Source of the DNA: Alistipes sp. | GTDB taxonomy: Bacteria; Bacteroidota; Bacteroidia; Bacteroidales; Rikenellaceae | NCBI GenBank assembly: GCA_017646625.1 | Contig: JAGCMF010000022.1 | Span: forward strand, 1-42,634 | Length of the DNA stretch: 42,634 nt | Direction of reading: 5' to 3' | Shown: positions 1-42,634 of the stretch, piece by piece | Numbering within the stretch: the stretch's first letter is position 1 | How the letters are laid out: the number at the start of each line of letters is the position of its first letter | The notes under the pieces: generated by a model | What the model was told of the DNA's origin: nothing | Database searches by the model: none | What the model saw: only the letters and a program-made list of their open reading frames with translations | Program-made: the position numbers and the translations under genes

Positions 1-11
1 GCGGCCCCTAA

Positions 12-104
12 CTAAAATGCCGTCAATGGGACGTACGACAAGTACTACCCATCGACGGCATTTTTGCCGAGTGTAGCACTCGGCACCCTTCTGACAAGAA
101 ATTT
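12..104 (-). repeat. Degenerate copy A of a local repeat
   Basis: This stretch resembles 2241-2370 in the same orientation. Both share the 18-mer CCCTTCTGACAAGAAATT (86-103 and 2353-2370). Read on the minus strand, 12-68 gives VDG-stop-YLSYVPLTA, which matches RLDGTYLAYVPYIE in the other copy, although here a stop and a frame change interrupt it. The DNA also folds: ATGCCGTC pairs with GACGGCAT around an inner GTAC-GACAA-GTAC hairpin, and TGCCGAGTG/CACTCGGCA (64-84) forms a second hairpin. It could be the remnant of a small gene end or a structured mobile repeat; the family was not recognised. Confidence 0.55.
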
Positions 105-120
105 CCTGTGATAAGGGGTC

Positions 121-175
121 ATTCTCGACCTCTCAATCATTCGGCTGAATGGGACATACTAAGCGGATATAGGTA
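121..175 (+). repeat. Degenerate copy B of the same repeat, inverted
   Basis: Bases 139-165 match the reverse complement of 2302-2328 at 24 of 27 positions. In the plus-strand frame the segment reads IRLNGTY-stop-ADIG, against IRLDGTYLAYVP in copy C. It therefore lies head-on to copy A, which it follows directly. From about 166 to 517 the sequence is AT-rich, and nothing was recognised there apart from the hairpin at 362-398. Confidence 0.5.
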
Positions 176-361
176 TTTATTTATTAATACACTGATAATC
201 AGAATACTTTAATAGTTGATTCTAGCAAAAGATACATAGAAACATACATAAGATATAGAGTACTATCTAAATATAGTGTTCTCCAATATATATACACTAG
301 TATATTGCTAAATAGTTGATAACTAACATATAATACAAATGTTATCATCTAGACAAAGACA

Positions 362-398
362 AAACCAGAGTAGGATACATAATACCCTACTCTGGTTT
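362..398. terminator. Strong hairpin, probable terminator
   Basis: AAACCAGAGTAGG (362-374) pairs perfectly with CCTACTCTGGTTT (386-398) around an 11-base loop. The T-run is weak on the plus side (GGTTTCATT). On the minus side the stem is followed by TTTGTCTTTGTC, so it may work in either direction. No gene that it would terminate is visible in the window. Confidence 0.5.
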
Positions 399-517
399 CA
401 TTGCATGCCTATTAACATTGATTAATATTGTATCGTACAATATTAACTATGTAGAGTGCAGAAGCTCAAGACATATAGCTTCAAAGATACTATATGAAAT
501 GCGATACCTCACACCCC

Positions 518-548
518 TTTGCTTTGTGAATAATATTTCGTATATTTG
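518..548 (+). promoter_or_regulatory. Bacteroidota-type promoter for the 641 gene
   Basis: TTTG at 518-521, exactly 19 bases of spacer, then TATATTTG at 541-548. This is a perfect match to the TTTG-N19-TAnnTTTG consensus of the Bacteroidota housekeeping sigma factor. Transcription should start near 555, giving a leader of about 85 bases. Confidence 0.75.
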
Positions 549-640
549 CATAAGTGTGATGAAATTATTCCTAATATGATTACTTTGGACTATCTTAGGA
601 ATTAATAATTTATAATTTCTTCAAAAACAAAGGTTTTAAT

Positions 641-1702
641 ATGAAAAATACAGGATACTTCATTTTTGTTATTATATGTCTTATTCCTAATTTATTATTC
701 GCTCAGACCAATCATACTATAAGCGCGAAAAGGGTGCCTATAGTAGTATATACTCCTTTTAACTTTCATAGTTATCTTATGGATGCGTTCAATTGTGGCG
801 AAGGTCATGATTACTATGTGGTTACAGAAAATAAAACATTTGTTCATAATAATCGAATTGGTGCGGAATATTATAAAGGGGAATATTGCACCCGACAATT
901 AAGAGAAGCACCGATACTTAATATTTCAGATTTTAAGCACACGATTCTATCGAATGACAGTTGCTTTTTCTTTGCTCCAACACCTACCCAAAAATACAAC
1001 AATGAGTATTTGGGCATAAAACGTGGCGATAGCATTTCGTTTATAGACAAGGATGGTAATGCGTATGAAACATTGGAAGAGTTGTTAACAAAGATCTATA
1101 ATGCCGAATCTTTAGATGTGTTTTATGAAGCTTATTTAACAGAAATACGAAATGCACTATACCATAGAGGCACACATAATATGCTCTATCAGATATATGA
1201 CGACAATCAAGCGATATCGCTATTGAAGGATAATTATGACTTTATCTATTTCTACGATCAAGATGTAGAATCGGCTATTAACAACTTTATTGATTATGTG
1301 AATTCCATTATTCATAATGAATCTATTTGCAAACAACTAAAAAAAGATCTTAAAAAACTTGTTGTTGAACGACCATGCATAGGAAATATAGAATCGTTTA
1401 ATAAGGCATTTAGAGAATATGTTCTTAATAAATCAGAGGATTGCATTTACTTAATGCTTATGGATATTACTTCCACTTTGAAACACAATTTAACCGAGCA
1501 TGAATATAAAATTTTCTCTAAGAGACATATAATTTACCAAAATAAGGTTATCGCATCCTATGAGTATTTGGCAAGAAAATATCAAAAGGATGTCAATAAT
1601 AATGGCATTATAAGCTGGGATCCTATGTATGGCGATATTGTTAATTATATTACGAGAACTATATTATTTCCAAAGGGACAAGTATCTTGTAAAATAGAGT
1701 AA
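641..1702 (+). CDS. Secreted orphan protein, function unknown
   Basis: A 353-residue protein. It starts with a classic signal peptide: a lysine, a hydrophobic core over residues 5-20 and an LFAQ cleavage site. The mature part has no further membrane segment, so export to the periplasm or beyond is likely. I recognise no domain or catalytic motif. The C-terminal half is helical-looking and rich in Lys, Asn and Tyr, with cysteines near residues 230, 247 and 268 and at the very end. The gene is clearly AT-rich compared with the window from 2687 onward, stands alone behind a near-perfect promoter, and is bracketed by repeat copies. Together this suggests recent acquisition. It is a convincing gene because of the promoter, the signal peptide and the long open frame, but its role is unknown. 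Confidence 0.75.
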   Translation: MKNTGYFIFVIICLIPNLLFAQTNHTISAKRVPIVVYTPFNFHSYLMDAFNCGEGHDYYVVTENKTFVHNNRIGAEYYKGEYCTRQLREAPILNISDFKHTILSNDSCFFFAPTPTQKYNNEYLGIKRGDSISFIDKDGNAYETLEELLTKIYNAESLDVFYEAYLTEIRNALYHRGTHNMLYQIYDDNQAISLLKDNYDFIYFYDQDVESAINNFIDYVNSIIHNESICKQLKKDLKKLVVERPCIGNIESFNKAFREYVLNKSEDCIYLMLMDITSTLKHNLTEHEYKIFSKRHIIYQNKVIASYEYLARKYQKDVNNNGIISWDPMYGDIVNYITRTILFPKGQVSCKIE

Positions 1703-1808
1703 GTACAACTGTAAGCGATTTATGTAAAAATGTGTTACATTTATGTCTTACTAATATAAGATTATGTAATTTATAGCAATGTTAATAAGTGCTTGAGTGG
1801 GTTAAATT

Positions 1809-1816
1809 TAACTTTG
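1809..1816 (+). promoter_or_regulatory. Probable -7 element TAACTTTG
   Basis: TAACTTTG matches TAnnTTTG and lies 34 bases before the ATG at 1851. The -33 element is poor. The surrounding GTTAAATTTAAC is a 12-bp palindrome that could be an operator. Confidence 0.45.
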
Positions 1817-1850
1817 GCCAAGCGCTTATATCATCAAATAGTTTTCAGTT

Positions 1851-2108
1851 ATGAAACATGTTCTAGATATAGAACAACTTTTATCAGGGAATTACTATAA
1901 ATTTTCAGACTTAGTTGGAAAGGCTGATGGTATAATGATAACTGGGAGCTATGCTACAAAATCTGCCTTAAATTATTCTGATATTGACATAATCGTTCTA
2001 TCTCAACGAGTAAACTATCTTTACTCAGAGTCTATATATTATAGGAAGAAGAATATACATATTATATTTTCCCCATACTATAAATTTCAGGAGATAAAAG
2101 TAAATTAG
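1851..2108 (+). CDS. Truncated MNT-type nucleotidyltransferase domain
   Basis: Only 85 residues. Residues 31-49 carry the minimal nucleotidyltransferase signature, GSYA followed by SDIDIIV, i.e. the GS motif and two aspartates (DxD) that bind metal and NTP. Known members of this fold add nucleotides to proteins, RNA or antibiotics and need a third acidic residue downstream. Here the chain stops soon after the next beta strand (NIHIIFSP), so the domain is incomplete. The stop lies inside ATTAGTTGAT (2104-2113), whose inverted copy is at 2231-2240. No HEPN-type partner gene is present, so a MntA/HepT toxin-antitoxin pair is not supported. The likeliest reading is the 5' remnant of a longer gene cut by a rearrangement, although it still has its own promoter-like element. 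Confidence 0.5.
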   Translation: MKHVLDIEQLLSGNYYKFSDLVGKADGIMITGSYATKSALNYSDIDIIVLSQRVNYLYSESIYYRKKNIHIIFSPYYKFQEIKVN

Positions 2109-2240
2109 TTGATATTAGTACTTTAATTTGACTTCGTAAGGTCCAAATCTACCTACATAGAAGCCTACATAGAAGTATAGAATCACACCTTAAAAAAGGT
2201 TTAATCGTTATATATTCTATGCCTACTAAAATCAACTAAT
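2104..2240. repeat. Short inverted and tandem repeats after the truncated gene
   Basis: ATTAGTTGAT (2104-2113) and ATCAACTAAT (2231-2240) form a 10-bp inverted pair around a gene-free segment. Inside it, CCTACATAGAAG occurs twice in tandem (2152-2163 and 2164-2175), and ACCTT-AAAA-AAGGT (2188-2201) is a small hairpin. The arrangement looks like the scar of an excised or degraded insertion. No transposase fragment is visible. Confidence 0.4.
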
Positions 2241-2370
2241 CACCTATATAACAAAGAGTTGCCGAGATTGTTAATCCCAGCAACTCGATATACGGAACAT
2301 ACGCCAAGTATGTCCCATCCAGCCGAATCTCTTTATCGAGGCCAAGTCTAACCCCTTCTGACAAGAAATT
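2241..2370 (-). repeat. Copy C of the local repeat, best preserved
   Basis: This is the most intact copy. On the minus strand it reads FLSEGVRLGLDKEIRLDG, then TYLAYVPYIELLGL, without a stop until about 2236. A hairpin GGAACATAC-GCCAA-GTATGTCCC sits in the centre. The 18-mer at 2353-2370 is identical to 86-103, and 2302-2328 matches 139-165 in inverted orientation. I do not call it a gene because the open frame has no credible start and the other two copies carry stops. Confidence 0.5.
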
Positions 2371-2489
2371 GGTCTCACGATGGCGAGGTTGAAAATATTT
2401 GAGCTCTTCAATCAACGCCACCGATGGGTATCCTGTCGGTGGCATATCTGTTTTTTTAAAGACAGCGGGACAGAGACTATGCACTATCT

Positions 2490-2524
2490 TTTATGCCCTT
2501 TTATGACGTTTTATGCCCTTTGGT
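2490..2524. repeat. TTTTATGCC/TTTTATGACG word repeat
   Basis: A low-complexity run built from TTTTATGCCC and TTTTATGACG words. Bases 2499-2524 are exactly repeated, in inverted orientation, at 25528-25553, 23 kb away. The rest of the 2371-2650 interval holds only similar purine-rich words and no supportable gene. Confidence 0.65.
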
Positions 2525-2650
2525 ACCCGGCAACGAAAAGGGTCAGAAAGGGCAGAGACAGTGAGACACAGCGAGGTCGGGTATCAAAAATTGTCCGCCA
2601 GATCGCAATCTCCCGCTATCCCTACATTTTGCCCTCCAGGCCACCTATAA

Positions 2651-2681
2651 TTTCTTGTTTAAGATAATTTCGTTACCTTTG
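2651..2681 (+). promoter_or_regulatory. Promoter of gph, near-leaderless
   Basis: TTTC at 2651-2654, 19 bases, then TACCTTTG at 2674-2681. The start codon is at 2687, so transcription would begin at or next to the ATG. No ribosome binding site could then precede it. Confidence 0.6.
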
Positions 2682-2686
2682 TCGTC

Positions 2687-3352
2687 ATGAAGTACGACAT
2701 TGTAATATTCGACCTTGACGGCACGTTGCTAAACACTATTGGCGACCTTGCTGCCTCTGTGGACTACGTCATGCGTAGCCGCAACCTGCCAGAGCACACC
2801 GATGCCGAGTACCGACAGATGGTTGGTGGTGGCATAAAGCGTCTGGTAGAGAGAGCACTACCCGCAAGCCTCTCTGCTGACGAGGCATACGTTGAGGAGT
2901 GTGTGGCGCAGTTCCGACGCTACTACGTGGATAACATCGACAGGTACACTGTGCCCTATGAGGGTATGTGTGCTCTTCTACGACGTCTACGTAGTGAGGG
3001 TATTGCCGTGGCTGTAGCATCCAACAAGTTTCAGCATGGCACAGACCGTCTTGTGGCGAAGTTCTTTGGCGACATCGACTTTGTGGCCATCGAGGGTAAT
3101 AGGGAGGGTGCTCCCCTAAAGCCCGACCCCTCCATTGTCGACAATATACTTGCAATGGCGAAGGTAGACCGTAGCAGGGCCATAATGGTTGGCGACTCTG
3201 GCATCGACATACGCACAGCCGCAGCAGCGGGCATAGATGCCATAGGTGTGGCATGGGGCTTCCGCTTTGCTGACGAGTTATATGCTGCGGGAGCCACTAC
3301 GGTGGTTACAACAGCTGCGGAGCTCGAGGCGCAGCTCTTTGCCGAGGCTTAA
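2687..3352 (+). CDS. gph: HAD-family phosphatase, phosphoglycolate phosphatase-like
   Basis: A 221-residue haloacid dehalogenase hydrolase. Motif I is FDLDGT (residues 8-13, nucleophile Asp9 and acid/base Asp11). Motif II is the VASNK segment. Motif III is the lysine in PLKPDP. Motif IV is GDSGID (metal-binding aspartates). The helical cap between residues 15 and 80 is the C1 type of phosphoglycolate phosphatases, which recycle 2-phosphoglycolate. Length and order fit the family, but HAD substrate specificity cannot be read with certainty from sequence. The stop codon overlaps the convergent regulator gene by 4 bases, with both stops nested in a CTTAAG palindrome (3348-3353). Confidence 0.85.
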   Translation: MKYDIVIFDLDGTLLNTIGDLAASVDYVMRSRNLPEHTDAEYRQMVGGGIKRLVERALPASLSADEAYVEECVAQFRRYYVDNIDRYTVPYEGMCALLRRLRSEGIAVAVASNKFQHGTDRLVAKFFGDIDFVAIEGNREGAPLKPDPSIVDNILAMAKVDRSRAIMVGDSGIDIRTAAAAGIDAIGVAWGFRFADELYAAGATTVVTTAAELEAQLFAEA

Positions 3353-4488
3353 GCGTGGCAGTAGCGGTGTACGGCATCTGCGGTGATGCGGTCGTCACTC
3401 AATATAATAAGACGTTCAACGACGTTATGTAGCTCGCGGATGTTGCCTGTCCATGGGCGCGTGGAGAGAAGCTCCACAGCCTCCACATCAATACCCTTTG
3501 TGGTTATATTATGGCGTGAGCATATCTCCTCGATGAAGTGTTCTACGAGGAGTGCTATATCCTCGCGCCTATCGCGTAGCGGTGGCACGTTTATCTCGAT
3601 GACACTCAATCGGTGATATAGGTCCTCGCGGAAGTTGCCAAGGCTTATCTCATGGCGTATATCCTTATTTGTTGCAGCTACAACACGCACGTCGACGGAT
3701 ATATCCTTGTCGCCACCCACACGTGTTATCTTGCTCTCCTGCAGTGCGCGTAGCACCTTTGCCTGTGCCGACAGCGACATGTCGCCAATCTCATCCATGA
3801 AGAGTGTGCCACCATCGGCGAGCTCGAATTTACCTTTACGCTGCTTGACGGCCGAGGTGAACGACCCCTTCTCATGTCCAAATAACTCACTCTCGATGAG
3901 CTCTGCGGGGATAGCTGCGCAGTTGACCTCAACAAATGGGGCCTCGGCGCGTGAGCTCTTCATATGTAGCCATCGTGCCACAAGCTCTTTGCCTGTGCCA
4001 TTCTCGCCAAGAACGAGTACGCGAGCATCGGATGGCGCAACGCGGCGTATCATGTTGCGCACGTGCTCTATGGCCTCCGAGTGGCCTATGATGTGCTGTG
4101 TGGCATAATTCGTGCGACGTGAGCTATTGCGCACCTGTCGTAGGCGAGGTGTGGCATCGTTTGTGGTGTCGCTGTCGAGGTTTCGCAGGTTGCCCAGGAG
4201 GCGGTTCATGTCTATGGGTGTAGATATGTAGTCTATAGCACCATGGCGCATGGCGGTGATGGCGGCATCAATGTCGGGTTTACGTGCCACGATGATTGTT
4301 GGCAGCCCCACATCCTCGAGCTCCATATCGCCATCCACGATGGCGGCATCGTAATGCCCGGAACGGCATAGCTCTGTGGCCGAGGGTATATTATCTATCT
4401 CTGTTGTAGCGTAGTTCTCAAACTGCAGTCGTTCGCGTAGAGAGTTGAGCATGCTTTTGGACCGTGAAAGAAGTAAAATTTTTGTCAT
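3349..4488 (-). CDS. Sigma-54-type AAA+ activator without DNA-binding domain
   Basis: 379 residues. An N-terminal receiver-like domain (1-105) keeps the phosphoacceptor-position Asp52 but has SRS instead of the acidic pair near residues 8-10. It also has Thr90 where receivers carry the signalling lysine, so phosphorylation control is doubtful. The AAA+ module (about 133-365) has Walker A GENGTGKE (161-168), Walker B LFMDEIGD, an R-finger region and the sigma-54 contact loop as GSFTSA (208-213) instead of GAFTGA. The chain ends right after the AAA+ lid (ADAVHRYCHA). The Fis-type helix-turn-helix of NtrC/NtrX relatives is missing. Such proteins may work from solution or through a partner. No frame continues the HTH: only the convergent gph lies downstream. 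Confidence 0.85.
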   Translation of the reverse strand: MTKILLLSRSKSMLNSLRERLQFENYATTEIDNIPSATELCRSGHYDAAIVDGDMELEDVGLPTIIVARKPDIDAAITAMRHGAIDYISTPIDMNRLLGNLRNLDSDTTNDATPRLRQVRNSSRRTNYATQHIIGHSEAIEHVRNMIRRVAPSDARVLVLGENGTGKELVARWLHMKSSRAEAPFVEVNCAAIPAELIESELFGHEKGSFTSAVKQRKGKFELADGGTLFMDEIGDMSLSAQAKVLRALQESKITRVGGDKDISVDVRVVAATNKDIRHEISLGNFREDLYHRLSVIEINVPPLRDRREDIALLVEHFIEEICSRHNITTKGIDVEAVELLSTRPWTGNIRELHNVVERLIILSDDRITADAVHRYCHA

Positions 4489-4490
4489 AG

Positions 4491-4522
4491 TTTGTTTATG
4501 TAAATATTTTTTAGTTACTTTG
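4491..4522 (+). promoter_or_regulatory. Probable promoter for the DUF4290 gene
   Basis: TTTG at 4491-4494 and TTACTTTG at 4515-4522 are spaced 20 bases apart, one step from consensus at the -7 box. The element lies back to back with the start of the sigma-54-type activator gene. Confidence 0.45.
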
Positions 4523-4529
4523 TAGGGTT

Positions 4530-4723
4530 AAAGACAGCCATAGGAGGTTCATGTATCGGTGATATGTAGGGGCACAATCCATCTCCATCGGTGCAGTGGT
4601 GGCGAAGGTGCGGCTTTTATGCGAAAGGTACAAATGGTCGCAGCATAATGACCCTAAAGTGTTATGATAATGAACCACAATCGTCATACTTCTATATTGC
4701 CTCATTAAGACAACAGCATAGTG
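4530..4723 (+). other. Leader of about 195 bases, no gene recognised
   Basis: Transcription from the 4491-4522 promoter would give an unusually long untranslated leader. It contains some hairpin potential around GGTGCGGC and GGTCGCAGC (about 4603-4645). I recognise no riboswitch consensus. It could be a leader or a separate small RNA. Confidence 0.3.
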
Positions 4724-5389
4724 ATGAAAAAAAACTATAACTACACACGCCGTAAGCTCTATCTACCGGAGTATGGTCGCCATATACACGAAATGGTCGA
4801 CTCGTTGCTCGAGATAGAGGATAGGGTAGAACGTACACGCCAGGCGAAGGCCGTGATTGCAGTGATGGGTAACCTTAACCCCACGCTGCGTGATACCGAG
4901 GACTTCAAACATAAGCTCTGGGATCACCTCTTCATAATGTCAGACTTCAAGCTCGACGTGGACTCTCCATACCAGCAACCATCACGCCAAGAGCTTATGC
5001 TCGTGCCACAAAAGTTGCGCTACCCGCAGACACGCATAGCCTTCAAACACTATGGCAAGTATACGCAGCAGTTTGTGCGTGCCGTGGCTGCCGAGGCACC
5101 TAATCACATCGAGGAGATGGTGAACGTGGCACGTTACATGCGTTCGAAGAGCTACGAGTTTAACAATGAGCACCCCAATAACGAATCTATAATCCGCGAC
5201 ATACGCATCATGGCGGACGGTAACGAGGAGCTTGACCTTTCGGTATTGACAACCATTCGCAGTGAGTACCGCCAGCATCCTGTGCAGCGTAATGCCAAGC
5301 GCAACAATAAGCAGCAGCGCAACAATGGCCGTAATAAGGTGCAGCGTGGCGCAAAAAATCAACAACGACATAATGCACATAAGCAGTAA
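4724..5389 (+). CDS. DUF4290 family protein
   Basis: 221 residues if started at the ATG (4724); a GTG one codon earlier is also possible. The opening KKNYNYTRRKLYLPEYGR and the following helix HEMVDSLLEIEDRVERT match the DUF4290 family as I know it, a Bacteroidota-specific group of unknown function. No signal peptide or membrane segment is present, so the protein is cytoplasmic. The last 35 residues form a highly basic, Asn/Gln-rich tail (for example RNNKQQRNNGRNK), likely disordered and possibly nucleic-acid binding. It stands between the activator gene and a promoter-led lipoprotein gene, so it is probably monocistronic. Confidence 0.8.
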   Translation: MKKNYNYTRRKLYLPEYGRHIHEMVDSLLEIEDRVERTRQAKAVIAVMGNLNPTLRDTEDFKHKLWDHLFIMSDFKLDVDSPYQQPSRQELMLVPQKLRYPQTRIAFKHYGKYTQQFVRAVAAEAPNHIEEMVNVARYMRSKSYEFNNEHPNNESIIRDIRIMADGNEELDLSVLTTIRSEYRQHPVQRNAKRNNKQQRNNGRNKVQRGAKNQQRHNAHKQ

Positions 5390-5394
5390 GACGT

Positions 5395-5402
5395 TATCTT
5401 TG
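5395..5402 (+). promoter_or_regulatory. -7 element TATCTTTG before the thioredoxin-like gene
   Basis: An exact TAnnTTTG box lies 27 bases before the chosen ATG (5429) and begins just after the DUF4290 stop. No good -33 box is seen at the usual distance. Confidence 0.5.
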
Positions 5403-5428
5403 TAGTATTGTAAATGACGAATTATAAG

Positions 5429-6571
5429 ATGAAGAGATTTATATTCCTAACCCTAATGATGGCTGCCACGCTTACGGCATGTGGCACAAAGGAGAAGATG
5501 GAGAGTGTGACCATCTCGGGTCGTTTTGTAGGCGCAAATGTAGACTCGGTATACTTGGAACGTATCACCGACGAGATGATGATGCCTGAACGTGTTGCCG
5601 CTGTTGCTTTAGCGGATAATGGTGCCTTTAGCTTTGAGGTGGAGATGGCTGCCGAGTCATCACCACGCTTCTATCGTCTCGCCTTCCCTGCAGACCGTCG
5701 TCCTGTGACGCTTGTTGTAGCCCCTGGCGACAACATCACCCTGGAGTCTGCGGGCGATGTATTCCTCAACTATGAGGTTACAGGCTCCGAGGAGTCGGCA
5801 CTCATACGTCAGTTCAACAGAGACTATTTCGGGGCGTGCGACAGATTGGCACTCATCGCCGAACGTATCGGTGGCGGTGATTCCTCGTATGATGAACGTG
5901 AGGCATACGGTGCTGCACAGGAGGCTATGCAGGCGCAGATGCGTTTTGTTGGCTCACACCAGAGTAATCTCGCATCCTTCTATGCTATGCGTCACAACAT
6001 TGCCGAGCAGTACATTCCACAGCTCGACGGCATGGGTATCAACATTGTACACTACCGCGCAGTGCTCGAGGGCATACGTGGTGCATATCCCGACTCACCA
6101 TATGCCGCCATCATAGAACGAGACATTGAGGAGGCGGAGGCCATTGCCGACCTTGTTAGTAGGGTAGAGGAGGCGTCGTTCCCCGATATCGAGTTACAGG
6201 ATATGTACAAGGTGTCGCATAAGCTCTCTGACCTTGCAGGCAAGGTTATCATGCTCTACTTCTGGACATCGGAGAATGCATATTGCAACAACATAAATGC
6301 AGAGCTAAAGGAGCTGTATTCAAAGTATCACGATAAGGGCTTCGAGGTATATCATGTGGCGGCAGATAGAAATGAGGCGGCATGGATTGAGGCTGTGCGT
6401 CAGCAGGGACTCCCCTGGATATCGCTATTTGCGGGTAATCACCCCGAGGTCTTCACGCTGTACAACATTGCGCAGCTACCTATGGCCTATCTCATTGACC
6501 GTGAGGGTAACATGTCGATAGGAGCATTCGACATGGAGACTCTTGAGGATAAGATTCGTAGACTCCTTTAG
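5429..6571 (+). CDS. Thioredoxin-like lipoprotein (TlpA/DUF4369 type) lacking CxxC
   Basis: 380 residues from ATG 5429; an in-frame ATG at 5414 would add five polar residues before the signal sequence. The signal peptide ends in a lipobox (LTAC), so it is a lipoprotein. The N-terminal half is a beta-rich DUF4369-like domain (SGRFVGANVDSVYLER), then a helical linker, then a C-terminal thioredoxin fold from about residue 265 (GKVIMLYFWTSE). In this fold the active site should read WCxxC. Here it is SENAYC, with Asn283 in place of the first cysteine and only Cys286 kept. The cis-proline region (LPMAYLIDREG) is intact. Without the nucleophilic cysteine it cannot be an ordinary disulfide reductase; a binding or structural role is more likely. 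It leads a run into lpxH, 5 bases downstream. Confidence 0.8.
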   Translation: MKRFIFLTLMMAATLTACGTKEKMESVTISGRFVGANVDSVYLERITDEMMMPERVAAVALADNGAFSFEVEMAAESSPRFYRLAFPADRRPVTLVVAPGDNITLESAGDVFLNYEVTGSEESALIRQFNRDYFGACDRLALIAERIGGGDSSYDEREAYGAAQEAMQAQMRFVGSHQSNLASFYAMRHNIAEQYIPQLDGMGINIVHYRAVLEGIRGAYPDSPYAAIIERDIEEAEAIADLVSRVEEASFPDIELQDMYKVSHKLSDLAGKVIMLYFWTSENAYCNNINAELKELYSKYHDKGFEVYHVAADRNEAAWIEAVRQQGLPWISLFAGNHPEVFTLYNIAQLPMAYLIDREGNMSIGAFDMETLEDKIRRLL

Positions 6572-6576
6572 TCTCT

Positions 6577-7338
6577 ATGATATATTTCGCCTCCGACATA
6601 CATCTTGGCTCGGGTAGTCCCGAGGTGGCACGTCGTACTGAACGTGCCTTTTGCCGTTGGTTGGATATGGTGGCACATGATGCCACGGAGATATATCTCC
6701 TTGGTGACATCTTCGACTTCTGGTTTGAGTATCGTAGGGTGGTGCCTCAAGGCTTTGTGCGCACCCTTGGTCGTCTTGCGGCACTCGCCGATAGGGGTGT
6801 GCGTATTGTTCTATATACGGGTAACCACGATATGTGGTGCTACGACTATCTTACGCGTGAGTGCTCAATAACTATTGTTAATACTCCGCAGGTGGTCAGC
6901 GTGGGTGGCCGTCGTCTGCACCTTGCCCATGGCGACAATATGAATATCTCGGGACAGCCGATGTTGCGCCTTATGAATACTATCTTCCGTTCACGTGTGG
7001 CACGCTGGCTCTTCCGCTGGCTCATACATCCCGACCTGGCACTTAAGTTTGGCGCATGGTGGAGTGGTAAGTCGCGTAAGAAGCATGGCGGCGAACGCAT
7101 AACACCTGATAAGCTTGGTTATCTCATAGAATATGCCCGCAAGCATAGGACCGCGGCACAGGATGTTGAGGCCTACATCTTTGGTCATATGCACCTTACG
7201 CACCGACATCAGGAGGATGGAGGTCTCGATGTGCTCTTCATGAGTGATTGGTCTGCGGAGGAGGCATCATACGTGGCTTTAGACAACGATGGAACATTAA
7301 CTATTAAAACATTCGTGATAGATGAAGCAGTATCTTAA
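6577..7338 (+). CDS. lpxH: UDP-2,3-diacylglucosamine diphosphatase family phosphoesterase
   Basis: 253 residues with the full calcineurin-type metallophosphoesterase set: SDIHLG (D7, H9), [21 protein letters not shown] and FGHMHL. The FDFW insertion and the length fit LpxH-type enzymes, which hydrolyse UDP-2,3-diacylglucosamine to lipid X in lipid A synthesis at the inner face of the inner membrane. The basic, aromatic segment around residues 130-170 could touch the membrane. The gene starts 5 bases after the preceding lipoprotein gene and overlaps thyA by 17 bases, so the two are translationally linked. Some Bacteroidota have LpxH paralogues, so exact substrate is inferred. Confidence 0.82.
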
Positions 7339-8215
7339 GCTTCTGGATGACATATGTCGCCACGGTGTTGTACGTGGCGATCGTACGGGTACAGGTACGA
7401 AGGGCATCTTCGGTTATCAGATGCGCTTCGATCTAAATGAGGGCTTCCCTCTTGTAACCACCAAGCGCATATTCCTCAAGGGTATCATCTATGAGCTATT
7501 GTGGTTCCTTAAGGGTGATACTAACATAAAGTACCTTGTGGATAATGGCGTACATATCTGGGATAGCGACGCCTTCCGCTACTATAATGAGCTATGTGTT
7601 AAGCATGGTGTGCTGCCCGTAGATATGGAGACGTTCCTCGCTGCCGCAGGCATGGAGTCGCCTATAGATGGTTACCGCTTTGGTGACCTTAACAACGTAT
7701 ATGGCTATCAGTGGCGCAGCTGGCCTACACCCAGTGGTGAGCCAATAGACCAGATTAGGCGTGTCATAGATACAATCAAGAATAATCCTACGTCACGACG
7801 CATCATTGTCTCGGCATGGAATGTGGCAGATGTTGAGGATATGGCGTTGCCACCATGCCACACCATGTTCCAGTTCTTCGTTGCAGAGGGGCGTCTGTCA
7901 TGTCAGCTATATCAGCGTAGTGGCGATGTGTTCCTCGGTGTACCCTTTAACATAGCGTCGTATGCACTCCTTACGATGATGATAGCCCGTGAGTGCGGTC
8001 TCGAGCCAGGTGAGTTTATCCACACCTTGGGCGATGCGCACCTCTATCTTAACCATCTTGACCAAGCTGCCGAGCAGTTGAGCCGTGAGCCACGTAAGCT
8101 GCCCACAATGAGACTAAACCCAAATGTGGCGTCTATCTTCGACTATAAGTATGAGGACTTCGAGCTTGAGGGTTACGACCCACACCCAACAATCAAGGCA
8201 CCACTATCGTTTTAA
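7322..8215 (+). CDS. thyA: Thymidylate synthase
   Basis: 297 residues. It converts dUMP and 5,10-methylenetetrahydrofolate to dTMP and dihydrofolate. Visible signatures are the phosphate-binding arginine in RGDRTGTGT, the catalytic Cys179 in [11 protein letters not shown], the [13 protein letters not shown] dUMP-binding segment, LGDAHLY and the C-terminal APLSF. It is some 30 residues longer than the E. coli enzyme because of an insertion around residues 90-125, as in the longer thymidylate synthase subgroup. The start overlaps lpxH by 17 bases. folA follows after 10 bases, so the dihydrofolate made here is recycled by the neighbouring product. Confidence 0.96.
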
Positions 8216-8225
8216 AACTCGAACT

Positions 8226-8708
8226 ATGGTAAGTATTATTGTTGCCGTCGCACAGAATGGCGTCATCGGAGATAAGAATGCCCTATTGTGGCATATTAAG
8301 GAGGATATGCGTTTCTTCCGCACTACAACATCTGGTCATGCTGTGATCATGGGCCGCAAGACCTTCGAGTCGTTGGGCTCAAAGCCGCTGCCCAAGCGCA
8401 CAAACATTGTCATCACACGTCAGAATATAGACTTCGATGGTGCCCTTGTTGCTCACTCGTTGATGGAGGCTATAGAGCTTGCGGGTGACGATAGTGAGAT
8501 ATTTATTATTGGAGGCGCACAGATATATGCCGAGGCGCTAAAGTGTGCTGATAGGATATACCTCACACGTGTGGAACGTGACTATGAGGGTGATGCATCC
8601 TTCCCCGAGGTTGACTGGTCGCAGTGGCATCTTGTTGATGAGCAGCATCATGACCGTGGCGAGGAGTATGAGGGGGCATTTTCATTCTTAACCTACGATA
8701 GAAAATAA
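8226..8708 (+). CDS. folA: Dihydrofolate reductase
   Basis: 160 residues from the ATG at 8226, which sits 10 bases after thyA. The frame stays open upstream inside thyA, but only this start gives the canonical N-terminus (VSIIVAVAQNGVIGDKNALLWHIKEDM). The Met20-loop-like GDKNALLWH, the acidic residue after LWHIK, GRKTFESLG (NADPH binding) and FIIGGAQIYAEAL are all present. It reduces dihydrofolate to tetrahydrofolate with NADPH. The family length is about 160 residues. A strong hairpin terminator follows. Confidence 0.95.
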   Translation: MVSIIVAVAQNGVIGDKNALLWHIKEDMRFFRTTTSGHAVIMGRKTFESLGSKPLPKRTNIVITRQNIDFDGALVAHSLMEAIELAGDDSEIFIIGGAQIYAEALKCADRIYLTRVERDYEGDASFPEVDWSQWHLVDEQHHDRGEEYEGAFSFLTYDRK

Positions 8709-8748
8709 GTGATAGGTTGATGTTGCTTTGCACACCGAGATAACAAAT

Positions 8749-8775
8749 AAGGGCTGTCCTTGTGGGACAGCCCTT
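8749..8775. terminator. Bidirectional terminator between folA and purC
   Basis: AAGGGCTGTCC (8749-8759) pairs perfectly with GGACAGCCCTT (8765-8775) across a 5-base loop. The plus strand continues TGTGTTTCC. On the minus strand the stem is followed by ATTTGTTATC, so it can end both convergent transcripts. Confidence 0.8.
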
Positions 8776-8791
8776 TGTGTTTCCTTGCCTA

Positions 8792-9736
8792 TTATAATGT
8801 CTTGAGGTACTCTGCAACATTGTGTGCGATGCGAGCCTCAACGTCGTCGCCCTCGGCACGTACGAACTTCTCGCCTGTGATCTGCTCGTAGAGCTCGATA
8901 TAGCGTTCTGTGATGCCAGCAACAACCTCTGGTGTCATGTCGGGCACCTGCTGTCCCTCCTGACCCTGGAAGCCATTCTCCATGAGCCACTCGCGAACGA
9001 ACTCCTTTGATAGCTGCTTCTGCTTCTCGCCACGTGCAAGACGATCCTCATAGCCCTCCTTGTAGAAGTAACGTGATGAGTCTGGTGTGTGAATCTCATC
9101 CATGAGGTATATTGTGCCATTCTTCTTACCGAACTCATACTTTGTGTCGACAAGTATAAGGCCCATCTTGGCAGCTATCTCTGTGCCGCGTGCGAAGATA
9201 GCACGTGTGTATGCCTCGAGCTGCTCATACTCCTCACGTGATACGAGCCCCTGTGCAATTATCTGCTCCTTTGAGATATCCTCATCATGACCCTCATCAG
9301 CCTTTGTTGTTGGGGTGATTATAGGCTCTGGGAACTTCTGGTTCTCGACCATGCCATCAGGCATAGCAACGCCACATATCTCGCGCTTACCAGCCTTATA
9401 CTCTCTCCATGCGTGTCCCGAGAGGTAACCACGGATGACCATCTCCACCTTGTAAGGCTCGCAGCGGTGACCTACAGTAACCATAGGGTCGGGTACGCCA
9501 ATCTTCCAGTTAGGTAGGATGTCGGTTGTGGCATCGAGGAACTTCGCAGCAATCTGGTTTAGCACCTGACCCTTGAAAGGAATGCCCTTTGGAAGTACAA
9601 CGTCGAATGCCGAGATACGGTCAGAGACAACCATCACAAGGTAGTCATCGTTGATGTTGTATACATCACGTACCTTACCTACGTAGTGACCCTTCTGGCC
9701 CTCGAACTGAAAATCATTCTTAACAATAGCGTTCAT
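8792..9736 (-). CDS. purC: SAICAR synthetase
   Basis: 314 residues from the ATG at 9736. A TTG eight codons upstream extends the frame, but the ATG sits at the right distance from the promoter. It ligates CAIR and aspartate with ATP in purine synthesis. Signatures include [24 protein letters not shown], the ATP-site segment [28 protein letters not shown] and [12 protein letters not shown]. This is the longer, eukaryote-like PurC form with the C-terminal [18 protein letters not shown], common in Bacteroidota. It lies downstream of the membrane-complex genes on the same strand but has its own promoter. Confidence 0.95.
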
Positions 9737-9764
9737 ATTTTGTATTTTAAGGTTTCTCAATGCG

Positions 9765-9772
9765 CAAATATA
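9765..9772 (-). promoter_or_regulatory. -7 element TATATTTG of purC
   Basis: On the minus strand TATATTTG lies 28 bases before the purC ATG and matches TAnnTTTG. The -33 box is not clear. The element lies between purC and the end of the membrane-complex operon, so purC need not depend on that operon. Confidence 0.55.
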
Positions 9773-9805
9773 GTAAAATTTATCAAAACTACTCTTGTGC
9801 GTTTG

Positions 9806-10573
9806 CTACTTCTTTGTCTTATGCTTTGTACGTAGGCGTGTTATGCCGTCGATGAAGCATAGTGGGTGTGTAGGTGCTCCAGGTAGCCATAGGTCTACAT
9901 GATACTTATCTATGAATGTGCGGTCCACAGCGGGACTCTCAGCATAGAGACCTCCTGATATAGCCTCCGAGCCGCATATGACAAGTATCTTTGGCTCGGC
10001 GATGGAGTTGTAGCATATGTCGAGTGCCTCGGCCATGTTGGCGCTTATGGGGCCTGTGAGCACAAGACCGTCGGAGTGGCGTGGTGAGGCGGTGAAGCCT
10101 ACGCCAAAGCGGCCAAAGTCGAAGTTCACATTGCCTGTGGCGTTTAGCTCCATCTCTACCGAGCAGTCGCCACCTGCCGTCACCTCGCGCAGCTGTAGAG
10201 CCTTGCCAAAGTACTTGGCAATCTCGGGGCGTATTGCCGATGTGTCAAACTTGGGAGCATCCTGGCCTGCGGTGACGATGAGGTCTTCGCGGCGTGTGGC
10301 GGCAAGACGGTGCTCGTTGGTGAAGTGTATGTTGCGTGGTGCGCAACGCTGACACTCGCCACAGAAGAGACACTTGCCCATGTCTAGTGTTAGAGGTGAT
10401 GTGGTGATGGCACCTGTGGGACATATCTTCGCAGCGCGTTCTATGTCACTCTTATCCTCGGTGTCTGTTAGGCGTGGAAAACCACGGAACTCCTCGGTTA
10501 GGGTTACGCCATCCAAATCGGGTATATATTGCCAGCCGTGGCTGCGCAGTATCTTTACTTTTCCAAATAACAT
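9806..10573 (-). CDS. Fused ferredoxin-like and small subunit of a hydrogenase-4-related complex
   Basis: 255 residues joining what are separate HyfH- and HyfI-like proteins in E. coli. The N-terminal part (1-100) is ferredoxin-like. The first cysteine trio is lost, but Cys51 (ICPTGAI) and Cys68, Cys71, Cys74 (CLFCGEC) remain, enough for one [4Fe-4S] cluster; Cys77 lies next to them. The C-terminal part (125-255) is NuoB/HyfI-like, recognisable by SPRHSDGLVLTGPIS. Of the four proximal-cluster cysteines only Cys137 (GDCSVE) remains. The others are Gly134, Glu203 (GSEAISGG) and Ala233 (PGAPTHP). The usual proximal iron-sulfur cluster is therefore very unlikely. It is the last gene of the rsmE-linked operon. 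Confidence 0.85.
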   Translation of the reverse strand: MLFGKVKILRSHGWQYIPDLDGVTLTEEFRGFPRLTDTEDKSDIERAAKICPTGAITTSPLTLDMGKCLFCGECQRCAPRNIHFTNEHRLAATRREDLIVTAGQDAPKFDTSAIRPEIAKYFGKALQLREVTAGGDCSVEMELNATGNVNFDFGRFGVGFTASPRHSDGLVLTGPISANMAEALDICYNSIAEPKILVICGSEAISGGLYAESPAVDRTFIDKYHVDLWLPGAPTHPLCFIDGITRLRTKHKTKK

Positions 10574-10618
10574 GGTAGTAGTGTTTTAATGGTCTAACGA
10601 CCTATTATAACTCATATC

Positions 10619-12133
10619 CTACAGGTCGTGACCGCAGTAGGAGAGGTTAAAGCTCTTGTTGTTTATTGGGAAGTCCGATATTCCCTCTGAACGTACGGCA
10701 ATAGCCAGGCCAAGCCAGTTATGAATGCTGGGGTCCTTAATCTTATACTTGGCAATGTCGCCATTTGCTGCCGTAAGTGCCACATGGCATATCTCACCAC
10801 GCCAGCCCTCAATGAGTGAGAAGGCGAGAGCCTCACCCTTTAGTGGCGCCTCGTAGTTTGGCGCAGGGAGTGTGCCCGAGGGTGTATATGTTGCAAGAGC
10901 ACTCTCTATGTAGTCGGCACTCTGAAGTATCTCGTCCATGCGTGTTGCAAGGCGTGCCATGACATCACCCTCGCCCTTCATCACTGGCTCGTGGTGTATC
11001 TTCTCGGCATAGAAGCCCCAGGGGTGTGTAGCGCGGATGTCGCGCATGTGACCACTTGAACGAGCTGCCATGCCGACACCGCCTATGCGTTCCATCTCCG
11101 CCTTGGGCACAAGGCCGCACTGCTCGAAACGTGTAAGCAGAGTGTGTGCCTCGCATATATCCTCGCGTACCTCGTTGTAGCGGCGACGTACGTCAGCAAT
11201 GTTCTTGCGTATCATGGCCACCTTCTCTGCGGTGAGAGGGTGGTTAGTGCCCATAGGGCGTATCATGCTCTTGCCAAAGCGGTTGCCACACCATGCCTGT
11301 GAGGTGTTGATGGTTACTGTACGCAGTGCCTCGCATGCCACCTGATATAGCTGGAAACCGATATCTGTGGCGAGGGCGCCTGTGTCGGCAAGGTGCATAG
11401 CTATGCGTTCCAGCTCTATGGCAATCATGCGTTCGAGCTTTAGCTCCTCGGCGATGTTGGTGTCTGTGAACTTCTCGATAATCTCGGCATATGCTGTAGC
11501 ATGACCTACCGCCGTATCACCAGCTATAGACTCGGCGATGAGTGTCTGGCGTAGACGGTTTTGTGAACGTAGCATCTCCTCCTCCACGCCACGGTGCTGG
11601 TAGCCGAGGGCTATCTCGAGGTGAAGCACCTGCTCGCCATCGCATATGAAGCGGAAGGCACCAGGCTCGATGATGCCTGCGTGGATAGGACCTACGTTAA
11701 CCTCATGGAGCTCGTCACCCTCGATGGTGTAGAAGGGGTAGCTATCCATTGTCGATGACTTGTCGCGACGGTTATGTGGGAAGCGTAGCGGCTTGAGCCA
11801 TGGGTGGTGGTCGAAGGGTATGCCATAAAGTTCGTGCATCTCACGTTCGAAGGGGTGGAACTGTGGGTGTAGTGCTGTGAGTGATGCCAGACCCTCGGCG
11901 TAGTAGTCGGGGATGAATGAGGTGATGAGCACCTCACCTGTAGTATCGTCGAGCAGCAGCATATAGAACTTAAGACCATTCTCTATCTCTGTTGCGAAGT
12001 AGTGACCCACATGGTAACGTGTGTTGCACATGCGGTCACGAAGGTCGGCATATAACTCTGCATAGTCAACGACAGGGATGTCGCTGATGGCAACTGCCGA
12101 GGCTCTATTATTTGTCGTAAGGTATAGTTTCAT
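10619..12133 (-). CDS. Large-subunit homologue of hydrogenase-4 (HyfG/HycE-like) without NiFe ligands
   Basis: 504 residues with the HycE/HyfG layout: an N-terminal 30-kDa (NuoC-like) domain to about residue 125 (FHPFEREMHELYGIPF), then a NuoD/hydrogenase-large-subunit domain. Family marks such as EIALGYQHRGVEE (H180, R181) and MIRPMGTNHP are present. In active group-4 hydrogenases the first metal motif is ER-x-CGxC; here it is ESIAGDT, with Ala204 and Thr207 in place of cysteines. The second motif DPCxxC is DPSIHN, with Ser469 and Asn472. All four Ni-Fe ligands are missing, so hydrogen chemistry is excluded on present knowledge. This matches the Ehr class (energy-converting hydrogenase-related complexes) as I recall it. 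It starts 4 bases after the preceding antiporter-like gene. Confidence 0.88.
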   Translation of the reverse strand: MKLYLTTNNRASAVAISDIPVVDYAELYADLRDRMCNTRYHVGHYFATEIENGLKFYMLLLDDTTGEVLITSFIPDYYAEGLASLTALHPQFHPFEREMHELYGIPFDHHPWLKPLRFPHNRRDKSSTMDSYPFYTIEGDELHEVNVGPIHAGIIEPGAFRFICDGEQVLHLEIALGYQHRGVEEEMLRSQNRLRQTLIAESIAGDTAVGHATAYAEIIEKFTDTNIAEELKLERMIAIELERIAMHLADTGALATDIGFQLYQVACEALRTVTINTSQAWCGNRFGKSMIRPMGTNHPLTAEKVAMIRKNIADVRRRYNEVREDICEAHTLLTRFEQCGLVPKAEMERIGGVGMAARSSGHMRDIRATHPWGFYAEKIHHEPVMKGEGDVMARLATRMDEILQSADYIESALATYTPSGTLPAPNYEAPLKGEALAFSLIEGWRGEICHVALTAANGDIAKYKIKDPSIHNWLGLAIAVRSEGISDFPINNKSFNLSYCGHDL

Positions 12134-12137
12134 GACG

Positions 12138-13556
12138 TTAGCCTATGTTTACGATGATGTCAATAGCATCCTTAAGGAAGTTGGGCTGCCACATGCCTAT
12201 TACTATGGCTGCAGCAAGGAGTATCGCTGCCGAGTATGACAGACGAAGGTTCACCTCCGACAGATGCAAGTTATCCTGATTTGGGTTGTAGCCCATGCGT
12301 AGTGTGCGGTTCCATATAGCGTATATTACAACGCACATTAGTAGGAGCATTGCGATGAGCAACCACCACCAGCCCTCGGCAACGATCTCCTTGAAAATCA
12401 TAATCTCGGAGATGAATAGTGGTGAGGGAGGGAAGGCGAGCAGCACGATGGTGCCGAGAATCATGCCTATGGCGCCCACACGGTTAAATGACATGTAGTT
12501 ACCGATGCGGTTGATGCTGTAGCTGTCGTACACATGTCGCATGATGCCCACCTGATAGAACATCGAACTCTTGACAAGGGTGTGGCAGATGACATGGAAT
12601 ACCGCTGCCCATAGCGCTACGCCGCCAATACCCATGCCTATGGCCACGATACCCATATTCTCAACTGTGGAGTATGAAAGGAATCGCTTGTAGTTGTTCG
12701 TGCGGCGTAGGAACATAGCACCTACGGCCAACGATAGCACGCCTATGAGTATCATTGTGTGGCGCGCCCATGCGAACACCTCGCCTGCAGAGGCGTAGAG
12801 TGAGTATATGCGGTATATAGAGACGAAGCCAGCATTCACAAGGGCTGTAGATATAAATGCCGAGGCGGGTGCTGGTGCAGCATAGTTGGCATCTACACCC
12901 ACGGTGTATAGAGGGAATATCTCCATCTTACAGCTGTATCCTACGACGATGAGCAGGAAGGCTACCTTTAGGTATAGAGGGTTGCCATTTGCGATGACAT
13001 CCTTGAGTGATGCGTAGTCCAGCGTGCCATGCTCGGCAACGGTAGAGAGCAACAAGATGCCGAGGTATGCCATGGCGATACCTGTTGAGCAGACGAAGAT
13101 ATACTTCCACGTAGCCTCGAGGGAGTGCTGGAACTCGCGATGGTAGATGATGCCCGCCGAGCATATTGTAGTAGCCTCGAGGAATACCCATGTCATGGCT
13201 ACGTTGTCGGAGTAGTATACGCAAGTAATGGCTACGGCCAGGAGCATTAACAGCGTGTAGTATGCTTTGTAGGAACGTGTTGTCACCTCCTCGGCCTTTA
13301 GGTATGACGATGAGTGCAATAGCGAGAAGCCGAGCACGGCAGTCATGAGTATGTGGAACACCACAGCAAGGGTGTCGGCACGGAAGATGGAGAGCATCAC
13401 AACATCAATCTGCTTGAAGCATATGACAAGTGCTATGCTGGCAATCTGCACAAGCATGAAGAGTGTTGCTGCGATGTTGGCGCCACGTTCGCTACGCGCA
13501 AAGAGAGGTACTATGGCAAGTAGTAGTGATAGTGTTATGTATATAAGCATTTCCAT
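12138..13556 (-). CDS. Antiporter-like membrane subunit (HyfF-like)
   Basis: 472 residues, about 13-14 hydrophobic segments, related to NuoN/NuoM and Mrp antiporter subunits. Ion-path residues expected in this family can be seen: Glu127 in WVFLEATT, Lys210 in GYSCKMEIFPL, a histidine-rich HVICH and Lys329 in TLVKSSMF. One expected lysine is replaced: the segment that usually reads SALLSGVLLKVG is SAFISTALVNAG, with Asn241 at the lysine position. In hydrogenase-4 complexes this subunit translocates protons or sodium across the inner membrane. Gaps to the neighbours are 4 and 5 bases, so it is tightly co-translated. Confidence 0.87.
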   Translation of the reverse strand: MEMLIYITLSLLLAIVPLFARSERGANIAATLFMLVQIASIALVICFKQIDVVMLSIFRADTLAVVFHILMTAVLGFSLLHSSSYLKAEEVTTRSYKAYYTLLMLLAVAITCVYYSDNVAMTWVFLEATTICSAGIIYHREFQHSLEATWKYIFVCSTGIAMAYLGILLLSTVAEHGTLDYASLKDVIANGNPLYLKVAFLLIVVGYSCKMEIFPLYTVGVDANYAAPAPASAFISTALVNAGFVSIYRIYSLYASAGEVFAWARHTMILIGVLSLAVGAMFLRRTNNYKRFLSYSTVENMGIVAIGMGIGGVALWAAVFHVICHTLVKSSMFYQVGIMRHVYDSYSINRIGNYMSFNRVGAIGMILGTIVLLAFPPSPLFISEIMIFKEIVAEGWWWLLIAMLLLMCVVIYAIWNRTLRMGYNPNQDNLHLSEVNLRLSYSAAILLAAAIVIGMWQPNFLKDAIDIIVNIG

Positions 13557-13561
13557 CGCTG

Positions 13562-14188
13562 TTAGTCTTTAATAGAGGTTAGAGCATCTGTCTCATCGGT
13601 GTGTATGTCGTTATCCATACGGCGGAGGAACATACCGAGGATGAGGATAGAGATAAGGATGTCGAGCATGATGGCGAGGTTGATGAGTATTGGCAGCTCA
13701 ACACCTATGGCCATTGAGAAGAGGAAGACGCCATTCTCTATGACGAGGAATCCTACGAGGTGCGCAAAGATACGCTTACGCATGACGATGAGGATAAGAC
13801 CTGTTAGTAGCGCATATAGGGCCACGCCGAAGAATATCATGTCGGTGCGGTTATCTGCCATGTAGTATGTTATCGTACAGCTGGCAATAAGGGCTGCTAT
13901 AGACATCACCAAGGCACCAAACTGCGATGCTGCGGAGTGTATGCGGTTTATCTTTGTCTTATGAATTACGCGCATGAGGATTGCTGGAATCACTATCGCC
14001 TTGAATAGAAGTGTCTCGACGATGATGAATATCATCTCCACGGTGTGGAACTCATGGAGGCGCGCCATGGCGATGCCAAAGATCAGAAGACCCTGTATGG
14101 CAAGGATGGAGGTATGGTTACGGAAACGATCAGCTATCGAGAGATAGATAAGCGTTAGAACGTAGAGTATTATAAGTGATAGTATCAT
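13562..14188 (-). CDS. NuoK-like membrane subunit (HyfE-like)
   Basis: 208 residues with about six transmembrane segments. The central and C-terminal parts resemble NuoK/HyfE: FLVIENGVFLFSMAIG carries the family's membrane glutamate, followed by LAIMLDILISILILG. HyfE-type proteins connect the hydrophilic arm to the antiporter subunits. The C-terminal tail is acidic and cytoplasmic (DETDALTSIKD). Position in the operon, between the HyfC- and HyfF-like genes, is as expected; no HyfD counterpart is present. Confidence 0.85.
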   Translation of the reverse strand: MILSLIILYVLTLIYLSIADRFRNHTSILAIQGLLIFGIAMARLHEFHTVEMIFIIVETLLFKAIVIPAILMRVIHKTKINRIHSAASQFGALVMSIAALIASCTITYYMADNRTDMIFFGVALYALLTGLILIVMRKRIFAHLVGFLVIENGVFLFSMAIGVELPILINLAIMLDILISILILGMFLRRMDNDIHTDETDALTSIKD

Positions 14189-14200
14189 GGTAATGAGGAC

Positions 14201-15118
14201 TTATATTTCTATATTCTGTATTAGTAGGAAGCCTGTTAGTAGCACGAGTGCCGACATCGCCACGATGGTGAGGATGTATGTCACGTTGCGCGACAGTTTG
14301 TTGCGGGCGCGTAGCGACTCTACGATACCTACCGAGAGACCTGCGCCAAGGATGGCTAAAGGAACTGCAAACCACCAGTGGAACGAGAAGGCCACAGCCA
14401 CGGCATTTGCTGCTATGGTTGCGAAGATGGCATTCTTGAGCCAGCCGGCGATGTGTATGAAGGCCATATCTACACCCGAGTAGTCGAGACACATAACCTC
14501 ATGTATCATAGTAAGCTCAAGGTGTGTCTTTGGGTCGTCGACAGGCACACGGCCAGCCTCTATGAACATGATGATGATAAAGACGTATGCTACGAGTAGG
14601 AGCACTATGGTGAGGTTCATGTTTAGCTCCTGTGCCGTAGAGAATATGTCGGCGAAGGATGAGTAGCCGCAGAAGAGTGCGAGTGTTGCCATCGCCATCA
14701 TGAGTGCTGGCTCAACAAGAGCTCCGTAGAGAGCCTCACGTGCAGCACCCATACCCTCAAATGAGCTGCCTGTGTCCATCGCCGCAAGGATGATGGCTAC
14801 ACGAGCAAGTGCCAGGAGGTAGGCAACAAAGATTATGTCGCCGTGAAATGATAATAGCGGCTCGAGGTCGGCAACAGGGATGAAGAGGAAGGCCACAATG
14901 GCAGCACCGAGATAGACGGTTGGTGCTATGCGGAATAGTGCTGTTGTGGTGGTAGAGTATACCGAGCCCTTTCTCAAGAGTAGACGTGCGTTGTATATGT
15001 GCTGGAAGAAGCGTATGCCGCGACGTCCTGCGAGTACCGCACGTGTGCGATTTATGACACCCGTAATCGAGAGTGCCACGACAATCATTAGTAGTGTATT
15101 GAGTAGTTTGACTAACAT
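14201..15118 (-). CDS. NuoH-like membrane subunit (HyfC-like)
   Basis: 305 residues and about eight transmembrane segments. Hallmarks of the HyfC/NuoH family are intact: DTGSSFEGMGAAREAL (about 130-145) and EAGRVPVDDPKTHLELTMIHE with its string of acidic residues, then LDYSG. These loops contact the electron-transfer subunits and couple redox to ion movement in active complexes. Conservation here contrasts with loss of cofactor ligands in the hydrophilic subunits. Confidence 0.88.
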   Translation of the reverse strand: MLVKLLNTLLMIVVALSITGVINRTRAVLAGRRGIRFFQHIYNARLLLRKGSVYSTTTTALFRIAPTVYLGAAIVAFLFIPVADLEPLLSFHGDIIFVAYLLALARVAIILAAMDTGSSFEGMGAAREALYGALVEPALMMAMATLALFCGYSSFADIFSTAQELNMNLTIVLLLVAYVFIIIMFIEAGRVPVDDPKTHLELTMIHEVMCLDYSGVDMAFIHIAGWLKNAIFATIAANAVAVAFSFHWWFAVPLAILGAGLSVGIVESLRARNKLSRNVTYILTIVAMSALVLLTGFLLIQNIEI

Positions 15119-15137
15119 AATAGCAGTGGTGTTGAGG

Positions 15138-17129
15138 TTAGAGTATGCCTACGAGGGTTAGTATGAGCACCGCAACGAGGAATACCAACGCGAAGGTTAC
15201 ATAGTTGTTTACACGACCTGTGCGCAGACGCATCACAAACTTGTTTATACGATGCATCATCTGTACCCACCACTGACCCAGAAGCGAGTCTACCTTATCC
15301 TTGTGGCGGATGTTATACTGATGTGGTGATGGGAATATCTCTCCCTTGTCTACGGCGCGACCATCTACCGTATCCTTCATCAGAGGCTTGCCTATGCTCT
15401 CGAGACCTTCGGCAAACGACTCTCCCGTATACTGCATCTTGGTGTTTACTGCCGTAAAGCCGCAACCCCATGTGGGACCCTCGGTAACCTTGCTCTTGCC
15501 CTGGAGGTGTCTCTTTAGGAGATATAGGAGTATCACCACGGCGAGGAGCACCCAGCATATAGCACTTATGGTCTGTAGTGTAGGTATGAAGTGCTCAAGG
15601 GCGATGTAGTTGTCTGCACCCGTGATGGCCTCGGCAACAAGTGAGATGGGGTGGATGGCAAACTGTGGGAATAGACCGATGAAGAGTATCAGTACCGCAG
15701 GTATCGCCATCGCGCCGATGCGTAGGTTATCCACCTCGCTGCTCTCGGCAACATGTGTTGAACGTGGTGAGCCGAGGAATACTACGCCATAAAGCTTTGT
15801 GAAGGCGAGAACCACGATGCCACCGATGAGTGACAACGAGAAGATGCCCGCTACGGAGTATAGCACCTCGTGGCCGTCGCTTACGCCATTAAACATACCT
15901 ATGTATATCAACACCTCGGAGATGAAGCCGTTGAGTGGTGGAAGGGCGCATATGGCAACAGTGCCGAGAAGCATGAGTATCGCCGTTACGGGCATATGCT
16001 TTGCTATGCCGCCCATCTGATTCATCGCTGTGGTGTGTAGCTTCGAGTAGATGTTACCCGCGCTGAAGAAGAGAAGTGTCTTGAATAGCGAGTGGTTGAC
16101 GGTGTGAAGCAGAGCACCGCAAATGCCACACATGCCTATTAGCGAGCTGCCAGCAGCATGACCAACGGCTGCTATGCCGAGACCTATGAGTATGACACCC
16201 ACATTCTCGATACTTGAGTATGCAAGCAGACGCTTGATGTCGTTCTGCATGGCGGCAAGTATCACGCCCCAGAGGCCTGTTACTATACCAGATAGTAGCA
16301 CGATGAGACCTATGGTGTAGAGTAGCTCGGTGTTGTGGTCTATAGACTGCAGAAGGCGTATGATGCCATATACACCCGTCTTAATCATCACGCCCGACAT
16401 TATTGCAGATACGTGTGAGGGGGCTGCGGGGTGTGCCTCTGGAAGCCAAATGTGCATGGGGAATACACCCGCCTTCATGCCGAAGCCGATGAAGAGGATT
16501 ACAAAGAGTGGCAGTGGGTTTGCAATCTTGAAATATTGCTCTATGGCCTCAAAGTTTGCCGAGCCTGTCACGTTAGATAGGAGCACGAAGCCTACGACGA
16601 GGAACATGAATCCTATATGCATCATCACCAGGTAGTTGAGTGCAGCACGACGCACATCCTGACGCTTTGCCTCGAAGAGGATGAGGATGAACGATGCGAT
16701 GGTCATGAGCTCCCAGGTGAATAGGAACGAGAAGCCACCGCTTGATGTCACCACGAGCATCATCGACACCACAAGAAGCACGAGGGCGGTGTAGTGTAGC
16801 GATATGTGAGCTGGGGATAGTGTTTTGAGGTATCCTGCGACATATCCTCGTGAATATAGCACCGTGGCAAGTGATGCTATGGAGATGATTACGAGGAAGA
16901 GTGACGAGAGCATATCCACGGAGAAGTGTTCAGCGCCGAATATAGGTGTGCTGAACTCCGCAATTGTCATCTCTGTGCCTCGACTAAACACTGTTAGGGC
17001 AATGCCGAATGCCGCCATTGCCGCCGCAGCAATAATGCCTGTTGCCACCCACACCTTATGCTTCACTGGGGTTATGAAGATGGCAACGATGAGGAGTACT
17101 GCTGCAAGTAGAGAGTACAAATACATCAT
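15138..17129 (-). CDS. NuoL/HyfB-like antiporter subunit
   Basis: 663 residues, about 16 hydrophobic segments, with a long C-terminal part from 530 onward as in HyfB. The charged ion-path residues are complete: Glu140 in FTWELMTIAS, Lys219 in GMKAGVFPMHIWLPEAHPA, Lys250 in GVMIKTG, the HTVNHSLFK histidines and Lys350. It is the first gene of the complex in transcription order (B-C-E-F-G-H/I). The ATG (17127-17129) follows the rsmE stop by 15 bases, so the whole set is probably read from the rsmE promoter. Confidence 0.9.
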   Translation of the reverse strand: MMYLYSLLAAVLLIVAIFITPVKHKVWVATGIIAAAAMAAFGIALTVFSRGTEMTIAEFSTPIFGAEHFSVDMLSSLFLVIISIASLATVLYSRGYVAGYLKTLSPAHISLHYTALVLLVVSMMLVVTSSGGFSFLFTWELMTIASFILILFEAKRQDVRRAALNYLVMMHIGFMFLVVGFVLLSNVTGSANFEAIEQYFKIANPLPLFVILFIGFGMKAGVFPMHIWLPEAHPAAPSHVSAIMSGVMIKTGVYGIIRLLQSIDHNTELLYTIGLIVLLSGIVTGLWGVILAAMQNDIKRLLAYSSIENVGVILIGLGIAAVGHAAGSSLIGMCGICGALLHTVNHSLFKTLLFFSAGNIYSKLHTTAMNQMGGIAKHMPVTAILMLLGTVAICALPPLNGFISEVLIYIGMFNGVSDGHEVLYSVAGIFSLSLIGGIVVLAFTKLYGVVFLGSPRSTHVAESSEVDNLRIGAMAIPAVLILFIGLFPQFAIHPISLVAEAITGADNYIALEHFIPTLQTISAICWVLLAVVILLYLLKRHLQGKSKVTEGPTWGCGFTAVNTKMQYTGESFAEGLESIGKPLMKDTVDGRAVDKGEIFPSPHQYNIRHKDKVDSLLGQWWVQMMHRINKFVMRLRTGRVNNYVTFALVFLVAVLILTLVGIL

Positions 17130-17144
17130 TTATTAAATCTTGAG

Positions 17145-17855
17145 TTATAGCTTGTTAATGGTTGCTGTGACCACGGTGGCCACTACTGCTGCAGTCTCGG
17201 TGCGGAGACGTTCCTTGCCGAGGGTTATAGCCTTAAATCCATTTTCGAGTGCAAAGGTAATCTCTTCTTCCGAAAAATCACCCTCTGGGCCGATTAAAAT
17301 TAGTGTATTGTGGCCTTTTGTTATCAATGAACCCAAATATTCGCGCTGGCCGAGAGAACTATTGCAATGCGCAATGAACTTGTCGCCATCGAAGGGCATC
17401 CTCACCACATCCTTGAACGATGTGAGGGGGTGCAGCGTGGGGTGGTAGGCCTTGAGAGACTGCTTCACCGCCGAGGTTATCACCTTAAGTTCGCGTTCAT
17501 GCTTTATCTCACGACGTTCGCTATGCTCCGATACGATGGGTATAACCTCACTTATGCCCACTTCTGTAGCTTTTTCCAAGAACCACTCGAAGCGATCTAT
17601 ATTTTTTGTTGGTGCCACGGCCATGGAGAGACTGTAGGTAGGCTTCTCGTACTCGGTGATTGTCTCCACAACCTCTACCACACAGCGTTTCACGTTGTCA
17701 TCCACCACTTTACAGCGATGCATGTTACCACGGCCGTCGGTGATATGAAGCTCGTCGCCACACCTCATGCGCAGTACACGTATACAGTGTTTAGACTCCT
17801 CTTCCGAAAGAGTGTACCTCGGAAGTGAAATTTCGGGTGCATAAAATAGTTGCAT
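17145..17855 (-). CDS. rsmE: 16S rRNA m3U1498 methyltransferase
   Basis: 236 residues. N-terminal PUA-like domain (LSEEESKHCIRVLRMRCGD), then a SPOUT methyltransferase fold with the SAM-binding knot LILIGPEGDFSEEEI and LGKERLRTETA. The QSLKAYHP segment is also typical. RsmE methylates U1498 of 16S rRNA using S-adenosylmethionine. It heads the operon containing the hydrogenase-4-related complex. The link is probably shared transcription rather than function. Its promoter box overlaps that of the divergent peptidase gene. Confidence 0.93.
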   Translation of the reverse strand: MQLFYAPEISLPRYTLSEEESKHCIRVLRMRCGDELHITDGRGNMHRCKVVDDNVKRCVVEVVETITEYEKPTYSLSMAVAPTKNIDRFEWFLEKATEVGISEVIPIVSEHSERREIKHERELKVITSAVKQSLKAYHPTLHPLTSFKDVVRMPFDGDKFIAHCNSSLGQREYLGSLITKGHNTLILIGPEGDFSEEEITFALENGFKAITLGKERLRTETAAVVATVVTATINKL

Positions 17856-17868
17856 TGCAATAATTTTT

Positions 17869-17886
17869 TTAACTTTGCAAAGTTAA
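17869..17886. promoter_or_regulatory. 18-bp palindrome carrying two overlapping opposed promoters
   Basis: TTAACTTTGCAAAGTTAA is a perfect palindrome. It contains TAACTTTG on the plus strand (17870-17877) and on the minus strand (17885-17878), both exact TAnnTTTG boxes. A minus-strand TTTC at 17908-17905 lies 19 bases behind its box. The plus-strand TTGC near 17850 is a weaker -33. Starts would serve the peptidase gene (ATG 17903) and rsmE (ATG 17855). Confidence 0.7.
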
Positions 17887-17902
17887 TTAAAAAATATTAT
17901 AG

Positions 17903-20143
17903 ATGAAACGTCTTTTAACATTATCGTCATTATTGTTTGTTATGACTATGATTATGTCATGTGGTAGCGAGCAGAAGGCTCTCACTGAAAACCCATTGTT
18001 GGATGAGTGGACCACAGAGTTTGGTGTGCCTCCTTTCGATCAGATTCGCACCGAGCACTACGAGCCAGCCTTCGAGGCTGCCATGCTCGAGCACAATGCC
18101 GAGATCGATGCTATAGTGAATTCCGAGGAGGAGCCTACATTTGAGAGTGTGATTGTCGCCTTGGATAATGCAGGCATCAAGCTCTCGGAGATATGCCTAA
18201 TCTTTGGTATGATATCATCATCAGACCTCGATGCCGAGATGCAGGAGGTGCAGCAGCGCATGATGCCGCTTATCGAGGAGCACTTCAACACTATCATGCT
18301 CAACGATGCACTCTTTGCAAAGGTTAAGGCTGTGTACGATAAGCGTGCTACGCTTGGTCTCGACGACGTGCAGATGCGCCTTGTGGAGAAGACATACAAC
18401 GACTTCGTGCGTTCGGGTGCTTTGCTCGAGGGTGCTGATAAGGAACGCCTCATGCAGATTAATGCCGAGCTCGCAGACCTCTCTATTCGTTTTGGCAACA
18501 ACCTACTTGCGGAGAATGGTAGCTTCTGCCTTGAGCTTACAGATAGCCAGGTTGCTGACCTCCCATCGGGAGTGCGCACACAGGCACAGGAGGCTGCTGC
18601 AAGCATGGGTAAGACAGGCTATGTCTTCACCCTCGATAAGCCCAGCATGTTGCCATTCTTGACATACTCTACTGATCGTGACCTACGTCGTGAGCTCTAT
18701 GATGGCTACCTCATGCGTTGTAACAACGACAATGAGTATGACAACAAGCAGCTTGCCGAGGATATGGCGCGCCTTCGTGTTGAGAAGGCCCACCTCTTGG
18801 GCTACGACTCATACTCGCACTATGTTATTGCTGACCAGATGGCTGGCACTCCAGAGGCTGTATATGCCCTCTTGGATGAGATCTTCGAGCCAGCGTTGGA
18901 GTCTGCAAAGCGTGAGCTTGAGGAGATGCAGCGTCTCTTCGAGAAGGATCACCCAGGTGAGACCTTCGAGAAGTCTGACTGGTGGTTCTATGCCGAGAAG
19001 GTGCGTAAGCAGAAGTATCAGCTTGATGAGGAGGCAGTACGCCAGTATCTATCGTTGGACAACGTGCGTGATGGTATGTTCTACCTCGCAAACCGCCTCT
19101 ATGGCATCACCTTCCGTCCTATCACTGCGCCACGCTACCATAAGGAGTGTACCGTATACCAGGTTCTCGACCACGACCAGTCTCACATCGGTGTGCTCTA
19201 CATCGACCCATACCCACGTAAGTCGAAGAGTGGTGGTGCATGGTGTGGTAACTTCACCGAGCAGCGCTATGTCGATGGTAAGCGTAAGGCTCCTGTCGTA
19301 GGCATCGTATGTAACTTCACACCTCCAGTGGGCGACACTCCATCGCTATTGTCGTTCGACGAGGCGGAGACAATGTTCCATGAATTCGGTCATGCTCTTC
19401 ACTTCCTCTTTGCTGATGTGCGCTACCGTGGTCTCACGGAGGTTGAGGGTGACTTCGTAGAGCTCCCATCACAGATTATGGAGAACTGGGCCTTCGAGCC
19501 AGAGATTATGCAGAAGTATGCCACACACCATAGCACAGGTGAGGTTATTCCCGATAACCTCATCCGCAAGATTCAGAATGCTGCCCTCTTCAACCAGGGC
19601 TTCACAACTACGGAGCTTGCTGCTGCGGCACTCATCGATATGGATATCCACTCGTTGACAAGCTACACAGATATGAATATCGTAGACTTCGAGACATATA
19701 ATCTTGCTACACGTCGTGGTCTCATCCCCGAGATTGCGCCACGCTATCGTTACACTTACTTCGCGCATATCTTCAATGGTGGCTACTCTTCGGGTTACTA
19801 CTTCTACCTTTGGGCAGAGGTACTCGACAAGGATGCCTTTGCGGCGTTCAAGGAGAGCCGTGATATCTGCGACCGTGAGCTTGCCACAAGCTTCCGCTAT
19901 AACCTCCTTTCGCAGGGTGGCCAGCGTCCAGGCATGGAGATGTACCGCACATTCCGTGGTGCCGATCCCGATAAGAGTGCTATGCTCAAGGCTCGTGGTT
20001 TGTGGAGTGAGCCTGAAGAGCAGATTGAGGAGGCTGTTGTTGAGGAGTTTGTTGCTCCTACACGTTTTCAGCCTGGCACACGTCCTGTTCACGACATCTC
20101 GCGCACAGCCAAGACGGTGCGTCCACAGGCCGATGTGGAGTAG
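17903..20143 (+). CDS. M3-family metallopeptidase lipoprotein (Dcp-like), first paralogue
   Basis: 746 residues. A signal peptide with lipobox (IMSC) makes it a lipoprotein facing the periplasm. The M3 body follows the peptidyl-dipeptidase Dcp pattern (NPLLDEW, PPFDQIRTEHYEPAFEAAM). The zinc site is MFHEFGHALH with the third ligand in the following EVEGDFVELPSQIMENW. Near the C-terminus YSSGYYFYLWAEVLDKDAF is the substrate-binding block. Dcp releases C-terminal dipeptides. The last 40 residues (from SEPEEQIEEAVVEE) form an acidic then basic tail absent from the second paralogue. Codon use is strongly biased, suggesting high expression. Its promoter is shared with rsmE. Confidence 0.92.
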   Translation: MKRLLTLSSLLFVMTMIMSCGSEQKALTENPLLDEWTTEFGVPPFDQIRTEHYEPAFEAAMLEHNAEIDAIVNSEEEPTFESVIVALDNAGIKLSEICLIFGMISSSDLDAEMQEVQQRMMPLIEEHFNTIMLNDALFAKVKAVYDKRATLGLDDVQMRLVEKTYNDFVRSGALLEGADKERLMQINAELADLSIRFGNNLLAENGSFCLELTDSQVADLPSGVRTQAQEAAASMGKTGYVFTLDKPSMLPFLTYSTDRDLRRELYDGYLMRCNNDNEYDNKQLAEDMARLRVEKAHLLGYDSYSHYVIADQMAGTPEAVYALLDEIFEPALESAKRELEEMQRLFEKDHPGETFEKSDWWFYAEKVRKQKYQLDEEAVRQYLSLDNVRDGMFYLANRLYGITFRPITAPRYHKECTVYQVLDHDQSHIGVLYIDPYPRKSKSGGAWCGNFTEQRYVDGKRKAPVVGIVCNFTPPVGDTPSLLSFDEAETMFHEFGHALHFLFADVRYRGLTEVEGDFVELPSQIMENWAFEPEIMQKYATHHSTGEVIPDNLIRKIQNAALFNQGFTTTELAAAALIDMDIHSLTSYTDMNIVDFETYNLATRRGLIPEIAPRYRYTYFAHIFNGGYSSGYYFYLWAEVLDKDAFAAFKESRDICDRELATSFRYNLLSQGGQRPGMEMYRTFRGADPDKSAMLKARGLWSEPEEQIEEAVVEEFVAPTRFQPGTRPVHDISRTAKTVRPQADVE

Positions 20144-20187
20144 TAGTATGGTAAATGAAAGAAACCAAAATATCTAAATTAAAATCT

Positions 20188-22296
20188 ATGAAAAAAGTAC
20201 TTTTTGTTATGTCAGCATTGACTTTGGGTCTTGCAAGTTGCGGCCAGTCGACAGATGCCGATGCGCTTGCCAACAACCCACTTCTTGTTGAGTGGGAGAC
20301 ACCTTATCAGACCCCACCATTCTCACAGATTGAACTCAAGCACTACGAGCCTGCTTTCGACTATGCTATCGAGCAGAATAGAGCAGAGATTGATGCCATC
20401 ATCAACAACCCAGAGGCTCCTACCTTTGAGAATACTATCGTTGCTATGGAGCAGTCGGGCGCATTGCTCTCACGTGTGTCAAACTTGTTCTTCGTGTTGA
20501 ACAACTGCTGCACATCTGACCAGATGCAGACTATTGCCCAGAATGTGACACCAAAGCTCACAGAGCTTGGCAACGACATTTCGCTTAACCCAGAGCTTTT
20601 TGCTCGTGTTAAGGTTGTTTACGAGCAGCGCGAGAGCCTCGACCTCGATGTTGAGGATCGTATGCTTCTTGAGGAGACATATAAGAGTTTTGCACGTTCA
20701 GGTGCGTTGCTCGAGGGTGATGCCCAGGAGCTTTACCGCCAGTACACTACAGAGCTCTCACAGCTAACACTCGTCTTTGGCCAGAATGCTCTTGCTGCTA
20801 CTAACGCCTTCGCACTCAATATTACTGATCCAGCAAAGGTTGAGGAGCTTCCTGACTTCGTTAAGGAGGGTCTTGCTGCTGATGCCGAGGCACGTGGTGA
20901 GGAGGGTTGGACAGTGACTCTTCAGGCACCAAGCTATGGTCCTTTCATGACATACTCATCACAGCGTGACCTTAAGGAGCAGCTCTACCGTGCTTATAAC
21001 ACACGTGGTGTAGGTGGCGAGTTTGATAATATGGAGAACATCCGTAAGATTGCTAACCTTCGTCTTCAGATTGCGCAGTTGCTCGGCTACGAGACATACG
21101 CAGACTACGTTTTGGAGGACCGCATGGCCGAGAACCGTATCACTGTTATCAACTTCCTCAACGAGCTTTGTGATGCTACATTGGATTATGCACGTAAGGA
21201 TGTAGCCGCTGTTACAGAGTATGCTCACTCACTTGGTTTCGAGGGCGAGCTTATGCCATGGGATTGGGGTTACTACAACGAGAAGTATAAGGAGGCGAAG
21301 TATGCCATCAACGATGAGCAGATTAAGCCATATTTGCAGCTTGAGAATGCCAAGGAGGCAGTCTTTATGCTTGCTACACGTCTCTACGGTTTGACCTTCA
21401 CTCCAGTATCAAACATCGAGATTTACCACCCAGAGGTTACTGTATACGAGGTTAAGGATGCTGACGGTGAGGTTCTCGCCATCCTCTATCTCGACTTCTT
21501 CCCACGTGAGTCGAAGCGTCAGGGAGCATGGATGACAGAGTTCCGTGGAGCAAGCATCCGTGATGGTGTTGAGCAGCGTCCTTTGGTACAGCTTGTGATG
21601 AACTTCACAAAGCCTACAGCTAACACTCCATCATTGCTCACTTTCGATGAGTTCACTACCTTCCTTCACGAGTTCGGTCATGGTCTCCATGGCATCCTCG
21701 CACAGGGTAAGTATGAGTCTATCAACGGCACAAGCGTTAAGCGTGACTTCGTGGAGCTTCCATCGCAGATCATGGAGAACTGGGCTACAGAGAAGGAGTA
21801 CCTCGACCTTTGGGCGAAGCACTACCAGACAGGCGAGCCTATGCCTGCGGAGCTTATCACAAAGCTTGTAGATGCCAAGAACTACCTTGCTGCTTACTTC
21901 AATGTTCGTCAGCTCTCATTCGGTATGCTTGATATGGCATGGCACACAATCACTACTCCATTCGAGGGTGATGTTATGAGCTTTGAGCTTGCTGCGTTAA
22001 AGCCTACACAGGTGTTGCCTATCGTTGATGGTGCTGCTATGGGCCCATCGTTCACACACATCTTCAGTGGTGGTTATGCTACAGGCTACTATGGTTATAA
22101 GTGGGCAGAGGTGCTTGCTGCAGATGCCTTCTCATACTTCCAGGAGAAGGGTATCTTCTCACAGGAGGTTGCCGACAAGTTCCGTTATGAGGTTTTGGAG
22201 AAGGGTGGCCACGAGCATCCTATGACTCTCTATCAGAACTTCCGTGGTCATAAGCCACAGACAAAGGCCCTCATCGACCAGATGAACCTTGAGTAA
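20188..22296 (+). CDS. M3-family metallopeptidase lipoprotein (Dcp-like), second paralogue
   Basis: 702 residues from the ATG at 20188, which places MKKVLF directly before the signal core and lipobox (LASC). An ATG at 20155 would add a charged leader and is less likely. The zinc site reads FLHEFGHGLHGIL with DFVELPSQIMENW after it, and the C-terminal GYATGYYGYKWAEVLAADAF block is kept. It parallels the gene 44 bases upstream along its whole length but has diverged widely, so the duplication is old. The two are probably co-transcribed and may split peptide substrates in the periplasm. Confidence 0.92.
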   Translation: MKKVLFVMSALTLGLASCGQSTDADALANNPLLVEWETPYQTPPFSQIELKHYEPAFDYAIEQNRAEIDAIINNPEAPTFENTIVAMEQSGALLSRVSNLFFVLNNCCTSDQMQTIAQNVTPKLTELGNDISLNPELFARVKVVYEQRESLDLDVEDRMLLEETYKSFARSGALLEGDAQELYRQYTTELSQLTLVFGQNALAATNAFALNITDPAKVEELPDFVKEGLAADAEARGEEGWTVTLQAPSYGPFMTYSSQRDLKEQLYRAYNTRGVGGEFDNMENIRKIANLRLQIAQLLGYETYADYVLEDRMAENRITVINFLNELCDATLDYARKDVAAVTEYAHSLGFEGELMPWDWGYYNEKYKEAKYAINDEQIKPYLQLENAKEAVFMLATRLYGLTFTPVSNIEIYHPEVTVYEVKDADGEVLAILYLDFFPRESKRQGAWMTEFRGASIRDGVEQRPLVQLVMNFTKPTANTPSLLTFDEFTTFLHEFGHGLHGILAQGKYESINGTSVKRDFVELPSQIMENWATEKEYLDLWAKHYQTGEPMPAELITKLVDAKNYLAAYFNVRQLSFGMLDMAWHTITTPFEGDVMSFELAALKPTQVLPIVDGAAMGPSFTHIFSGGYATGYYGYKWAEVLAADAFSYFQEKGIFSQEVADKFRYEVLEKGGHEHPMTLYQNFRGHKPQTKALIDQMNLE

Positions 22297-22327
22297 GGAG
22301 TTGTGGCCTTGCGCCATGCAATAATTG

Positions 22328-22357
22328 AGGGTGGGTGTCGCTTGCGATGCCCACTCT
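22328..22357 (+). terminator. Terminator after the M3 peptidase pair
   Basis: AGGGTGGGTGTCGC and GCGATGCCCACTCT form a stem with a few G-T pairs, followed by TTTCTGTG. It sits about 30 bases after the second peptidase stop. Confidence 0.6.
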
Positions 22358-22413
22358 TTCTGTGCAAATATAGGTATATATTATGATGTTTTGTTGTAAA
22401 AAAACTCTTTTTC

Positions 22414-22444
22414 TTGGATTGTAAGAATATTAGTGCTATATTTG
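22414..22444 (+). promoter_or_regulatory. Promoter of the beta-helix lipoprotein gene
   Basis: TTGG at 22414-22417, 19 bases of spacer, TATATTTG at 22437-22444. This is a good Bacteroidota consensus. The next start codon with a signal peptide is at 22677. Confidence 0.65.
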
Positions 22445-22676
22445 TATCATGATATAAACTATTGAATAGTAACCCTGTAACGAACTGTGTAGTAAGGCTA
22501 TCTCTGTTCTCTGATGATGTTAGCGATGCTGTGTATTGCTATTTTACTGATTGACAGGTGGTTGTAGTGGTGTGTTTGGTGGTGTTGTAATTTAATGCTA
22601 TGTATGTCATGTGATGTAGGCAGCATTTTTGCAAGATTATATCGAATTAGAAATTGACACAATAATTATTAATACT
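22445..22676 (+). other. Long leader of the beta-helix lipoprotein gene
   Basis: About 225 bases between the promoter and the ATG, G/T-rich (for example GGTGGTTGTAGTGGTGTG). I see no riboswitch consensus and no clear open frame. A second promoter nearer the gene cannot be ruled out. Confidence 0.35.
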
Positions 22677-25289
22677 ATGAAAAAACTTTTTGGTTTATTG
22701 GCATTGGTACTCGCTGTGGTATCATGTCAGAACGACTTCGATGGCGCCAATGTTGGTGGCGACGAGGTTGCAGTGACACTGAATGTTGCTGTTCCAGATG
22801 ATGCTACTCGTGCTGCTGGTGAAGACAGCGCATTGAGTGGTCTACAGAACATCGACCTTGAGAATGGTTATGACATTCGCTACATCCTTGAGGTGTACGA
22901 TGCAAAAGACAATCTTGCAAAGCCACGTATCGTTAATCGTGAGGATGTTAGCGCAAGCACATCATTCGATCTTCGTCTTGTTCCTGGCCGTGACTACAGA
23001 TTCGTAGTATGGGCAGACTTTATCCCACAGGATCAGGTTGGTGATGGTGACTTCCACTACAACACAACTAACATTCAGGCAATCTCACTTATTGAGGGCC
23101 GTCAGAATGCGAATGATGAGAGCCGTGATGCTTACACATGTGTTCGTTTAGTTGAGAAGTTCCAAAGTGGCGCACCTGTCGAGATCGAGTTGAAGCGCCC
23201 ATTCGCGAAGCTTCGCGTCGTTACTACAGATATGAATCATCTTTATAGCGATCTTATGTCTGTAAAAGTTACTTATACAACACCTCTCTACACTACATTC
23301 AATGCACTTACAGGTGAGAAGGATGGTCTTCAGTCTGTTGCAAGCACTACAAAGGTTGTGAATTTGACAGCTGACTTCAAATATACTAACGAGGTAGATT
23401 ACAAGACAAATGGTAAGATGACCTTGTTTGCGGACTACTTCTTTGGTGCAAAGGATGATGCTATTCACTTCACATTGGATGCTACGGATGCAACAGGTAT
23501 GGATATCCCAGAAGTTTACTTCAACACAAACATCCCTGTTCAGCGCAACTACCTCACAACCGTTATGGGTCCTGTCCTCACTGACGCAGCAAATGTAACA
23601 GTTCGTATCGAGGATACTTTCGCTGGTACACATAATGTAGATGTTGTGGAGGCAAGTAACGCATCAGATCTTCAGGAGGCTATCGACGGTGCTGCAGCGG
23701 GTAAGGAGACACATATCGTTCTTGGCGGTAATATCAACCTTAACGACCTTTTGAGCGCAGGCATCCTCTCAACACGCGCCGCAGAGCCTGCTTATGGCTT
23801 GGTTATCCCAGCGGGCAAGGAGGTAACCCTCAACCTTAATGGTAAAACTCTCTTCCAAGAGAAGGCTTGCTCTGATCACTACTCTATGATCCTCAACAAT
23901 GGTAATCTTACAATCACTGGTGAGGGTACAGTCGAGTTCGAGAATACAAGTGAGGGCGGTAGCTCAGATTGGGGTACATACACTATCGAGAACCGTGGTG
24001 AGGCTGTGCTTACTATCGACAACGCAACTATCCGTCATAATGGCTGTGTTAATGGCGAGACAAATCACGATACAAACATCGCTATCCAGAACTATGAGGG
24101 TAAGGTTGTGATCAACGACGGTACTATCGCGTCTCCAGAGTTCCGTTCATTGCGTGACTTCACCGCAGGTGGTGAGATTATCATCAATGGCGGTACATTC
24201 TTGGGTCAGGTATGGATGCAGGGCTTAGGCAACGGCTCATCAAGCCTTACCATAAATGGTGGTAGCTTCTCACCCGATGCAGGTGGTTATGATGGATCAT
24301 CAGTATATATCACTAATAGCGCAAATGTTGTTAATGTAGCTATCACTGGTGGTATATTCAACACCAAGGTTGGTTGCTTCGATCCAAACAAGGAGGGTGC
24401 AAATGGTTGCATCACAGGCGGTACATTCACTACAGCAGCTAAGGAGGCTACTTCTGAGGAGCTTCTTGCTAATGGTTATGCATTTGTTGAGGGCGAGAAT
24501 GGCACATATACAGTTGAGAACGTTGGTCACTATACTGACGCAAACGGTAATTACCATATCACAGGCGTGAATGGTTGGTTGTGGATGGCTGATCAGAATG
24601 ATACATTCTTCCGCAATAAGACAGTTTACCTTGATAACGATATCGACTTTGCTGGAGTTGATATGCGCGTAACCAAAATGTTTACTCCTGAGTACTCCGC
24701 AACATTTGATGGTCAGAACCATACCATTAACAATGTAAGGATGGCTTCGGCATACGACCAGAACAACCAGGCGTTGTTCGACGGTTTGATGACGGTTAAG
24801 AACTTGACAGTTGAGAATAGTCATGTCTATGGTATGTCTCAAGTAGGTATTATCGGTGCAAATATCTTTGGTAGTATTGAGAACTGCCATGTAAAGAACT
24901 GTCGATCTTATGGCTATGTTCATCACGTCGGTGGAATCGTAGGTTTGCACAGCTGGGGCGAGATTAAGAATTGTTCTATAGAGAATACTAGCATCGAATG
25001 CTACTACTATGGTGCTGTTGGTGCTATTGCTGGTGCAATGAATGAGGTATCGCGTAATATTACTGGTTGTTCAGTTAAGGGTTGTCGATTGATCAAGGAG
25101 GGGCCAGAGGGTGTATATCCTGATTGGGACCCTTGCTTCGGCATTGCGGTAGGATATGCATATGCGCCGGGTACTTATGTGTTTAATGTAGAAGTTGAGA
25201 ATAACACTATAAAGGGTGTAGCTTCAGAGCAAATGTACGGCGAGGTTGCTACTGGTTCGACTATTACAGTCAATGGCGTTCAGTTGTAA
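22677..25289 (+). CDS. Large surface lipoprotein: fimbrillin-like (DUF6562-type) plus beta-helix
   Basis: 870 residues from the ATG at 22677; the frame is open upstream but only this start gives a signal peptide with lipobox (AVVSC). The N-terminal 320 residues resemble Bacteroidota fimbrillin/DUF6562 beta-sandwich proteins (VAVTLNVAVPDDATRA, YRFVVWADF, LKRPFAKLRVVT, LFADYFFG). From about 335 a right-handed beta-helix-like repeat region follows, with recurring ITGEGTVEF, IINGGTFLG, LTINGGSFS and ITGGIFNT turns. The end has GLUG-like steps (HVGGIVGLHSWG, GAVGAIAGAM). No catalytic residues stand out, so adhesion or glycan binding at the cell surface is the plausible role. It holds the only GAGCG word I found in the window (23753-23757). 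Confidence 0.8.
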   Translation: MKKLFGLLALVLAVVSCQNDFDGANVGGDEVAVTLNVAVPDDATRAAGEDSALSGLQNIDLENGYDIRYILEVYDAKDNLAKPRIVNREDVSASTSFDLRLVPGRDYRFVVWADFIPQDQVGDGDFHYNTTNIQAISLIEGRQNANDESRDAYTCVRLVEKFQSGAPVEIELKRPFAKLRVVTTDMNHLYSDLMSVKVTYTTPLYTTFNALTGEKDGLQSVASTTKVVNLTADFKYTNEVDYKTNGKMTLFADYFFGAKDDAIHFTLDATDATGMDIPEVYFNTNIPVQRNYLTTVMGPVLTDAANVTVRIEDTFAGTHNVDVVEASNASDLQEAIDGAAAGKETHIVLGGNINLNDLLSAGILSTRAAEPAYGLVIPAGKEVTLNLNGKTLFQEKACSDHYSMILNNGNLTITGEGTVEFENTSEGGSSDWGTYTIENRGEAVLTIDNATIRHNGCVNGETNHDTNIAIQNYEGKVVINDGTIASPEFRSLRDFTAGGEIIINGGTFLGQVWMQGLGNGSSSLTINGGSFSPDAGGYDGSSVYITNSANVVNVAITGGIFNTKVGCFDPNKEGANGCITGGTFTTAAKEATSEELLANGYAFVEGENGTYTVENVGHYTDANGNYHITGVNGWLWMADQNDTFFRNKTVYLDNDIDFAGVDMRVTKMFTPEYSATFDGQNHTINNVRMASAYDQNNQALFDGLMTVKNLTVENSHVYGMSQVGIIGANIFGSIENCHVKNCRSYGYVHHVGGIVGLHSWGEIKNCSIENTSIECYYYGAVGAIAGAMNEVSRNITGCSVKGCRLIKEGPEGVYPDWDPCFGIAVGYAYAPGTYVFNVEVENNTIKGVASEQMYGEVATGSTITVNGVQL

Positions 25290-25328
25290 TACAGTGCATT
25301 TAATTTGTGATTGAGACTATTTAGTTCT

Positions 25329-25362
25329 TGCGCCCGGCCGAAAGGTCGGGCGCATTTTTTTT
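25329..25362 (+). terminator. Rho-independent terminator
   Basis: TGCGCCCGGCC (25329-25339), GAAA tetraloop, GGTCGGGCGCA (25344-25354), then an uninterrupted run of eight T. A textbook terminator 39 bases after the lipoprotein stop. Confidence 0.93.
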
Positions 25363-25367
25363 GTTAT

Positions 25368-25438
25368 TGCGCTTTGGAGGGCGCTGCGCTTTGGAGGAGA
25401 TTGCCACGGCTTGTATCAAGCCTCGCAATGACGAGGCA
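25368..25438. repeat. Interspersed palindromic element of the CGTCATTGCGAG type
   Basis: On the minus strand 25396-25433 reads CGTCATTGCGAGG, then a GGCTTG-ATA-CAAGCC hairpin, then GGCAATCTCC. This is the general form of a small intergenic palindrome I know from many bacterial genomes. ATTGC (25400-25404) and GCAAT (25425-25429) form the outer stem. Next to it a 13-mer, TGCGCTTTGGAGG, occurs twice (25368-25380 and 25385-25397). Confidence 0.65.
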
Positions 25439-25454
25439 CAAAAAGTTTCTTAAA

Positions 25455-25632
25455 AACCCTTCTGACCTTTTATGACCCTTGTGCCCTTTCTGCCTTTGTG
25501 CCCCTTGCAACCCATTCTTTCTCGGGCACCAAAGGGCATAAAACGTCATAAAACGTCATAAAAGGTAATGCGTCGTCTCTTTGTCTCTCTAACCCTTCTG
25601 CCCTTTTATGACCCTTTCTGCCCTTTTCTCTC
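25455..25632. repeat. Low-complexity CCCTTTTATGAC/CATAAAACGT word region
   Basis: Variants of CCCTTCTGACC, CCCTTTTATGACC and GGGCATAAAACGTCATAAAA follow one another. Bases 25528-25553 are the exact inverse of 2499-2524. No credible gene: the frames open here consist of repeat words on both strands. Confidence 0.65.
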
Positions 25633-25640
25633 AACAAAGC

Positions 25641-25678
25641 AGATGGGTGACTAAACGAATTTGTTTGGTCACCCATCT
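25641..25678 (-). terminator. Terminator after lptD
   Basis: AGATGGGTGACTAAAC (25641-25656) pairs with GTTTGGTCACCCATCT (25663-25678) over 16 positions with a single T/G wobble and a 6-base loop. It lies 27 bases past the lptD stop. On the minus strand it is followed by GCTTTGTTG rather than a clean T-run. Confidence 0.65.
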
Positions 25679-25704
25679 ATATACATATATTATATATACT
25701 ACGG

Positions 25705-28356
25705 TTAGTACATATAGTCGTACTGCGAGTAGCTCTTATCGTACTTAAGGTCGGCCAGAGATGCTGCCTTAACACCGATATTGAATGCCCAGCTCTTATG
25801 GTTACCAAATGGTATCCATGTGAACGACATCTGCCAGCAGTGTAGGTCGCGCGTGATAGATACCGAGGTCATAGACATCTTACGCGCCATGAAGTCGTAG
25901 CCCGACGTCGCCGTAATCATAGTCTTGGGCGTGAGCTTAACGCTGGCATTGAAGTTGATGGTCTGCTGGATATTCTTCTTATATCCCGTAGTACCGTTGT
26001 TCACATATTGGGCATTATAGCTGATGCTATAGTTGAAGCCGAAGTTCCACGGTATCGAGAAGTCATAATACTGGCCCGCCATCCATTGTCGTCGCATAGC
26101 GGGGTTGAGCTGCCCATATGGGTCGGACCATGAGTTGAAGTACTCGGCGGGCAGCGAGGTGATGTCGTTGCCGGCAACACGTGACTTATCCTCGCGCGAC
26201 TTGAAGGTGTAACCGAAGCTCCAGCTTGCCGATTGTATACGGCCTGGAAGACCGCGGCGCCACATAAGCTTATTGTAGCGCACACCCTCGGGTGACACCT
26301 CGTAGGGGTCGAGGGTGAACGATAGGTTGAGGGCTATGTTCTGGTATACCGTAGTACGCAGCTGTATCGGCAGGTTAGATAGGCGCATAGAGTCGGCAAG
26401 GAAGTTGTACGAGCCAGTGATAGATATCTGGTCGATAATCTTAATCTTCTTCACCGTATCCTTTGTGCGCACCTTTGCCTCAAGGGACTGCGAGAGACCG
26501 AAGGTGAGGGCTAGCTGCTGACCGCTGCTTGGCACACCATAGGCGTTGTCAGTAAATGGTGAGTATACCTTATATTTACCCGTTGTATCGACCTGCACGG
26601 TCTCGTAGAAGCCATACATCTGGCGGCTGAAGTCGGGAGCAAAGCTAAAGCCTACGTTAGGCGTTAGTGTGTGGCGCACGGCCTGGAGCTTACGTTCCTT
26701 CTTCTTGGCGACATATGTACCATAGACGGTGGTGTTGGCCGATACTGAAGCGTTATAGTTGTATAGTCGCCAGAAGCCATACTCCGGATCGAGAGTCTCG
26801 ACCTGGTGTGTCTCGTTGTTCCACTCCTGGCTAACCTTCTTGAAGTACCAGCGTTCGGTGTAGTTGAACGATGGGCTGATGTTGATGTAGTTGAAGAGTG
26901 ATAGCGATGTAGAGATAGGTATGGTGTGCTGAATACCATTCTTCATGTTGTCGAGTGTCTCGCGTGTGAAGATCTCATCCTCGGTGGCATTTACCGTGTT
27001 TGTCATCTTCATCGAGTAGCTCATCTTAATCTTCTCGTACCAGCGTGTCTTGCCTATTGCCTCGCGGCGCTTGAAGGGGTTGAAGCTCGCCACGTTGAAG
27101 GTGATGGTGGGGAGTGTTATCGCCAACGTCTTATTCTTCGAGTTCTGTGACACCGCCATGTTAAGAGCCAAAGAGAATGGTGTTCCCTCCCAGTTCTTCG
27201 AGTATGATATAGATGAGTTGGTCTGTGTGGCGAGGATGTCGTCTACGGAGGTTGCCGAGTAGCGGCTATAGCCACTTGAGGTGAGGTTCACCGAGGCAGA
27301 GAACGTAGAGCCAGGGTTTGCCTTGGCATCCTGTGAGTGCGTCCACTGAATCTTGTAGTTGTTCTGCTGCACAAAGTCGGGCTCGCCCTTCTCACCAGCG
27401 CGTATCGCCGAGTACTGAAGGTTGAAGTTACCGCGGAACTTATATCGCTTAACGTACTGCGACACGGCAGATACCTCCCACGAGCCGAGGGTGTAGAAAC
27501 CACCACGTATGGCAAGGTCCATATGCTCGCCGAGGGTGAAGTAGTAACCGAGGTCGCGGATGAAGAAACCCTTGGCATCCTCACCATATGTAGGCATGAG
27601 GATACCCGACTTGGGGCCGAGGTGTATGGGGAAGAATGCCTCGGGGATACCGGGGAAGTAGATGGGCACATCCTCCATAACGAGGTATGCATATCCCGTA
27701 ACAATCTTCTTGCCTGGTATCACCTTTGCCTGTGTCATGGCGAGGTAGAAGTGTGGGTGGTCTGTGCAGTCACATGTGGTGTACATACCATGACCGATGT
27801 GGATGCTCTCGTCGGGGTGCATCTTCACGCTGCTACCTATGAGCCATCCGTCACCCTCCTGTGTTGCGATACCCTTGATTTTTGCCTTACGTGAGTCGAG
27901 GTTATAGGTTATCGTATCCATGGTGTAGGGTGAGCCGCCGTCGCTGAACTCGGGGTGTGTTGTCGTAGGTCTGCCGTCGATGGTGTCCGATGGGTAGCCG
28001 TGGGCAAAGATATCCCTTGTCTGCATGTCGACACGCATGAAGTCGGCCTTGAGGTTCATGCCCTGGTATGTGACATCGCCACTCTTGTAGCTATATATCA
28101 TCTTATTTCGGGCATCGAAGACCACAGAGTCGGCAGCCTTACCCTCGACTATGTCGTCAAACATGGGTGCCGAGGCGCGTCTGCGTGTCTGGCTCTCACC
28201 CGTGGTATCGCGTAGTGTCTGGTCTGTTGTTGCGCTATCGCTGGTCTGGAATAGACCAAAGCTTCCCGCCCCGGCACTCGTAAGACCGAATGTCAGGCAC
28301 AGAAATACCGCAACAAGTAGTGTCGACAGTAGATATTTTAAGAATAAATGTCTCAA
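25705..28356 (-). CDS. lptD: LPS-assembly outer-membrane protein LptD
   Basis: 883 residues starting at a TTG codon (28354-28356). An in-frame stop lies 6 bases upstream and no ATG occurs before residue 64, so TTG is needed to include the signal peptide (residues 1-30). The N-terminal OstA/LptA-like jellyroll covers about 70-240 (SVVFDARNKMIYSYKSGDV, ADFMRVDMQTRDIFAHG). The rest is a large beta barrel of alternating strands ending in aromatic residues. With LptE it inserts lipopolysaccharide into the outer leaflet of the outer membrane. The CDC near residue 195 and absence of the proteobacterial cysteine pattern are typical differences in Bacteroidota. It is monocistronic, with a terminator at its 3' end. 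Confidence 0.9.
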   Translation of the reverse strand: MRHLFLKYLLSTLLVAVFLCLTFGLTSAGAGSFGLFQTSDSATTDQTLRDTTGESQTRRRASAPMFDDIVEGKAADSVVFDARNKMIYSYKSGDVTYQGMNLKADFMRVDMQTRDIFAHGYPSDTIDGRPTTTHPEFSDGGSPYTMDTITYNLDSRKAKIKGIATQEGDGWLIGSSVKMHPDESIHIGHGMYTTCDCTDHPHFYLAMTQAKVIPGKKIVTGYAYLVMEDVPIYFPGIPEAFFPIHLGPKSGILMPTYGEDAKGFFIRDLGYYFTLGEHMDLAIRGGFYTLGSWEVSAVSQYVKRYKFRGNFNLQYSAIRAGEKGEPDFVQQNNYKIQWTHSQDAKANPGSTFSASVNLTSSGYSRYSATSVDDILATQTNSSISYSKNWEGTPFSLALNMAVSQNSKNKTLAITLPTITFNVASFNPFKRREAIGKTRWYEKIKMSYSMKMTNTVNATEDEIFTRETLDNMKNGIQHTIPISTSLSLFNYINISPSFNYTERWYFKKVSQEWNNETHQVETLDPEYGFWRLYNYNASVSANTTVYGTYVAKKKERKLQAVRHTLTPNVGFSFAPDFSRQMYGFYETVQVDTTGKYKVYSPFTDNAYGVPSSGQQLALTFGLSQSLEAKVRTKDTVKKIKIIDQISITGSYNFLADSMRLSNLPIQLRTTVYQNIALNLSFTLDPYEVSPEGVRYNKLMWRRGLPGRIQSASWSFGYTFKSREDKSRVAGNDITSLPAEYFNSWSDPYGQLNPAMRRQWMAGQYYDFSIPWNFGFNYSISYNAQYVNNGTTGYKKNIQQTINFNASVKLTPKTMITATSGYDFMARKMSMTSVSITRDLHCWQMSFTWIPFGNHKSWAFNIGVKAASLADLKYDKSYSQYDYMY

Positions 28357-28373
28357 AATTCAATAATTTTTCG

Positions 28374-28397
28374 TAACTTTGCCGACAAGTCGGCAAA
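28374..28397. promoter_or_regulatory. -7 box fused to a 20-bp hairpin in the lptD/amidase intergenic
   Basis: TAACTTTG (28374-28381) reads toward the amidase gene. TTTGCCGAC-AA-GTCGGCAAA (28378-28397) is an inverted repeat with 9-bp arms that starts inside the box. The dyad could be an operator, or a hairpin at the 5' end of the amidase transcript. It also lies inside the lptD leader. Confidence 0.45.
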
Positions 28398-28469
28398 ACG
28401 CCCTAAATGGGGTGCCGTGTTGCCACCATGCCTATGCTTTGCTATGGCGATGATAGCGGTTACAACCCA

Positions 28470-28477
28470 CAAAGATA
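28470..28477 (-). promoter_or_regulatory. -7 element TATCTTTG for lptD
   Basis: On the minus strand TATCTTTG matches TAnnTTTG. It lies 113 bases before the TTG start of lptD, so the lptD leader would contain the 28378-28397 dyad. Confidence 0.45.
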
Positions 28478-28508
28478 GTAATAATTTTGCATAAAATTAA
28501 CTTATTTT

Positions 28509-29609
28509 ATGAGAAATCTCATAATATCACTCTTGGTGTTGCTGTTGCTGCCCATGGTAGCTAACGCCTCCGGTGCGCAAAATGTTGCGTCGTCGGCACC
28601 TCGAAGAGTGGTAGTCATAGACCCAGGACATGGCGGTCCTCGCCCTGGAAAGGTGCACCGTGACATCGTGGAGAAGGATTATGTCCTCGATGTGTCGAAG
28701 GCCGTGCGCGAGAAGCTCGGTCGTAAGATGCCCGACCTGAAGGTCTACATGACACGTAGCTGCGACTCGGCATACCATGAGAAGCAGTCTACGGATAATC
28801 GTCGCAGGGCGGAGTTCGCAAATAGCGTGGGTGCCGACCTATATGTCTCTATACATGCCAATGCGCACCCCAAGAGCTCGGTGTCGGGTTGCGAGGTGTG
28901 GGTGCTAACCCTCAACGAGAAGCTCATGCAGCAGAACTCAAATAGCGCAACATCGTATGCCGATGAGGGTGACTTTATTGATGTTAGCGACATAGACCGT
29001 AGCTCGCAGGGCTTCATGGTGGCTTTGGCACGTCAGCTCGAGAATGAGCCCTTCAGCCGCTTCTTTGCCGAGGAGTGCTGTGAGAATATGTCGAAGTATG
29101 GTCTGCGTAACCTCGGTGTTAAGGCCGGTACGGTATATACGGTGTTGTACTTCTTCGAGGGTCCAGGCGCTATAGTGGAACTTGGATACCTGACCAACGA
29201 TAACGACTATAACTACTTAAAGTCGAAGAAGTCGAAGGATGAGATGGCGGAGGCCATAAGTGACGCTATTGTGGCCTACTTCACGCGCCTCGACGGCTCG
29301 TCTGCAGATGCCCAGACGGAGGATGGTGCTGCCGATGCTGCGGTGGAGGCGACACCCGCCGAGGAGCTCACGGAGGGATATGCCATACAGCTAATATCGA
29401 GCCTCTCGGAGGTAGACATCTACGACTATCAGTTTAAGGGCTACAAGGGTCGTGTGCGCTTGCTCATGGGCACAGGTCGTTACAAGTACAAGTACTGCTA
29501 TGGTAGCTATGCTACGGCCGAGGAGGCGCGTGTAGACCTTGCCGAGGCACGTAAGACGTTCAAGGATGCCTATGTTGTGAGGTTTAAAGATGGCGCCATA
29601 GTGCAGTAG
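28509..29609 (+). CDS. N-acetylmuramoyl-L-alanine amidase with C-terminal SPOR-like domain
   Basis: 366 residues with a signal peptide (residues 1-20, ANAS). The Amidase_3 domain spans about 33-250. Zinc ligands and catalytic residues are visible: IDPGHGG, the glutamate in IVEKDYVLD, YVSIHANAH and IVELGYLTN. It cuts the bond between muramic acid and the peptide stem, needed in cell separation and wall turnover. After an acidic, Ala-rich linker (270-295) comes a domain of about 75 residues (YAIQLISSLSEV, YKYCYGSYATAEEA) that resembles SPOR peptidoglycan-binding domains. It starts the plus-strand run reaching 42465. Confidence 0.9.
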   Translation: MRNLIISLLVLLLLPMVANASGAQNVASSAPRRVVVIDPGHGGPRPGKVHRDIVEKDYVLDVSKAVREKLGRKMPDLKVYMTRSCDSAYHEKQSTDNRRRAEFANSVGADLYVSIHANAHPKSSVSGCEVWVLTLNEKLMQQNSNSATSYADEGDFIDVSDIDRSSQGFMVALARQLENEPFSRFFAEECCENMSKYGLRNLGVKAGTVYTVLYFFEGPGAIVELGYLTNDNDYNYLKSKKSKDEMAEAISDAIVAYFTRLDGSSADAQTEDGAADAAVEATPAEELTEGYAIQLISSLSEVDIYDYQFKGYKGRVRLLMGTGRYKYKYCYGSYATAEEARVDLAEARKTFKDAYVVRFKDGAIVQ

Positions 29610-29648
29610 TGATAAGTGATATAAGAAATATAAAAGATAAATACGATT

Positions 29649-30638
29649 ATGAAAATCAGAAGAGAGTTTAAAATTGGTATTTTTGCAGTTATTGTGATTG
29701 CAGTGTCATGGTGGGGCATCAAGTGGCTTGGTGGCCAAAATGTGTTGCTTACAAGCAACATCTACTATGTCTACTATGACGATGTGTCGGGCCTCCAGGA
29801 GTCGTCACGTGTTAAGCTTCGTGGCGTAGAGGTGGGTAACGTGCGTAGCATAGAACTCGAGAGAGATAGAGTGCTCGTCGAGATCGCCGTTGAGAGCAAG
29901 TATGCAGATATGATTCCTGCTAACTCGCTTGCCGAGATTGGCTCTGCGGGTTTGATGGGTGGTGTCGAGATTAATATCCTTCAGGGCGATGCTACGGAGG
30001 TCATTGAGGCTGGTGCCTTCTTTGAGGGTACTATTAAGCCTGACATGATTGGCTCGTTGGCAGATAAGGGTACAGAGCTTATGGATGGTCTTAACGAGAC
30101 CGTTTCGGGCGTTAATGCTCTTCTTGCCGATAACAGCGCAAGCATCACAGCTCTTGTGTCTAACCTCGAGTCTATGTCGGCATCTGTAGATACTCTTCTT
30201 GCTGCTGTGTCGGGCGATGTTGACGGCATCATGGGTGATGTTAAGGACTTCACTGATGCCTTGGCCGAGAATACAGGTCGCATTGAGTCTATCATCGAGA
30301 ACCTCGATACGTTCACTGGCGATGTTGCTGCTGCCGACCTCGTATCGCAGCTCAACACTACGGTTACAACCCTCAACGATGTGCTTGGCACTCTCGAGGC
30401 TGGAGAGGGCTCTATAGGTCAGTTGCTCAACGATCCAGCACTCTACACATCACTCAATGAGGCAAGCGATAACCTCGGTGCGTTGCTCGAGGATTTGAAG
30501 CTCAACCCTATGCGCTACGTTCACTTCTCGTTGTTCGGCATGTCGGAGGAGAAGGCTGCGGAGAAGGCAGCGAAGAGGGCTGCGCGCGAGGAGAGACGTG
30601 CTGCGAAGGCTGCGGCGCGTGCTGCGGATGTTGAGTAG
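29649..30638 (+). CDS. MCE/MlaD-family lipid-transport protein
   Basis: 329 residues: one N-terminal membrane anchor (FKIGIFAVIVIAVSWWGIKWL), then a single MCE domain (about 35-115, with VSGLQESSRVKLRGVEVGNV and GLMGGVEINI). A long region of predicted coiled coil with heptad spacing follows (about 135-280). The basic, Ala-rich tail (AAKRAAREERRAAKAAARAA) is unusual and may be disordered. MlaD-type proteins form periplasmic hexamers that carry phospholipid between the membranes, with an MlaE/MlaF transporter. Those partners are not in the window. The gene follows the amidase by 39 bases. Confidence 0.87.
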   Translation: MKIRREFKIGIFAVIVIAVSWWGIKWLGGQNVLLTSNIYYVYYDDVSGLQESSRVKLRGVEVGNVRSIELERDRVLVEIAVESKYADMIPANSLAEIGSAGLMGGVEINILQGDATEVIEAGAFFEGTIKPDMIGSLADKGTELMDGLNETVSGVNALLADNSASITALVSNLESMSASVDTLLAAVSGDVDGIMGDVKDFTDALAENTGRIESIIENLDTFTGDVAAADLVSQLNTTVTTLNDVLGTLEAGEGSIGQLLNDPALYTSLNEASDNLGALLEDLKLNPMRYVHFSLFGMSEEKAAEKAAKRAAREERRAAKAAARAADVE

Positions 30639-30704
30639 TAAGTTATATGTGGCGTGGGAGGGTGCAGTGTGCTCTCTCGTGCCACACTCTTTATAAGTTT
30701 AAGT

Positions 30705-33203
30705 ATGATATACCCATCTAATTTCGAGCAAAGAGTAGGTTTCGACCGTATCCGTGAGCAGATTATTGCGGCCTGCTCTATGCAGTCGGCACGTGATGTC
30801 ATTGCTAACGAGCACTTCTCGCGTTCGCGCCGAGAGGTGGAGCAGCGTCTTGCCCTTGCCGATGAGATGCGTCTTATCATATCTATGGAGCCAGGTGCCG
30901 AGATAGGTGAGCAGGATGATCTTCGATATATCGTAGATAAGATTGGTGTTGAGGGCTCATACCTCCTTGCCGAGGAGTGTGCTACGCTGTTGCGTAGTCT
31001 CCGTTCTGCTGCCTCCATCGTGGGCTTCATACTGTCACGTCGTGAGCCTCTATATCCTCGCTTGAGGGCTATGTCGCAGGGTGTTGTCATCTTCCCCGAG
31101 ATGCAGCGCGCCATAGAACGTGTTGTGGATGATAAGGGTGAGGTGCGTTCTTCGGCATCTTCAGCCCTTGCCGATATACGTCGTGCGATACACGAGCATG
31201 AGGGTCAGGTTACCAAACGTCTGCAGCAGGTGCTGCAGCGAGCAAAGGTTGCGGGCATTGTCGAGGCTGATGCGATGATATCTATACGTGATGGCCACGC
31301 TGTGATTCCTGTTGTTGCAGCGCATAAGCGCAAGCTTGCGGGATTCATACATGATGAGTCGGCCACGGGTCGTACATTCTATATCGAGCCTGTTGAGGTC
31401 GTTGAGTTAAATAATGAACTCCGTGAGCTGGAGTATGAGGAGAAGCGCGAGGTTGTGCGCATCCTTACAGAGCTTACTGCGCTGTTGCGTGGCGATGTGC
31501 AGGGCATCATGCGTATTGAGGAGTACCTCACGGCAATAGATGTGTTGCGTGCCAAGGCGCGCTGGGCCATAGATAATGGTGCTGTTAAGCCTGTGATATC
31601 TACTGATGGCCGTATGCTACTGCGCAAGGCGCGTCATCCGCTGTTGCAGCAGACGCTGCGCAGCCAGGGTAAGGATGTTGTGCCGTTGGATATGGAACTC
31701 AATGCTGAACACCGCATACTCGTAATATCGGGTCCTAATGCAGGTGGTAAGTCGGTATGTCTAAAGACAACGGGCATATTGCAGTATATGGTGCAGTGTG
31801 GTTTCCTTGTGCCTACGCTTGAGAACTCGGAGTTTCCTATCTTCGATTCGCTGATGATTGATATCGGTGATCAGCAGTCGTTGGAGAACGACCTGTCGAC
31901 ATACTCGTCGCACCTTGTCAACATGAAGGCTATGCTTGCCGAGGCGTCGGAGCATACGCTGATATTAATAGACGAGTTCGGCTCGGGTACAGAGCCCACC
32001 ATCGGTGGTGCCATCTCGGAGTCTATCCTCGAACGCTTCGTGCAGCGTAAGGCCTATGGTGTTATCACTACCCACTATGCCAACATCAAGTACTTCGCCT
32101 CGCGTAATGAGGGCGTAGCAAATGGTGCTATGGCATTTGATGTTAAGAATATAGAGCCGCTGTTTAGCCTTGAGATGGGTAAGCCCGGTAGTTCGTTTGC
32201 CATAGAGGTGGCGCGTAAGATTGGTTTGCCAGAGGATATAGTGCGCAGTGCTATGGATAAGGCGGGCGAGGATCACATCAACCTCGAACGTCAGTTGCGT
32301 GAGATTGCGCGCGACAAGCGCTATTGGGCCGAGAAGCGTGATAGGATACGCCTTACGGATAGGAAGGTTGAGCAGCTGGAGCAGACATATAGCGACCGTC
32401 TGCAGAGCATACGTGATGAGAGAAGGGAGATTTTGGCCAAGGCACGTAAGGAGGCCGAGGCACTCATCGCCGATGCTAATAGGACCATCGAGAATACCAT
32501 CCGTGCAATCCGTGAGTCGCAGGCCGAGAAGGAGTTTACGCGCATGGCACGTAAGGAGCTTGAGAGCTTTGCCGAGGGTGTGGGTGATGATGCTCGTGGT
32601 GGCGATGCCGACCGCATAGAACGCGAGATGGAACGTCTGGCACGTCGTAGGGAACGTCGTGAGCAGCGTGCCGAGCAGCGCGAGAGGGATGTTGTGCCAG
32701 AGCAGAAGGTTGTCGAGGTTGTGCCACAGAAGATTGAGGTGGGCAGCAAGGTTAAGCTCGAGGGTCAGGATGTGCCAGGTGTTGTGGAGTCAATCAAGGG
32801 AAAGAGGGCGCAGGTGGCCTTCGGCCAGATGCATATCATGGTAGACATCTCGCGTCTCAAGGCTGTCTCGTCGTCGGAGTATCGTGCCGCAACACGTCCT
32901 ACGACGGCTCGCACGGTAGTGTCGGTGGACATACGTGAGAGGAAGCTAAACTTCCGCGACAACATAGATGTGCGTGGTATGCGTGCTGTGGAGGCCCTTG
33001 AGGCTGTTGAGGACCTTGTTGACGATGCTCTTATGGTGGGAGTGTCCGGTGTCACCATCCTTCATGGTAAGGGCACGGGTGCCCTCAAGGAGGAGATACG
33101 TCGCTACCTGCGTACGGTGCCCGATGTGGAGAAGATATCGGATGACCATGCCGACCGTGGTGGCGCGGGCATAACGATTGTGACCTTCAAACGCGACTTA
33201 TAA
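30705..33203 (+). CDS. mutS2: MutS2 ATPase/endonuclease
   Basis: 832 residues from the ATG at 30705; the frame opens 17 codons earlier with a GTG, but those residues are not family-like. It lacks the mismatch-recognition domains of MutS. The core helical domain leads to the ATPase (Walker A SGPNAGGKSVCLK, Walker B LILIDEFGSGTEP, signature DIGDQQSLENDLSTYSSH). A long charged coiled coil (about 500-660) and a C-terminal Smr domain (IDVRGMRAVEAL, TILHGKGTGALKEEIR) follow. MutS2 acts on recombination intermediates or collided ribosomes, depending on species. The Smr GKGTG motif is complete. It shows the Glu-Arg codon pattern well: GAA before CGN, GAG elsewhere (32616-32686). Confidence 0.93.
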   Translation: MIYPSNFEQRVGFDRIREQIIAACSMQSARDVIANEHFSRSRREVEQRLALADEMRLIISMEPGAEIGEQDDLRYIVDKIGVEGSYLLAEECATLLRSLRSAASIVGFILSRREPLYPRLRAMSQGVVIFPEMQRAIERVVDDKGEVRSSASSALADIRRAIHEHEGQVTKRLQQVLQRAKVAGIVEADAMISIRDGHAVIPVVAAHKRKLAGFIHDESATGRTFYIEPVEVVELNNELRELEYEEKREVVRILTELTALLRGDVQGIMRIEEYLTAIDVLRAKARWAIDNGAVKPVISTDGRMLLRKARHPLLQQTLRSQGKDVVPLDMELNAEHRILVISGPNAGGKSVCLKTTGILQYMVQCGFLVPTLENSEFPIFDSLMIDIGDQQSLENDLSTYSSHLVNMKAMLAEASEHTLILIDEFGSGTEPTIGGAISESILERFVQRKAYGVITTHYANIKYFASRNEGVANGAMAFDVKNIEPLFSLEMGKPGSSFAIEVARKIGLPEDIVRSAMDKAGEDHINLERQLREIARDKRYWAEKRDRIRLTDRKVEQLEQTYSDRLQSIRDERREILAKARKEAEALIADANRTIENTIRAIRESQAEKEFTRMARKELESFAEGVGDDARGGDADRIEREMERLARRRERREQRAEQRERDVVPEQKVVEVVPQKIEVGSKVKLEGQDVPGVVESIKGKRAQVAFGQMHIMVDISRLKAVSSSEYRAATRPTTARTVVSVDIRERKLNFRDNIDVRGMRAVEALEAVEDLVDDALMVGVSGVTILHGKGTGALKEEIRRYLRTVPDVEKISDDHADRGGAGITIVTFKRDL

Positions 33204-33215
33204 TAAATAGATATT

Positions 33216-35579
33216 ATGAACTACCTATTGTCTGACATAGCCCGTATTGTGGGTGGTGAGCACCGTGGTTGCGATATGATGATTAGCGCTGTGGCCACCG
33301 ACTCGCGTAGCGTTGTTGTTACCAACGAGGTTGTTTTTGCCGCTATAGATGGTAAGAACCACGATGGTCACAACTACATTCAGCGTATGGTGGCGCGTGG
33401 TGTTGAGGCCTTCATCGTGGAACGTGACATGGAGCTGCCTACGAAGCGCTGTGGTATGGTTGTCGTTGAGTCGACACTTGGTGCTCTACAGGAGCTCGCC
33501 GCCTACCATCGTCGTCAGTTTGCTGGCTGCGTAGTTGCCATCACTGGCTCCAATGGTAAGACAATAGTCAAGGAGTGGGCATCACGTTCCATGCCCGAGC
33601 AGGTGCACTCTTTTGCCTCTCCCAAGAGTTATAATTCGCAGCTCGGTGTCGCGCTGTCACTACTTATGTTAGATGGCGGCGAGAGGGTGGCCTTCATTGA
33701 GGCTGGCGTGTCGGAGCCTGGTGAGATGTCGCGCCTTGAGTATATGATACGCCCCGATATAGTTGTTGTTACGAGCATTGGTGATGCTCACTCTGCAAAC
33801 TTTGTGTCGGAGGCGGCAAAGATTGATGAGAAACTTATCTTGGCGAAGGATGCCAAGACAATAATATATAGTAGCGAGTATCCGTCGCTACGCTGCCGTA
33901 TTGAGGAGCTATATGGCCAGAGGGAGCTCATAGATAGCAGCTGCGAGGTTGTCGACGACGTCTTGGAGTTGAGTGATGCGCTGTCAGTCGATGCGCTACA
34001 TGTCGCCGCCCTGATGCGTAGATTGGGCTATGGCGTTGATGGCGCTATCTTCTCGGCGAAGGTGGCCATGCGCCTCGAGCTTAAGGAGGGTATAGACAAC
34101 TCGATGATTATCGACGATAGCTATAATTCCGATATAAACTCTGTCGTTGTGGCCCTTGATGCTCTACACTTGCAGTCTATGGGACGCCGCCGCGTAGCTG
34201 TAATATCGGATATACGCCAGAGTGGCATGCCCCAAGATAGACTATATGCCCGTGTTGCGGAGGCTGTGCAGAGGGCGGGTGTCGATTACCTCATAGGTGT
34301 TGGCGAGAGCATCTCGGCATATGCCATGCTCTTCCCTCGAAACTCGTCGTTCTATAACTCCACAGATGAGCTTATCGAGAATTTCCACCACGAACGTTGG
34401 GCCGACTCGGTCATCCTGCTTAAGGGTAGTCGTGATAGTCGCTTCGAACGCCTCGCGCGCCTGTTGGAACGACGTACGCACACCACAACTCTCGAGGTGG
34501 ACCTTGCGGCAATGAAGAAGAATCTAAACTACTTCCGCCGTCATCTGCCACAGCACCATCCTATTGTTGCCATGGTCAAGGCGGGTAGCTATGGTACGGG
34601 AGATGTGGATGTGGCACGCATGCTACAGCATGAGGGCGTGCGTTACCTCGCTGTTGCCTATGCTGATGAGGGTGTTACGTTGAGGATGAAGGGCATCACT
34701 ATGCCTATTGTGGTGCTTAATGCCGACCAGGATAGCTTCGATGTGATGATTGCTCACGACCTCGAGCCCGAGATATATAGCTTCCACTCGTTGGATGCCT
34801 TTCGTCGTGCTGTGCATCATGCGCACCGTGAGGCATACCCCATACATATAAAGTTAGATACTGGCATGCACCGTCTGGGCTTCATGGAGGATGACGTAGA
34901 CCTGCTGGGTCGTGCCTTACACCTCGATCATTCACTACACATAGCCTCCATCTTCTCGCATCTCTCTACTGCCGACATGCCATCGGAGGATGCCTTCACC
35001 GAGCAGCAGATAGAGAGGTTTGACTATATGAGTTCACAGCTTATCGAGTGGCTCGATTATACACCTCTGTGCCATATCGCAAACTCGGCAGCCATCGTGC
35101 GCTTCAAGAGTGCGCACTTCGACATGTGTCGCTTGGGCCTCGGCCTCTATGGCTTCGGCTTTGAGCATAATGATGAGCTTATGCCTGTGGCGACACTCGC
35201 AACACGCATCGTGCAGATAAAGCAACTTATGCGTGGTGAGTCGGTGGGTTATGGCCGTGCTGCACGCCTCGAGAGAGATACCGTCATTGCTACAATCCCT
35301 GTGGGTTATGCTGATGGTCTTGATAGACACCTGGGCTGTGGTAGGTGGAAGGTGCGTATAGGTGGTGTTGAGGCACCTATTATAGGTCGCGTGTGCATGG
35401 ATAGTGCAATGATTGATATTACCGATATTGAGGGTGTTGAGGTTGGCGATAGAGTGATTATCTTCGGTGCGGAACGAGGTAATACGTTGGAGGATATGGC
35501 ACAGGTGCTCGACACTATAAGCTATGAGATAATGACATCTATATCACAGCGCGTGAAGCGTATATACACAGAGAGATGA
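33216..35579 (+). CDS. Bifunctional MurF ligase / alanine racemase
   Basis: 787 residues. Residues 1-420 are MurF-like (UDP-MurNAc-tripeptide D-Ala-D-Ala ligase), with P-loop ITGSNGKTIVKEW, DSYNSDINS and ISDIRQSG. Residues 425-787 are alanine racemase: PLP lysine Lys455 in MVKAGSYGTG, catalytic Tyr679 in VGYGRAARLE, and IPVGYADGLDR. The fusion joins synthesis of D-alanine to its use in the same peptidoglycan step; it is a known Bacteroidota architecture. It starts 12 bases after mutS2 and overlaps the next gene by 4 bases (ATGA), so they are co-translated. Confidence 0.94.
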   Translation: MNYLLSDIARIVGGEHRGCDMMISAVATDSRSVVVTNEVVFAAIDGKNHDGHNYIQRMVARGVEAFIVERDMELPTKRCGMVVVESTLGALQELAAYHRRQFAGCVVAITGSNGKTIVKEWASRSMPEQVHSFASPKSYNSQLGVALSLLMLDGGERVAFIEAGVSEPGEMSRLEYMIRPDIVVVTSIGDAHSANFVSEAAKIDEKLILAKDAKTIIYSSEYPSLRCRIEELYGQRELIDSSCEVVDDVLELSDALSVDALHVAALMRRLGYGVDGAIFSAKVAMRLELKEGIDNSMIIDDSYNSDINSVVVALDALHLQSMGRRRVAVISDIRQSGMPQDRLYARVAEAVQRAGVDYLIGVGESISAYAMLFPRNSSFYNSTDELIENFHHERWADSVILLKGSRDSRFERLARLLERRTHTTTLEVDLAAMKKNLNYFRRHLPQHHPIVAMVKAGSYGTGDVDVARMLQHEGVRYLAVAYADEGVTLRMKGITMPIVVLNADQDSFDVMIAHDLEPEIYSFHSLDAFRRAVHHAHREAYPIHIKLDTGMHRLGFMEDDVDLLGRALHLDHSLHIASIFSHLSTADMPSEDAFTEQQIERFDYMSSQLIEWLDYTPLCHIANSAAIVRFKSAHFDMCRLGLGLYGFGFEHNDELMPVATLATRIVQIKQLMRGESVGYGRAARLERDTVIATIPVGYADGLDRHLGCGRWKVRIGGVEAPIIGRVCMDSAMIDITDIEGVEVGDRVIIFGAERGNTLEDMAQVLDTISYEIMTSISQRVKRIYTER

Positions 35580-36292
35580 TAAAGGGTACGCTATATATGA
35601 TTCCATGTCCCATTGCCGAGGATCGTGCAGTGTGGGATGTACTGCCCGAGTCTAACCGCCAGGTTATGAACTCGCTGGACTACTTTATCGTGGAGAATGT
35701 GCGTTCTGCACGCCGCTTTTTGAGCCGTGCGGGTGTGGAACGTAAGATTGAGGAGTTGGAGTTCGTAGAACTTAATGAGCATACCACCAACGATGCAGAT
35801 GTGGAACGTATGCTCAAGCCTATCCTTGCAGGTCGTTCTGCGGGTGTCATCTCGGAGGCTGGAGTACCAGGTGTTGCCGACCCAGGTGCCGATATCGTTG
35901 CTTTGGCACACCGCCATGGCATTAGGGTAGTACCCCTTGTTGGCCCCTCGTCAATCCTCATGTCGCTTATGGCATCGGGACTCAACGGCCAGCTCTTTGC
36001 CTTCGTTGGTTACCTCCCTGTCAAGGAGCAGGAGAGACAGAGGCGTATCAAGGAGTTGGAACGTAGGGTTATGGCAGAACGTCAGGCGCAGATATTCATT
36101 GAGGCGCCATACCGCAATATTAAGCTCTTTGAGGCGCTTGTCAAGACGCTTGCTCCGCAGCTACGCCTCACTGTGGCCGTAGATATAACCTCGCCAAACG
36201 AGTATATAGCCACGCGCAGTGTTGCCGAGTGGCGTAAGTCGCAGGTACCAGATATGGCAAAGCGACCTACGATATTCCTTTTAGGCATATAA
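35576..36292 (+). CDS. RsmI-like SAM-dependent methyltransferase (tetrapyrrole-methylase fold)
   Basis: 238 residues. SEAGVPGVADPGADIV and VVPLVGPSSILMSLMASGLNG are the SAM-binding segments of RsmI, which 2'-O-methylates C1402 of 16S rRNA. The N-terminus differs from classic RsmI: LYMIPCPIAEDRAVWDVLP replaces the usual VATPIGNLxD. This matches a Bacteroidota variant that can occur beside the canonical enzyme. The rRNA target is therefore likely but not certain. The start overlaps murF-alr by 4 bases. Confidence 0.82.
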   Translation: MIKGTLYMIPCPIAEDRAVWDVLPESNRQVMNSLDYFIVENVRSARRFLSRAGVERKIEELEFVELNEHTTNDADVERMLKPILAGRSAGVISEAGVPGVADPGADIVALAHRHGIRVVPLVGPSSILMSLMASGLNGQLFAFVGYLPVKEQERQRRIKELERRVMAERQAQIFIEAPYRNIKLFEALVKTLAPQLRLTVAVDITSPNEYIATRSVAEWRKSQVPDMAKRPTIFLLGI

Positions 36293-36334
36293 TTTGATTA
36301 TTATAATAATAGATAATTGAAAAATAGACTATAT

Positions 36335-36916
36335 ATGAAGAAGCAAACATCTGAAATAGAGGAGAATATGAAGGATGTCGAGGGTGCTGAAGCTCTCGGC
36401 AAGGAGGCTTCGGCGGAGGCTGCGAATGACAATATGACAGATGGCGAGGAGTTGTCGTCTGACAATATGTCAGTTGAGCCATCGTTGGAGGAGCAGCTTG
36501 CCGTGTGGCGTGATAAGTATCTCCGCCTTCAGGCCGAGTTCGATAACTTCCGTAAGCGCACCATCAAGGAGAAGATGGAGCTCGTGGAACGTGGTTGCGA
36601 GGGCGCATGGAAGGCCATCTTGCCTATTCTTGACGATATGGAACGTGCTGTTGCGGCATCGCGTAAGAGTGACGATATCGAGGCGTTGCGCCAGGGTGAG
36701 GAGCTCGTGATGAAGAAGTTTGAGAGTGTGCTCCAGGCGTCAAACATCGTTGCTATAGAGTGCGTAGATAAGCCCTTCAATGAGGAGGAGCAGGAGGCTG
36801 TTGCGCGCTTTGCCGCTGGCGAGGATAAACGTGGCCTAGTTATCGACTGTGTGCAGCGAGGCTATAAGCTCGGTGAGCATGTGTTGCGCTATGCGAAGGT
36901 TGTTGTTGGAGAGTAA
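36335..36916 (+). CDS. grpE: GrpE nucleotide exchange factor
   Basis: 193 residues from ATG 36335; a TTG at 36317 is possible but adds nothing recognisable. An acidic, disordered N-terminus (1-50) leads to the long paired helix (DKYLRLQAEFDNFRKRT), typical of the GrpE dimer. The C-terminal beta wing ends in GYKLGEHVLRYAKVVV. GrpE releases ADP from DnaK in the cytoplasm. dnaJ follows after 15 bases; dnaK is not in the window. No CIRCE element is visible upstream. Confidence 0.95.
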   Translation: MKKQTSEIEENMKDVEGAEALGKEASAEAANDNMTDGEELSSDNMSVEPSLEEQLAVWRDKYLRLQAEFDNFRKRTIKEKMELVERGCEGAWKAILPILDDMERAVAASRKSDDIEALRQGEELVMKKFESVLQASNIVAIECVDKPFNEEEQEAVARFAAGEDKRGLVIDCVQRGYKLGEHVLRYAKVVVGE

Positions 36917-36931
36917 TGCTGGGTTGTCACT

Positions 36932-38101
36932 ATGGCAGAGAAGAGAGATTACTATGAGGTGCTCGGCGTCGAGAAGAGTGCCGATGCCGATACAATAAAG
37001 AAGGCCTATCGTAAGGCCGCTATCAAGTATCACCCCGATAAGAATCCAGGTGATAAGGAGGCCGAGGAGAAGTTTAAGGAGGCTGCCGAGGCTTACGACG
37101 TGTTGTCTAATGAGGAGAAACGAGCACGCTACGACCGCTTTGGCCATGCAGGCATGAATGGCGGTGCTGCGGGTGGCGGCTTCGGAGGCTTCAGCGGTGG
37201 AGGCTTCTCTATGGAGGATATCTTCGAGCAGTTTGGCGATATCTTCGGTGGTGCCTTTGGTGGCTTCGGCGGTTTTGGCGGCGGTGGCCGAAGCAGAACG
37301 CGCAAGAATCGTGGTAGCGACATACGTGTCACTGTCAAGCTATCGCTTAAGGAGGTGTCGGAGGGCGTTACCAAGAAGTTGAAGATTAATAAGACTGTTG
37401 CTTGCGAGAAGTGCGGTGGCACAGGAGCAAAGGACTCGTCGTCATATGCTACGTGTACGAAGTGCGGTGGCTCGGGATATGTCATCACCGTGCAGAACTC
37501 GTTCTTTGGTCGCATGCAGACGCAGAGTGTTTGTCCTGACTGTCAGGGTGCTGGTCGCATAATTAAGGATAAGTGCGATAAGTGTAACGGTGAGGGTACG
37601 GAACGTGGCCAGGAGGTCATCGAGGTTAACATCCCCGCAGGTGTTGCTCACGGCATGGCACTCACTGTGCGTGGTCGTGGTAATGCGGCACGTCAGGGCG
37701 GTGACAATGGCGACCTTATCGTTGTTATCGAGGAGGAGCCAAATAAGGAGCTTCGTCGTGATGGTCGTGACCTTGTACACAACCTCAATATCACCGTCAC
37801 TACAGCATTGCTTGGTGGCGAGGTTGAGATACCTACCATAGATGGTCGCGTGCGCATAAAGATCGCCCCAGGTACACATGCGGGTAAGATATTGCGTCTG
37901 CGTGGCAAGGGTCTACCGGATGTCAATGGCTATGGTCGTGGTGACATAGTTGTAGTTGTGGATGTTACATTCCCTGATGAGCTCACCAAGGAGGAACGCA
38001 AGCTCGTTGAGCAGCTTGCCGAGCAACCACACTTCAAGCATGCCGAGAAGGTTGAGAATCAGAACATCCTGGAACGCATGAAGTCCTTCTTCCGTGGTTA
38101 G
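36932..38101 (+). CDS. dnaJ: DnaJ chaperone
   Basis: 389 residues in full type-I arrangement. The J domain (1-70) has the HPD motif in [11 protein letters not shown] Gly/Phe-rich linker (about 75-130) is strongly repetitive. Four zinc-binding repeats follow: [24 protein letters not shown] and CDKCNGEG. The C-terminal substrate domains contain [15 protein letters not shown] and [18 protein letters not shown]. It delivers unfolded proteins to DnaK and stimulates its ATPase. Confidence 0.97.
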
Positions 38102-38130
38102 AAATTCGGAGTAATAAATATAGTAGAGTT

Positions 38131-38658
38131 ATGTCATTCTTTACACCACACAAGCGCCATCCGCGTAAGTTCAACTACATACCTCGTTTCTACGACCCCG
38201 TTAAGGAGGCTCGTGAGGAACGTCGTAAGGAGCTGCATGGCACATCTACGGCTACTGACGATATGCCATATACACCAGGTCGTTATGTTCGCACGCAGCG
38301 TGAGGCGCGCGATGCTGCACGTGGTGATCATAGTCCCTTTGCTGGCGTGGGCAAGTTATTCGTCATTGCTGTGGTTCTTGTCTTTGCGATGTTGCTCTTC
38401 TACCCACGTATCATGAGGTTTGTGGAACGTGCCAATGAGGAGAAGATGTCGGGTGTTAGGGATGTCTATACCTCTGCGGCAGAGGCCGACGATATAACTA
38501 TCACTCTCTACGAGAAGCATGGCGACATAGACTTTAACGAGTTTGAGAGCCTCACACCCGAGAGCATCCGCGAGATGGAGGAGTGGCAGAACTCGGTAGG
38601 TACAATCACTATATATGACGATGATGTAGAGATTGTAGATGGCAAAAAGGTAGAATAG
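38131..38658 (+). CDS. Single-pass membrane protein, unknown function
   Basis: 175 residues. The basic N-terminal part (1-70) is rich in Arg, Lys and Pro (HKRHPRKFNYIPRFYDP, VKEAREERRKELHG). One membrane helix (about 73-92, LFVIAVVLVFAMLLFYP) follows, and the C-terminal part is acidic. By the positive-inside rule the N-terminus is cytoplasmic. I know similar unnamed proteins in Bacteroidota but no assigned role. It starts 29 bases after dnaJ and ends 3 bases before mutL, so it is co-transcribed with both. Confidence 0.8.
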   Translation: MSFFTPHKRHPRKFNYIPRFYDPVKEAREERRKELHGTSTATDDMPYTPGRYVRTQREARDAARGDHSPFAGVGKLFVIAVVLVFAMLLFYPRIMRFVERANEEKMSGVRDVYTSAAEADDITITLYEKHGDIDFNEFESLTPESIREMEEWQNSVGTITIYDDDVEIVDGKKVE

Positions 38659-38661
38659 ACG

Positions 38662-40593
38662 ATGGCACAGATAAAACTACTCCCCGAGATTGTAGCAAAC
38701 CAGATTGCTGCAGGTGAGGTGGTTAACGCCCCCTCGAACGTAGTCAAGGAGATGATGGAGAACTCCTTGGATGCGGGGGCGAAGTGTGTGCGTGTCAACT
38801 TCCGTAATGGAGGCAAGGATCTAATACAGATTATTGATGATGGCTCTGGTATGTCGGCAGAGGATGCACGCCTGGCCTTCGACCGTCATGCCACATCCAA
38901 GATATCCTCCATTGAGGATGTATATCAGCTACACACGTTTGGCTTCCGTGGCGAGGCTCTTGCCTCTATCGCCGCTGTTGCCGAGGTTGAGTTGCGCACG
39001 CGCCGTGAGGAGGATGAGGTGGGCACTATGACCTCTATCTCGGGTGGTGAGTTCCGTTCGCAGACCCCCGTGTCGTGCTCCGTGGGCTCGCAGTTCATGG
39101 TGCGCAATCTATTCTATAATGTGCCCTCGCGCCGTAAGTTTATCGATGGTGATAACTCACGCCTATCGTCGCAGATAAAGAATGAGTTTCAGCGTGTTGC
39201 TTTGTGTAACCATGATGTGGAGTTTGAGCTGCGTCAGAACGATGCTCTGCTCTACTCGTTGCGCCCTACAAACCGCGCGGGTCGCATCGTCGACATTGTT
39301 GGAAGACATATCAAGCAGAACCTCTTGGATGTGAGTGTTAGCACCTCGGTGGTTACCATTGAGGGTTTTGTGGGTCGCCCTTCGGCGGCAAAGAGGCGTA
39401 ACAATGAGCAGTATCTCTTTGTCAACGGTAGATATTTCAACTCTATACCTATGCAGCGCACCATTGTGCGTGCCTACGAGAAGTTAATTCCTGATGGCTG
39501 TATGCCATCCTACTTTTTGTACCTCACAGTCAACCCCGAGGATGTAGATGTAAATGTACATCCGCAGAAGACGACTGTTAAGTTTGCTAACCACGAGGTG
39601 ATACTCGAGATTTTGCAGGCGGCAATACGTGAGACGTTGGCCAAGACAGGTGCTGTGCCTCTTATGGACTTCTCGGTGGAGAATAAGATTGATATTCCCG
39701 TCTTTGATGGCGGTAGACGAACATATGCTATGCCACGTGCATCATCAAATACATCATACAATCCCTTCCTTGAGGAGTATATTGACCCTACCGCGCCACT
39801 TCCTGATGTGCCATTCACGGGCTTCGATGTGCCTTTTAACGATGATATGAGCTCTGTGAATGGAGCCATGCCACGTGCCACGGTTGTTGAGGAGCCAGAG
39901 GAGGAGTACTCGTTGCGTCCTTCGGGCATGGGCAGTGTCATAGAGTTTATAGAGGATGATGGCGCCGATGAGCAGCAGACCTTTGACTTCATTGAGTCGG
40001 GAACAACGCAGAGTGCCACTCTTGAGTTTGGCGAGACCCTTGTTGTGCCTGGCGGCTATGCCATATCTATCTGTTGCGGACGTGCCCTCGTGGTGTCGTT
40101 GCGCCGTGCCAAGGAACGTATCTTATATGAGGATATAGTGCGTTCAATGAGCCTCGGTGCTGTACCCGTGCAGCGTATGTTCTTTGCCGAGGAGCTTATA
40201 CTCTCGCTGGATGAGTATAGCCTTATGGAGGAGCATGCCACGGAGTTTGCAGCTTTAGGCTTCGAGGTGGAGTATCGTGGTGATGGTGCTATCGCCATAT
40301 TGGGTCGCCCAGCAGTTATCGATGCTGCAACGCCTATCGACGTGCTTATATATGAGATGTTGCACGGTATTGAGGATGGCGCTATGCCTATAGAACGTGA
40401 ACGCGAACGCCTTGCGCAGGTCATGGCACGCCGTGGTAGCTCTGGCTATGGGCATGGTGTGCGTAGCACCGATGCCGAGGAGCTCCTTAAGCGCCTTGCG
40501 TCATGTGATGTGCCAAGCTTCACACCCTCGGGAGCACCTATCATGTCGGAGCTTACCGCAGAGGAGCTGGCAGCAAAATTAATTAAGAACTAA
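38662..40593 (+). CDS. mutL: DNA mismatch repair protein MutL
   Basis: 643 residues. The N-terminal GHKL ATPase is intact: EIVANQIAAGEVV, MENSLDAGA, DDGSGM, GFRGEAL. A transducer domain (210-330) includes VNVHPQKTTVKF. After an acidic linker comes the dimerisation domain. In nuclease-type MutL this carries DQHA(x)2E(x)4E. The aligned segment here (about 478-490) reads VVSLRRAKERILYE, with Ser, Leu and Arg for Asp, Gln and His. The late C-P-x-R-P motif is TPSGAP. Endonuclease activity is therefore doubtful. MutL couples MutS mismatch recognition to strand removal. Gap to the upstream gene is 3 bases. Confidence 0.94.
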   Translation: MAQIKLLPEIVANQIAAGEVVNAPSNVVKEMMENSLDAGAKCVRVNFRNGGKDLIQIIDDGSGMSAEDARLAFDRHATSKISSIEDVYQLHTFGFRGEALASIAAVAEVELRTRREEDEVGTMTSISGGEFRSQTPVSCSVGSQFMVRNLFYNVPSRRKFIDGDNSRLSSQIKNEFQRVALCNHDVEFELRQNDALLYSLRPTNRAGRIVDIVGRHIKQNLLDVSVSTSVVTIEGFVGRPSAAKRRNNEQYLFVNGRYFNSIPMQRTIVRAYEKLIPDGCMPSYFLYLTVNPEDVDVNVHPQKTTVKFANHEVILEILQAAIRETLAKTGAVPLMDFSVENKIDIPVFDGGRRTYAMPRASSNTSYNPFLEEYIDPTAPLPDVPFTGFDVPFNDDMSSVNGAMPRATVVEEPEEEYSLRPSGMGSVIEFIEDDGADEQQTFDFIESGTTQSATLEFGETLVVPGGYAISICCGRALVVSLRRAKERILYEDIVRSMSLGAVPVQRMFFAEELILSLDEYSLMEEHATEFAALGFEVEYRGDGAIAILGRPAVIDAATPIDVLIYEMLHGIEDGAMPIERERERLAQVMARRGSSGYGHGVRSTDAEELLKRLASCDVPSFTPSGAPIMSELTAEELAAKLIKN

Positions 40594-40606
40594 AACTTGG
40601 GACTCT

Positions 40607-41272
40607 ATGTCAACCTATCAGTCACCTATGGCTCAAACACCCGCTGTTATGAACCTCCTTATCGCCAATGCCATAGCCTACCTTGCTATGATATTGCTCG
40701 ATAGTGAAATATTAGAAATATATGCCCTCTTTGCGTTATTCCCTGTGGAGAGTCCCTTCTTCGAGTGGTGGCAGCCGGTGACATATATGTTTATGCATGG
40801 AGGCTTCACACACCTCTTCTTCAATATGTTTGCCCTGTGGATGTTTGGCCGCGGCCTGGAGGTGGAGATGGGCACGAAGCGCTTCTTGATATACTACTTT
40901 GTCTGCGGTGTTGGTGCTGCACTTGTCCAGCTCGCCATGGCAGAGATTGACCTTATGCATCTTGCCGATATGCCTTTGGCCATGCAGCAGTACCTATGTA
41001 CGCCTACTCTTGGTGCTTCGGGTGCCGTCTTTGGACTCCTTTTGGCCTTTGGCATGCTGCATCCCAATGCCGTCATCATGCTACTCATCCCACCAATACC
41101 TATGAAGGCGAAGTGGTTTGTGGTGTTCTATGGCCTCATAGAGTTACTTCTTGTCATCTTCTCGTCAAACGATGGCGTGGCGCACTTTGCACACCTCGGA
41201 GGTATGTTCTGGGGCTGGTTGCTACTGTTGTGGTGGCGTCACAGAGATAGAAACAGAACATACTATTTATAG
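40607..41272 (+). CDS. Rhomboid-family intramembrane serine protease
   Basis: 221 residues with about six membrane segments. The catalytic serine is Ser138 in LGASGAVFG (GxSG motif) and the partner histidine is His196 in VAHFAHLGG. The GGFTHLFFNMFALWMFGRGLE segment with its HxxxN-type arrangement is also typical. Rhomboids cut single-pass membrane proteins inside or close to the membrane. It follows mutL by 13 bases. The natural substrate is unknown. Confidence 0.92.
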   Translation: MSTYQSPMAQTPAVMNLLIANAIAYLAMILLDSEILEIYALFALFPVESPFFEWWQPVTYMFMHGGFTHLFFNMFALWMFGRGLEVEMGTKRFLIYYFVCGVGAALVQLAMAEIDLMHLADMPLAMQQYLCTPTLGASGAVFGLLLAFGMLHPNAVIMLLIPPIPMKAKWFVVFYGLIELLLVIFSSNDGVAHFAHLGGMFWGWLLLLWWRHRDRNRTYYL

Positions 41273-41322
41273 TAATTATAGACTTATTAACCCCCGATTA
41301 AGAAACTTAAATAATCTCAATT

Positions 41323-42465
41323 ATGTCGAAGAATAAGGATACCTACAGCAATGAACCCTTTGGCACCCCTCGTAAGCGCACGAAACGCACATTCCTTGGT
41401 GCCTTGTTTGTCATCATCCTTCTTGCTGTGACATTGTCACTATCCGTGGCCCTCATCATCGCCTACCTGACGCCATATGTGTCGCCTTCGACATTTGGTT
41501 CACTAACCATCGTGGGCATCTTCGCACCGATACTATATGCTGCGGTGCTCATATGTATGTTGTTGTGGCTCATCACCAAGCGCTGGAAGACAGCCATAGC
41601 ACTCATCGTCTTGCTGCTCCCTGGCCTCTTTCGTATCTCGGACTTCTATAATATAGATATCAAGCGCAGTGTGGAGCCAAAGGTGGATAGACGTTCTGTG
41701 TCGCTTATGAGCTACAATGTGCGAGGTTTCTACGACGACGACCGTGTGCGTGTCTTGGATGAGTATGTAGACTACTTCGGCTCTATAGATGCTGTTGATG
41801 TGGTATGCTTCCAGGAGTTTATGCGTGACTCGCGTGGCATTAGCAGACTCGACTCGGTGATGTTAGCACAGCATAGACATAGCTATAAGAACGATGTTGT
41901 GGAGGCTGGAGAGGTTGTGTTGCGCACCTATAGCCGTTATCCTATCATCGCCTCGGGTAGCATCTCGGGTGCTGGTCGTGGAACATCGCAGTGGGTAGAT
42001 ATCGTGGTGAACAAGGATACTATGCGTGTGTTTAACAACCACCTCTACACCATGAGCATCTCGGAGGGTGACAGCGAGGATATCGAGAGTGGCATGATAC
42101 TCAACGATGGTGACCGTATGCGCAGCATCGTTGACCGCATCGCCAATAACTCATCTATACGTGTTGACCACGTCGACACGTTGCGCATGGTCATCGACAA
42201 TACCCCCTATGAGCATATCATCTGTGGCGACTTCAACGATGCGCCTATGTCGTATGTCTACGGTGTGCTTGTTGACGACAAGAGGGATGCCTTTGTTGAG
42301 GCTGGTAGCGGCTATGGCTACACCTTCCGCCCTATGTATGGAACATTGCGTATAGACTACATATTACACTCTGAAGGTCTCGATACGAAGAACTATAGTG
42401 TTGATAGGGAGGTAACCCTCTCTGACCACCTTCCCGTCACAGCACGTGTTAAGTTTAACAAGTAG
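41323..42465 (+). CDS. Membrane-anchored endonuclease/exonuclease/phosphatase (EEP) family protein
   Basis: 380 residues. Three hydrophobic segments (about 24-50, 62-83, 89-107) are followed by an EEP domain from about 128. Motifs are [21 protein letters not shown] (metal-binding glutamate), the [11 protein letters not shown] segment (Asp and Asn) and the final [11 protein letters not shown] (Asp and His), a complete catalytic set. The fold serves DNA repair nucleases, sphingomyelinases and phosphoinositide phosphatases. Membrane anchoring and likely extracytoplasmic placement argue against a DNA-repair role. It ends the unidirectional run that began at 28509. Confidence 0.87.
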
Positions 42466-42477
42466 ACGAGATTTTTC

Positions 42478-42508
42478 TTGGTTGTTTGAAAAATTATATT
42501 TACCTTTG
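42478..42508 (+). promoter_or_regulatory. Promoter of rpmI
   Basis: TTGG at 42478-42481, 19 bases, TACCTTTG at 42501-42508. The ATG of rpmI is at 42543, giving a leader of about 28 bases. Confidence 0.7.
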
Positions 42509-42542
42509 CGCGCTATTATTAACTAATTTAACTTTTGTAACA

Positions 42543-42634
42543 ATGCCAAAAATGAAAACAAATGCCGCTGCGAAGAAGCGTTTTTCTTTCACCGGCACAG
42601 GTAAGATCAAGCGTAAGCACGCTTATCACAGTCA
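42543..42634 (+). CDS. rpmI: 50S ribosomal protein L35, cut by window end
   Basis: The first 30 residues are visible ([18 protein letters not shown], then [11 protein letters not shown]). They match the highly basic N-terminus of L35, usually 64-66 residues long, a component of the large ribosomal subunit. Infection-free context: infC is not upstream within the window as it is in many bacteria; the gene is led by its own promoter after the EEP gene. rplT would be expected past the window end. Confidence 0.95.

Follow-up and report, generated by a model that had tools for sequence, protein, structure and literature searches.

Complexes termed energy-converting hydrogenase-related (Ehr) carry antiporter-like HyfB/HyfF subunits, HyfC, HyfE and a HyfG without NiFe cysteines, as described in passages of PMC12342949, PMC10284858, PMC6349859 and PMC4378227. 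All of these features are shared by a locus in the window, by which we mean the whole 42,634-nucleotide stretch of Alistipes sp. DNA that was analysed. The sections on Ehr in PMC12342949, PMC10284858, PMC6349859, PMC7304191, PMC4378227, PMC3569383 and PMC7894505 state that its function is unknown or only suspected, and PMC3569383, in its part on the subject, calls one complex Ehr despite its keeping four NiFe cysteines. Loss of the N2 (proximal) cluster in Ehr was not found stated in the portions of the literature searched, and may be in print in the founding papers (Marreiros 2013, Coppi 2005).

Respiratory complex I has NuoB/C/D/H/L/M/N homologues, the E-channel and the absence of NiFe ligands in common with the window operon. 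Its proximal cluster feeds quinone; the window operon lacks the N2 ligands and has no NuoE/F/G among its six genes. In MBH, electrons pass via the proximal cluster to NiFe, whereas in MBS, the Pyrococcus membrane-bound sulfane sulfur reductase, the proximal [4Fe-4S] cluster is itself the catalyst (PMC7684303, in its account of the two). MBS and the window complex are both complex I relatives that have lost the NiFe ligands, but the window complex is also without the ligands of the cluster at which MBS performs its chemistry. Compared with E. coli formate hydrogenlyase and hydrogenase-4 (Hyc, Hyf), it lacks the NiFe ligands, the proximal ligands and the C-terminal tail, its HyfH part has one cluster set instead of two, and its operon contains no HyfA, HyfD or formate dehydrogenase gene. 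The likeness to the Mrp Na+/H+ antiporter lies in HyfB and HyfF, which match NCBIfam MrpA/MrpD-type models below their cut-offs, and in a non-redox working mode that we propose for the window complex. Unlike Mrp, it adds NuoH-, NuoC/D- and NuoB/I-like subunits, and no small Mrp subunits occur among its six genes.

The operon runs from 17129 to 9806 on the minus strand and encodes HyfB, HyfC, HyfE, HyfF, HyfG and a fused HyfH/HyfI (Table 1), with rsmE upstream and purC (SAICAR synthetase) downstream. A sequence-only reading had described hyfG (10619-12133, minus strand, 504 aa) as intact and tightly packed in its operon, and the ORF and operon map agree. By its gene content the operon looks like a member of the Ehr class, since it has a group-4-like arrangement with antiporter-like subunits and a large subunit without NiFe ligands. 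In a quick tree with long outgroup branches, the window HyfG falls among rows (aligned sequences) from Geobacter/Geomonas, Melainabacteria, Planctomycetes and Verrucomicrobia. The Ehr assignment first made in the sequence-only reading is thus supported by operon layout, missing NiFe cysteines, missing C-terminal extension and tree position, with published Ehr complexes compared by description only.

Table 1. Genes of the window operon and the residues discussed in the text
Feature	Position	Strand	Basis
HyfB-like antiporter subunit, 663 aa	15138..17129	-	PF00361 6.8e-56; NF005086 (hydrogenase 4 subunit B) 1e-154, below cut-off
HyfC/NuoH-like subunit, E-channel carrier, 305 aa	14201..15118	-	PF00146 6.6e-26
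HyfE-like membrane subunit, 208 aa	13562..14188	-	NF008556 2.7e-11, below cut-off; no Pfam match
HyfF-like antiporter subunit, 472 aa	12138..13556	-	PF00361 1.6e-36
HyfG/EhrL-like large subunit, 504 aa	10619..12133	-	NuoC-like N-terminus and NuoD-like body
A204-G-D-T207, first NiFe CxxC place	11513..11524	-	Alignment with HycE/HyfG and L029-L031
DPSIHN (467-472), not a ligand site	10718..10735	-	Aligns with AATYANW of HycE and APSYVN of L029
S498-Y-C-G501, DPCxxC place; protein ends three residues later	10631..10642	-	Alignment; 59/59 at 498 and 501
Fused HyfH (ferredoxin-like)/HyfI (NuoB-like) small subunit, 255 aa	9806..10573	-	
C51, C68, C71, C74, complete set for one [4Fe-4S] cluster, invariant	10352..10423	-	53/53 clade rows; 67/67 N2-less sample rows holding that part
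D136, first N2/proximal cysteine place	10166..10168	-	D 67, E 2 of 69 N2-less rows
V139, second N2 cysteine place	10157..10159	-	C 50, A 6, G 4, V 3, N 3, S 2, T 1 of 69
E203, third N2 cysteine place (GxC)	9965..9967	-	D 65, E 4 of 69
A233, fourth N2 cysteine place (PGCP)	9875..9877	-	N 67, A 1 (window), D 1 of 69

The large subunit was aligned with E. coli HycE, HyfG and NuoCD and with three Bacteroidales group-4 hydrogenases that retain the NiFe cysteines and served as references (L029-L031). AGDT (Ala204, Thr207) stands in place of CGIC, in agreement with the sequence-only reading. That reading had placed the second motif at DPSIHN (Ser469, Asn472), which must be corrected, because this segment aligns with one common to hydrogenases; the true counterpart of DPCxxC is the C-terminal NLSYCG, with ligand places S498 and G501. 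The claim that all four NiFe cysteines are replaced therefore survives with two of the four residues renamed: A204, T207, S498 and G501 stand where group-4 hydrogenases have cysteines. HycE, HyfG and L029-L031 continue beyond this point into a tail, whereas the window protein has no such C-terminal extension. Displaced cysteines and a C-terminal processing site were looked for in the alignment, and neither was found; Cys500 is off register, between the two ligand places. With every ligand place non-cysteine, the window HyfG is, as judged from this alignment and as first proposed, without the capacity to hold a NiFe centre.

The replaced positions are themselves constrained. S498, G501 and D206 are each present in 59/59 rows of the clade that contains the window, and place 204 is Ala in 53/59, so the ligand-place pattern is not due to chance. 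A wider set (D206, N492, K493, S498, Y499, G501 and D503) is conserved in 59/59 rows of this N2-less clade and in 41-42 of 42 N2-intact rows. The HRG segment is kept, as had been noted; all 34 rows of alignment A3 have both H180 and R181. A cysteine persists at the first NiFe ligand place (ES[IV]CGD) in eight rows, a partial remnant found mostly in records titled Gastranaerophilales or Melainabacteria (L098-L100, L103, L111, L113, L127, L130). The nearest named relatives are MAGs called Alistipes (83% and 81% identity). Among solved proteins, HycE of formate hydrogenlyase and MbhL come closest to the window HyfG in sequence. Pfam assigns Complex1_49kDa and Complex1_30kDa to this subunit, and NCBIfam NuoD models match, all below cut-off; automatic annotation as NuoD/NuoC-like is therefore likelier than the hydrogenase label that had been predicted.

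The overall picture of an Ehr-like complex without NiFe stood, but it had missed the loss of proximal [4Fe-4S] ligands and of one ferredoxin-type set in the adjacent gene. In the window small subunit, D136, V139, E203 and A233 occupy the places of the proximal ligands. The ligand set found in group-4 hydrogenases is thus absent, as is the N2 arrangement of complex I (tandem Cys, C, C) seen in E. coli NuoB and the set for the catalytic proximal cluster of MBS/Mbx. Two ferredoxin-type clusters can be traced in the HyfH part, the cysteines being allotted to one or the other by the 2[4Fe-4S] ferredoxin rule. All four ligands in the first set are gone, and the second set is retained.

This condition is general in the clade. 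Among the 53 of its 59 rows that have the small-subunit gene alongside, the proximal set is complete in 0/53, each row retaining no or one proximal cysteine, and the second ferredoxin set is complete in 53/53. At the aligned columns of the first ferredoxin set, 49 of these rows have no cysteine, three have one and one has three. Three further rows (L064, L066, L082) appeared to lack a small subunit, a reading rejected when the gene was found on another contig, likewise without the proximal set (3/3); in L087, L097 and L104 the contig ends shortly past hyfG. Of the 44 Ehr-like rows outside the clade, 41 have the full set of four proximal cysteines; L130 is cut off, and L107 and L112 show partial losses. 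Retention of these cysteines is not known to us as part of the published Ehr definition. The two partial losses, both in Opitutae, read DVCW (L107) and CACW (L112), with PGCP changed to PGWP and CxxC altered, and both ferredoxin sets are retained there. Loss of the first ferredoxin cluster is not diagnostic, as one or more of its cysteines are missing from the aligned columns in 14 of 40 non-clade rows, some perhaps through misalignment of the kind seen in L092. In one Cytophagales row (L092), the proximal set is lost (D, D, H, S), three first-cluster cysteines stand at the aligned columns and the fourth is one column off; this row is a possible intermediate in cluster loss.

The residues that took over the proximal site are restricted. 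Across 69 N2-less rows (66 from the Bacteroidales sample described below, plus L064, L066 and L082), entropy at places 136, 203 and 233 is 0.19, 0.32 and 0.22 bits, compared with 1.51 at the second cysteine place, 1.17-2.74 at the first-cluster places and a column median of 0.98. One N2 cysteine is retained in 50/69 sample rows and 26/53 clade rows, and the acids are slightly more varied in the named clade (for example, EHDN, ADDN and DDHS). Such constrained replacement is not plain decay, and on these alignments the proximal site was switched to a specific acidic site. Three stretches are poorly modelled: residues 149-155 in the loop of the old active site, C-terminal residues 500-504, and residues 141-150 in the N2 region (mean pLDDT 61); VIA on the small subunit was confined to residues 112-255.

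To gauge spread, 295 Bacteroidales genomes were searched with the small-subunit alignment A2 (E 1e-30). Matches occur in 69 of the 295 genomes and 55 of 184 genera. We read 69 of 71 sample rows, leaving out two contig-edge pieces (G092:C158, G053:C193), and found the proximal set lost in 66 and retained in three (L202-L204), which keep 4, 4 and 3 cysteines of the first ferredoxin set. Three sample matches contain an in-frame stop (G246, G139, G105). The clade rows and this sample dispose of the idea that N2 loss is confined to one genome.

A large-subunit tree of 109 rows, made by a quick method and subject to long-branch warnings, places 59 rows in one clade with SH-aLRT 100 (L056 was excluded, and L038 and L210 were unused). 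Nearly all of these rows bear the title Bacteroidota or belong to the same order; by title, L079 (Phycisphaerae) and L087 (bacterium) stand apart. The operon of L079, whose record is titled Phycisphaerae bacterium, lies inside the N2-less Bacteroidota clade and points to transfer or a mis-binned contig. Next to the clade stand rows of Spirochaetes, Ignavibacteria, Melainabacteria and a Variovorax plasmid, and every one that could be read is N2-intact. In all, 243 plasmid records matched, of which four were analysed; in one (L034, Variovorax sp. PBL-E5), two Ehr-like operons lie close by each other, one with a HyfH/HyfI fusion and both ferredoxin sets and the other with a lone HyfI. A small-subunit tree of 113 rows was built from 135 columns of the NuoB-like half with ligand columns removed. 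It groups 65 N2-less rows with an SH-aLRT of only 81 on these few columns, and the N2 state requires four changes on it, so loss also occurred outside the main clade (L107, L112, L206). Additional N2 losses in Opitutae and in a separate G048 lineage are therefore likely on this tree. The G048 genome holds a deep-branching Ehr-like complex (L057/L206) with a stand-alone small subunit in which the proximal ligands are absent (DCDD), apparently through independent loss.

The membrane arm is largely preserved. Charges were compared, with E. coli Hyf rather than Mrp as the reference for ion-path residues, between N2-less clade rows (43-53 per subunit) and N2-intact rows (30-34); the N2-less membrane rows were grouped by clade, including the partial L056 where it qualified, and the small subunit was unread for L056, L087, L097 and L104. 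Most columns at least 90% conserved in N2-intact rows retain their residue in the N2-less group, and the E-channel residues of HyfC, like the lysines, glutamates and most histidines of HyfB and HyfF, are ~100% conserved in both. Conservation is 1.00 in both groups for HyfB E140, K219, K250 and E405, for HyfE K63, E151 and D176, and, over 46 N2-less and 34 N2-intact rows, for HyfC E128, E136, E187, D195, E201, E207 and D212. HyfF E127, K151, K210, K329 and E384 are also conserved. Other places have changed. Three in HyfF that are 91-100% conserved in N2-intact rows are altered in the N2-less group, the window included (37 from H to mostly Q, 217 from H to mostly Y, 226 from E to A or others). 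HyfB D297 falls from 1.00 to 0.84, and HyfC is relaxed at 26 (K, 1.00 to 0.57; R in the window) and 43 (D, 0.94 to 0.72; N in the window). Four residues mark the N2-less group alone: HyfE E58 and H143, HyfF H81 and HyfB H365. A second HyfB-like antiporter gene lies upstream of ten N2-less operons (L053, L068, L069, L075, L080, L084, L086, L088, L089, L093), which suggests complexes with an extra pump subunit.

Section 10 of PMC9474812 names proton-path residues of HycE that include E193, E437, R478, S283, D529 and D192. E193, R478 and E437 correspond to E156, R445 and E401 in the window, each 59/59, and H247 (52/59) and R358 (54/59, otherwise K) occupy other such places. D529 is mostly N in the clade, S283 is hydrophobic and D192 is I. 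S283 and D529 are canopy places; with these changes and the altered HyfF, HyfB and HyfC charges, coupling may be altered or weakened.

In pairwise comparisons, the small subunit has a dN/dS of 0.06-0.08 over the three pairs whose dS is finite, the large subunit 0.05-0.17 over four pairs, and rsmE 0.07-0.13. These values are rough, as dS reaches 0.86-2.85, which is high, and is infinite in two gene pairs. They indicate that the genes are under purifying selection, and a pseudogene was rejected given the intact ORF and low dN/dS.

The genome to which the window belongs (90.7% complete) has one NuoD-like (PF00346) and one NuoB-like match, both inside the operon, and assignment of the operon as the Q-module of a complex I is thus unsupported. 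It also encodes a single protein with an [FeFe]-hydrogenase domain and two proteins of NQR2/RnfD type, which we interpret as an Nqr and an Rnf, so that Na+-type pumps are probably present. Hydrogen chemistry and complex I therefore do not explain the operon. According to the part of PMC12578642 that treats them, Alistipes are among the sources of group B [FeFe]-hydrogenase reads in the gut, in line with H2 production by another enzyme. Absence of the maturation genes had been proposed as a check, and HypD, which alone represented the hyp genes in our search, was not found in this genome or in 36 others of the genus (0/37). HypD is present in 7 of 61 genomes searched, including two that carry the complex (G058, G048). 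Flanking ORFs of at least 110 aa were clustered for 44 N2-less loci with flank, and the clusters shared by four or more of these loci included no conserved partner gene; beside genus members they comprise rsmE (13 loci), an M3 peptidase (17 loci) and a small number of further genes. A gene belonging to a single cluster often stands ahead of N2-intact Ehr-like operons (13 of 34 loci with flank; ~5 kb upstream of hyfG in L108), and its single scanned example is a helix-turn-helix fused to a PTS EIIA-2 domain, and this cluster was not seen beside N2-less operons in the flank clusters compared. A defence system was considered and dropped, as PADLOC gave no match for the four subunits submitted. 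Elsewhere in the window, the product of 22629-25289 is large, carries DUF6562 and a weak match to the GLUG motif, and probably lies at the cell surface.

We favour, tentatively and with doubt slightly outweighing confidence, the reading that an Ehr-type complex, akin to group-4 hydrogenases and complex I, has had its electron path dismantled and works as a non-redox ion exchanger. The anatomy of the de-wired complex is well supported by the alignments, and from it we infer the mechanism. By sequence, the complex retains a single complete cluster site, the loop that carries the proton-donor glutamate, several residues of the proton path, the E-channel and most of the antiporter charges. Electrons would be unable to reach the old active site, so the complex would not pump by reducing a substrate there, and with NiFe and proximal ligands gone, none of the reactions of MBH, MBS or complex I would be expected at that place. 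The retained pump residues and E-channel argue that ions still move. The complex might thus perform ion exchange of the Mrp or complex I membrane-arm type, for example converting a Na+ gradient from Nqr or Rnf into a proton gradient or the reverse, in which the participation of Na+ and H+ would itself be conjecture. The acidic pair at the N2 place could join the proton path, and the single remaining [4Fe-4S] cluster could be a redox or oxygen gate, a sensor or a structural element. Of all the observations, the invariance of that cluster weighs most against a machine wholly free of redox chemistry, and its cysteines suggest that some electron transfer or sensing still matters.

The same cluster is the starting point for a rather unlikely alternative, in which the complex is still a redox pump: reduced ferredoxin or another partner would pass electrons through the remaining [4Fe-4S] cluster to an acceptor near HyfH/HyfI, and conformational change would drive the pump. 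The invariant C51, C68, C71 and C74 fit this idea, as do the NQR2/RnfD- and [FeFe]-hydrogenase-type enzymes of the genome. An Ehr of Geobacter sulfurreducens, whether N2-intact or N2-less, was more abundant with formate, and a formate dehydrogenase link has been suggested (PMC7894505, in its section on this complex). However, the cluster beside the old active site is gone, and it is this cluster that serves MBS as catalyst (PMC7684303). Relay steps in FHL are shorter than 14 A, according to the relevant part of PMC9474812, so one missing cluster should break the chain, and the 44 flanked loci offer no conserved partner. An almost certainly wrong alternative, a competent hydrogenase with displaced cysteines, has in its favour the single off-register Cys500 near the C-terminus; it was rejected as contradicted by the alignment, with four non-cysteine ligand places, no tail, HypD not found and proximal ligands gone.

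The drive might instead come from a non-redox reaction or ligand, the conserved GD[TS] / NKSFNLSYCGHDL pocket and the acidic N2 site binding a metal ion or metabolite, with ion movement coupled to this binding or to conversion of the bound species. We regard this as improbable: the seven pocket residues conserved across both groups and the acids fixed at the N2 place speak for it, but the neighbourhood points to no substrate or partner, the window has Ala (A233) in place of the site's Asn, and pocket conservation in N2-intact Ehr may reflect their own reaction. Loss of several cofactor sites and the changed canopy places would suit a regulatory or assembly remnant, in which the hydrophilic arm merely caps or stabilises the membrane arm without an active role. 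This we consider very improbable, because dN/dS is low in both hydrophilic genes, one cluster site and the former active-site loop are fully conserved, and 55 of the 184 Bacteroidales genera sampled have matches, counting the three N2-intact rows.

Stated more broadly, and with a shade more doubt than the exchanger reading itself, a Bacteroidota member of the complex I superfamily may have been turned from a redox pump into a purely protonic or ionic machine, with N2 swapped for a conserved acidic site and the E-channel and most pump residues retained. Plasmid relatives are annotated as NADH-quinone oxidoreductase or hydrogenase-4 subunits, and gut-genome relatives probably are too; such labels on gut relatives would mislead metabolic models. 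How electron transfer drives distant ion pumps in complex I is still called highly debated in the passages of PMC11496545 and PMC13324432 on this question. A widespread natural complex with the coupling channel and most pump residues but no wire would open the two halves to separate study and would reveal what Ehr can do without electrons at the active site. If the non-redox reading is true, ion translocation in the complex I superfamily can run without redox chemistry at the active site.
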